Shown here: positions 1-40,175 of the stretch, in pieces
Layout: the number at the start of each line of letters is the position of its first letter
Numbering within the stretch: position 1 is the stretch's first letter
DNA from: Caulobacteraceae bacterium
GTDB lineage: Bacteria > Pseudomonadota > Alphaproteobacteria > Caulobacterales > Caulobacteraceae
NCBI GenBank assembly: GCA_003164925.1
Contig: PLRV01000032.1
Span: 1 to 40,175, forward strand
DNA: 40,175 nucleotides
Reading direction: 5' to 3'
Made by a program: the position numbers and the translations under genes
Notes under the pieces: generated by a model
The model's database searches: none
What the model saw: the letters and a program-made list of their open reading frames with translations, nothing else
Told to the model about the DNA's origin: nothing

Positions 1-2
1 CC

Positions 3-230
3 GTCGGCGAACCCAACCGGGTCCTGGCCAACGCCGTGTTCTGGGCCAAGATGGCCCTGGTCGCGCTCGCCTTCGGCCTGACCCTCATGTTCCGCTACCC
101 CCTTCTGCATCCGCAGTTCCGGCTTGAGCACGCCCGTTGGGCGGCCCTCGTCAAGCCCATGGCTTGGGTGTCGCTGCTGGTCTGGGTTGCGGTGATCTTC
201 TGCGGGCGCTGGATCGCTTACGCGATCTGA
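3..230 (+). CDS. DUF6644-like membrane protein, 3' part only
   Basis: The frame is open to the left edge, so the gene starts outside the window and only about 75 C-terminal residues are visible. They hold two hydrophobic segments, one starting near FWAKMALVALAFGL and one ending the protein with VWVAVIFCGRWIAYAI. The final segment closely matches the end of the next gene (LWIAVIFLGRWIGYTV), so the two are tandem paralogues. The family assignment to DUF6644, small inner-membrane proteins of unknown function, is from memory of the family. The stop is 33 bases before the next start, which suggests co-transcription. No function can be given. Confidence 0.7.
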   Translation, partial: VGEPNRVLANAVFWAKMALVALAFGLTLMFRYPLLHPQFRLEHARWAALVKPMAWVSLLVWVAVIFCGRWIAYAI

Positions 231-263
231 ATCGGCCCTGTTCATTCCAATGAGAGCAATCAC

Positions 264-758
264 ATGATTTGGGCCAATTTCCTGCAAAGCCTGTACGAAT
301 CACCGGTGGGATCGGGCATTCGCGAGAGCAGCATCCTGTTCCCCTTGATCGAGAGCATTCACGTCCTGATGACGACCACCGTGGTCGGCACCATCGCGAT
401 CGTCGATCTGCGGCTGATCGGCTACGGCTCCCACCGCAAGGGCGCGCGCCAGCTTATCCTCGACCTGCTGCCGTTCACCTGGGCGGCGTTCGCGCTGGCG
501 GCCATTACCGGTTCGCTGCTGTTCACCTCCAATGCGCCCAATTACGTCGCCGATGCGCCGTTCAGGTTCAAAATGATCGCCCTGGTTCTGGCCGCGATCA
601 ACATGGGGGTCTTCCACCTGGGCGCTTATAAGCGGATCGGTGAGTGGAACGACGCCCTGCCGCCCCCGGCCGCCGCGCGCATCTCAGGGGCAATCTCCCT
701 CGTCCTGTGGATCGCCGTTATATTCCTCGGACGATGGATCGGTTACACTGTCCAGTGA
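264..758 (+). CDS. DUF6644 family membrane protein
   Basis: This 164-residue protein has four likely membrane segments, at about residues 27-49, 68-90, 101-121 and 141-161. It has no signal peptide cleavage site and no visible catalytic motif. Sequence features seen in DUF6644 members are present: an IRES...LFPLIESIHVL start, a VDLRLIG stretch after the first helix, and a GRWIGY ending. The gene directly follows a paralogue cut by the window edge. The ATG is used because the family N-terminus begins there; TGAGAGCA upstream is a weak ribosome site. Function is unknown. In my recollection such genes often sit near TonB-dependent receptors and small exported proteins, and a receptor does lie about 11 kb to the right. 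Confidence 0.8.
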   Translation: MIWANFLQSLYESPVGSGIRESSILFPLIESIHVLMTTTVVGTIAIVDLRLIGYGSHRKGARQLILDLLPFTWAAFALAAITGSLLFTSNAPNYVADAPFRFKMIALVLAAINMGVFHLGAYKRIGEWNDALPPPAAARISGAISLVLWIAVIFLGRWIGYTVQ

Positions 759-790
759 GGGGTAGAACTCGCCCTCGACTTCCTTTTTCT

Positions 791-884
791 TGAGCCTGAT
801 GGTTTCACCTTGAAGCCTGAATCAGGTCCTACATTTCTGAATCTAGAGCGCGACGGGTTAAGGCGATTCCGCCTAGACCCGTCG
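791..884 (+). repeat. Interspersed palindromic repeat, copy 1
   Basis: This is a diverged copy of an element also found at 21326, 30473 and 37711. It contains CCTGAT...ATCAGG arms, then the shared core TGAATCTAGAGC. A second hairpin follows at 851-884: CGACGGGT, then AGGCG, an ATTC loop, CGCCT and ACCCGTCG. The element fills most of the gap between the DUF6644 gene and the glutathione S-transferase gene. The 851-884 hairpin could also act as a transcription barrier, although no T-run follows it. Confidence 0.75.
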
Positions 885-962
885 TTCTTCAGGCAGCTTG
901 TCTGGCATCTTCAACCGAGCTGCGGGCCTGATGCCGGACCGTGAAGTCAGACGAGGGACGAA

Positions 963-1625
963 ATGACGACCTATCGGATATTCCACATGCCCGGCGCGTG
1001 CTCGCGTGTGGTGATGAACGCTCTTTGCGAGCTGCAAATTCCGTTCGACGATACCGCGGTGAACATCTTTCGGGGCGAGCAGCGCACGCCCGCCTATCTC
1101 GCCCTCAATCCCAAGGGGAAAGTGCCTGCGCTGCAGGTCGGCGATCAAGTCCTGACAGAAGCCGTTGCAATTCTCATGCTTCTGAACGAGCAGAATCCGG
1201 GGCAGCTGTTGCCGCTCGTTCCCGATCCGGTCGTTCGCGCCCAGCACTTGGCCGATTTGATCTGGTGCTCAAACACGCTGCACGGAGTGGCGCGCAGCAT
1301 CTTTATGCCCGTCCGTATCGCGCCCGGCGCGGAGGCGGCCGTTCGGGAAGCGGGCACCGCTCAACTCACCTCCATCGTCCCCGATATCGAACATCGGCTT
1401 GGCGACGGTTGGTGGCACGGCGAGATCTGGTCGATCACCGACGTCTATATCTCCTGGTGTCTGGGGGTGGCCGCGGCCGGGGGATTCGATCTCGGAGCAC
1501 ATCCCGCCCTCGTCGCCCACACCGAACGGGTGCGTTCGCGCCCGAGCTTCGAACGCGCGCTGGATCGCGAAAAGCAGGCCCTGGAGCGGCACGGCATTCA
1601 GCTACCGCCGGGCGCAAGGCTTTAG
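963..1625 (+). CDS. Glutathione S-transferase family protein
   Basis: The 220-residue product has the glutathione S-transferase layout. The thioredoxin-like N-domain (about 1-80) begins YRIFHMPGACSR, and the GACS motif resembles bacterial beta-class enzymes, whose cysteine contacts glutathione. KGKVPAL carries the cis-proline turn, and LTEAVAIL sits where most members have a glutathione-binding E-S pair, here E-A. The helical C-domain (about 90-200) contains SITDVYISWCL, the usual N-capping box region. The ribosome site GAGGGA lies six to seven bases before the ATG. The protein would be cytoplasmic and join glutathione to an electrophile or act as an isomerase; the substrate cannot be told. 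A longer overlapping frame that starts at 941 is a shadow of this gene. Confidence 0.9.
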   Translation: MTTYRIFHMPGACSRVVMNALCELQIPFDDTAVNIFRGEQRTPAYLALNPKGKVPALQVGDQVLTEAVAILMLLNEQNPGQLLPLVPDPVVRAQHLADLIWCSNTLHGVARSIFMPVRIAPGAEAAVREAGTAQLTSIVPDIEHRLGDGWWHGEIWSITDVYISWCLGVAAAGGFDLGAHPALVAHTERVRSRPSFERALDREKQALERHGIQLPPGARL

Positions 1626-1801
1626 GCCGGAGTCTATCCCGCGGCCGCGTCGAAATCCGACGTCTTCAACGAAATCGACGCGAACCGGCCATGCTGATTG
1701 CCAAGGGTCGCCCAAGGCGGGCGGCTTCAAGGCGACGCTTGCGTCGGGCTCCCCATCTAGAGAAACTTGACGAAGCAGCGCGACGTGTGCGGAGGATCAA
1801 A

Positions 1802-2227
1802 GTGACGGGTGGGCGTACCGGTATCGCCGGGTGTTGGACATTGAAGTCCTCCTATATCGAAGTGGTCGATACCGGGGAGCGCCTTTATCCATATGGCGAG
1901 AATCCTCAAGGCGCCTTGGTCATCCACGAGAGCGGCCGCATGGCGGTGGTGTTCACTCCCAGCGCGCGGGCGATCCCGACCACCGAGGCGGACAAGGCGA
2001 AGGCCTTTGAACAGTTGGTCGCCTATTCCGGCCGCTATCGGCTGGAGGGCGATCGATTCGTCACGGACGTCGACGCGAGCTGGCTGCCACAGTGGATTGG
2101 CGTGCCCCAGGGTCGCAATTTCGTTCTGCACGATGGTCTGCTCGACATCGTCAGCGATCCGGCGCCATCGCCATTCTTTGACGGCGTGCTCGTGACGGGC
2201 AAGCTGACCTGGGCCCGCGAAGCCTAA
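1802..2227 (+). CDS. Lipocalin-like domain protein
   Basis: The 141-residue product resembles the bacterial lipocalin-like domain (Pfam Lipocalin_5). It opens with GIAGCWTLKSSYIEV, then DTGERLYPYGENPQGALV and ESGRMAVVF. These are the usual conserved W, the GERLYPYG strand and the G-R-M strand of a small ligand-binding beta barrel. The start is the GTG at 1802, because GGAGG at 1791-1795 lies six bases upstream. The open frame runs much further left, but that part is out of frame with the glutathione S-transferase gene and has no homologous look. There is no signal peptide, so it is probably cytoplasmic. The ligand is unknown. Confidence 0.8.
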   Translation: MTGGRTGIAGCWTLKSSYIEVVDTGERLYPYGENPQGALVIHESGRMAVVFTPSARAIPTTEADKAKAFEQLVAYSGRYRLEGDRFVTDVDASWLPQWIGVPQGRNFVLHDGLLDIVSDPAPSPFFDGVLVTGKLTWAREA

Positions 2228-2381
2228 GATGCAAACGCTGGCGCTCAATCTGTTTCCATATCGCCTCGACGGCCAAATCCGCCAAGCTCAGAGGTTTATG
2301 ACGCCCCCGAAGGGTTGATGATCCTCCCTCGTTTTAGCGGCGTCTGAGGAGCTGCGGATGTCGATCGGTGATGACCTTTGA

Positions 2382-3203
2382 TCAAATCGTCTCGGCGCCG
2401 TCGATGACTCGTTCGGCGCCGGTGAACACGATGTGGCCATCGACCCGGGCCAGGGCTATGAGGGTCATGTTGGCTATCGCGGCCTTGCGGACAGCGAGCA
2501 TCGTCGGCGCGGAGATCGCGACCAGCAGCCCGACTTCAGCGAGGGCGGTCTTTTCGACCATCTCGTAGGAACAGCGGCTGGTGATCACGATAAAGGCCTG
2601 ACCCGGAACGAAACCCGCGCGCGTGGCCGCGCCGATCAGTTTGTCCAAAGCGTTATGGCGTCCTACGTCCTCCCGCACGGCCATCAACCGTCCGGAGGCA
2701 TCGGCCCAGGCGGCGGCGTGAGTGGCGCGGGTGGCTTGGCCCATGGCCTGCTGGGTCGCCAGAGCCGCGAGGGCGGACTGCACCGCCTCGCGGCGCACGG
2801 TAAGACCGCCTGCTAGCGGGCTCAGCGGCCGGTTCGCCTCCTCGAGGCTTTGAACACCGCAAAGGCCGCAGCCGGACCGACCCTCGATATTGCGTCGTCT
2901 CAGGGGGCCGGCCCTGTCGCGGCCCGCGGCCGTCAGCAATACATCGACTACGAGCCCGTCTGGGTGTTCGCCTATGCGCACGTCGTCCACATCGACGGAC
3001 CGGGCGATCCGCTCGGTGACCGTGAAGCCGATGGCCAGGTCTTCCAAGTCGGACGGAGTCGCCATCAGCACTGCATAGGGCTCGCTGTCGTAGCAGATGC
3101 CGATGGCGGTCTCCTCCGCCACAGCCCGTTCGGTTCGCTCCACGCCGGCGACCATGGTGCGCCACTGCAGGGCCGACAGTATCTGGAAGGGTTTCATCTG
3201 CAT
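2382..3203 (-). CDS. fdhD: Formate dehydrogenase accessory sulfurtransferase FdhD (FdsC)
   Basis: This 273-residue protein is an FdhD/FdsC-family chaperone. Family members pass sulfur to the bis-MGD molybdenum cofactor and deliver it to formate dehydrogenase. The C-x-x-C motif is visible in GRSGCGLCG (C112, C115), the pair that transfers sulfur in E. coli FdhD. REDVGRHNALDKLIGA and SRCSYEMVEKTA are also conserved family blocks. It is the last gene of the formate dehydrogenase operon, 75 bases after fdsD. The start is uncertain: ATGs at 3203 and 3197 are both possible, and no strong ribosome site is seen. The well-studied fds operons place this gene between fdsA and fdsD; here it comes after fdsD. 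Confidence 0.93.
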   Translation of the reverse strand: MQMKPFQILSALQWRTMVAGVERTERAVAEETAIGICYDSEPYAVLMATPSDLEDLAIGFTVTERIARSVDVDDVRIGEHPDGLVVDVLLTAAGRDRAGPLRRRNIEGRSGCGLCGVQSLEEANRPLSPLAGGLTVRREAVQSALAALATQQAMGQATRATHAAAWADASGRLMAVREDVGRHNALDKLIGAATRAGFVPGQAFIVITSRCSYEMVEKTALAEVGLLVAISAPTMLAVRKAAIANMTLIALARVDGHIVFTGAERVIDGAETI

Positions 3204-3278
3204 TTTCGGTGGCTATTGGCCTGCTCCCGAGCCCCAATCGGCGCGACGCGCGCCGTTCAATCCGTGGCCTCAGCGGCC

Positions 3279-3530
3279 TCAGCGTTTTAGCGCCGCCACG
3301 GCTTCCCGCGCGATTGGGTTCAGGCCCTCGCCGCCGCCGGCCAGATGCGCGCGAATGCGTTGGCGCATGCTCGGGTCCCAGAAATCGGCCAGGTGCTTGG
3401 CGGCGCCGGCGACGGCCGCCTCATGCGGTTGGCTGGCGAAGAAGCGGGCGATCTGATTGGCCATATAGACCAGTCGTTCCTCGGTGGTGGTGGTGATGTG
3501 CGGCTCGCCGGCGGGGTCGAGGTCGTTCAT
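3279..3530 (-). CDS. fdsD: NAD-dependent formate dehydrogenase delta subunit
   Basis: The 83-residue product matches the FdsD delta subunit. It has a short N-tail, then VYMANQIARFF, a lysine-histidine block AAKHLADFWDPSMRQRI, and a C-terminal NPIAREAVAAL helix. Members are small, lack cofactors and are needed for assembly or stability of the molybdenum formate dehydrogenase. The ATG overlaps the fdsA stop (ATGA, 3527-3530), a classic sign of coupled translation. A longer open frame that runs back to 3869 is an antisense-type shadow within fdsA and was rejected as the start. Confidence 0.88.
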   Translation of the reverse strand: MNDLDPAGEPHITTTTEERLVYMANQIARFFASQPHEAAVAGAAKHLADFWDPSMRQRIRAHLAGGGEGLNPIAREAVAALKR

Positions 3531-6367
3531 TCGGTCGGTTGCGCAGCCAAGGCGCGGTGGTCGTGGGCGAAGGTCTCGTAGCGTTTCTGCCAATCGGTCG
3601 GCCCGTTGGAAGGCGACACCTGCACAGCGGTGACCTTGTATTCCGGGCAGCTGGTCGCCCAGTCGGAATAGTCGGTGGTGACCACATTGGCCTGGGTCAA
3701 AGGATGGTGGAAGGTGGTGTAGACGACGCCCGGCGCCACGCGGTCGGTGATCAGCGCACGCAAGCTGGTGTCGCCGGCGCGGCTGGTGAGCTTGACCCAG
3801 TCGCCATCCTTGACCCCGCGGTCCTCGGCGTCGCTCGGATGGATCTCCAGCCGGTCCTCCTCGTGCCAAAGGGCGTTGTCAGTGCGCCGGGTCTGGGCGC
3901 CGACGTTATATTGGCTGAGGATACGGCCGGTGGTGAGTAGCAACGGAAACCGCGGCCCGACCTTCTCGTCCGTGGCCACATATTCGGTGAGCACGAACAG
4001 GCCCTTGCCGCGCACGAACCCCTGCACGTGCATTACCGGCGTGCCCTCCGGCGCCGCGCCGGTGACCGGCCACTGCAGCGAGCCGGCGTCATCAAGCTTC
4101 TGGTAGCTGACCCCCGCGAAGGACGGCGTCAGGCGCGCGATCTCGTCCATGATCTGGGATGGGTGAACATAGGCCATTGGGTAGCCGAGGGCGTTGGAGA
4201 GCAACTGAGTGATCTGCCAGTCTTCATAGCCGTTGCGGGGGCTCATCACCTTGCGCACCCGCTGGATGCGGCGCTCGGCGTTGGTGAAGGTGCCATCTTT
4301 TTCCAGGAAGGTGGAGCCGGGCAGGAAGACGTGGGCGTAGAGGGCTGTCTCATTCAGGAAGAGGTCGTGCACGACCACGCATTCCATGTTCGCCAGGCCG
4401 CTGGCCACATGATGGGTGTTTGGGTCGGACTGCAGAATGTCCTCGCCCTGGATATAGATTCCCTTGAACTGACCATCGACGGCGGCGTCGAGCATGTTGG
4501 GAATGCGAAGGCCCGGCTCCTCGTCGAGCGTCACGCCCCAGTCGGATTCGAACAGGCGACGGGTGGCGGCGTCGGAAATGTGCCGATAGCCTGAGAGTTC
4601 GTGTGGAAACGAACCCATGTCGCAGGCGCCCTGGACATTGTTCTGGCCGCGCAACGGGTTCACGCCCGAACCGGGCTTGCCGACATTGCCTGTGGCCATG
4701 GCCAGATTGGCGATCGCCATCACCGCAGTCGAACCCTGGCTGTGTTCGGTCACGCCCAATCCGTAGTAGATCGCCGCAGGGCCGCCGGTGGCGTAGAGCC
4801 TGGCGGCGGCGCGCAGGTCGCCGGCAGGCACGCCGGAAGCGCCTTGCGTCGCCTCCGGTGAGTGTTCGGGTCGGGCGACGAATGCCGCCCAGTCATAGAA
4901 GGCGTCGAGGTCGCAGCGCTCGGCCACATAGGCCTGGTCGACCAACCCCTCGGTGACGATGACGTGGGCCATCGCCGTCAACACCGCCACATTGGCGCCG
5001 GGGCGGACCGGCAGGTGATAGTCGGCCTCGATATGGGGCATACGCACCAGATCGATTCGGCGCGGATCGATCACGATCAACCGCGCCCCCGCGCGCAGCC
5101 GACGCTTCATGCGCGAGGCGAACACTGGATGCCCGTCGGTGGGATTGGCGCCGATCACCATGATGACGTCTGCGTGGTCGACGGAATCGAAGTCCTGGGT
5201 TCCCGCCGAGGTCCCGAAAGTGGTCTTCAGGCCATAGCCGGTCGGCGAGTGGCAAACACGCGCGCAGGTGTCTGTATTGTTGTTGTGAAAACCGGCGCGG
5301 ACCAGTTTCTGGACCAAGAAGGTCTCTTCGTTGGTGCAGCGCGAGGAGGTGATTCCCCCCACCGAGAGGCGGCCGAACTTGGCCTGAATGCGCTTGAATT
5401 CCGACGCCGCGTGGCCGATCGCTTCGTCCCAACTGACCTCGCGCCAGGGATCGCTGGTCCGCTCGCGGATCATCGGTTTGAGAATCCTCTCCTTATGCGT
5501 CGCATAGCCCCAGGCGAAGCGGCCTTTGACGCAGGAGTGGCCGTGGTTGGCCTTGCCGTCCTTGAACGGGACCATCCGCACCAGCTCTTCGCCGCGCATC
5601 TCCGCATTGAACGTGCAGCCGACGCCGCAGTAGCCGCAGGTGGTGACCACCGAATGTTCCGGCTGGCCGATCTCGATCACATTGGATTCGGTGAGGGTGG
5701 CGGTCGGGCAGGCCTGGACACAGGCGCCGCAGGAGACGCATTCGGAGGTGAAGAAGGACTCGTCCTGACTGGCTGCGACGCGGCTGGCGAAGCCGCGCCC
5801 GGCGATGGTCAAGGCCAGGGTCCCCTGCACCTCATCGCAGGCGCGCACGCAGCGCGAACAAACGATGCACTTGGCGGGATCGTAGGTGAAATAGGGGTTG
5901 GACGTGTCTTTGGCGTCAGCCAGATGGTTTTCGCCGGCATAGCCGTAGCGCACCTCGCGCAGCCCCACCGCGCCGGCCACATCCTGCAACTCGCAGTCAC
6001 CGTTCGCCGCGCAGGTCAGGCAGTCGAGCGGGTGGTCGGAGATATAGAGTTCCATTACCCCGTTGCGCAGCCGCTTCAGGGTCGGCGTCTGGGTGTGGAC
6101 CACCATGCCCTCGGCGACCGGCGTGGTGCAGGACGCCGGCGTTCCGGCCCGCCCTTCGATTTCCACCAAGCATAGGCGGCAGGAGCCGAACGCCTTGAGA
6201 CTATCGGTGGCGCAGAGTTTGGGGATGGATGTGCCGGCGAGCTTCGCCGCGCGCAGGATCGAGGTCCCTTCGCTCGCCGTGATCGTCTTGCCGTCAATGG
6301 TCAGCGTCACATCGCCCGATGCGCGGGGAGCCGGGGTTCCGAGATCGGGCGTTTCCGTTATCACCAT
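3527..6367 (-). CDS. fdsA: NAD-dependent formate dehydrogenase alpha subunit (molybdenum)
   Basis: This 946-residue catalytic subunit oxidises formate to CO2 at a bis-MGD molybdenum site. The N-terminal [2Fe-2S] domain has C52, C63, C66 and C80. A His-Cys [4Fe-4S] site follows (H112, C116, C119, C125). Two ferredoxin-type clusters follow at C167/C170/C173/C177 and C210/C213/C216/C220. A proximal [4Fe-4S] site lies at C244, C247, C251 and C279. The active site reads CARVCHSPT, with the molybdenum-ligand cysteine at C372 and the essential histidine at H373. It is therefore a cysteine enzyme, not a selenocysteine one. The C-terminal third carries the molybdopterin dinucleotide-binding domain. 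Length and cluster pattern fit the soluble FdsABGD type. It starts eight bases after fdsB. Confidence 0.96.
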   Translation of the reverse strand: MVITETPDLGTPAPRASGDVTLTIDGKTITASEGTSILRAAKLAGTSIPKLCATDSLKAFGSCRLCLVEIEGRAGTPASCTTPVAEGMVVHTQTPTLKRLRNGVMELYISDHPLDCLTCAANGDCELQDVAGAVGLREVRYGYAGENHLADAKDTSNPYFTYDPAKCIVCSRCVRACDEVQGTLALTIAGRGFASRVAASQDESFFTSECVSCGACVQACPTATLTESNVIEIGQPEHSVVTTCGYCGVGCTFNAEMRGEELVRMVPFKDGKANHGHSCVKGRFAWGYATHKERILKPMIRERTSDPWREVSWDEAIGHAASEFKRIQAKFGRLSVGGITSSRCTNEETFLVQKLVRAGFHNNNTDTCARVCHSPTGYGLKTTFGTSAGTQDFDSVDHADVIMVIGANPTDGHPVFASRMKRRLRAGARLIVIDPRRIDLVRMPHIEADYHLPVRPGANVAVLTAMAHVIVTEGLVDQAYVAERCDLDAFYDWAAFVARPEHSPEATQGASGVPAGDLRAAARLYATGGPAAIYYGLGVTEHSQGSTAVMAIANLAMATGNVGKPGSGVNPLRGQNNVQGACDMGSFPHELSGYRHISDAATRRLFESDWGVTLDEEPGLRIPNMLDAAVDGQFKGIYIQGEDILQSDPNTHHVASGLANMECVVVHDLFLNETALYAHVFLPGSTFLEKDGTFTNAERRIQRVRKVMSPRNGYEDWQITQLLSNALGYPMAYVHPSQIMDEIARLTPSFAGVSYQKLDDAGSLQWPVTGAAPEGTPVMHVQGFVRGKGLFVLTEYVATDEKVGPRFPLLLTTGRILSQYNVGAQTRRTDNALWHEEDRLEIHPSDAEDRGVKDGDWVKLTSRAGDTSLRALITDRVAPGVVYTTFHHPLTQANVVTTDYSDWATSCPEYKVTAVQVSPSNGPTDWQKRYETFAHDHRALAAQPTE

Positions 6368-6375
6368 GGCTGGGC

Positions 6376-7929
6376 CTACTCCGCCGCGTTCATCTTATAC
6401 GCGCCGAAGTCCTCGGGGAAATGCTTCAGGGCGCTCAGCACGGGGAACGGGGTGAAACCGCCCAGGGCGCAGAGCGATCCAAGTCTCAGGGTGTGGCAGA
6501 GGTCTTCTACGAGGGCGATGTTGGCCTCGACGGCCTCTCCCGAAATGATCCTGTCCAATACTTCGGCGCCGCGGACTGATCCGATGCGGCAGGGGGTGCA
6601 CTTGCCGCAGCTCTCGATGGCGCAGAATTCCATGGCGAAGCGGGCTTGGCGGGCCAAGTCGACGGTGTCGTCGAACACCACCACGCCGCCGTGGCCGATC
6701 AGGCCGTCGCGGGCGGCGAACGCCTCATAGTCGAACGGCGTGTCGAACAGGGTTGGGGGGAAATAGGCGCCAAGCGGCCCACCCACCTGTACGGCCTTCA
6801 CCGGTCGTCCAGAGCGCGCGCCGCCTCCGATGTCTTCCACCAGTTCACCGAGCGTCACCCCGAACGCGGTCTCGAAAAGCCCGCCGTTGCGGATATTGCC
6901 GGCCAGCTGGATCGGCATGGTGCCGCGCGAGCGACCCATGCCGTAGTCACAATAGGCGTCCGCGCCCTCCGCCAGGATGAAGGGTATGGCGGCGAGCGAG
7001 AGCACGTTGTTGATCACCGTTGGCTGGCCGAACAGACCCTGGTGCGCCGGTAGCGGCGGCTTGGCGCGCACCTGGCCGCGCCGGCCTTCCAGGCTCTCCA
7101 GCAGAGCAGTCTCCTCGCCGCATACATAGGCCCCAGCGCCGACGCGCACCTCCACGTCAAAGGCGCGTTCTGATCCGCCAACCCTCCGACCGAGCAATCC
7201 TGCGGCCCGCGCGGTCGGAATGGCGCGTTCCAGTGCGGCGATGGCGTGCGGATATTCCGAGCGCACATAGATGAATCCCCGCGTCGCGCCTACGGCGAGG
7301 CCGGCGATCGCCATGCCCTCGATGAGCAAGAAGGGATCGCCTTCCATGATCATCCGGTCGGCGAAGGTCCCGCTGTCGCCCTCGTCGGCGTTGCAGACGA
7401 CGTACTTCTGCGGCGCGACGGCCTCGGCTACGGTGCGCAACTTGATCCCGGTCGGAAAGCCGGCTCCGCCGCGGCCGCGCAGGCCCGACGAGGTGACGGC
7501 CTCGACGATTGCGGACGGGCCGAGCGCGACGGCCCGTTCCAGCCCCGTTAGCCCGCCGTGGCGGCGATAATCCCCGATCGACAGAGGATCGGTGATCCCG
7601 CAGCGGGCGAAGGTCAGGCGCGTCTGACGGGCCAGAAAGGGCAGGTCTTCGGGCCGGCCGATCCGTTTCGGGTGAGTCCCGCCGTCGAGCAGCGCCGCAT
7701 CTAGCAGGGCTGGCGCCTCTCCGGGGTCGATGGGGCCGTAGCCAATCCGGCCGGCGGCGGTTTCGACCTCGACCAGGGTCTCCAGCTCGAAGACGCCGCG
7801 CGAGCCGTTGCGTACAATATCCAGCGCGACGTTCCGCACCGCGGCCGCCGCATCGAGCGCCGCCGCCACCTCGTCGGCGCCCACCGCGACCGCGGCCGCG
7901 TCGCCCGGCACGTAGAGGCGAAGGCTCAC
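6376..7929 (-). CDS. fdsB: NAD-dependent formate dehydrogenase beta subunit (NuoF-like)
   Basis: This 517-residue subunit carries FMN and the NAD+ site and is related to NuoF of complex I. A thioredoxin-like N-domain (about 1-95) is fused in front. The FMN/NAD part shows GRGGAGFPTG (152-161), CNADEGDSGTF (from 179) and GAGAYVCGEETALL. A [4Fe-4S] site is formed by C441, C444 and C447 in ESCGKCTPCR together with C487. It passes electrons from the alpha subunit to NAD+. The start is GTG, and the GTGA at 7926-7929 overlaps the fdsG stop. Confidence 0.95.
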   Translation of the reverse strand: MSLRLYVPGDAAAVAVGADEVAAALDAAAAVRNVALDIVRNGSRGVFELETLVEVETAAGRIGYGPIDPGEAPALLDAALLDGGTHPKRIGRPEDLPFLARQTRLTFARCGITDPLSIGDYRRHGGLTGLERAVALGPSAIVEAVTSSGLRGRGGAGFPTGIKLRTVAEAVAPQKYVVCNADEGDSGTFADRMIMEGDPFLLIEGMAIAGLAVGATRGFIYVRSEYPHAIAALERAIPTARAAGLLGRRVGGSERAFDVEVRVGAGAYVCGEETALLESLEGRRGQVRAKPPLPAHQGLFGQPTVINNVLSLAAIPFILAEGADAYCDYGMGRSRGTMPIQLAGNIRNGGLFETAFGVTLGELVEDIGGGARSGRPVKAVQVGGPLGAYFPPTLFDTPFDYEAFAARDGLIGHGGVVVFDDTVDLARQARFAMEFCAIESCGKCTPCRIGSVRGAEVLDRIISGEAVEANIALVEDLCHTLRLGSLCALGGFTPFPVLSALKHFPEDFGAYKMNAAE

Positions 7930-8375
7930 CGGGCTTTCTCCGCCAGCAGCCGGTCAAGCCGTGCCGGATCGAGGCGCGCCACCGGCCGCCCGTCCAACAG
8001 CGCGGCGGGTCCGCTGGCGCAGAGGCCGAGACAATAGACGGCCTCCAGGGCGACCGTATCGCAGCCGGCCAGACGGGTTTGCGCCCAGGCGGCCAGCGCC
8101 TCGCCGCCGCGCGCCTGGCAGGCCTCGGCGCGGCACAGCTTGAGCATGTGCGGGAGCGGCGGCTCGCGATGGAAGTCGTGATAGAAGGTCAGCACCCCGT
8201 GCACCTCGGCGCGCGTGATGTTGAGCGTGCTGGCTACGATGGGAACGGCTTCGTCCGGCACGTGGCCGAACGCCCTGCTTAGAGCGTGAAGAACGGGCAA
8301 CAAGGCGCCGTCCCGGTGGGCCTCGGCCTCGATGATCGCCGCGGCTCTCGTGGCGTCCCAGGCGCTGAATGTCAC
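7926..8375 (-). CDS. fdsG: NAD-dependent formate dehydrogenase gamma subunit (NuoE-like)
   Basis: The 149-residue subunit is a NuoE-type [2Fe-2S] protein. The ligands are visible as C81-x4-C86 (CRAEAC) and C115-x3-C119 (CLGLC). The helical front part contains the family block LNITRAEVHGVLTFYHDF. The GTG at 8375 is chosen because GGAG (8381-8384 on the complement) lies five bases upstream. The frame extends to another GTG at 8405, but that sits only a few bases from the edge of an insertion-sequence remnant, so the extra ten residues are probably not native. This is the first gene of the operon. Its promoter must lie inside or beyond the remnant. Confidence 0.9.
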   Translation of the reverse strand: MTFSAWDATRAAAIIEAEAHRDGALLPVLHALSRAFGHVPDEAVPIVASTLNITRAEVHGVLTFYHDFHREPPLPHMLKLCRAEACQARGGEALAAWAQTRLAGCDTVALEAVYCLGLCASGPAALLDGRPVARLDPARLDRLLAEKAR

Positions 8376-8408
8376 GATCGCTCCGATCTTTGCGACGAAA
8401 GACACGTG

Positions 8409-8567
8409 GATCTTCCCCCGAAAAAGTGGACGGGGTTAGGCCGCTCTAAGCTCGGCTTCGGCTGAGCTGGTGTAGCCCAGGGCCGAGTGCAGGCGGGAGG
8501 GATTGTAGAAGCCCTCAATGTAACTGAACAGACCTCGCCGCGCGTGGCCGTGAACCCGACCTTGATC
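8409..8567 (-). mobile_element. IS3-family remnant: transposase C-terminus and one IS end
   Basis: Reading the minus strand, the stretch ending at the TAA in 8436-8438 encodes YIEGFYNPSRLHSALGY and then a short tail. This is the typical C-terminus of IS3-family orfB transposases (rve integrase end). After the stop, the sequence TCCACTTTTTCGGGGGAAG matches the look of an IS3-family terminal inverted repeat, placing the element end near 8409-8412, about 35 bases before the preferred fdsG start. The DDE catalytic core, orfA and the other end are absent, so the copy is dead. The left side of the fragment fades out by about 8567, beside the next gene's stop codon. The family is clear; the exact group is not. 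Confidence 0.8.
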
Positions 8568-8587
8568 GACTGTCACCAGGCCCGCAT

Positions 8588-9484
8588 TCAGCGCTTGGCC
8601 GGGGTGGGCTTGCTGCAGACCACACGATCTGGCGCATCGCCAGAGGCGAGCTTCTGCGCGCAGATGGGCCGCAATTGCTCGTTTTCGAAGACCATGTTGC
8701 GCTCCTCGTTGGGTGCGTTCTGTTCACAGTCGTACTCGAGCTGAACAACGCCCGACGCCCAGGCCCAGCGGCGCTTCACCCTGAACGGCCGGGTGAAATA
8801 AGTCGGATCGTAGAGGGTCACGTCCCAATCGAGTTCGGTCCCGTCGGCGCTCTTGCTGATGCGCTCGACCATGTGCAGCTTGTTCGAACTCGGGACGCCC
8901 TTCTCGTCGAGCCAACCCAGCCCGTTGAAGCCGACCGTGTCGACGACCAGGGTGTCGCCTTCCCAGTGGCCGACCGAATTGCCCATGTAGGTCGGGGCCA
9001 GCTTGGCAGGGTGGCTTTTGCCGAGGAGGACCTGGCGAACGTTCCGGTCCTCTTCGGAGATGAACGCGATCTGTCGCTTTGTCTGCATGACGACGACCCC
9101 CAGGTGGGGGTTCAAGGTGGCGTCGACCCCCGTCGGGCGGCAGGTCATGTGCGGGGAAGCAATGGGCGTGGCCTTCTCGAACATCTGCAGCCGGTGATCG
9201 TAGATCGCCTGGCCTTGCGGCGTGAGCGGAGGATTGTCGCCGATCGAATAGTTGGCGGCGGGCGCCGACGGCTTGTCGATCCAAACGCCGCTGAAATCGC
9301 GAGGGTCCGTGTTCGCCGCCTCCGCAGGACCGCCGCCGACGGTCTGCGGGGCGCCAGGCGGATTGAAGGGATGCTCGGGCGGATTGAGGAGAACAGGCGT
9401 TTGCGCGTTCTGAGCCTGTGCGACGCTGGCGAACATCATGGCCGCGACGCCCAATAGCACTCGCTTGTGGATCAATCGGATCAT
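8588..9484 (-). CDS. Exported protein of an unnamed family, paralogue A
   Basis: I recognise no named domain in this 298-residue protein. A signal peptide is clear: MIRLIHKR, a hydrophobic stretch, then a likely cut after AQA near residue 24, so the ATG at 9484 is preferred over the TTG at 9511. The mature part has a proline-rich linker, DFSGVW, CRPTGV, then VGHWEGDTLVVDT and a block rich in charged and aromatic residues, LYDPTYFTRPFRVKRRW. Several of these blocks recur in the neighbouring gene (9542-10249), so the two are diverged duplicates. I have seen such proteins described only as hypothetical in Sphingomonas-like and Acidobacterial genomes. The gene is the last of the receptor cluster and ends beside an IS remnant. 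Confidence 0.75.
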   Translation of the reverse strand: MIRLIHKRVLLGVAAMMFASVAQAQNAQTPVLLNPPEHPFNPPGAPQTVGGGPAEAANTDPRDFSGVWIDKPSAPAANYSIGDNPPLTPQGQAIYDHRLQMFEKATPIASPHMTCRPTGVDATLNPHLGVVVMQTKRQIAFISEEDRNVRQVLLGKSHPAKLAPTYMGNSVGHWEGDTLVVDTVGFNGLGWLDEKGVPSSNKLHMVERISKSADGTELDWDVTLYDPTYFTRPFRVKRRWAWASGVVQLEYDCEQNAPNEERNMVFENEQLRPICAQKLASGDAPDRVVCSKPTPAKR

Positions 9485-9541
9485 GGAACGCTGGCTCGCC
9501 TTCTTATACAAATAGGTGTGATGCGCTCTTGTTCAGCGGGC

Positions 9542-10249
9542 TCATCGGATCGCCGGTTCGCCCTTTTTAATGCGGTCGAGGCAAACGTCCTCCTTGATGA
9601 CCGCGCCCTCAGGTTTCCGGCGATAGGTCACCGCGGTCCGCCAGGGGCGGCTGAAGGTTTTCGCGTCGTCGATCGTGATGCGGTCTTCCAAGCGATCGGG
9701 GCCGAGCAACCGCAGCCGCTCGGTCAGCTTCATCTCATCGCTGTGCGGCAGGCCGGCCGAATCCAGCAGGGTGCTGTCACGCAGTCCCGTGGTTTCGATT
9801 ATGAGAGTTGCGCCCTCCCAATGGCCCACGGCTATCCCGATCGAGATGGGGTAAGGAACGTCGAGCTGCTTGGCTGCCATGTCGACCGTGCGCGCCCAGT
9901 GGTTCCATTGGTAGAGGAATGCGACGCGCCGGGGCTGCACCAACAGCTCGAACGGATAAGGGGCGAACATCAGCCGGGGCACGCCGGCTCCCGCGCACCA
10001 TGACACGGAATCGTAGCTCGTATCGCCAGCACGCCGGGCGGCGAGATGGCTTTCGTAAACCTTCCGCGCCTCTGGGAGCAGCGGCGGATCGTGGCTATCC
10101 ACGGCCTTCACGGCCGTCACCGGATGCTCGATCATCCAGACGCCGGAGAAGGCGTCGTGTCCGTCAGCTGTGGCGGCGTGTGCATGAGCGGCCAGCGCCA
10201 TAGCGAATACAGCCGCGAGACCCGCAATGTTGAGAGCAGACGCCGGCAT
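9542..10249 (-). CDS. Exported protein of an unnamed family, paralogue B
   Basis: The 235-residue product starts at the ATG at 10249, where AGGGA lies just upstream and a signal peptide begins (MPASALNIAGLAAVFAMALA, cut near AHA). The longer frame back to 10396 would bury the signal peptide. The mature protein shares a series of blocks with the next gene: AFSGVW against DFSGVW, AVGHWEGATLIIETTG against SVGHWEGDTLVVDTVG, and a downstream LDSAGLPHSDEMKLTERLR matching LDEKGVPSSNKLHMVERIS. It is shorter by about 60 residues. No catalytic motif is recognised; a beta-rich periplasmic or surface protein is a guess. It lies in the same direction as the receptor gene. Confidence 0.75.
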   Translation of the reverse strand: MPASALNIAGLAAVFAMALAAHAHAATADGHDAFSGVWMIEHPVTAVKAVDSHDPPLLPEARKVYESHLAARRAGDTSYDSVSWCAGAGVPRLMFAPYPFELLVQPRRVAFLYQWNHWARTVDMAAKQLDVPYPISIGIAVGHWEGATLIIETTGLRDSTLLDSAGLPHSDEMKLTERLRLLGPDRLEDRITIDDAKTFSRPWRTAVTYRRKPEGAVIKEDVCLDRIKKGEPAIR

Positions 10250-10426
10250 GGCTTCCCTACCGATCTTCCTTGCGCCCGAAGGCGGTTTCATATGTTGCAG
10301 CCCGAAGGCCGCGCCGGGCCGAGGGCGGCCATGATGGCGCGCGATCATGGCCGTCGACGAGGGATGCGCATAAACAGCACCCGCGGAAAATGCCACCGGC
10401 GATCCAGAGGCGTCGCGCCGCCCTGT

Positions 10427-10948
10427 TCACATCTTTCCCCAACCTTCGCCGGCCTTGTCCTGCTCGTCGAACATGCCTTCGCCGGCGGGCTTCGTCTTCA
10501 ACCACTCGGTGATGTCCCAGTGTTCGACGATCTTGCCATTCTGCAGGCGGAACAGGTCGCCGACGGCGATTCCGGGGCTGCCGGGCTTAGGGACGACCTG
10601 AGACAGCATGACGACGTAGTCGCCTTCCGCCAGCACCAGCTTCACGTCGAGCGTGGGCGGGTGTCCCTTGAACTCTTCCCTGTAGCCGTCCAGCGCTTTC
10701 TTCAGCCCCTCCAGACCATCTTCGATCATCGGACTGTGCTGGATGTAAAAGTCGCCCATGAATGGGCGCGCGGCTTCGAAGTCGAATTGGCTGACGCCCT
10801 TGTAGAAGCCCAGCACCGCTTGCTTGTTCGCCTCCAATTGGGCGGCGGAGACCGGTGCGGCGGCCGGTTGCGCCGCCGCTGGCGGCGGCAGAGCCACCAG
10901 GCAACTCAAGGCCAGCAACGGCGCGAGGATCCAGGAGAGTTTAGGCAT
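10427..10948 (-). CDS. Exported SnoaL/NTF2-like protein 1
   Basis: The 173-residue product has a signal peptide (MPKLSWILAPLLALSCLVAL, cut after AAA). A SnoaL/NTF2-like alpha+beta cone fold follows: NKQAVLGFYKGVSQFDFEAA, then FYIQHSP, a GLEGLKKAL helix, and GIAVGDLFRLQNGKIVEHWD, which is the family's signature last strands. The ATG at 10948 is chosen because GGAG lies eight bases upstream; the open frame extends to a GTG at 11017 that overlaps the previous gene. Members of the fold are isomerases, dehydratases or binding proteins. The histidines in IQHSP and EHWD are where ligand residues often lie, but no reaction can be assigned. Confidence 0.82.
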   Translation of the reverse strand: MPKLSWILAPLLALSCLVALPPPAAAQPAAAPVSAAQLEANKQAVLGFYKGVSQFDFEAARPFMGDFYIQHSPMIEDGLEGLKKALDGYREEFKGHPPTLDVKLVLAEGDYVVMLSQVVPKPGSPGIAVGDLFRLQNGKIVEHWDITEWLKTKPAGEGMFDEQDKAGEGWGKM

Positions 10949-10962
10949 GGCCATCGCTCCGT

Positions 10963-11430
10963 TCAAAACATGCCATTGAAGTTGCGGATGCCCGGCACGT
11001 CCTGCTTGGCGGTCCACTGCTCGGCGATCTTGCCGTCCTCGAAGCGGAAATAGACCATCATCGCCGCGCCAAATTGGCCGGGGGCGGGGAAGTCGTGCAC
11101 GTGCAAGAACACCAGGTCGCCTTCGGCGAAGGCGCGCATGATGGCGCTATAGTGCCGCGGCTGACGGGTCTTCAGGTCGCCGTAGTAGGCCTTCCACTCC
11201 GCAAGGCCGCTGGGCGAAGAGCCGCTATGCTCGTGGTAGCTCGAGCTCAGGTACTGGCTTGCCGCGTCCCACCCCTGGGTGTTGAGCGCGTTCCAGAACG
11301 CGATCGCCACCGCCTTGTTGTGCTCCGACACGCTGTCGCTGAGGGCGGCGGGCTGGTCCGCCGGGGCGGCGTGCGCCCCGGCCGAGCAACCCAATAGACA
11401 GGCTAGGCTTACAGCCGTCAGTGTTTTCAT
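10963..11430 (-). CDS. Exported SnoaL/NTF2-like protein 2
   Basis: The 155-residue product has a lipoprotein-like or Sec signal (MKTLTAVSLACLLGCSAGAHA; LLGC fits a lipobox, an AHA cut is the alternative). The body is SnoaL-like: NKAVAIAFWNALNTQGWDAA, YHEHSG, a GLAEWKAYYGDL helix, FLHVHDFPA and a final YFRFEDGKIAEQWT. It is a relative of the next gene, with the same block order but clearly diverged. The ATG at 11430 is preferred over the GTG at 11436 because AAGG lies eight bases before it. The gene sits between the receptor and the second SnoaL gene with gaps of about 14 bases, so all are likely one transcript. The substrate is unknown. Confidence 0.82.
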   Translation of the reverse strand: MKTLTAVSLACLLGCSAGAHAAPADQPAALSDSVSEHNKAVAIAFWNALNTQGWDAASQYLSSSYHEHSGSSPSGLAEWKAYYGDLKTRQPRHYSAIMRAFAEGDLVFLHVHDFPAPGQFGAAMMVYFRFEDGKIAEQWTAKQDVPGIRNFNGMF

Positions 11431-11443
11431 GCCCACAACCTTA

Positions 11444-13657
11444 TCAGAAGTGCGCCGAAAGGATCACGCCAACGGTCCGCGGATCGTACAGGGTCGCCGA
11501 AACGTTCACCGGTTGCACCGTCTGGACCAGCACGTCGGTCTTGTAGCGGTTGTCAGTGAAGTTCCGGACATAAGCGGTGACCGAGTAGTGCTTGTCGGGC
11601 AGGGTGAGGGTCGCGCTCAAATCGCCAATCAACTGGTCTCCCACATCCGCATAGGGCGTGGCGCCGGTATTGAACAAGGACGGGGTCAGGAACTGCGAGC
11701 TCACACTGTGAGCCGACAAGTACCGTCCGTCGCCGTGGACCGACAAGTCGACGCCGTCGGCGAGGTGGAAAAAGTGGGTGTAGGCCGCGTTGACCGTGTG
11801 CGGCACGACGTTATTGGGCTGCGTCGCGACCGCAAATTGGGTGAATTCCGCAGGCTCGTTGATGAAGTGGGCGTTCACATAGGAATAGTCGAGTTCGAAC
11901 TGATCATCGGCGGTCGGCCGGTAGGTGGTTTCAAGCTCTCCGCCATACATTCGCATCGGTACATTCAAGGTTGCGAATTCCTCAGCAAAATTATTGCCTG
12001 AAATATTCACCCCATTAGTCTGGTAGCCGGAATAAATATAGTAGAAGACATCGCCATTGAGCTGCAGCGTATTGTCGAAGAATCGGTTCTTCGAGCCGAG
12101 CTCGAACGACGTCACCGTTTCGGACTTAAAGGGCATGTCCGTAGGGACATTGCCGGCGCCGGTCGAGACCTGCACGTCACCCGGCAGGAAGCCACTGGAG
12201 ATCATGCCATAGGCCATGTTGACCGGCGTCAGATCATGCTCGAGACGCGCCTTGTAGGTGACATTGTTGAAAGCGCGGATCGCGGCGCCGCCGTTCAGGT
12301 TGTAGGTATCCAGGATCGATGGGCTGGCCGGGAGTGGGAAGCCGTTGACGTTGCTGCTGTAGACTTCGTCGTTCTGAATATGGGTGTAGTCGTAGCGCAG
12401 GCCTCCGGTGAAGCGCCAGCGCTCGGCGAACGGATAGGTGGCTTCGGCGAACACACCGGCGTTTTCAGTGGTGCGTTGGCTCGACGATTCGAACGCCAAT
12501 GCGCCGGTCTGATTGAAGGTAAGCGAAGTGTTCGCGGTGAGCGGGTTGTTGTAGTAGAAGGCGCCGGCCTGCCACGTTAGCTTCGAACCCGCCTCGGACG
12601 ACAGGCGCAGTTCCTGGGTCAGGAACTGGTCTTTCGGAGTAAGGTCCGGCTGGCTCAGGCCGCCGGGAAGCGGACCGGCCGTGATGAGCACGGTGTTCTG
12701 CTCGAAGGTGCGGAAAGCCGGCAGATAGGTCACGTTGAACGGGCCGGCGTTCCAGTTCACTTCAGCCCAATATTGGCGCTCCTTGGTGTTGCCCGTGCCG
12801 ATCAGCGCCGAGGTCGGCGCGACGGTGTTGGGCGCGGTCAGTTGGTCGATAACACCCCCGGTGTGGAAGGTGCCGTCGTCGAACTGGGCGCCGAGCAGCA
12901 CCGACAAATCGGCGCTGGGCCTATACAGCAGCTTGATGCGGGCGGCGGTGTCGTTCAGCGCGCCGCCGTCGGGCGAGTTATAGCCATCGCGTGAATAACG
13001 GTTGGCGGCGATGCGGATCGCGAAAGTGTCGCCGACCGGCACATTCACGGCGCCGCTGTAGTGCTGCAGGTCATAACTGCCAAGCTCGGCCGAGGCGTCG
13101 GCGCCATAGTGATCGAGTTGGGGATTGTTGGTGTGGAACGCCACCACGCCCGCGGTGGCGCTGCGCCCATAAAGTGTGCCTTGCGGCCCGCGCAGAACTT
13201 CGACGCGGCCGATATCATAGTCGCTGCCCATGCCTTCATAGATGTCATCGGTGTAGACAGCCACGGCAGGGACCGAGGAGACGATGCCGCCGCGCGCCAG
13301 TCCGCTCGATGAAAGGCCGCGAATGGTGAGCGAGCCGCCGACGTTGTCACTCCGGCCGCCCACCGTATCCGTTGTGGGGCCCGCGACCACGCCGGGCACG
13401 TCTTGCAGGATGTCCTGTAGCGAGTAGCGGCCCTGCGCCTTCAGATCTTCGCCCTTGCGAACGCTGACCGACACCGCCGTCTTTTGCACGTTGGAGATGC
13501 GGTGTTCGGCGGTGACGACAACTTCCTGAAGGGTGGATACGCCCGCCGCGGCCGGCGCGGGCGCGGTCTGGGCATGCGCCAGGCCCGCGTCGAGACTGCC
13601 GAACACGGAGCATAGAATCAGAGCCGAAACGTGCGCGGAATCTTTAGGAGCCTTCAT
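11444..13657 (-). CDS. TonB-dependent outer-membrane receptor
   Basis: This 737-residue protein has a signal peptide (cut near AHA, residue 29) and a TonB box-like TLQEVVVTA (about 42-50). The plug domain shows QDILQDVPGV, SLTIRGLSS and VEVLRGPQGTLYGRSATAG. A long beta-barrel follows, and the protein ends in a terminal phenylalanine. The start is set at 13657, where GGGGAGG lies five bases upstream; the open frame to 13777 lacks a signal sequence. The receptor imports a ligand across the outer membrane using TonB-ExbB-ExbD. Its type (plug with LRGPQGTLYG, no siderophore enzymes nearby) resembles the large sphingomonad/caulobacter group that takes up carbon compounds. It heads the cluster running to 8588. 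Confidence 0.93.
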   Translation of the reverse strand: MKAPKDSAHVSALILCSVFGSLDAGLAHAQTAPAPAAAGVSTLQEVVVTAEHRISNVQKTAVSVSVRKGEDLKAQGRYSLQDILQDVPGVVAGPTTDTVGGRSDNVGGSLTIRGLSSSGLARGGIVSSVPAVAVYTDDIYEGMGSDYDIGRVEVLRGPQGTLYGRSATAGVVAFHTNNPQLDHYGADASAELGSYDLQHYSGAVNVPVGDTFAIRIAANRYSRDGYNSPDGGALNDTAARIKLLYRPSADLSVLLGAQFDDGTFHTGGVIDQLTAPNTVAPTSALIGTGNTKERQYWAEVNWNAGPFNVTYLPAFRTFEQNTVLITAGPLPGGLSQPDLTPKDQFLTQELRLSSEAGSKLTWQAGAFYYNNPLTANTSLTFNQTGALAFESSSQRTTENAGVFAEATYPFAERWRFTGGLRYDYTHIQNDEVYSSNVNGFPLPASPSILDTYNLNGGAAIRAFNNVTYKARLEHDLTPVNMAYGMISSGFLPGDVQVSTGAGNVPTDMPFKSETVTSFELGSKNRFFDNTLQLNGDVFYYIYSGYQTNGVNISGNNFAEEFATLNVPMRMYGGELETTYRPTADDQFELDYSYVNAHFINEPAEFTQFAVATQPNNVVPHTVNAAYTHFFHLADGVDLSVHGDGRYLSAHSVSSQFLTPSLFNTGATPYADVGDQLIGDLSATLTLPDKHYSVTAYVRNFTDNRYKTDVLVQTVQPVNVSATLYDPRTVGVILSAHF

Positions 13658-13909
13658 GGCTGCCTCCCCAAAAAGTTTTTTTCTGTGGCGATTCCTAGCA
13701 CAAATCAGCCTGCGCAAGCCATGCTCAAAAAGGCTCACCTTGGAAAAAAGCGCATTTTTTTGTTTAATGCCGGTCACTATTCAACGTAGTGCGGGCTATG
13801 TCGGCGGCATGGAACGCGGCCCAGAAAATGTTTTTTTTGCTGAAAGCGGCAACCTTGCGGACGTGCTAAACGAGCGCTGTCGGCTGTCCAGCTCAGGGGG
13901 CGTGGAGTT
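13658..13909 (-). promoter_or_regulatory. Divergent intergenic region between receptor and GntR regulator
   Basis: This 252-base gap separates the divergent receptor and regulator genes and must carry both promoters. It is far more AT-rich than its surroundings, with A/T runs near 13671-13681, 13743-13761 and 13829-13838. A weak minus-strand promoter candidate reads GGCTTG, 17 bases, TAGGAA (around 13694-13722). The A-run and T-run around GCGC near 13743-13761 form an imperfect inverted repeat. No exact FadR-type TGGT-N3-ACCA operator was found. Confidence 0.4.
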
Positions 13910-14662
13910 ATGGCAGATCGGATTGATTCCGGATTTGGACCGTCCCGGTCGGTGGTGCGAGGGCATAGTGGACGGGAGATGCTCGCGATCACGCCCGATC
14001 CCGCTTCCACGCAGGCGGACCAGGCCTCCAACCATATTCGCCGCGAAATCTTGAGCTGCCGGCTTGCGCCGGGCACGAAGATCCGCATCAACGAGGTCGC
14101 GGCCCGGCTGGATGTCAGTGTCGGCGCTGTGCGCGAGGCTCTGTCTCGACTCGCGGCGGAAGGGCTCACCGTGCCGCAGGCGCAGCGCGGTTACTCAGTG
14201 GCGGCGGTTTCCGCCGACGAGCTAAGGGATCTGACGGAGACGCGGATCACGATCGAAAAACTATGCCTGCAGGAGGCCCTCGCGCACGGAGGGCTGGAAT
14301 GGGAAAATGCGTTGATCGCGGCGGCGCAGCGCCTGCGCCAACTGCATGAGCGTGATCCGGAGGATTTCTTGTCGATCAGCGATCAATGGACGGTCGCGCA
14401 TGCCTGTTTCCATGAAGCGATCGTAGCGGGCGCCCGCAGCAAGTGGCTGCTGCGCGTCCGCCATATATTGTACGCCCAGGGCGAACGATATCGCCACCTT
14501 TCGGTGCCAATGAGGAATCAGGAACGGGATGTTCATGCCGAGCATGACGCAATGCTCGAGGCGGCGATAAATCGGGACACGAACCGGTTATGTTCGCTGA
14601 TGGATGCCCACCTCTGGCAAACGACCGACACATTACTCCAGTCGCCAATTCTATTGGGCTAG
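13910..14662 (+). CDS. GntR family regulator, FadR/FCD type
   Basis: The 250-residue product has a winged-helix GntR domain at about 37-100: HIRREILSCRLAPGTKIRINEVAARL, then VSVGAVREALSRLAAEGL, the recognition helix and wing. An all-helical FCD effector domain follows (about 110-235), with the metal/ligand region marked by ETRITIEKLC, DQWTVAHACFHEAIV and ERDVHAEHDAML. Such regulators sense small organic acids or related metabolites. It is divergent from the receptor cluster, so control of that cluster is likely. The ATG at 13910 has GGAG only two bases away; an ATG at 13979 directly follows GGGAG, so either may be used. Confidence 0.9.
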   Translation: MADRIDSGFGPSRSVVRGHSGREMLAITPDPASTQADQASNHIRREILSCRLAPGTKIRINEVAARLDVSVGAVREALSRLAAEGLTVPQAQRGYSVAAVSADELRDLTETRITIEKLCLQEALAHGGLEWENALIAAAQRLRQLHERDPEDFLSISDQWTVAHACFHEAIVAGARSKWLLRVRHILYAQGERYRHLSVPMRNQERDVHAEHDAMLEAAINRDTNRLCSLMDAHLWQTTDTLLQSPILLG

Positions 14663-14760
14663 GTGTGCAGTCCCATAAGCGCGGCGCCGATTCCCCGAAA
14701 AATCCGGCCTTAGCGACCCAGCGGCCTGCTTGCCCAGAGATTTCGGGCAGCCCAAAAGCG

Positions 14761-14790
14761 GACAGGGCGACCCTTCCGGATCGCCCTGTC
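14761..14790. terminator. Perfect 10-bp hairpin between GntR gene and tRNA-Thr
   Basis: GACAGGGCGA pairs perfectly with TCGCCCTGTC around a ten-base loop. It lies 98 bases after the GntR stop and 37 bases downstream of tRNA-Thr on the other strand. A T-run (CTTTT) follows on the minus strand only, so it fits best as the tRNA terminator and perhaps as a two-way barrier. Confidence 0.6.
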
Positions 14791-14802
14791 TCATTATAGT
14801 AT

Positions 14803-14827
14803 TTTAGCTGGTGCATAGTTCTTTAGC

Positions 14828-14833
<6 letters not shown>
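14803..14833. repeat. 12-bp direct repeat of the tRNA-Thr 3' end
   Basis: TTTAGCTGGTGC occurs at 14803-14814 and again at 14822-14833. On the tRNA strand it reads GCACCAGCTAAA, that is the last six bases of tRNA-Thr plus six downstream bases. Copies start 19 bases apart. This looks like a duplicated attachment core, but chance or local slippage is possible. Confidence 0.5.
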
Positions 14834-14902
<69 letters not shown>

Positions 14903-14912
14903 GAAGGCCGGC

Positions 14913-14941
14913 GTTCTAGCGAAACAGTACGGCCGCGTCGA
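14913..14941 (-). promoter_or_regulatory. Likely promoter of tRNA-Thr
   Basis: On the minus strand TCGACG (14936-14941) and TAGAAC (14913-14918) are separated by exactly 17 bases and sit 10 bases before the tRNA. The same -10 sequence, TAGAAC, occurs before tRNA-His at 24105. Confidence 0.55.
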
Positions 14942-15011
14942 GCGCTCAATTTCGCAAGGATCATCGCCGGCGCTCTTGACTCTCGTGTGCGCGCGCGAAA
15001 GGGGAGAGTCC

Positions 15012-15170
15012 ATGACCTGCGAAGACAAGAGCGACGGCGCGCGAACCCGTGAGCCAGCCCGCCCGCCTGATGGGCGCGAGGCGCGCCTGGCCAGGGCGCT
15101 CAGAGAAAACCTGCGCCGACGCAAGACCAACGAAGGGGCCTTACCGCCCAATCCCGATACGTCAAGCTAG
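15012..15170 (+). CDS. Small basic conserved protein
   Basis: This 52-residue protein starts at an ATG five bases after GGGGAG (15001-15006). Its central part, RLARALRENLRRRKTNE, is an amphipathic basic helix that I recognise from tiny unnamed proteins next to core genes in many alphaproteobacteria. There is no signal peptide or membrane segment. The function is unknown, and RNA or membrane binding is only a guess from the charge. It precedes murA by about 100 bases on the same strand. The open frame reaches back to 14976, but that start has no ribosome site. Confidence 0.6.
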   Translation: MTCEDKSDGARTREPARPPDGREARLARALRENLRRRKTNEGALPPNPDTSS

Positions 15171-15274
15171 CGGACTTTGCGCGCGGCTCTTGCGTCCTGT
15201 AGAACCCCGCATCCATCTATGCCTCGTCCATCCGCCGCCCTGGCGGCGTGCGGCATTGGGAGTTCAGGGGCGCC

Positions 15275-16564
15275 ATGGATCGCATAGCCATCGTCGGCGG
15301 ACAGCGACTGGAAGGGGAAATCCCTATCAGCGGCGCCAAGAATTCCGCGATCAAGCTGATGGCGGCCAGCCTTTTGACTGACCAGCCCCTGCGGCTGACC
15401 AACATGCCGCGCCTGGCCGACACGCGGTTTCTGGGCCGGCTCCTCCGGCGCCTTGGCGCCGAGGTGCAGGAGATCGACGACGGCCCCGATGGCCCGGAGA
15501 CGATTTTGCACGCGCCCGAGATCGTCAGCGCCATCGCACCCTACGATCTGGTGCGGCAGATGCGGGCGTCGTTTAACGTGTTGGGCCCTCTGGTGGCGCG
15601 CACGGGCCATGCCAAGGTATCGCTGCCGGGCGGCTGCACCATCGGCGCGCGGCCCGTCGACCTGCATCTAAAGGCGCTCGAGGCGTTGGGCGCGTCCATC
15701 GACCTGCATGACGGCTACGTCTTCGCCCAGGCGCCGCGCGGGTTGAGGGGCGCCAGGATCGAGTTTCCCTTCGTCTCGGTGGGCGCCACAGAGCATACCT
15801 TGCTGGCGGCCGTGCTGGCGGAGGGCGAGACGGTAATCGTCAACGCGGCCTGCGAGCCGGAAATCGGCGATCTGATCGACTGCCTGACCCGGATGGGCGC
15901 CAAGATCGAGGGCAAGGACACCTCGACCCTGAGCATCAAGGGCGTGTCGCGCCTGAACGGAACGACCCATGCGGTGATTCCCGACCGGATCGAGACGGGC
16001 ACCTACGCCCTGGCGGTGGCGATGGCCGGAGGCGAGGTGCGCCTGACCCGCACCCGCAGCGATTTCATCGAGGCCCTGTTGGTCAAGATGGAGGCCGCCG
16101 GCGTGGAGATCACCCGCGCCAACGACGGCCTGACGGTCAAGCGCAACGGCGCCCGCCTGAAGTCCGTGGACGTGGAGACCGAAGCCTATCCCGGCTTCGC
16201 CACCGACCTGCAGGCGCAGTTCATGGCCTTGATGACCATGGCCGACGGAGTCAGCGTGATCCGCGAGACCATCTTCGAGAACCGTTTCATGCACGCGCCT
16301 GAGCTGGCTCGGCTGGGCGCCGACATCACGGTGCGTGGCGGCGAAGCCGAGGTGAGGGGAACGCCGCAGCTTCACGGCGCCCAGGTGATGGCGACCGACC
16401 TGCGCGCCTCGGTCAGCCTGGTGGTCGCGGCCCTGGCTGCGCGCGGCGAGACGGTCGTCAACCGAGTCTATCATCTGGACCGCGGATTCGAGCGGCTGGA
16501 AGAAAAGCTGGGAGCCTGCGGCGCCGACATTCGGCGACTGAGCCACGACACAGGGGAGGAGTGA
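15275..16564 (+). CDS. murA: UDP-N-acetylglucosamine 1-carboxyvinyltransferase
   Basis: MurA moves enolpyruvate from PEP to UDP-GlcNAc, the first committed step of peptidoglycan synthesis. The 429-residue length is normal. [17 protein letters not shown] at the start carries the conserved lysine and asparagine, and the fosfomycin-target cysteine is C121 in [24 protein letters not shown] and [16 protein letters not shown] are further family blocks. A cysteine at this site predicts a fosfomycin-sensitive enzyme. The ATG at 15275 matches the family N-terminus; the frame extends nine codons further to a GTG at 15248. It is followed after three bases by the DUF2948 gene. Confidence 0.97.
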
Positions 16565-16567
16565 TTC

Positions 16568-17026
16568 ATGTCTGCATCCGTCCCCGCCCAAGCTTTACGC
16601 CTGCTCGCTGACGACGCCGAGGATCTGAAGATCCTTTCGGCGGCCTTGCAGGACGCGGTCTGCACGATCGGCGACATTTCCTATGAGCCCTCCGCGCGGC
16701 GCCTGACGGTATCGGTGAACCGTTTCCGCTGGGAGACGGCGCGGACAGCCAAGGGCGGCGAGCGCGTTCGCGCGGCCGTGCAGCTGGGAGGCGTGCTGTC
16801 GGTCAAGGCTCACCGCCTGCGCCGGGAGGCCGAGCAAGCGGTGCTGTCCCTCCTATCCATCGATTTTACGCCGGGAGATACGCCCGCTGGGGCCGTCACC
16901 TTGAATTTCGCCGGCGGCGGCGCCCTCAAGGTCCAGGTGGAGTGCTTGGATGCGGTCCTGGCCGATCTGTCCAAGCCGTGGTCCGCCCGCCGCCGGCCTT
17001 CGCACGACTCATCCGAGAGCCCCTAA
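16568..17026 (+). CDS. DUF2948 family protein
   Basis: The 152-residue product matches DUF2948: it begins LRLLADDAEDLKILSAALQD, continues with a VNRFRWE block, a VLSVKAHRLRRE strand, and ends with VTLNFAGGGALKVQVECLDA. No catalytic motif is seen and the function is unknown. It lies between murA and hisD, with gaps of three and two bases. This order is kept in many alphaproteobacteria, which supports a real gene and a shared transcript. Confidence 0.92.
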   Translation: MSASVPAQALRLLADDAEDLKILSAALQDAVCTIGDISYEPSARRLTVSVNRFRWETARTAKGGERVRAAVQLGGVLSVKAHRLRREAEQAVLSLLSIDFTPGDTPAGAVTLNFAGGGALKVQVECLDAVLADLSKPWSARRRPSHDSSESP

Positions 17027-17028
17027 GT

Positions 17029-18312
17029 ATGCGTCGCTTCAACGTCCGGGACCCAAGCTTCGAAGCCGCCTTCGCCGCCTTTCTCGACGAGCGGCGCGGT
17101 TCGCCCGCCGATGTGGACGCGGCCGTGGCCGATATCCTCCAAGCGGTGCGCCTGGAAGGCCTTCAGGCTGTGCTGCGCTTCGCCGAGCTGTTCGACAAGG
17201 TGAAGCTTGACGCGGACAGACTCAGGGTCGGGCCCGAGGAGATCGCGCGCGGGGCGGCGCAGACGGATCCGAAGGTGCGCGAGGCGATCGATTTCGCCGC
17301 CGCGCGCATCCGCGCCTATCATGAACGCCAACGGCCTGCTGACCAGCGCTTCGTCGATTCGGCCGGGGTCGAGCTCGGTTGGCGCTGGACGGCTCTTGAA
17401 TCGGTGGGAATCTATGTGCCGGGCGGCCGCGCGGCCTATCCCTCCACCGTGCTGATGAACGCCGTGCCCGCCGCCGTGGCCGGGGTCGAGCGCATCGCCA
17501 TGATCACGCCGCCGGGCCGCATGGAGCCCGTCGTTCTGGCGGCGGCCCAGGCGGCCGGCGTCACCGAAATCTGGCGGGTGGGCGGCGCGCATGGCGTGGC
17601 CGCCTTGGCCTACGGCGCCGGTCCGATCCGGCCCGTGGACAAGATTGTCGGGCCCGGCAACGCCTATGTCACGGCCGCCAAGCGACGGCTCTACGGGGTG
17701 GTGGGCATCGACGCCCTGGCTGGACCCTCCGAAATCGTGGTGGTGGCCGATGGCGCCAATAATCCCGACTGGATCGCCGCCGACCTCTTGTCTCAGGCCG
17801 AGCATGACCCGGCGGCGCAATCGATCCTTATCACCGACGACGAGGCCTTCGCGGCCGCCGTCGCCCAGTCGGTCGATCGCCAGATCGCCACATTGAAGAC
17901 GGGGGAGGACGCGCGCGCCTCCTGGGATCGTCACGGCGCCGTGGTGATCGCGCCGCTGGAGCAGTCGCCGCGTCTGGTGAATCTGATCGCGCCCGAGCAT
18001 GTGGAGTTCGCTGTGGACCATCCCGAGCTCCTGGCCGACCGGGTCCGCCACGCCGGCGCGATCTTCATGGGCCGCTATGCGCCCGAAGCCATCGGCGACT
18101 ATGTGGCGGGGTCGAACCACGTCCTGCCCACCAGCCGCGCGGCGCGGTTCTCTTCGGGTCTTTCGCTATACGACTTCCTCAAACGGTCCTCATTGATCCG
18201 TTGCGACGCCGAAGCGTTCGCGCGTCTGGCCGGTCCAACCTTGGCGCTGGCCGAGGCCGAGGGCTTGCCCGCGCACGCCCGGTCGGTTTCGATCCGCCTG
18301 AATCACGGTTAG
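17029..18312 (+). CDS. hisD: Histidinol dehydrogenase
   Basis: HisD oxidises L-histidinol to L-histidine in two NAD+-dependent steps at a zinc site. The 427-residue length is normal. Visible blocks are VGIYVPGGRAAYPS, VGPGNAYVTAAKR, GPSEIVVVAD, LLSQAEHDP with zinc-site residues, IAPEHVEF and GSNHVLPT. The ATG at 17029 comes two bases after the DUF2948 stop; the open frame back to 16942 overlaps that gene and lacks family similarity. No other his genes are nearby, as is common in this group. Confidence 0.97.
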   Translation: MRRFNVRDPSFEAAFAAFLDERRGSPADVDAAVADILQAVRLEGLQAVLRFAELFDKVKLDADRLRVGPEEIARGAAQTDPKVREAIDFAAARIRAYHERQRPADQRFVDSAGVELGWRWTALESVGIYVPGGRAAYPSTVLMNAVPAAVAGVERIAMITPPGRMEPVVLAAAQAAGVTEIWRVGGAHGVAALAYGAGPIRPVDKIVGPGNAYVTAAKRRLYGVVGIDALAGPSEIVVVADGANNPDWIAADLLSQAEHDPAAQSILITDDEAFAAAVAQSVDRQIATLKTGEDARASWDRHGAVVIAPLEQSPRLVNLIAPEHVEFAVDHPELLADRVRHAGAIFMGRYAPEAIGDYVAGSNHVLPTSRAARFSSGLSLYDFLKRSSLIRCDAEAFARLAGPTLALAEAEGLPAHARSVSIRLNHG

Positions 18313-18319
18313 GGCGGCG

Positions 18320-18796
18320 ATGGCCAGGGGAGATCCGCAACAGAGGCTCGAAAAAGTCGAGCTCGACGAAGGCTCGCTGGCGGCCCTGTCGCCCGAGCAG
18401 GACGACGAGCGCAAGGTGGCCATCGTCGACCTTCTGGCGAGCAACAGCTTCATTCCGGACGGCGCGGGCGTCGGGCCTTTTCGGCTTGGGCTGAGCACGC
18501 AGGAAGCCCGCCTGGCCCTGGATGTGAGCGGGCCCGAGTATGAGCGCCGATTCTTGCTGTCGCTGTCGCCCCTACGAGGGGTGATCAAGGACTACTTCCT
18601 GTTGTGCGAGAGCTATTACGCCGCGGTGCGCAACGCCACCTCGTCCCAGATCGAGGCTCTCGATATGGGGCGACGGGGCCTGCACAACGAAGGCGCAACG
18701 CTGCTCAAGGAGCGGCTGGAAGGTAAGATCGAAGTGGATGGCGACACTGCCCGTCGCCTGTTCACCCTGATCTGCGCCTTGCACTGGAGGGGCTGA
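18320..18796 (+). CDS. UPF0262 family protein
   Basis: The 158-residue product matches UPF0262, an alphaproteobacterial family of unknown function. Blocks seen are DERKVAIVDLLASNSF, GPFRLGLSTQEARLALDV, LSLSPLRGVIKDYFLLCESYY and RRGLHNEGATLL. It starts seven bases after hisD and its stop touches the next start. The conserved place after hisD is the main support beyond the sequence itself. No active-site motif is apparent. Confidence 0.92.
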   Translation: MARGDPQQRLEKVELDEGSLAALSPEQDDERKVAIVDLLASNSFIPDGAGVGPFRLGLSTQEARLALDVSGPEYERRFLLSLSPLRGVIKDYFLLCESYYAAVRNATSSQIEALDMGRRGLHNEGATLLKERLEGKIEVDGDTARRLFTLICALHWRG

Positions 18797-19243
18797 GTGC
18801 CGTTTGTCGATTCTCCGAGCGTGCTGTTCGTATGCACCTTCAACAGTGCGCGATCGCCCATGGCGGCAGGACTCGCGCGCAAGCTCTGTGGCCCGGCTGT
18901 GTACGCGGATAGTTGCTGTCTTGAGTCCATAGGGGAGGTCGACCCCTTCGCGGCCGTCGTCATGGCTGAGGTTGGCGTTGACCTGTCCGAACACGCGCCA
19001 AAGCGGTTCGACGACATGATCGCCCGCGGCGGCTTCACCCACGTGGTGGCGCTCAGTGAAGAGGCTTGGCCGGCGGTGGCGTCGCGGCTCGACGCCGCGG
19101 CGGCCATGCACTGGCCGATTCAGGATCCCACTCAAAGCGATGGATCGCGAGAATCACGGTTGGAGGCGTATCGCCTGATCCGGCGCCGGCTTGAGGAGAA
19201 GATCCTCGAGCATTTCAGCCAACCCTATGCCGCGCTCCGATAG
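18797..19243 (+). CDS. Low-molecular-weight protein-tyrosine-phosphatase-like protein
   Basis: The 148-residue product has the LMW phosphatase/arsenate reductase fold. The phosphate loop reads VCTFNSARSPMA with catalytic C13 and R19 (C-x5-R). PIQDPTQ near residue 113 supplies the general-acid aspartate of the DP motif. Members remove phosphate from tyrosine residues or reduce arsenate; no ars genes are nearby, so a housekeeping phosphatase role is more likely. The start is GTG, with GGAGG six bases upstream inside the UPF0262 gene end. The neighbour order UPF0262-phosphatase-maf is common in alphaproteobacteria. Confidence 0.88.
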   Translation: MPFVDSPSVLFVCTFNSARSPMAAGLARKLCGPAVYADSCCLESIGEVDPFAAVVMAEVGVDLSEHAPKRFDDMIARGGFTHVVALSEEAWPAVASRLDAAAAMHWPIQDPTQSDGSRESRLEAYRLIRRRLEEKILEHFSQPYAALR

Positions 19244-19250
19244 GGCCAGG

Positions 19251-19853
19251 GTGAACGACTCCGCTTCCTCATGCGCCAACGCGCCCCTCATCCTGGCCAG
19301 CGCCAGCCCGCGCCGCCTGGACCTGCTGCGCCAGGCTGGCGTGGAGCCGGACCGTGCGATCGCGGCCGATGTGGACGAAAGGGCCCTGGCCAAGGAAACC
19401 CCGCGCCAACTGGCGCTGCGCCTGGCGCAAGACAAGGCCCGCGCCGTGATGGGGCTTGAGGCGGGCGCCTTCGTCGTCGGGGCCGATACGGTGGTGGCGC
19501 TAGGCCGGCGTGTTTTTGGCAAGCCGGACAGCGAAACCGACGCGCGGCGCATGCTCGCTCGCCTGTCGGGGCGCGCGCACCGGGTGCTCACGGCCGTGGC
19601 CGTGGCCGCGCCCGACGGCCGAATGGCCTCGCGCCTGTCGGAGAGCAAGGTGACGTTCAAGCGCCTGAGCCCGCAGGATCTCAACGCCCTGATCGCTTGC
19701 GGCGAGTGGCGGGGCGTCGCGGGCGGCTACCGTATTCAGGGCAGGGCGGCGGGCGTGATCGTCGATCTTCAGGGCTCCTATGCCGGGGTGGTCGGGCTAC
19801 CGCTATACGAGACCCTGTCACTTCTGGATGGGCTGGGATTTCGGCGGTTCTGA
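19251..19853 (+). CDS. maf: Maf family nucleotide pyrophosphatase
   Basis: Maf proteins hydrolyse non-standard or surplus nucleoside triphosphates to monophosphates, limiting their entry into nucleic acids. The signature ASASPRRLDLL lies near the N-terminus, with the metal site in GADTVVALG and RRMLARLSGRAHRV. GGYRIQGRAAG and the GLPLYET ending are family blocks. The GTG at 19251, five bases after AGGG, gives a 200-residue protein of normal length. An ATG at 19227 and the longest frame (19191) overlap the upstream gene and lack a ribosome site. The stop shares an A with the next ATG (TGATG). Confidence 0.92.
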   Translation: MNDSASSCANAPLILASASPRRLDLLRQAGVEPDRAIAADVDERALAKETPRQLALRLAQDKARAVMGLEAGAFVVGADTVVALGRRVFGKPDSETDARRMLARLSGRAHRVLTAVAVAAPDGRMASRLSESKVTFKRLSPQDLNALIACGEWRGVAGGYRIQGRAAGVIVDLQGSYAGVVGLPLYETLSLLDGLGFRRF

Positions 19854-20890
19854 TGGCGGAGCGCGCGCTATTTCTCGACGAAGGGCCGGGCGAAATCCGG
19901 GCGGTCGTGACCCTCGACGGCGCTCCCGAACGCCTGATTCTGGAACGGCCGGGTGAAGCCTATCCCAGGCTCGCCGCCCGTTATGCCGCGCGGGTCAGCC
20001 GGATCGACAAGGCTCTGGGCCTGGCTTGGCTCGATCTGGGCGAGGACGGCGCGGCCGCGCTGCGGTTGAAAGCCGATCGGGCGCCTCCGCCCGAAGGCGG
20101 CAAGATCGAGGTGGAAATCGCCATCGAGCCCCAGCCGGGCAAGCCAGCGGTCGCTCGGCTGCTGGGGGACGCGGAGGGGACGCCGCGACGCCTGCAATCG
20201 GGGCCGGAGTTGGAGCAGCGGTTGTCGTCCTTTGCTCCCGGCGCGCGGGTCGTCACGGGCCGGGCGGCGCGTGACGTGGCCGACGAGGCGGCGGCCGAGG
20301 TTTTGGCGGTGGAATTCCCACTGGCAGGCGGCGGCTCGCTCTCCATCGAACGGACCCGGGCTCTCACCGCTGTGGATGTCGATATGGGCGCGGCGTCCGG
20401 CGACGCCAAACGCGCGACCCGTCAGGTCAATCTGCGCGCCATCCCCGCCTTGGCCCGCCTGCTCAGGCTCAAGGCTCTGGGCGGGCTTGTGGCGCTCGAC
20501 CTCGTTGGACGCGGACATGATGGCCAGGCCATGGCCCAGGCCATCCGCGCCGCTTTCACGCCCGACCAACCCGGCGTGGCGTTCGGGCCGGTCAGCCGCT
20601 TCGGTCTGATTGAGTTGAGCCTGCCGCGACGTTACAGGCCCGTGGCGGATCTATTATGCGGCGCCGATGGGCGGCCGTCCGCCGCGACCTTGGCGCTGGG
20701 GCTGTTGCGAGCCATCGAACGCGAAGCGATGGCCGACCCGGGCGCGCGGCTGCGGGCTTCGGCGCACCCCGATGTGATCGCCGCGGCCTCGGAGCGAGCG
20801 GGACCGCTTGCCGCGCGAATCGGCGCACGCTTCGATCTGCATGCCGATGGATCCTTGCCGCGAGAGGCGATTGAGGTGCGCCGGCCATGA
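19853..20890 (+). CDS. Short ribonuclease E/G-like protein
   Basis: The 345-residue product is related to the RNase E/G catalytic half. A reduced S1-like part lies at about 35-100. The DNase I-like subdomain reads SIERTRALTAVDVDMG, with metal-binding D175 (and D177), and LGGLVALDLVGRGHD with D216, matching the two magnesium aspartates of RNase E. VSRFGLIELSLPR matches the end of that domain. The zinc-link CPxC motif and the small dimer domain are missing, so it is far shorter than RNase G (about 490). It would be cytoplasmic and may cut RNA, but the loss of the zinc link suggests another assembly. It lies between maf and yacG, with overlaps on both sides. Confidence 0.85.
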   Translation: MAERALFLDEGPGEIRAVVTLDGAPERLILERPGEAYPRLAARYAARVSRIDKALGLAWLDLGEDGAAALRLKADRAPPPEGGKIEVEIAIEPQPGKPAVARLLGDAEGTPRRLQSGPELEQRLSSFAPGARVVTGRAARDVADEAAAEVLAVEFPLAGGGSLSIERTRALTAVDVDMGAASGDAKRATRQVNLRAIPALARLLRLKALGGLVALDLVGRGHDGQAMAQAIRAAFTPDQPGVAFGPVSRFGLIELSLPRRYRPVADLLCGADGRPSAATLALGLLRAIEREAMADPGARLRASAHPDVIAAASERAGPLAARIGARFDLHADGSLPREAIEVRRP

Positions 20891-21081
20891 CCCAAGCCAA
20901 GGTTTCAGCCTGCCCCATCTGCAGCAAACCTGCCGACCAGGCCTATCGGCCGTTCTGCTCGCGGCGATGCGCCGACGTTGATCTTCAACGTTGGCTTTCG
21001 GGGCGCTATGTGGTTCCGGGGCGCGCCGACGATGACGAGCAAGCGTCGCCGCCCGTTATAAATGGGGATGAGGAAGCTTAA
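20887..21081 (+). CDS. yacG: DNA gyrase inhibitor / zinc protein YacG
   Basis: The 64-residue product has the YacG zinc ribbon: CPICSKP near the N-terminus and CSRRCADVDLQRWL, giving four cysteine ligands. YRPFCSRRC and the LSGRYVVPG stretch are highly typical. YacG binds GyrB and blocks gyrase binding to DNA in E. coli. The acidic tail (DDDEQ, GDEEA) is usual. The ATG overlaps the stop of the RNase E/G-like gene (ATGA). It is the end of the core operon; three bases later comes the convergent tRNA-Phe 3' end. Confidence 0.93.
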   Translation: MTQAKVSACPICSKPADQAYRPFCSRRCADVDLQRWLSGRYVVPGRADDDEQASPPVINGDEEA

Positions 21082-21084
21082 GGG

Positions 21085-21160
21085 TGGTGCCTGGGGGCGG
21101 AATCGAACCACCGACACGCGGATTTTCAATCCGCTGCTCTACCAACTGAGCTACCCAGGC
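21085..21160 (-). tRNA. tRNA-Phe (GAA anticodon)
   Basis: The minus strand gives a 76-base cloverleaf including an encoded CCA. GCCTGGG pairs with CCCAGGC, the anticodon loop is TTGAAAA with GAA, and the T loop contains GTTCGATTC. It runs toward yacG, so the two transcripts meet end to end. Confidence 0.97.
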
Positions 21161-21208
21161 GCACTTTTTCCCGACCGCCGTAAGCCAGCCGCCGAATTCG
21201 GAGCGCCG

Positions 21209-21237
21209 TCTATAAGGGAGGGCGAGGGGCCTGTCTA
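21209..21237 (-). promoter_or_regulatory. Likely promoter of tRNA-Phe
   Basis: On the minus strand TAGACA (21232-21237) and TATAGA (21209-21214) are separated by exactly 17 bases. They differ from the sigma-70 consensus at only one and two or so positions. Transcription would begin about 40 bases before the tRNA. Confidence 0.7.
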
Positions 21238-21325
21238 GCGGCGCTCGCGCTGGCCGTCCCGGGACATCCGGCTCAAGAACGCGATGGCTTTGGACGGAAT
21301 CGGCCAAACGCCGAATCGTACCCAA

Positions 21326-21376
21326 GATTCAAATATGTAGAGCCGATTCAGGCTTCGAGATGAGGCCATCGGGCTC
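21326..21376 (-). repeat. Interspersed palindromic repeat, copy on the minus strand
   Basis: Read on the minus strand this stretch matches the copy at 30473: GAGCCC-GAT arm, a CTTC/GAAG-like inner part, ATCGGCTC arm, then CTACATATTTGAATC. One base is bulged between the arms and the TAGAGC end has been lost, so the copy is decayed. Confidence 0.75.
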
Positions 21377-21627
21377 TCGGTGGCCTTGTGTCAGTCAAAT
21401 CTCCCCGCCGAACGAAAAGGTCTTTCGCAACCCTTCGATAAAACCTGGTCGCCTGCGGCTAATTCGCCCTTCGAGCGATCATCTTGCAATGCCGTAATGA
21501 GCTTCAATCTTGACGCGTATATGACTTAACCAGGAGTCGCGGCAGCGGCCGCGCGCGAGCGTTATTTGGCAAGCAAAGCCATGCTGCACCGCAATAATAA
21601 CGGTCCATTAATACGTCCTAACCGCAG

Positions 21628-21688
21628 GGCGCAGCGCTTTTTACCCGTTTTATTGTGCGCTGCACAATAAAACGGGGCGCAGCGCTTT
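21628..21688. repeat. 15-bp perfect palindrome between 13-bp direct repeats
   Basis: CCCGTTTTATTGTGC (21644-21658) is followed by GCT and its exact reverse complement (21662-21676). The 13-mer GGCGCAGCGCTTT flanks it at 21628-21640 and 21676-21688. The hairpin would be very stable, and no T-run makes it an ordinary terminator. A tiny mobile element with target duplication or a large operator are both possible. Confidence 0.85.
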
Positions 21689-21995
21689 CGCCCGTAAGCA
21701 GAATTGCCTTCGACGCCCCTTGACGTTGCGGTAAGGGGTTGTCAAAGGACGTTTGCCGCAAGTCTAACGAACGGCGTGGCCTCGCTTTCCGTGAGGTCAT
21801 CTGCCTTTAGAGGCGCTCCCGCACGGAACGTGACGCTGATCGGCGGACGGTCCAGGGCGGATAAGCGCTAAGAGTGCGGTTCGGACGCAGCTCCTCCGGG
21901 GCGGCCGACGAACAAAATTCAAAATAGGGTTGAGACGCTTGCGCGCGACGGCCCTAGCCCCCCAATGTGCTAGACCAACCAGGAACTGGCGAAAG

Positions 21996-22880
21996 ATGCT
22001 CGATATTAAACCCCATCACTCTCTTGCGGCTCTTGTCGGCGTAATGGCGCTGACCATGGGCGTCCCGGCGTTCGCGCAGACGGCGGCTCCGGTTCCGGCC
22101 GTCGCTGCTTCGGACGCCGCCGTCTCCGACGCCGCCGCTTCGGGCCTGTCGAACGGCGGCGCCGTCGCCGCGCCGACGGAGATCAAGAACGCCGGCAAGC
22201 TGACGCCCATCCAGATGTTCCTCGACGCCGAGCCGGTGGTTAAGGTCGTCATGGTCGGCCTGCTGCTCTGCTCGGTCTTCTCCTGGACCCTGCTGGTCAC
22301 CAAGATTTTCGAATTCGGTTCGTTGAACCGCGCTTCGGATCGGTTCCTGGAAGCGTTCCGCAGCGCTCGCTCCATTGCCGATATCGCCCGCATCTCCGGG
22401 TCTGAGGAATTCGAAGGCAACCCGATGGCCGACATGGCCTCCGCGGCCGCCAGCGAAGTGGAAGTCTCTCGCCAGGCCGGTCTTGGGGTCACCGGCGCTC
22501 ACCGCGATTCTACTGTGGTGCGGGCGTCTTCGGCGGTTTCCGCCGTTCAAGCGGGTCTGTCCAAGCGCTTGTCCGCAGGCATGCAGTTCCTGGCCTCGGT
22601 CGGCTCATCCGGTCCCTTCATCGGTCTGTTCGGTACGGTCTATGGGATCATGAACTCGTTCATCGGCATCGCGAACACCAACACCACCAACCTGGCCGTC
22701 GTCGCCCCCGGTATCGCCGAAGCGCTTCTGGCTACCGGTATCGGCCTGTTCGCGGCCATCCCGTCGGTGATTTTCTACAACTTCTTCCAGACCCGCATCT
22801 CGGCCTACGGCACGCGGACGGAAGGGTTTGTCGCCGAACTGATGAACGCGATCTCCCGTCAGCTCGACAAGGGAGCGTAA
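21996..22880 (+). CDS. exbB: ExbB/TolQ-type proton channel protein
   Basis: The 294-residue product is an ExbB. After an N-terminal signal or anchor (about 13-31, ending VPAFAQ) and a low-complexity A/P/S linker, a first channel helix lies at about 73-100 (VVKVVMVGLLLCSVFSWTLL). The two later helices lie in FLASVGSSGPFIGLFGTVYG and EALLATGIGLFAAIPSVIFY, the conserved core of MotA/TolQ/ExbB. With ExbD it uses the proton gradient to drive TonB. The ATG at 21996 suits the signal sequence, although the ribosome site is weak; the frame reaches 21930. It is first in an exbB-exbD-tonB operon, six bases before exbD. Confidence 0.93.
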   Translation: MLDIKPHHSLAALVGVMALTMGVPAFAQTAAPVPAVAASDAAVSDAAASGLSNGGAVAAPTEIKNAGKLTPIQMFLDAEPVVKVVMVGLLLCSVFSWTLLVTKIFEFGSLNRASDRFLEAFRSARSIADIARISGSEEFEGNPMADMASAAASEVEVSRQAGLGVTGAHRDSTVVRASSAVSAVQAGLSKRLSAGMQFLASVGSSGPFIGLFGTVYGIMNSFIGIANTNTTNLAVVAPGIAEALLATGIGLFAAIPSVIFYNFFQTRISAYGTRTEGFVAELMNAISRQLDKGA

Positions 22881-22886
22881 TCTCCT

Positions 22887-23333
22887 ATGGCCGCCAAACT
22901 TGCAGGTGGCGGGGGCTCGAAGTTCAACATCGAGCAGAACAGCGAGATCAACGTCACCCCCTTCGTGGACGTGATGCTGGTGCTGCTGATCATCTTCATG
23001 GTGGCGGCGCCGCTCGCCACCGTGTCGGTCCACGTCACACTTCCGCCGGCGGTGGCCAAACCATCGCCAAACCCGCCCAAGCCGATCTACATCTCGATCC
23101 AGCAGAACGGCGACACCTTCATCGGCGACACCCCTACGGACTTGGCAACGCTCGGCAGCGACCTGCGCAAGCAGATCGGCAAGCGCGATCCGACCAAGGA
23201 ACGTATCTTCATCCGTGGGGATGAGGAGATGGAATACAAGGACTTCATGGGCGTGATGAACGCGCTGCAGGATAGTGGTTTCTACAGCGTGGCGCTGATC
23301 GGTCAGGACACCAGTCGACCGGGTGCCGAATGA
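22887..23333 (+). CDS. exbD: ExbD/TolR-type biopolymer transport protein, copy 1
   Basis: The 148-residue product has a short cytoplasmic N-tail, then one membrane helix starting INVTPFVDVMLVLLIIFMVA. It carries D28, the aspartate needed for proton flow in ExbD. A periplasmic domain follows (about 55-148), with the FIRGDEEMEYKDFMGVMNAL block typical of ExbD/TolR. It pairs with the upstream ExbB. The stop overlaps the tonB start (ATGA, 23330-23333). Confidence 0.95.
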   Translation: MAAKLAGGGGSKFNIEQNSEINVTPFVDVMLVLLIIFMVAAPLATVSVHVTLPPAVAKPSPNPPKPIYISIQQNGDTFIGDTPTDLATLGSDLRKQIGKRDPTKERIFIRGDEEMEYKDFMGVMNALQDSGFYSVALIGQDTSRPGAE

Positions 23334-24013
23334 CGGATGCGCCCCATCACTATGATCCCCTGGTGGACAAGCCGCCGCGGAAAAAGAAGAACGGCGCTGC
23401 GATCGCGATCACCATTTCGGTCGTGTTCCATGCGGGCATCCTGACGTACCTGTGGTTCAACAAGTTCGTCGTGCACTACAAGGAGTATTCGGACCAGGCG
23501 GTGAAGGTCGACTTGGTCAAGGCTCTTCCTCCGCCTCCGCCGCCTCCGCCTCCGCCTCCGCCTCCGAATACGCCCCCGCCCCCGCCTCCGCCGGTGCAGC
23601 CGCGTCCTTCGGTCGCTCCGCCGGCTGACGTGCCGCCTCCGCCGCCGATCAACATCGCGCCGGTGGAGCATCACGAACCGCCCCCGCCCCCGGCGCCGCC
23701 GCCGCCGCCGCATACTCCGGTGGTGGACAATCCGGATTGGCTGCACAAGCCCAACGGCGACGACTACGCGGACTACTACCCGGCCCGGGCGATGGAGTTG
23801 GACAAGACCGGCAGGGTGACGCTGCACTGCACCGTGACGGCCAAGGGTACGCTGGCCGATTGTTCGGCTGATGAAGACCCGCCCGGCTATGGCTTCGGGG
23901 ATGCTTCCCTGCGCATCTCCAAGCTGTTCAAGATGAAACCGCTGACCGCCGACGGCAAAGCCGTCGAAGGCGGCAAGTTCAGCACCGTGATCGTCTGGAA
24001 ACTGGCTGAGTGA
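23330..24013 (+). CDS. tonB: TonB energy transducer
   Basis: The 227-residue product has a basic N-tail (KPPRKKKNG), an inner-membrane helix at about 22-44 with the SVVFHAGIL histidine (the TonB helix H, needed for ExbB contact), and a proline-rich periplasmic spacer (about 66-128). The C-terminal TonB domain reads YPARAMELDKTGRVTLHCTV and FKMKPLTADGKAVEGG, contacting receptor TonB boxes. The first proline run is coded by repeated CCTCCG units. It overlaps exbD and is closed by a strong terminator, so this is the operon end. The receptor at 11444-13657 is one possible client. Confidence 0.95.
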   Translation: MTDAPHHYDPLVDKPPRKKKNGAAIAITISVVFHAGILTYLWFNKFVVHYKEYSDQAVKVDLVKALPPPPPPPPPPPPPNTPPPPPPPVQPRPSVAPPADVPPPPPINIAPVEHHEPPPPPAPPPPPHTPVVDNPDWLHKPNGDDYADYYPARAMELDKTGRVTLHCTVTAKGTLADCSADEDPPGYGFGDASLRISKLFKMKPLTADGKAVEGGKFSTVIVWKLAE

Positions 24014-24035
24014 CCTGAACGGCTCGAATATCAAC

Positions 24036-24068
24036 GCCCCGGAGGTATCCCTCCGGGGCTTTCTTTTT
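24036..24068 (+). terminator. Rho-independent terminator after tonB
   Basis: GCCCCGGAGG (24036-24045), a TATC loop, then CCTCCGGGGC (24050-24059) followed by TTTCTTTTT. The stem is a perfect ten base pairs, so this is a strong terminator 23 bases after the tonB stop. Confidence 0.95.
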
Positions 24069-24081
24069 GGGCGCGGCGGCC

Positions 24082-24110
24082 TTGATCCGACGGCCGTGCG
24101 CGACTAGAAC
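24082..24110 (+). promoter_or_regulatory. Likely promoter of tRNA-His
   Basis: TTGATC (24082-24087) and TAGAAC (24105-24110) are exactly 17 bases apart, and the tRNA begins 16 bases later. It lies after the tonB terminator, so tRNA-His is transcribed on its own. Confidence 0.65.
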
Positions 24111-24125
24111 CTGTCCTCCCTAAGA

Positions 24126-24202
24126 GCCGCCTTAGCTCAGTTGGTTAGAGCGCTAGATTGTGGATCTAGAGGTCCTCGGTTCGAGCCCGAGAGGTGGTAC
24201 CA
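24126..24202 (+). tRNA. tRNA-His (GTG anticodon)
   Basis: A 77-base cloverleaf with encoded CCA. The anticodon loop TTGTGGA holds GTG, and the T arm is CTCGG TTCGAGC CCGAG. The acceptor GCCGCCT pairs with AGGTGGT with two G-U pairs, including G1-U72, and the discriminator base is A73. The base before G1 is A, so no encoded G-1 exists. This is the known alphaproteobacterial form of tRNA-His. A T-run follows at 24203-24207. Confidence 0.96.
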
Positions 24203-24382
24203 TTTTTCCATTCGGCCAAAGACTGATCGTGGCCTTACAGATCGCCGAATGAGACCGCCTTCGCCGGGCGAAACGCGGCAAATTCAAAGGTGTGTTGATC
24301 GCTCTTTACTTCCGGCTCCAACCGCGCCAAAGGTCAGGTTGAAGGATATATCGGGCCTTTTGGCCTCGGAGGAGACGACCGA

Positions 24383-24820
24383 ATGGCGGCTAAGCTTTCC
24401 AATAAGGCCGGCGGCAGATACGAACTGGGCCAGAACGCCGACATCAATGTGACGCCGTTCGTGGATGTCATGTTGGTGCTGCTGATCATTTTCATGGTGG
24501 CCGCGCCGCTGGCGACCGTCGCCATCAAGATCGACCTTCCGCCGGCTCAAGCGCCGAAGGATGTGAACAAGAAGCCGACCTTCCTGTCGGTGCGTCGCGG
24601 CGGCAATGTCTTTTTGATTGCGCCCGACCGGACCACGCAGACCCCGCTGGAAAGCCTTGCCGGTCAGCTCGGCGTTGCGCTGCCGGGCAATCCGGCCGAT
24701 CAGACGGTCCTTATCCGCGCCGATCGCGATGTGCGCTACAAGGAGTTCATGGCGGTGGTGAACCAGCTCCAGAAGGACGGCTATTATAAGATCGGCCTGA
24801 TCAGCGAAGATCTCAGCTAG
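24383..24820 (+). CDS. exbD: ExbD/TolR-type biopolymer transport protein, copy 2
   Basis: The 145-residue product is a close paralogue of the exbD at 22887. The stretch INVTPFVDVMLVLLIIFMVA, including D28, is identical, while the DNA differs at many third positions. The N-tail and the periplasmic domain differ (for example PADQTVLIRADRDVRYKEFMAVVNQL). GGAGGAG lies eight bases before the ATG. It is cut off from exbB-exbD-tonB by a terminator and tRNA-His, so it probably has its own promoter. It may form a mixed complex with ExbB or serve another client set, as paired ExbD proteins do in Xanthomonas. Confidence 0.93.
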   Translation: MAAKLSNKAGGRYELGQNADINVTPFVDVMLVLLIIFMVAAPLATVAIKIDLPPAQAPKDVNKKPTFLSVRRGGNVFLIAPDRTTQTPLESLAGQLGVALPGNPADQTVLIRADRDVRYKEFMAVVNQLQKDGYYKIGLISEDLS

Positions 24821-24846
24821 GCTTCTTAGACATTCAATCCGAGCGG

Positions 24847-24874
24847 AAGGGCCAGGCGTTTGCTTGGCCCTTTT
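24847..24874 (+). terminator. Rho-independent terminator after the second exbD
   Basis: AAGGGCCA (24847-24854) pairs with TGGCCCTT (24865-24872), the stem continues inward by three pairs including one G-T, and TTTT follows. It begins 27 bases after the stop codon. Confidence 0.85.
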
Positions 24875-25044
24875 GCGTTCCGCGCGCCGTTTGCCGCCTA
24901 AGGCGCCCGCTGCGATCACAACGACGTTTGAGCCTGCTCGGGAACCTCGCGTTAGTTGACAGTATTGTTGCAGTGCGAAATGCTCCGGTTGGAGCTTGCG
25001 CCTCGGCGAGGGGCAGGGTCAGCGAAGGGATGGGTGGCGAGCTC

Positions 25045-25305
25045 ATGACGGATGTTGTCATCAAATTTCCGGTCAAGGACGGCGAAGAGGCCGAACTGTT
25101 CGGCGATTACCTCAATCGATTCATCCAACACTCCTGCTCCATGGCCGAGCAGCAGGCGGCCGATAGCGATGCGCCTTACCTGATGGTCCGATCTGACCCG
25201 ATGCCCGATCTGGAAATGAAGGTCCTGATCTTTCAGGAAATAGCCGCGGCCGCCGCCTTCTCAGACGGATGGGCCGAGGCGCGGGTCGCGTTGAAGGCCG
25301 GCTGA
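25045..25305 (+). CDS. Small acidic hypothetical protein
   Basis: The product is about 86 residues and I do not recognise it. It begins MTDVVIKFPVKDGEEAELFGDYL, then a Q/S/A-rich stretch, and ends in an IAAAAAFSDGWAEARVAL helix. It is acidic and has no signal peptide or membrane segment. The ATG at 25045 is preferred; ATG at 25030 with AAGGG just before it is the alternative, and the frame extends to 24928 without support. It lies 50 bases before the FAD oxidoreductase gene on the same strand, so a shared transcript is likely. Confidence 0.6.
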   Translation: MTDVVIKFPVKDGEEAELFGDYLNRFIQHSCSMAEQQAADSDAPYLMVRSDPMPDLEMKVLIFQEIAAAAAFSDGWAEARVALKAG

Positions 25306-25354
25306 GTCTTTCGGACCGCTCGACAGGCGGACGTCCGGAGGCTAACCGGAGGGC

Positions 25355-26407
25355 ATGAACGATCTTCAGGGGCTGAGAGTCCTTGTGGCAGGGGCGGGCG
25401 CTGTCGGCTCTGTGACCGCCCTGACTTTGCTGCGATGCGGCGCAAGTGTGCATCTAGCCGATCGGGCGTCGCGCGGCGATAATGCCTCAGGCGTCGCCGC
25501 GGGCATGTTGGCGCCGGCGTTCGAGGCCTTGCTGGATCCGGTCAGCGCTGAGCACTTCCCTATTTTAGCCGCCGCCCGCATGGGCTGGGCGGATTTGGCG
25601 GACAGCCTCCCGGCAGGCCAGACGCTGATAGACCGCTCAGGCGCGCTGTATTTCGCAAAGGATGACGCGGATTTGCGACGGCGCGCCGAGCGACTGGCCG
25701 CCTTCGATCCGTCCAGCGAGATTCTCGGAGCCGCGCAGGCCCAGGCGCTGTCCGCCGGCCTGCGCGCCCCAGGGCCGGGCCTGTTTTCCGCCCTGGACTG
25801 GCGGCTCGAACCGGGCGCGACGCTAGCGGCCTTGCACAAGGCCTTCCTGCAGGAGGGCGGGGCGTTTCTGGCCCAGGCGGTCGACCGTCAATGGCGCAAC
25901 GGCGCCGACGTGCTCGTGTTGGCGACGGGCGCGGACGCCATGCCCGTCGAGCTGCCTGAGAGCGGGCTGTTGACCCCCATCAAGGGCCACATTCTTCGCT
26001 TTGAGAAGGCTGGTCCCGGGCGCGGTCCCGTGGTGCGGGCGCCGGGCGTGTATGTGGCGCCGGTCAGCGGCGGCGCGGCGGTGGGCGCTACCATGCAAGC
26101 CGGGCGATCGGACCGCGAAATAGAAGCCGGCGCCGTGGCCGAGCTCAGGGAAGCGGGGGCTCAGCTGTTTCCGCAACTCATCGGGTCATCGCGCCCTCAA
26201 GTCGGGATTAGGGCGGCTACGCCCGACGGGCTGCCTCTGGCGGGGCCTAGCGGCGGCGATGCTCGGATATTTTTGGCTGCGGGCGCGCGCCGCAACGGCT
26301 GGCTCCTGGCTCCCGCTATCGCGGATGTCATCGCGGCCCGGTTGCGTGGATTGGAGAGTGGCGCATTCGGGGCGGCTTTCGACCCCGGCAGGTTTGCAAT
26401 CCGTTAA
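25355..26407 (+). CDS. FAD-dependent oxidoreductase, glycine oxidase/DAAO-like
   Basis: The 350-residue protein starts with a Rossmann fold (VLVAGAGAVGSVTALTL, glycines about 12-18), then ADRASRGDNASGVAAGMLAP, a family block near the isoalloxazine ring. The C-terminal part has VGIRAATPDGLPLAGPS and LAAGARRNGWLLAPAIA, typical of the DadA/ThiO/D-amino-acid oxidase group. ThiO oxidises glycine to iminoglycine for thiamine thiazole synthesis. The sequence is most like that group, but there is no thi gene within 15 kb, so the substrate amine is uncertain. The small acidic gene precedes it; its stop is followed by the SLT gene after 41 bases. Confidence 0.82.
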   Translation: MNDLQGLRVLVAGAGAVGSVTALTLLRCGASVHLADRASRGDNASGVAAGMLAPAFEALLDPVSAEHFPILAAARMGWADLADSLPAGQTLIDRSGALYFAKDDADLRRRAERLAAFDPSSEILGAAQAQALSAGLRAPGPGLFSALDWRLEPGATLAALHKAFLQEGGAFLAQAVDRQWRNGADVLVLATGADAMPVELPESGLLTPIKGHILRFEKAGPGRGPVVRAPGVYVAPVSGGAAVGATMQAGRSDREIEAGAVAELREAGAQLFPQLIGSSRPQVGIRAATPDGLPLAGPSGGDARIFLAAGARRNGWLLAPAIADVIAARLRGLESGAFGAAFDPGRFAIR

Positions 26408-26448
26408 CCTTAAAGGCTCTGTTAACCATAACCGGCCAGCTTCGGGCC

Positions 26449-27288
26449 ATGCCGGTCGAGTCCATCCGAGAAGCCGTCAGCACCGCCATCGAGCGAGCAT
26501 CGAAGGCCACAGGCGTGGACTTCAGCTTCCTGCTGCGCACCGCCAAGCGGGAAAGCGGTTACAATGCCGGCGCCAAAGCCCAGAACTCCTCGGCCGGCGG
26601 CCTGTTCCAGTTCGTGGATCAGACCTGGATGGGGACGCTCAAGAAGCATGGGGCTAAATACGGCTACGCCCGTTACGCAGATCTCATCCAACAGTCCGCG
26701 GACGGCCACTACGAGGTCAACGGCGCCGAGGCGCGCAAGGTGGTCATGGACCTCAAACTCGATCCCCGCGCCGCCTCGCTCATGGCCGGGGAACTGACGT
26801 CCGATCACGCATCCTACCTGCGCGGACGCGTTGGCCGCGAGCCGACGGGGGGCGAGCTCTACGCCGCGCATTTTCTGGGTCCCAAGGGGTCGGCCCAGCT
26901 CATAGAAGCCTACCAGTCGCGTCCGCGCGCATCCGCGGCGGGCCTGTTTCCGGACGCGGCCGAGGCCAATCCCTCGATTTTCTATCACCAGGGTCGCGCC
27001 CTGTCGGTGGCCGAGGTCTATTCCAACCTCACCGGCGGCGGGAGCGAGAGCGCCGCGCCCGTGACGCAGAATTCCGAGACCAGCGGCGCCTTTGTTCAGT
27101 ACGCCACGGCGCGACGAGCAGAACGCGTCGCGCAGGAGCGGGAATTGACCGACTTGATCCTGCGCGGTCCGCAAAGTCCGGGCGATAGCGCGTCTGGCCT
27201 AACCAACTCCTTGTTCTCCAGCGAGATGCTCAGGGTCTTGTCCGAAGCCAACCAGTCCACGTCCAACCCGTCCTCGCCGAGGGGCTAA
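26449..27288 (+). CDS. Lytic transglycosylase SLT-domain protein
   Basis: The 279-residue protein carries a soluble lytic transglycosylase domain at about 14-160. RTAKRESGYNAGAKA holds the catalytic glutamate E35, and SSAGGLFQFVDQTWMG is the GLFQF motif. AAHFLGPKGSAQLIEAY completes the lysozyme-like fold. There is no signal peptide, so export would need a flagellar or other route, or it may act at lysis. The C-terminal third is low-complexity and serine-rich. An A/T-rich stretch TTAACCTTAAAGG...TTAACC lies just upstream. The product may cut peptidoglycan for cell-envelope appendages; no flagellar gene is seen nearby. Confidence 0.85.
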   Translation: MPVESIREAVSTAIERASKATGVDFSFLLRTAKRESGYNAGAKAQNSSAGGLFQFVDQTWMGTLKKHGAKYGYARYADLIQQSADGHYEVNGAEARKVVMDLKLDPRAASLMAGELTSDHASYLRGRVGREPTGGELYAAHFLGPKGSAQLIEAYQSRPRASAAGLFPDAAEANPSIFYHQGRALSVAEVYSNLTGGGSESAAPVTQNSETSGAFVQYATARRAERVAQERELTDLILRGPQSPGDSASGLTNSLFSSEMLRVLSEANQSTSNPSSPRG

Positions 27289-27314
27289 TCCCCTCCAAGA
27301 GGCCTGACAGCAAT

Positions 27315-29126
27315 CTAGGCGGCGGCGTCTTTCACCACCGCGACGCGCGCGCGCTGGGCCCCCCTGGCGTTGGCCGCGGACTCCAGGGCGCGGGCGACGA
27401 CCGATACGGACACGGGTATGCGCAGCACCTCGTCCGCGCCCGCCTGCGTGCAGGCCTGGGCATCGCCGCAGCTGCCGTCGATGATCGCCACGATTGGCAT
27501 ACCGGCCGCCGCGTCCGTGGCCTCTCTCAGGGTTCGGATCACGCCGGCGCCATTCATGTTCGGCGTGCGCCCGTCGATCATCAGCAGGTCGAACGCGCAG
27601 ACCTTGGCCAGATCGAGCGCGCGTTGGCCATCGGAGGCCAGCGCCACCTGGTGGCCAAGTTGTTCGAGAACCGAACGCAGCATGGCGGCGTTCAAGGCGT
27701 CGCCTTCGGCGACCAGCACCCGCAGACCGCGCCCGGCTTGGGCCTCCTCGGGCTCTGGTTCGGGCGCAAGGTGGCCTTTCGGGTCGAAGGGAAGCTCCAG
27801 CCAGAATCGGCTGCCGACCCCTTGCGCGCTGTCGGCGCAGACCTGCCCGCCCATCATGCGGGCCAGGTCGCGCGACAGGGATAGGCCCAGGCCCGCTCCG
27901 GAAACGCCCATGCTGGTGCGGTCGACCCGGCGGAACGGCGCAAAGGCTTGGGACAGCTCTTCGGGGTTGAGGCCCGGCCCGGTGTCGGCCACTTCGATCC
28001 GAAGCCGATCTTGCCCCTGCATTTGCACGCGCAGCTCGATACGCCCGCGCACCGTGTATTTCACGGCGTTGGAGATCAGGTTTGTCAGGATCTGGCGCAC
28101 CCGCACGGGATCGGCCGTTGCGGCCCCGGCGGCGGTCTCCAGCTCTTTGTCCACATGGACCGTTAGCTCAAGGCTTTTGGACGCCGCCTCCGGTCGCGCC
28201 AGCAGGGCGAGGGAGCGAGCTAGGCGGCAAACGTCGAACGGGCGGGAATTCACGGCCAGCCGGCCGCATTGGGCGTTCTCGGAATCCAGGGTGGCGTTGA
28301 GCACGCTCAGCAGGTCGTTGGAGGCGATCAGCGCCGCGGACATCTGCTCGCGCGAGGGCGCCGCGCGGCCCAGCCCCCCAGTGGCGGCCGCCAGCACGTG
28401 ATTGACGCCGTTCAGGCCGTTGCGGATTTCATGGGACAGGGTGGCCAGAATGTCCGACTTGGAACGCGCCAGTTGTTCGGCTTCCGCCAGCGCCCGCGCG
28501 CGTTCTTCAACCAGACGCTCGCGCTCGGCGGCCATCAGGAATTGTCGCCGCAGCATTCTGTTCATGATCAGGCAGAGCGCCATGGCCAGGGCTATGCCGC
28601 CCCAGGCCGCGGCGCCTGCGCCACGGGTGGCGGGGTCCATGTAAAGACCGATCAGCGGTGGGGCCGAGGCCACTGGAGCCACGATCAGCAGAGTGGCCAG
28701 CGAAGGGCAAGTGAAGAACATGCACACCACCGCTGCGCCCGTGGCCAGTAGCAGCAACGGCTCGCGCGCTTGGCCAGCCCCCAGCGCGAAGGCGGCCAGT
28801 TGCGCGATTGCGACGGCCCATAAGAGTCCGCCGACGATGTGCAGGCGGGTGCGCGCGGCCAGATCTACAGCCAGATCGGGGCGTCGGCGCAGCCACGCAA
28901 GCGTGAAATAGAAAGCCATCCAATTGACCGAGAATTGCAATAATAAAACCGAAATCCAAATCGCGTTCTTAGTAACTGCCGCTTGCCAAACAAATATAGG
29001 CAGGCTGAAACTGAAGAACGCGAGGGTATATGGCAGCAGCGATGACTGGGCATCCAGCGCCATCAGCTCGACCTTCTCGCGATCGGTGATCGATGTATCG
29101 TCTGGAAGGGCGGCGGTGGCGATCAT
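27315..29126 (-). CDS. Membrane hybrid histidine kinase with degenerate receiver
   Basis: The 603-residue protein has about six membrane helices in residues 30-190 without a large sensor domain. A coiled-coil follows (about 196-222), then HisKA with H232 in LATLSHEIRNGLNG, where the usual proline is missing. The ATPase domain has the N box NLISNAVKYT, DTGPGL and GAGLGLSLS (about 330-446). The receiver (about 468-590) keeps the phospho-acceptor D518 (LMIDGR). However, the acidic pair reads E474-G475-D476 with a G where D/E is usual, the T switch is I549 and the lysine is R569. GGGGAG lies six bases before the ATG. It is divergent from a DUF2336 gene and 1.4 kb from an Hpt gene. Confidence 0.9.
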   Translation of the reverse strand: MIATAALPDDTSITDREKVELMALDAQSSLLPYTLAFFSFSLPIFVWQAAVTKNAIWISVLLLQFSVNWMAFYFTLAWLRRRPDLAVDLAARTRLHIVGGLLWAVAIAQLAAFALGAGQAREPLLLLATGAAVVCMFFTCPSLATLLIVAPVASAPPLIGLYMDPATRGAGAAAWGGIALAMALCLIMNRMLRRQFLMAAERERLVEERARALAEAEQLARSKSDILATLSHEIRNGLNGVNHVLAAATGGLGRAAPSREQMSAALIASNDLLSVLNATLDSENAQCGRLAVNSRPFDVCRLARSLALLARPEAASKSLELTVHVDKELETAAGAATADPVRVRQILTNLISNAVKYTVRGRIELRVQMQGQDRLRIEVADTGPGLNPEELSQAFAPFRRVDRTSMGVSGAGLGLSLSRDLARMMGGQVCADSAQGVGSRFWLELPFDPKGHLAPEPEPEEAQAGRGLRVLVAEGDALNAAMLRSVLEQLGHQVALASDGQRALDLAKVCAFDLLMIDGRTPNMNGAGVIRTLREATDAAAGMPIVAIIDGSCGDAQACTQAGADEVLRIPVSVSVVARALESAANARGAQRARVAVVKDAAA

Positions 29127-29290
29127 GGCAAGCTCCCCATCATGCTCACATTAAACGCGACCTCTTGTCGCAACGTTACTCAACCCGGTTAATGGGGGGG
29201 CAGGAATGCCGAGCGGGTCTTAAGCTTAACCCGGCGTTGACGATGTTGGCGGCAAACTCGCGCGCATACGGCGTTTCAGGGGATGTTTCG

Positions 29291-30451
29291 ATGTCGATTG
29301 CGCATGCCGCGCTGACCGACGATGACCTGCACACCCTGGTCAAGGGCCAAGCGGCCGACGAACGGGCGATCGCGGCGCACAAGCTGTGCCGCGCTATCGA
29401 TCGGGAAGCGCTATCGGCCGACGAACTGGCCCACGCCCAGGAAATTCTGCGCGTGATGGCGCGCGACGCCACCGATCTTGTACGCCGCGCCTTAGCCGTC
29501 ACGTTGAAAAGCTCTCCCTTGCTGCCGCGCGATGTGGCCCTGCGGCTCGCGCGCGACATCGACAGCATCGCCGCTCCGGTCCTCAACTTTTCGCCGGCTT
29601 TCACCGACGAGGACCTGGTCGAAATCGCCCGGCGCGGCGGACCGGTCCGCCAGGTGGCCATAGCCCGGCGCCCGGTCCTGAACGAGACGGTGGCCAGCGC
29701 GCTCGTAGACGTCGGTTGCGAAGAGGCGGTGCGCCTAGTTTGCTCTAACGACAACGCCGATCTGAACGCCAGATCCCTGCGCCGCGCCATCGACCGGTTC
29801 GAAGAGTCCGAGGATGTTCTGGGCGCTATCGCCTTGCGCAAAGCGCTGCCCATGGCGGTGACCGAAAAGCTGATCCATCTGGTGTCCGAGGGCGTCAAGC
29901 AGCACCTGATCGATCACCACGAGATCCCGCCCGATATAGCGGTTCAGATCGCCGCCGGCGGCTCAGAGCGGGCCACGCTCGATCTGGTGGATCAGGCCGC
30001 CAAGGCCCAGGACCTTGGCCTATTCGTCAGCCATCTGAGCCGTAGTGGGCGCTTGTCGCCGTCTTTGCTTCTGCGCGCCGTGGCCCAGGGCCACATGGCT
30101 TTTTTCGAGTGGGGAATCGCGGAGTTGGCGGGGGTGCCCCATAATCGCACATGGTTGATGATCCACGACGCCGGTCCCTTGGGTCTGAAGGCGATATACG
30201 AGCGGGCCGGGCTGCCGCCGCGGCTGTTCCCGGCGTTTCGCGCCGGCGTGAACACCTACCATGCGATGACGCTGGATGGCGGGCCGCGCGACCGCGAACG
30301 CTTCCAAGAGCGCATGCTGCAGCGGTTTCTCACCCTGCCGCAGACTGCGGCCAAGGATGACATCGACTATCTGTTGGACAAGATGGACCGGATCGCGGTC
30401 GCCAGGATAACCCGCGCCAGGGCAAACGAGACACGCGCAGGCTCCTGCTGA
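29291..30451 (+). CDS. DUF2336 protein, copy 1
   Basis: The 386-residue protein matches DUF2336, made of HEAT-like helical repeats. Examples are ALVDVGCEEAVRLVCSNDNA, SEDVLGAIALRKALP and VAVQIAAGGSERATLDLV-like units of about 35 residues. It lacks membrane segments. DUF2336 proteins are known mainly from Caulobacter, Rhizobium and relatives and have no assigned role. The ATG at 29291 lies eight bases after GGGGA and matches the start of the repeats; the frame extends to 29093. It is divergent from the hybrid kinase gene (gap 164 bases). A second DUF2336 gene lies at 31980-33173. Confidence 0.82.
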   Translation: MSIAHAALTDDDLHTLVKGQAADERAIAAHKLCRAIDREALSADELAHAQEILRVMARDATDLVRRALAVTLKSSPLLPRDVALRLARDIDSIAAPVLNFSPAFTDEDLVEIARRGGPVRQVAIARRPVLNETVASALVDVGCEEAVRLVCSNDNADLNARSLRRAIDRFEESEDVLGAIALRKALPMAVTEKLIHLVSEGVKQHLIDHHEIPPDIAVQIAAGGSERATLDLVDQAAKAQDLGLFVSHLSRSGRLSPSLLLRAVAQGHMAFFEWGIAELAGVPHNRTWLMIHDAGPLGLKAIYERAGLPPRLFPAFRAGVNTYHAMTLDGGPRDRERFQERMLQRFLTLPQTAAKDDIDYLLDKMDRIAVARITRARANETRAGSC

Positions 30452-30472
30452 GCGCCCGACAAGGCGCGATCA

Positions 30473-30533
30473 GAGCCGGATGACTTCTCTCGAAGTCTGA
30501 ATCCGGCTCTACATATTTGAATCTAGAGCACGA
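30473..30533 (+). repeat. Interspersed palindromic repeat, best-preserved copy
   Basis: GAGCCGGAT GACTTC, a TCTC loop, GAAGTC, TGA, then ATCCGGCTC form a nearly perfect 15-bp hairpin with a three-base bulge (30473-30509). The tail CTACATATTTGAATCTAGAG and ACGAT follows. It lies between the DUF2336 gene and the hpt stop codon, which partly shares the end of the element. Confidence 0.9.
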
Positions 30534-30538
30534 TGGGT

Positions 30539-31009
30539 CTAGGCGAAGTGGTCGCGGACCTGCGTTTCGAGCGCTTCGGCCAGGGCGTTTCCGATCGGGT
30601 TGGAGTCGTCACGGATGTTGTCGCGCACCGCCGCCTTGATGGCGTTGATGTGGGCGTCCACCAGGTAAAGCGGAGCCTTAAGGCGCTTTTCCTCGCCGTC
30701 CAGCAGCTTGCATAGAGAGGCGGAGATGCGTGTGATGATGGGGTATTCATAGGTGCTGCCAAGACCTTTGAGGTCATGGGCGCGAAAATAGAGCTTCTCG
30801 CCCGCCGCAGCGGCTATGCCTTTGGCGTCTACCTCGGCGCGGGCGGACTCCAGCTTGGCGATCTCATCGTTCAGCCATTGGGAGAACTGGCCCGCGAGCG
30901 ATTTGAGGGCGGCTTCGGCCCTGGCCAGAACGCCAGGATCGATACCGCCGGCCCTGGCCTGCAGTGGGTTCGCCTGTGGCGGAGCCTGGGCGCGCATATC
31001 CTGGTTCAC
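30539..31009 (-). CDS. Histidine phosphotransfer (Hpt) protein
   Basis: The 156-residue protein is a stand-alone Hpt domain. The phospho-acceptor is H78 in FRAHDLKGLGSTYEYP, on a four-helix bundle from about 25 to 140. Such proteins move phosphate between a hybrid kinase receiver and a response regulator. The GTG start at 31009 is set by GGGAGG five bases before it. The stop codon (30539-30541) lies at the end of the palindromic repeat. A 12-bp perfect palindrome sits at the promoter (31031-31042). The nearest kinase is the hybrid at 27315-29126, but no phosphate route can be proven. Confidence 0.9.
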   Translation of the reverse strand: MNQDMRAQAPPQANPLQARAGGIDPGVLARAEAALKSLAGQFSQWLNDEIAKLESARAEVDAKGIAAAAGEKLYFRAHDLKGLGSTYEYPIITRISASLCKLLDGEEKRLKAPLYLVDAHINAIKAAVRDNIRDDSNPIGNALAEALETQVRDHFA

Positions 31010-31030
31010 TAACGCCTCCCATTCTTTGAC

Positions 31031-31045
31031 AATTGCGCAATTCTA
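31031..31045 (-). promoter_or_regulatory. Palindromic operator overlapping the hpt -10
   Basis: AATTGCGCAATT (31031-31042) is a perfect 12-base palindrome. It overlaps a -10-like TAGAAT (31040-31045 on the minus strand), 22 bases before the hpt start and next to its GGGAGG site. A repressor bound here would block transcription. The -35 is weak. Confidence 0.45.
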
Positions 31046-31171
31046 GCCGCGCATCTTTTAACAACTCCTTCGCGTAGAATTAGATAGGTCTGGACGATAT
31101 CGCCTGAACGCTGAATCGCGCCCTAGATTAAAAAATCCGGGGCCAGGCTTCAGTGATGGAGCCGTCATGCT

Positions 31172-31948
31172 TTAAACGGCGAACTGCTCGGCTATGATCC
31201 GCTCTTCCAGGTTCCGGCCGGCGTCAAATAGGATGACGAGCGGCTTTTCCCTGTTTTCGGATACGAGAACCTTGGCCACGTCGCGGACTTCGACGTTGTC
31301 CGCCACCGCGCTGACCGGGCGTTTATCGGATTCGAGAACCTCAAAGGTAATTTGGGCGGTGTGGCGCACCAGGGCGCCGCGCCACCGGCGTGGGCGGAAG
31401 GCGCTGATGGGGGTCAGGGCAAGCACCCGTCCATCGAGCGGTATGATCGGCCCATGAGCCGATAGGTTGTACGCGGTCGAGCCGGCCGGGGTGGCCAAGA
31501 GGGCCCCGTCGCAGACCAACTCCTGCATACGCGGCTTGCCATCGATAAGAATGCGCAGCTTGGCCGTCTGGTGGGTCTGGCGCAACAGGGACACTTCGTT
31601 GATCGCCAGGGCCTCGACTGCCCGCCCGTCGCGGCACAGAGCCCGCATGGTCAAGGGATAGATTACCGTTCGTTCCGCCGCGCCGATCCGCGCCGGAAGA
31701 TCATCCTCGTTGAAATCGTTCATCAGAAAGCCGACCGTACCCAAGTTCATGCCGTAGATCGGCTTGCCCTGGGGCAGATTGCGCCTGAGCACTTCAAGCA
31801 TGAATCCGTCGCCGCCGAGGGCGACCAGCACGTCGGCGCGGCTTTCCTGGCAAGCGCCGTAACGTTCGGCCAGCCGGACGCACGCCTCCTGGGCGTCGGG
31901 CCGGTTGTCGGCAAGGAAGGCAAACTTTGGCGCGGTCAGTGTGCTCAT
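31172..31948 (-). CDS. nadK: NAD kinase
   Basis: NAD kinase phosphorylates NAD+ to NADP+. The 258-residue product shows [11 protein letters not shown] (GGDG at about 45-48), [30 protein letters not shown] and the SAHGPIIP block that bind NAD and ATP. The ATG at 31948 gives a normal length; the open frame to 32026 overlaps the upstream DUF2336 gene and was not used. The ribosome site is weak. It follows the DUF2336 gene by 31 bases on the same strand and lies 162 bases before hpt. Confidence 0.95.
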
Positions 31949-31979
31949 GGCCGTCAACAAGCGCGCACGCCGCCCGATG

Positions 31980-33173
31980 TCAAATAACGGCGAGGGTCCG
32001 ACGAAAATTGTCCGCCGCCGATTCAACCGGCAAGTCCGTAAAGATCTGCAGGGCGCGCGCCGTGCCGTTGGCCCCTTCGGCGGGCCGTCCGCCGTTCAGT
32101 TCCCGCACCCGTTTCAGGACGGCGGCGAACACGCCCCGGTCCAGATCGGCCGCCATACAGGCCATAGCCAATAGCTCGGGTCGCTCGCTGGAAAGCGCGC
32201 GCTGGATGTCGGCCAAGCCCAAGCCGGCCAGGCGCGCCAAGGTCGCCTCGAACAGGCCAAGCTTGCCCTCGGCCAGACACCTCAGGAGGTAGCCAGGTTT
32301 CAACTGGCCGGCGCCGTCCAGTTTTTCGACTAGAATCAAGTTTGTCGCCTCGTGACCGGCGAACCGGTCGCTCGGACTGATCCGCGGAAGGAATTGAACC
32401 TTCGCTTCGATGACGGCGACGTCGATAGCCGCGGCGAGGGCGGTCTCGTCCAGTTGGAACCGCTGGACCAGGGACGCGCGCAGTGCATCGCCCACCCAAA
32501 CATAGAGCCTGGCGCCCAGCGCCTCGGTCAACTTCGGATGACGGCTGAGCGGCGCGCGCAGGGCCGGCAGGCGGCGCGCGGAATCCACCAGGCGGCTCAT
32601 GCCATCGGGCGCGATATGGGCTGTTTGGTTGTGCGCCAGGGCGGCCAGGGCCGGAGGCTCGTTGCGCGAGAGAATGGCCTCGACCACGGATTCGCTGATC
32701 GCCGGGCGACGGGCCACCTCGATCTGGTGTTCGAGCGTGGCTTCGACGATCAGGCGGATGAGATCGGCGTCCCCGAGCAAGGGGCTGGCGGCGATCACCG
32801 GACGGGCTATCTCGATCTCGTCCAACACGAGAATGTCCACCAAGCTCTTTGGCGCCCAGTCCACTCCGGCGATGCGCTCAGCCAATTGGCGGCGCACGTC
32901 GCGCTCCGTCTGGGACACGAGCGTCATGAACACCTGATCGATCAGGCTCTGGGCGCCCGCCCTCTGCGCGGGGTCCTGGCTGCCCCGTTCGCACAGGGCG
33001 ACCACCCCCATCAGCAGGCGCTCCCTGTCGGCGGGATCGCGACTCCTGGCCAGGGCAATGAGTTTATCCGATTGTTCCAGCAACAAGGCCCGCTCCGAGT
33101 CGCGCCATACATGGCAAGGCTCCGCTGGCCCTATGAATAGCTGATTAATCGGCTGTGCGTGGATTTTACGCAC
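31980..33173 (-). CDS. DUF2336 protein, copy 2
   Basis: The 397-residue protein is a second DUF2336 member of repeated helical units ([59 protein letters not shown]). It is clearly diverged from the copy at 29291 but has the same plan, including a late [20 protein letters not shown] matching LLRAVAQGHMAFFEWGIAEL there. The GTG at 33173 is the only start before the conserved part with a full frame, yet it is 13 bases from the divergent glpK start, so an internal start is possible. It is upstream of nadK in the same direction. Function is unknown. Confidence 0.8.
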
Positions 33174-33186
33174 GCGGGAGGCAACG

Positions 33187-34698
33187 ATGAGCCAATCCTT
33201 ACTCCTGGCCCTGGATCAGGGTACCACCAGCACCCGGGCCATCGTGTTCGGGATGGATGGGCGGCAGCTCGCCCAGGCTGTGCGTCCCTTGGCGCAGTCC
33301 TATCCCGCAGACGGATGGGTGGAGCACGATGCCGAGGCGATCTGGCGGGCCTCGGTCGAGGTCCTGCGTGAGGCCGTGCAGGCCAGCGGCCATCCCTTAA
33401 GCCGCTTCGCAGCCTTGGGCGTGACCAACCAGCGTGAGACGGTGGTGGTGTGGGAGCGCTCCAGCGGTCGGCCGATCCATCCGGCCATCGTTTGGCAAGA
33501 TCGCCGCACGGCGGTCCAGTGCCAGAGCCTGCGTGACGCGGGCGCCGAGGCCGAGGTGGCGCAAACCACCGGCCTGCTCTTGGACCCTTATTTTTCGGCT
33601 ACCAAGATCGCCTGGATTCTCGATCACGTGCCAGGCGCGCGGCCGGCGGCGCAAGCGGGAGAACTCTTGGCCGGGACCATCGACGCCTGGCTGGTTTGGA
33701 AGCTGACCGATGGCGCGGTCCACGCCACGGACGCCACCAATGCCTCGCGCACCCTGTTGTACGACCTTCGCGCCGGTCGATGGACCGGGGCCATGGCCGA
33801 GATGTTCGCCGTCCCCCTCGTCCTGATGCCCGAGGTCCGCGACACGGCGGGCGACTACGGACAGACCGCCGCGACGGTGCTGGGGGCGCCGCTGCCCATC
33901 CGTGCGGTGGTGGGCGACCAGCAGGGCGCCCTGATGGGCCAGGGCTGCATCGCCGCCGGCCAGATGAAGGCGACCTACGGCACTGGGTGCTTCATGCTGC
34001 TCCATACCGGTGAGCAGGCGCATAGGTCCGCAGCCCGCTTGCTCACGACGGTGGCGGCGCAGTTGAACGGACGCGCGACCTATGCGCTGGAAGGCTCCCA
34101 GTTCATCGCCGGCGCCGCCATCCAGTGGGTCGAACAGGCTTTCGGCGTACAAGGCGGGCCCCGGGCGGTGGAGGCCCTGGCGGCCCGAGCCAGGCCCGAC
34201 CACGGCGTGGTGCTGGTGCCCGCCTTCACCGGGCTGGGAGCGCCCTGGTGGGACGCGGACGCACGCGGGGCCCTGCTGGGCCTGACCCGCGACAGCGGTC
34301 TGGCGGACATCAGCGCGGCGGCGTTCGACGGCTGCGCCCTACAGACGCGCGACCTGATCGAGGCCATGGCCAAGGATGCGCCCGAGGCCTTTGGCGCGCA
34401 GGCCGTGCTCAAGATCGACGGCGGCATGGCCTCGAGCGCCCTTTTCCGTCGGCGCCTGGCCGACCTGACCGGCATAACGGTGCGAACGAGCCAGACCGTC
34501 GAGGCCACGGCCTTGGGCGCGGCCTTGTTCGCGGGCATGGGCGCGGGCCTTTTCGGATCGGCGCAGGCGGCGATCGCGGGTCTGGCGGCGGGCGACGGCG
34601 AGACGGCTGCGCCGACGATGGATGCCCGGGGCCGCGAAAGCGCCTATGCGCGGTGGACGGACGCGGTGGCTCGCGTCAGGAACCGGCCGCCGTCTTGA
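33187..34698 (+). CDS. glpK: Glycerol kinase
   Basis: Glycerol kinase makes glycerol 3-phosphate from glycerol and ATP. The 503-residue product has LALDQGTTSTRAIVFG at the start, TNQRETVVVWERSSGRPIHP with the substrate-contacting R-E pair, GDQQGALMGQGC and the FAGMGAGLFGS C-terminal block of the FGGY family. GGGAGG lies five bases before the ATG. It stands alone; no glpF, glpD or glpR is nearby. Its last 23 bases overlap the convergent cytochrome gene. Confidence 0.97.
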   Translation: MSQSLLLALDQGTTSTRAIVFGMDGRQLAQAVRPLAQSYPADGWVEHDAEAIWRASVEVLREAVQASGHPLSRFAALGVTNQRETVVVWERSSGRPIHPAIVWQDRRTAVQCQSLRDAGAEAEVAQTTGLLLDPYFSATKIAWILDHVPGARPAAQAGELLAGTIDAWLVWKLTDGAVHATDATNASRTLLYDLRAGRWTGAMAEMFAVPLVLMPEVRDTAGDYGQTAATVLGAPLPIRAVVGDQQGALMGQGCIAAGQMKATYGTGCFMLLHTGEQAHRSAARLLTTVAAQLNGRATYALEGSQFIAGAAIQWVEQAFGVQGGPRAVEALAARARPDHGVVLVPAFTGLGAPWWDADARGALLGLTRDSGLADISAAAFDGCALQTRDLIEAMAKDAPEAFGAQAVLKIDGGMASSALFRRRLADLTGITVRTSQTVEATALGAALFAGMGAGLFGSAQAAIAGLAAGDGETAAPTMDARGRESAYARWTDAVARVRNRPPS

Positions 34699-35206
34699 GA
34701 TAGGCGATCACGTCGATGCGATCCTTGGCGTTGGGCAGGCCGACGAAGGTCATCTTGGTGCCCTCGACCATTTGGCCTGGATTGGCGAGCCAGGTGTCAA
34801 GATGTTTGGGGTCCCAGGACCAGTCGGCCTTCTTCATGGCGTCTGAATAGATATACCCGGCAAGGGAGCCAGCCTTACGGCCGATCACGCCGTGCAGATT
34901 GGGCCCGACCATGTCGGGCGCGCCCGCGACGATGGCATGGCAGGCCAGACAGAGCGCGAACTTGGCTTGGCCGTTATCCGGATCGCCGGTGTTGTAGGGG
35001 GGGGGGAGATCGGCCAAGGCGGCTGTTTGATTGACCGGCGCCGCGGGCGCCGCGGACGCCTCAGCCGTCTCGGACGGAGCCGGCGCGGCCGAGATGGAAG
35101 GGGTCTGCGCTGGAGGCGGGGCTGAGGGCGAGCTGGAGGGCCCACAGCCGACTGTTAAGGCGCTGAGCGAGATCAGACCGAGTTGGGGCAAGCGAATACG
35201 GATCAT
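34676..35206 (-). CDS. Lipoprotein-like class I cytochrome c
   Basis: The 176-residue product has a signal sequence ending LTVGC, so C21 may be lipidated, although the -3 residue is not typical. An A/P/S-rich linker (about 22-67) follows, then a class I cytochrome c domain with heme site CLACH (C86, C89, H90) and axial methionine M142 in GTKMTFVG. It would carry electrons in the periplasm, tethered to the membrane. The start is the ATG at 35206, after GGGAG. The coding strand has ten C in a row (34997-35006) at residues 67-70, before the heme motif. The 3' end overlaps glpK. Confidence 0.9.
   Translation of the reverse strand: MIRIRLPQLGLISLSALTVGCGPSSSPSAPPPAQTPSISAAPAPSETAEASAAPAAPVNQTAALADLPPPYNTGDPDNGQAKFALCLACHAIVAGAPDMVGPNLHGVIGRKAGSLAGYIYSDAMKKADWSWDPKHLDTWLANPGQMVEGTKMTFVGLPNAKDRIDVIAYLKTAAGS
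34997..35006 (+). repeat. Ten-base G homopolymer inside the cytochrome gene
   Basis: Ten consecutive G on the plus strand code for the PPP of LPPPYNTG in the cytochrome c gene. Gain or loss of one base would shift the frame before the heme motif, either as phase variation or as sequencing error. Confidence 0.9.
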
Positions 35207-35296
35207 GCAAATCTCCCGCCCCGCAGTTTGGCCGGGGCGGGCGCAAGCTAACTCAGCGCCGCGCGGTTTCAACCATGAGAAGGTGAGATTTTCCCC

Positions 35297-35626
35297 CTAG
35301 TTGGAGGTGTGCGGCCTAAGTAGATAGCAGCCGCGGCGGAAGCCCTGGAACATGAGGGGAATCTGCGGGTGCCCTATAGGTTCGCCGCTGTTGTCCGGCT
35401 CCAGGTTCTGTTCGGCGACATAGGCCACGTAGGAGCCTTCGTCGTTCTCGGCCAACAGATGATAGAAGGGCTGCTCGCGCCCCGGCCGGGACTCCTCGGG
35501 AATGGACAGGTACCAGGCCTCGGAATGGGCGTATTGCGGATCGACGTCGAACACCACGCCCCGGAACGGCAGCAACCGGTGGCGGACGACCTGGCCAAGA
35601 GCGAATCGGGCAAGACGAATGGTCAT
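35297..35626 (-). CDS. hspQ: Heat shock protein HspQ
   Basis: The 109-residue product matches HspQ: FALGQVVRHRLLPFRGVVFD, then EAWYLSIPEESRP, QPFYHLLAENDEGSYVAYV and EQNLEPDNSGEPIGHPQ. HspQ is a small hexameric protein that helps specific proteolysis by Lon in enteric bacteria. The ATG at 35626 is preferred over a GTG at 35632; no strong ribosome site is seen. It is divergent from the Ppx/GppA gene, with 139 bases between the starts. Confidence 0.9.
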   Translation of the reverse strand: MTIRLARFALGQVVRHRLLPFRGVVFDVDPQYAHSEAWYLSIPEESRPGREQPFYHLLAENDEGSYVAYVAEQNLEPDNSGEPIGHPQIPLMFQGFRRGCYLLRPHTSN

Positions 35627-35765
35627 GCTCACAGCATAGGCCGCAGGCCTGACCCTAAGGTGAACGGAATGCTCACCGCCCGGCTATCTCCTTTCGGGAA
35701 GCGGCGGGTCTTGTTACAGTCATCGCGAAGCGGCGGCCGCCACGGGCGCCCACGGATTAAAATTG

Positions 35766-36884
35766 ATGTCTCAGGCGTTTGAACCGCCCCGCGACCTGCC
35801 GAACGGCGGCGGCGCCGGCGGACGCCAGAGGGGAAGCGAGGGCCAGTTCTACGCCGCGCTCGACCTTGGCACGAACAATTGTCGGCTGCTCATCGCCCGG
35901 CCGTCGCCTGACGGCTTCAGGGTCAGCGAGGCCTTTTCCAGCATTGTGCGACTGGGCGAGGGGTTGACCCAGACCGGGCGTCTGCAAGACCGCGCCATGG
36001 ACAGGGCCATGTCTGCTTTGCAGATATGCGCGGATAAGATCGCGCGAAGGGGCTGCCGACGGGTGCGGGCGGTGGCGACCCAGGCTTGCCGTTCGGCCGA
36101 GAATGGGGCGGTTTTCATTGAACGGGTCAGACGACAGACCGGGATTGATCTGCAGGTGATCAGCCCCAGCGAGGAGGCCCGTCTTTCGGTGGCCGGCTGT
36201 CTTAACCTGCTGGACCGGACGCAGGATGCGGCCTTGGTGATCGACGTCGGCGGCGGCTCTACGGAGCTGTCGTGGGTGGACCTGAAGGCCGAGGGCCTGG
36301 ATCAGGCGACTCGCAGCTTCGCGCCCCAGAAATTGCCGGTGCGCGCCTGGATGTCGGCGCCGGTGGGCGTGGTCACCCTAGCCGAACGCTTTCCGGAGGA
36401 CTGCGACGACCGTCCAGGCTGGTACCGCGCCATGGTGGAGGCGATGAAGGTCCACATCGAGCAAGCCGGCGACGCCGAAGTGCTGCGTTCGGCCTTCGCC
36501 GCCGGCCGCGCTCACCTGGTGGGCACATCCGGCGCGATAACCAGCCTGGCAGGCCTGCACCTGGGCCTGAAGCGCTACGACCGTCGCCGCGTGGACGGCC
36601 TTTGGATGACCCGCGAGGAATGCGAACGCATCGCCTTACGCCTTCTCGCAGTCGATGTGGAGGCGCGCGCCGCCGAGCCCTGTATCGGTCCTGAGCGGGC
36701 CGATCTGGTCCTGGCTGGGGCGGCCATCCTGCAGGCTGTGCAGGAACTCTGGCCATGCGAGCGGGTGCGCGTGGCCGACCGAGGCTTGCGCGAAGGGTTG
36801 CTGCTGTCACTGATGGCCGAGCCGTTGCGCCGTCGTCGCCACCGCCGTGGCCGGCCACGCAGCGCAGTCCAGGTGTCCACATGA
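35766..36884 (+). CDS. Ppx/GppA phosphatase family protein
   Basis: The 372-residue protein has the ASKHA ATPase-like fold of exopolyphosphatases and pppGpp phosphatases. Visible sites are ALDLGTNNCRLL (about 31-42), RVRAVATQACRSAEN, the glycine-rich VIDVGGGSTEL and VGTSGAITSLAGLHL. It hydrolyses polyphosphate or pppGpp; the two activities cannot be told apart by motif. The N-tail is glycine-rich. The ATG at 35766 overlaps an upstream TTG. Its stop overlaps the rlmE start (ATGA). Confidence 0.9.
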   Translation: MSQAFEPPRDLPNGGGAGGRQRGSEGQFYAALDLGTNNCRLLIARPSPDGFRVSEAFSSIVRLGEGLTQTGRLQDRAMDRAMSALQICADKIARRGCRRVRAVATQACRSAENGAVFIERVRRQTGIDLQVISPSEEARLSVAGCLNLLDRTQDAALVIDVGGGSTELSWVDLKAEGLDQATRSFAPQKLPVRAWMSAPVGVVTLAERFPEDCDDRPGWYRAMVEAMKVHIEQAGDAEVLRSAFAAGRAHLVGTSGAITSLAGLHLGLKRYDRRRVDGLWMTREECERIALRLLAVDVEARAAEPCIGPERADLVLAGAAILQAVQELWPCERVRVADRGLREGLLLSLMAEPLRRRRHRRGRPRSAVQVST

Positions 36885-37597
36885 CCGACGAGATCCCGCC
36901 GCCGCCGCGCAAACGCATGGTCCGTGCGCCCACGGGCGGCGAGGATTCTGGGCGCGGCGAATCCGTGCGGGTGAAGACCGCCAAGCGACGGACAAGCTCC
37001 TCCCAGGCCTGGCTGGCGCGCCAGCTCAATGATCCCTTCGTGGTCGCGGCGAAGGCGCAAGGCTATCGCGCCAGAGCCGCGTTCAAGCTGACGGAGATCG
37101 ACGACAGGTTTCATGTAATCCGGCCGGGCGGGCGCATCGTCGACCTGGGCTGCGCGCCGGGGGGCTGGCTGCAGGTGGCCGTTGAGCGCAAGACCGGCGC
37201 CGTCGCCGGCGTGGACCTTCTGCCGGTCGATCCGGTGGCCGGCGCGCACATCCTGCAAATGGATTTCACCGATCCCACCTGCGGGCCGCAGCTCCTGGCG
37301 CTTTTGGACGGGCCGCCGGACCTGGTCCTGTCGGACATGGCGCCCAACACCGTCGGTCATCGCATCACCGACCATTTGCGTATCGCCGGCCTGGTGGAGG
37401 CCGCCATCGATTTCGCCATCAACTCTCTAAAGCCCGGCGGGTCCTTCGTGGCCAAGGCGTTTCAAGGCGGGCAGACCGACGAGATTCTCGGGCGCCTACG
37501 CCGCCATTTCGTCAAGGTCCGCTTCGTCAAGCCCAAAGCCAGCCGCCAGGACTCCTCGGAACTGTTTCTGGTGGCCACCGGATTCAAGGGACGCTAG
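36881..37597 (+). CDS. rlmE: 23S rRNA (uridine-2'-O-)-methyltransferase RlmE
   Basis: RlmE (FtsJ) methylates U2552 of 23S rRNA and helps 50S assembly. The 238-residue product shows the K-D-K-E tetrad: K69 (RARAAFKL), D152 (LSDMAPN), K192 (FVAKAFQG) and E227 (SSELFLV). VDLGCAPGGW (about 88-96) binds SAM. The N-tail of about 50 residues is basic and proline-rich, longer than in E. coli. The ATG at 36881 overlaps the Ppx/GppA stop. The stop codon is directly followed by a 51-base hairpin. Confidence 0.95.
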   Translation: MTDEIPPPPRKRMVRAPTGGEDSGRGESVRVKTAKRRTSSSQAWLARQLNDPFVVAAKAQGYRARAAFKLTEIDDRFHVIRPGGRIVDLGCAPGGWLQVAVERKTGAVAGVDLLPVDPVAGAHILQMDFTDPTCGPQLLALLDGPPDLVLSDMAPNTVGHRITDHLRIAGLVEAAIDFAINSLKPGGSFVAKAFQGGQTDEILGRLRRHFVKVRFVKPKASRQDSSELFLVATGFKGR

Positions 37598-37646
37598 AGC
37601 CGTTTCCGATCTGATAGATTCGATCAGATCGGATAAAAATGGCTCT
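37596..37646. repeat. Palindromic element A after rlmE
   Basis: AGAGCC (37596-37601) pairs with GGCTCT (37641-37646), and the inner CCGATCTGAT (37606-37615) pairs with ATCAGATCGG (37623-37632). The first arm overlaps the rlmE stop codon. It may serve as its transcription end or as a mobile palindrome. Confidence 0.85.
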
Positions 37647-37659
37647 ACTTCATATAGCT

Positions 37660-37709
37660 AGAGCATTTTTTGATCCGATAACCGCGTCACACTTATCGGA
37701 AAATGCTCT
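37660..37709. repeat. Palindromic element B (AGAGCATTTT type)
   Basis: AGAGCATTTT (37660-37669) pairs with AAAATGCTCT (37700-37709), with an inner CCGATAA/TTATCGG stem. This type of palindrome is widespread between alphaproteobacterial genes. It stands directly beside the next repeat copy. Confidence 0.9.
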
Positions 37710-37710
37710 T

Positions 37711-37772
37711 GAGCCGGATGGCTTCTCTCGAAGTCTGAAATCCGGCTCTACATGTTTGAATCTAGAGCACGA
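37711..37772 (+). repeat. Interspersed palindromic repeat, copy next to element B
   Basis: GAGCCGGAT, GGCTTC, TCTC, GAAGTC, TGA and ATCCGGCTC form the same hairpin as the copy at 30473 with few changes (37711-37748). CTACATGTTTGAATCTAGAG follows and the element ends near 37772. Confidence 0.9.
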
Positions 37773-37883
37773 CCTTGACGTCCGCCACAGCGGTCCGTTC
37801 TCGGATATAGAATACCGCTTTCGCCGGGTCCGATTCGCCCCCGGCGGCGCATCCATGCGGCTGATGCGCCTGTGGAGGGATGC

Positions 37884-38522
37884 ATGCGTTGGTTTCACGC
37901 CCTGTTGCCCCGCGAGGACAGTTTCTTCGACTGGTTCGTCGAGCATGCGCAGATTTTGCTCAAGGGCGCCGAGGCTCTGCGGGAATTGCTCGCGGGCGGG
38001 GAGGGCGTTCCGGCGGCCTGCGCGGAGATCATGCGCCAGGAGCACGCGGCCGATGACGTGACCCGCGAGGTCATGCTCGCCGTGCGCCGCACCTTCATCA
38101 CGCCGTTCGATCGCAGCGATATCCGCGAGTTGACCGTCTCGCTCGATGACGCGATCGATCAGATGCAGAAGACCGCCAAGTCGATCATCCTGTTCGAGAT
38201 GCGCGAGTTCCAGCCGCAGATGCGCGAACTGGGCGATCTGGCGATCCAGGCCGCCTATCTCACGCTGGAGGCCACCGAGCTGCTGCGGGGCATGGGCAAG
38301 AACGCCAGCCGGCTAAACGCTATCGCGGAGGCGGTGACCCGGATCGAGGACCGGTCGGACGAAGTCTATGATCAGGGCATGAAGGCCCTGCTCAAGGCCG
38401 GGCGTGAACACCCGATGGATTTCATCGCCGGCGCCGATGTCTATGACCACCTGGAGAAGGTGATCGACCGCTTCGAGGATGTGGCCAACCACATCAGCGG
38501 CATCCTGCTCGAGCACCTCTAG
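37884..38522 (+). CDS. DUF47/PhoU-like phosphate transport regulator
   Basis: The 212-residue all-helical protein matches DUF47 (PhoU-like, YkaA family), which pairs with Pit transporters. Blocks include EIMRQEHAADDVTREVML, FITPFDRSDIRELTVSLDDA with metal-binding acidic residues, and HLEKVIDRFEDVANHISGI. GGAGG lies five bases before the ATG at 37884; an earlier ATG at 37872 overlaps that site. It is four bases before the Pit gene, so the two form a functional pair. Confidence 0.93.
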   Translation: MRWFHALLPREDSFFDWFVEHAQILLKGAEALRELLAGGEGVPAACAEIMRQEHAADDVTREVMLAVRRTFITPFDRSDIRELTVSLDDAIDQMQKTAKSIILFEMREFQPQMRELGDLAIQAAYLTLEATELLRGMGKNASRLNAIAEAVTRIEDRSDEVYDQGMKALLKAGREHPMDFIAGADVYDHLEKVIDRFEDVANHISGILLEHL

Positions 38523-38526
38523 CGTC

Positions 38527-39537
38527 GTGGCCGCTCTTTCCGCCTCTTCCCTGACCCTGTTCCTGCTGGTGGCGGTGGCCCTGCTGTTCGATTTCCTGAA
38601 CGGCCTGCACGACGCGGCCAACTCCATCGCCACTATCGTCTCCACTAGGGTGTTGAAGCCCCGATACGCGGTGATATGGGCGGCCTTCTTCAATTTCGTG
38701 GCCTTTCTGTTCTTCGGCGTGCACGTGGCCCGCACCGTGGGTTCAGGAATTGTCGACGTGCACATCGTCACCGACCGAGTGATCTTCGCGGCCCTGGCGG
38801 GGGCCATCGCCTGGAACATCATCACCTGGATGGCGGGAATACCCTCGTCTTCGTCTCATGCCCTGGTCGGAGGCTTGGTGGGCGCGGGCCTGGCCAAGGC
38901 GGGCTTCTCTGCCATCGTCTGGAAGGGCGTGGGGCAGACCGCCGCCGGGGTCGTGATGTCGCCCGCGTTCGGCTTCCTGCTGGCCCTGGTCCTGGTGCTC
39001 GCTGTGTCCTGGCTGTTCGTGCGCGCGTGGCCGGGACAGGTGGACCGCGTGTTCCGGCGGCTGCAGTTCGTGTCGGCGTCGCTCTATTCTCTGGGCCATG
39101 GCGGCAACGACGCGCAGAAGACCATGGGCGTGATCGCGGTGTTGCTGTTTGCCCATTCCCGCGCCAAGGGCAGCTTCGATGTTCCGCTGTGGGTCATTCT
39201 GGCCTGCCAGAGCGCCATGGCGCTGGGAACCCTATTCGGCGGCTGGCGCATTGTTCACACCATGGGGTCTAAGATCACACGACTCAGCCCCATGCAGGGC
39301 TTCTGCGCCGAAACGGGAGGAGCTATCACCTTGTTCGCCGCCACCTATCTGGGCGTGCCGGTTTCGACCACACACACCATCACCGGCGCCATCGTGGGCG
39401 TAGGCGCAGCTCGGCGGACCTCGGCGGTGCGCTGGGGCGTGGCGCGCCGCATTGTGATCGCCTGGATCGTCACCATGCCCATGGCCGGTCTGATGAGCGC
39501 CGCGGCGTTCTTTCTGGCCGGGCGAGTTCTGGCGTGA
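38527..39537 (+). CDS. pit: Low-affinity inorganic phosphate transporter, Pit family
   Basis: The 336-residue membrane protein has about ten helices and the two signature repeats of PHO4/Pit: FDFLNGLHDAANSIATIVST near the start and LGHGGNDAQKTMGVIA in the middle. GIPSSSSHALVGG and GVPVSTTHTITGA complete the duplicated fold. It imports metal-phosphate with protons. The start is taken as the GTG at 38527, as the frame extends back into the DUF47 gene; no clear ribosome site is seen. Its stop overlaps the NUDIX start (GTGA). Confidence 0.94.
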   Translation: MAALSASSLTLFLLVAVALLFDFLNGLHDAANSIATIVSTRVLKPRYAVIWAAFFNFVAFLFFGVHVARTVGSGIVDVHIVTDRVIFAALAGAIAWNIITWMAGIPSSSSHALVGGLVGAGLAKAGFSAIVWKGVGQTAAGVVMSPAFGFLLALVLVLAVSWLFVRAWPGQVDRVFRRLQFVSASLYSLGHGGNDAQKTMGVIAVLLFAHSRAKGSFDVPLWVILACQSAMALGTLFGGWRIVHTMGSKITRLSPMQGFCAETGGAITLFAATYLGVPVSTTHTITGAIVGVGAARRTSAVRWGVARRIVIAWIVTMPMAGLMSAAAFFLAGRVLA

Positions 39538-40043
39538 GAAAGACCATCGGCATCCAATACGGGGCTCTGCCGTACCGTATCCATGGCCGGCGGGTTGAGA
39601 TTCTGCTGATCACGTCACGCGCGACCCGCCGCTGGGTGATTCCGAAAGGTTGGCCGATGAAGGGGCTTCGGCCCCAGGACGCGGCGGCGGTGGAAGCCAC
39701 CGAGGAGGCGGGACTGATCGGCGAGATCGAGGACCGTCCCATCGGTTCGTACCGTTATCTGAAGGCGCTCAAGGACGGCCGCTGCATCGCCGTTCAGGTG
39801 ATCCTCTTTCCGTTTCTGGTCCAAGGACAGGAGGAGAGTTGGAAGGAAATGGGCCAGCGTGAGGCCAGCTGGTTCCGCTATCAACGCGCCGCCGGCCGGG
39901 TGGCCGAACCCAGCCTGCGCCGCTTGATCCGCGAATTCGGCAAGGCCCGGACGCCGGGGGTCTGGGCCAGCGCGCTGAGCCACCGGACGATCCGCTGGGG
40001 CCTGGGCCTCCTGCGTACGTCCGAACCGTCGCGGGCCGCCTGA
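39534..40043 (+). CDS. NUDIX hydrolase with altered Nudix box
   Basis: The 169-residue product is a NUDIX hydrolase of the diphosphoinositol-polyphosphate-like group. It shows RRWVIPKGWPMKGL, then VEATEEAGL where the family box is REUxEExGU. Aligned to G-x5-E-x7-R-E-U-x-E-E-x-G-U, the first E is L and the R is V, while the three glutamates of VEATEE and the last G remain. SWFRYQRAAGRVAEPSLRRLI resembles related bacterial members. It may hydrolyse an X-linked diphosphate. The GTG overlaps the Pit stop by four bases, so it may be translated with it. Confidence 0.88.
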   Translation: MRKTIGIQYGALPYRIHGRRVEILLITSRATRRWVIPKGWPMKGLRPQDAAAVEATEEAGLIGEIEDRPIGSYRYLKALKDGRCIAVQVILFPFLVQGQEESWKEMGQREASWFRYQRAAGRVAEPSLRRLIREFGKARTPGVWASALSHRTIRWGLGLLRTSEPSRAA

Positions 40044-40175
40044 GCTTAGACTTCGGCCAGCCCCTTCCCCTGCACCCCGGGTCACGTTATGCGCGGCCCG
40101 CAAAACGGAGACTCCCCTATGGAGAGCCCGTAATACTCCCCGCGACCGTAGTGGATGGGGCGATGAACCGAGAAG

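Follow-up and report, generated by a model that had tools for sequence, protein, structure and literature searches.

The two VGHWEG-type proteins, A and B, that are encoded beside a TonB-dependent receptor (TBDR) in this Caulobacteraceae genome belong to a genuine protein family that no curated model covers, in which the pairing of A with B is a clear rule within the genus and for which an FABP-like fold is predicted. The mirrored distances of A and B and the β-clam AlphaFold models of both identify as the core unit two co-inherited proteins, apparently exported and of calycin fold. This pair occurs in many varied settings, the receptor locus being one of them.

Gene content of the locus

The window (the whole stretch of DNA analysed, 40,175 nucleotides) contains the six genes in the order and on the strands given by the first-pass annotation, namely five open reading frames (ORFs) on the minus strand and a divergent GntR/FCD gene. 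Likely true starts were chosen by eye, upstream of signal-like stretches that were also read by eye. The features are as follows.

8406–8585, minus strand: possible remnant of the C terminus of an IS3-type transposase, with a terminal stretch (weak; rve_3 E = 0.087)
8588–9511, minus strand: A (VGHWEG family, A subfamily), likely start 9484, signal-like start
9542–10396, minus strand: B (VGHWEG family, B subfamily), likely start 10249, signal-like start
10427–11017, minus strand: SnoaL-2 (SnoaL/NTF2-like), likely start 10954, signal-like start
10963–11436, minus strand: SnoaL-1 (SnoaL/NTF2-like), signal-like start
11444–13777, minus strand: TonB-dependent receptor, likely start 13657, signal-like start
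13658–13909, minus strand: intergenic region between the divergent genes, presumed control region
13910–14662, plus strand: GntR/FCD regulator (Pfam GntR and FCD)
14828–14902: tRNA-Thr

Pfam supports the assignment of the receptor, the SnoaL proteins and the regulator. The receptor has a plug (PF07715, 1.7e-14) and a barrel (PF00593, 4.1e-29) and reaches no curated NCBIfam cut-off; SnoaL-1 and SnoaL-2 are each above both cut-offs for a SnoaL_2/SnoaL profile. The best NCBIfam model for the GntR/FCD protein is CsiR, at 137 bits against a cut-off of 218, so that the equivalog threshold is missed. The spacing is 7 bases from the receptor to SnoaL-1, 8 bases from SnoaL-1 to the likely start of SnoaL-2, 30 bases from SnoaL-2 to B (177 with the likelier B start) and 30 bases from B to A (57 with the likelier A start). 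From this arrangement a single TBDR–SnoaL–B–A operon is plausible; a consensus scan of the minus strand found no σ70-like promoter for it. No aromatic ring-cleavage gene lies beside the locus in the window.

A and B as members of one family

A and B, which had been annotated as one family of unassigned kind, are indeed related, with 26% identity; neither matched a Pfam or NCBIfam model at E ≤ 0.1 and neither had a sequence match in the PDB. Protein searches of their own genome (3.44 Mb in 100 contigs, the window being contig C93) gave 57 matches with A and 60 with B, mostly at the same sites. The window and 20 fetched regions together supplied 57 VGHWEG-family ORFs, and the pair in the window is accordingly not unique in its genome. 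In a bootstrapped tree of these ORFs, A falls in a clade of 23 (support 97/89) and B in a clade of 21 (98/98), with 13 ORFs outside both. A is closest to the A of another locus and B to the B of that same locus; on this tree, the two are old paralogs of one family. The small families had been described as duplicated, and for A and B a local event does not hold.

Four residues are invariant in all 57 ORFs (G75, C124, L188 and C262 in the numbering of window A), among them the cysteine pair C124/C262, and D235 is kept in 56 of the 57 rows of the alignment. Many residues fixed within one subfamily differ between A and B: D129, R141, W164 and N165 are each present in 21/21 B members, and K220 and W251 each in 21/23 A members. 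Signal-like N-termini (by eye) and the cysteine pair kept in all 57 ORFs favour export of A and B, which are thus apparently exported. No membrane part, DNA-binding part, signalling domain or other domain was found in either. Among 82 family members four Pfam families were matched at E ≤ 0.01, none of them a lipocalin or FABP model; DUF3471 was matched by three of the 82.

The A/B pair as the co-inherited unit

A same-strand family neighbour lies within 250 bp of 47 of the 57 family ORFs in the genome, which form 24 adjacent pairs. The 20 A + B pairs listed for comparison do not include the A and the B of L066, neither of which adjoins a partner, the extra member of a triple at L083 or an A accompanied only by a B fragment (L084). 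Distances among the A members of these pairs closely follow those among the B members (r = 0.944, a value reached in 0 of 20,000 permutations), and they continue to do so in the 12 pairs left after close pairs were thinned (r = 0.82, again 0 of 20,000). In eight of the 20 pairs the overlap is exactly 4 nt. One clade of six family members in the genome stands outside A/B pairs.

The same pattern was obtained in a congeneric genome (G003), where 20 regions selected around family matches hold 33 family ORFs of at least 180 aa. Each of the ten adjacent pairs joins a member of the A side to one of the B side, and the subgroups mirror each other in a quick tree whose deepest split has a support of 28; the distance correlation is 0.715 (reached in 1 of 20,000 permutations). 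Since members from the two genomes fall largely in separate groups, the pairs have seemingly multiplied separately in each. The paired behaviour proposed for the VGHWEG proteins is thereby upheld in the sense that they appear to evolve as a unit: the mirrored distances indicate a co-inherited pair, and they speak of co-inheritance rather than contact. In the explanation preferred below, A and B would probably interact physically. Inheritance as a block accounts for mirrored trees without physical contact.

Other pairings were also seen, at one locus in the same genome (L072) and in an Acidobacteriota/Gammaproteobacteria group of two clades. In the best 80 of at least 580 named loci, 64 of 146 family ORFs, spread over 26 loci, have an adjacent family member and 82 are solo.

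Predicted fold

AlphaFold models both proteins as FABP-like β-clams, with a pLDDT of 81 and a pTM of 0.77 for A and 92.4 and 0.88 for B. The best structural matches of both models are the β-clams of FABPs and retinol binders (iLBPs, calycin superfamily), and both models have the helix–turn–helix between the first and second strands of the clam. The Foldseek TM-score for B is modest (query-normalized 0.41, r.m.s.d. about 6), from which the barrel appears to be enlarged and the match to be one of fold and not of function. Most matches listed are binding proteins; NanoLuc/nanoKAZ rows occur in the lists of both A and B. No lipocalins are among the VIA rows listed, which excludes nothing.

Receptor, SnoaL and other neighbours

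The first-pass annotation had grouped the receptor, the SnoaL proteins and the pair as belonging together. What stands is an enrichment in their own genome: 10 of 30 TBDR plugs and 14 of 28 SnoaL_2 matches lie within 3 kb of family members, where 1.8 and 1.7, respectively, are expected under an assumption of random placement. Within 1 kb there are three of the 30 plugs, with 1.0 expected (p = 0.08); binomial values of this kind treat genes as independent, which those in catabolic islands are not. The neighbour gene caller was crude and missed the GntR gene. What does not stand is a conserved five-gene system. Both a TBDR and a SnoaL lie within 3 kb in five of 27 family clusters of the genome. 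In the best 80 of at least 580 named loci, many of them on short contigs, the TBDR profile, which misses other receptor subfamilies such as those of L072, matched in three and the SnoaL profile in two. The 20 regions of the congeneric genome include four with a TBDR, one with a SnoaL and one with DUF6152.

Co-inheritance of the receptor with the pair was considered and found unsupported: receptors linked to the family need eight label changes on the receptor tree, with a mean of 8.3 in shuffles, 263 of 500 of which were as low. One clade of 14 receptors in that tree holds seven of the ten linked receptors and only five of the 18 free ones. The annotation had held that occurrence with unrelated neighbours in most genomes would speak against a system. 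Given the scarce co-occurrence in clusters, named loci and the congeneric genome and the lack of significant clustering on the receptor tree, this is the situation of the receptor and the SnoaL proteins, but not that of the A/B pair. The TBDR and SnoaL genes are enriched yet exchangeable neighbours of the pair.

SnoaL-1 and SnoaL-2 are 29% identical. SnoaL-2 scores higher against a SnoaL at another site (54.6 bits; C7:28946) than against SnoaL-1 (44.3 bits), whereas SnoaL-1, among the fetched loci, finds its best match in SnoaL-2 (45.7 bits). A recent duplication is unlikely from these comparisons, and a duplication of this family as a local event is doubtful; an old one is possible.

The locus with the pair nearest to that of the window (L081) has genes for an FAD_binding_4 protein, a cytochrome c, two SnoaLs and a cytochrome b561. 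FAD monooxygenases, BphC-type dioxygenases, an FAA hydrolase and aldehyde dehydrogenases occur in some fetched regions, some of them kilobases from the pair and all counted without a control for their general frequency. Neighbours at the named loci are diverse, with no Pfam family in more than three of 105 neighbour proteins; these are part of 125 selected from 257 found and come from at most 41 loci within the best 80 of at least 580.

DUF6152 as a partner

DUF6152 is a stronger partner in the genome than the TBDR or SnoaL. Of its 23 genes, 19 lie within 3 kb of family members (1.4 expected), and all 19 also lie within 1 kb. In 43 of the best 80 of at least 580 named loci DUF6152 is fused to a family member or lies within 1.5 kb of one; the fusions number 16 proteins, with DUF6152 always first. 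Three histidines, two directly past the signal-like stretch and one in an NPH block, are kept in 80 of 84 DUF6152 ORFs from the genome and the named loci (three ORFs are without all three and one starts late) and in 13 of the 16 fusions. Judged by these positions, DUF6152 is a probable N-terminal-histidine metal protein. N-terminal-histidine braces are the subject of PMC10952591, and the string '6152' is absent from the main text of a 2025 search for such proteins (PMC12537917). Homology between DUF6152 and the VGHWEG family was considered and not found by hhalign (probability 7%). The window locus is without DUF6152.

Borders of the locus

The fds/fdhD formate dehydrogenase genes lie directly downstream on the same strand. 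The gap between A and fdsG contains a 49-residue open frame with an end that is like an IS3-type transposase (rve_3, below the cut-off), followed by a terminal-repeat-like stretch. If this weak likeness is taken as an IS3 remnant, formate dehydrogenase is perhaps outside the locus. No second IS copy was found. The 182-base gap matches the assembly at one other site, over 24 bases that adjoin the A stop and lie outside the repeat-like end; of 168 loci, only those overlapping this place show the repeat-like pattern.

Distribution of the family

Among 61 genomes (its own and 60 relatives), the family was found in at least 18 at 1e-6, with large numbers in few genera and up to 44 candidates scored per genome; it was found in none of the 24 genomes of this survey that belong to other families of the order. 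Among 200 Pseudomonadota genomes, its own included, at least five have it at 1e-10, with up to 13 candidates scored per genome. No close ortholog of window A was found in the 60 relatives at E ≤ 1e-40, the best matches being 36–38% identical in three genomes. The best 80 of at least 580 named loci are mostly from Acidobacteriota and Gammaproteobacteria MAGs and also include Caulobacteraceae, Micropepsaceae, Novosphingobium and two Acidimicrobiia MAGs, and hence the phyla Pseudomonadota, Acidobacteriota and Actinomycetota. Plasmid records of Novosphingobium, Sphingobium and Croceibacterium also contain the family, some with a TBDR, DUF6152 or DUF6644; in the three with gene tables covering the family it is annotated as hypothetical, and from the five plasmid stretches fetched (two without a gene table) no known pathway emerged. 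In the literature searched there was no prior description of the VGHWEG family, DUF6152, DUF6644 or PF19649.

Proposed function and alternatives

We tentatively prefer, at somewhat less than an even chance, the explanation that A and B are a co-inherited, probably interacting, apparently exported β-clam pair of FABP type that serves as a carrier. The compound taken up, hydrophobic and probably aromatic, would cross the outer membrane by way of the TonB receptor; the pair would bind it in the periplasm and pass it to the SnoaL-like proteins for conversion, and the divergent GntR/FCD protein would keep the operon repressed in the absence of a carboxylate product. Counted against this explanation are the TBDR and SnoaL not being conserved partners, the lack of TBDR enrichment within 1 kb, the many solo members, the failure to find a promoter, the missing close ortholog of A, the modest structural match, the alternative of block inheritance and the lack of a ring-cleavage gene beside the locus in the window. 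Ranking close behind, although unlikely, is the possibility that the pair is an enzyme that oxidizes, isomerizes or cyclizes the ligand, with SnoaL as the next step. Calycin barrels can catalyse, as the presence of NanoLuc/nanoKAZ among the structural matches recalls, and this precedent together with the polar residues that each subfamily keeps as its own (D129, R141, W164 and N165 in B; K220 and W251 in A) suggests that the pair may itself act on the ligand; the sister pair moreover adjoins a flavocytochrome-like pair, and DUF6152, a candidate metal protein, is fused to family members. The 57 ORFs of the genome, however, share no catalytic motif beyond structural G, W, P and C residues and D235, and the predominance of binding proteins among the structural matches listed fits a carrier better.

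The loose association with the TBDR would also suit a pair that sequesters or reports a toxic hydrophobic compound, with the receptor as an incidental neighbour, for which the bile-salt-binding VtrA/VtrC is a precedent (PMC4933562); we consider this improbable, as A and B as read have no membrane anchor or signalling domain and some family regions contain catabolic genes. An accidental grouping in a region of fast turnover, with a possible IS remnant on one side and the tRNA-Thr gene on the other, is agreeable with the five-gene set as such not being seen in the loci examined, but the five genes share a strand, the spacing between them is 7 to about 180 bases according to the starts taken, and company within 3 kb exceeds random expectation, which makes it quite improbable. 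Least probable of all is that an exported SnoaL/NTF2 enzyme frees formaldehyde from an aromatic dimer and formate dehydrogenase disposes of the C1 unit. Its attraction lies in the adjacent fds/fdhD genes and in LdpA and PcfL, which are described as NTF2-family deformylases of lignin-dimer catabolism in PMC12997858, where PinVW is assigned to the cresol dehydrogenase family. It is weakened by the possible, weak IS3 remnant in the gap, by the lack of a lignostilbene dioxygenase among the six genes and by the matches of the SnoaLs to solved structures (phmmer, E ≤ 0.01), which are 3g0k for both and, weakly, 6lch for SnoaL-1, with no lyase in a PDB copy that may not include an LdpA structure. An LdpA-type lyase acting with formate dehydrogenase was rejected on these grounds.

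With the carrier explanation as the preferred one, such pairs may represent a mechanism, so far little studied, for capturing and processing oily or aromatic molecules. A broader and doubtful proposal is that they are the bacterial counterpart of odorant-binding-protein repertoires: heteromeric exported FABP-fold pairs, multiplied separately in each species to tens of copies, with a different aromatic or terpenoid ligand for each pair, with exchangeable receptors and enzymes and elsewhere with the DUF6152 tri-histidine metal protein, which the branch in the window would have given up in favour of SnoaL enzymes. If this were so, the pair and DUF6152 would constitute a new metal-dependent periplasmic oxidation system. 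A large, apparently exported family that counts 57 ORFs in a single 3.4 Mb genome and has no match in Pfam or NCBIfam is of interest in itself. Concrete handles for its study are its predicted fold, the rule by which A pairs with B and the partnership with DUF6152. Should the family be a ligand-capture system, it could account for the access of some poorly cultured bacteria of soil and water to hydrophobic aromatics.

Comparison with known systems

TonB-dependent uptake loci generally combine a receptor, exported helpers (ABC-type binding proteins or SusD) and a local regulator. The locus described here has the same three components, but its helpers belong to an unnamed calycin-like family. 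Its SnoaL proteins share the NTF2/SnoaL fold family, and a suspected aromatic setting, with LdpA and PcfL; they differ in having a signal-like start and no lyase among their PDB sequence matches.

VtrA/VtrC is reported to be a heterodimeric calycin that binds bile salts, in which the VtrC barrel is completed by a strand from the membrane regulator VtrA (PMC4933562). The A/B pair resembles it as an idea, that of two gene products forming a periplasmic calycin barrel for a hydrophobic ligand. In contrast, A and B are each modelled as a whole barrel of one family, not as parts of a barrel shared between two chains, and neither has membrane or DNA-binding parts. The closest likeness in fold is to the iLBPs (FABP/CRBP), with which A and B share the predicted β-clam and the helices between its first and second strands. 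They match no iLBP family profile or PDB entry in sequence and, unlike the iLBPs, which are cytosolic and have no signal peptide, are bacterial, apparently exported and larger, with one conserved cysteine pair and an organization as an A + B gene pair.

DUF6152 and the VGHWEG family

DUF6152, a candidate metal protein, and the apparently exported VGHWEG family are joined in 16 natural fusions, with DUF6152 forming the N-terminal part in all 16. The fusions were found in loci from Acidobacteriota and Gammaproteobacteria; three examples are listed, with 13 more besides.

L109, 680-1822: DUF6152-VGHWEG fusion
L096, 815-1987: DUF6152-VGHWEG fusion
L106, 929-2170: DUF6152-VGHWEG fusion

DUF6152 genes occur at 23 places in the source genome of the window, 19 of them within 1 kb of a VGHWEG-family member, and also in the named loci elsewhere (e.g. 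L111, 7313-7717; L096, 2022-2438). In both sets the proteins carry His-His directly behind a signal-like stretch and one NPH histidine. The three histidines were retained or lost jointly (all three in 80 of 84, none in 3, a late start in 1), as would be expected for a single metal site.

VGHWEG-family genes, annotated as hypothetical, are also present on plasmids of Novosphingobium and Croceibacterium (L169, NZ_CP103870.1; L171, NZ_CP011453.2). DUF6152 adjoins them in both; DUF6644 also lies nearby in L169, and a TonB receptor adjoins them in L171.

Borders of the window locus

8406-8585: candidate remnant of the C-terminal part of an IS3-type transposase, with a possible terminal stretch, in the gap separating paralog A from fdsG
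14796-14833: tandem 19-base direct repeat, 89% alike, on the 3' side of tRNA-Thr (14828-14902)

The first stretch is possibly an IS3-type transposase remnant; no further copy was found in the source assembly or, for its repeat-like end, among 168 loci apart from those covering this same stretch. The tandem repeat could be a trace of insertion.

Elsewhere in the window, a candidate ORF (941-2227, +), overlapped by a second candidate ORF, contains a Lipocalin_5 domain (residues 297-403).

Other family pairs in the source genome

A third, distinct type of VGHWEG-family pair occurs twice within one region (L072, 7108-16596), adjoining TonB receptors from a different subfamily. The sister pair of the window paralogs A and B (L081, 10274-16361) is accompanied by an FAD_binding_4 protein, a cytochrome c, two SnoaLs and a cytochrome b561, a gene set that resembles a flavocytochrome locus of the cresol-dehydrogenase type.
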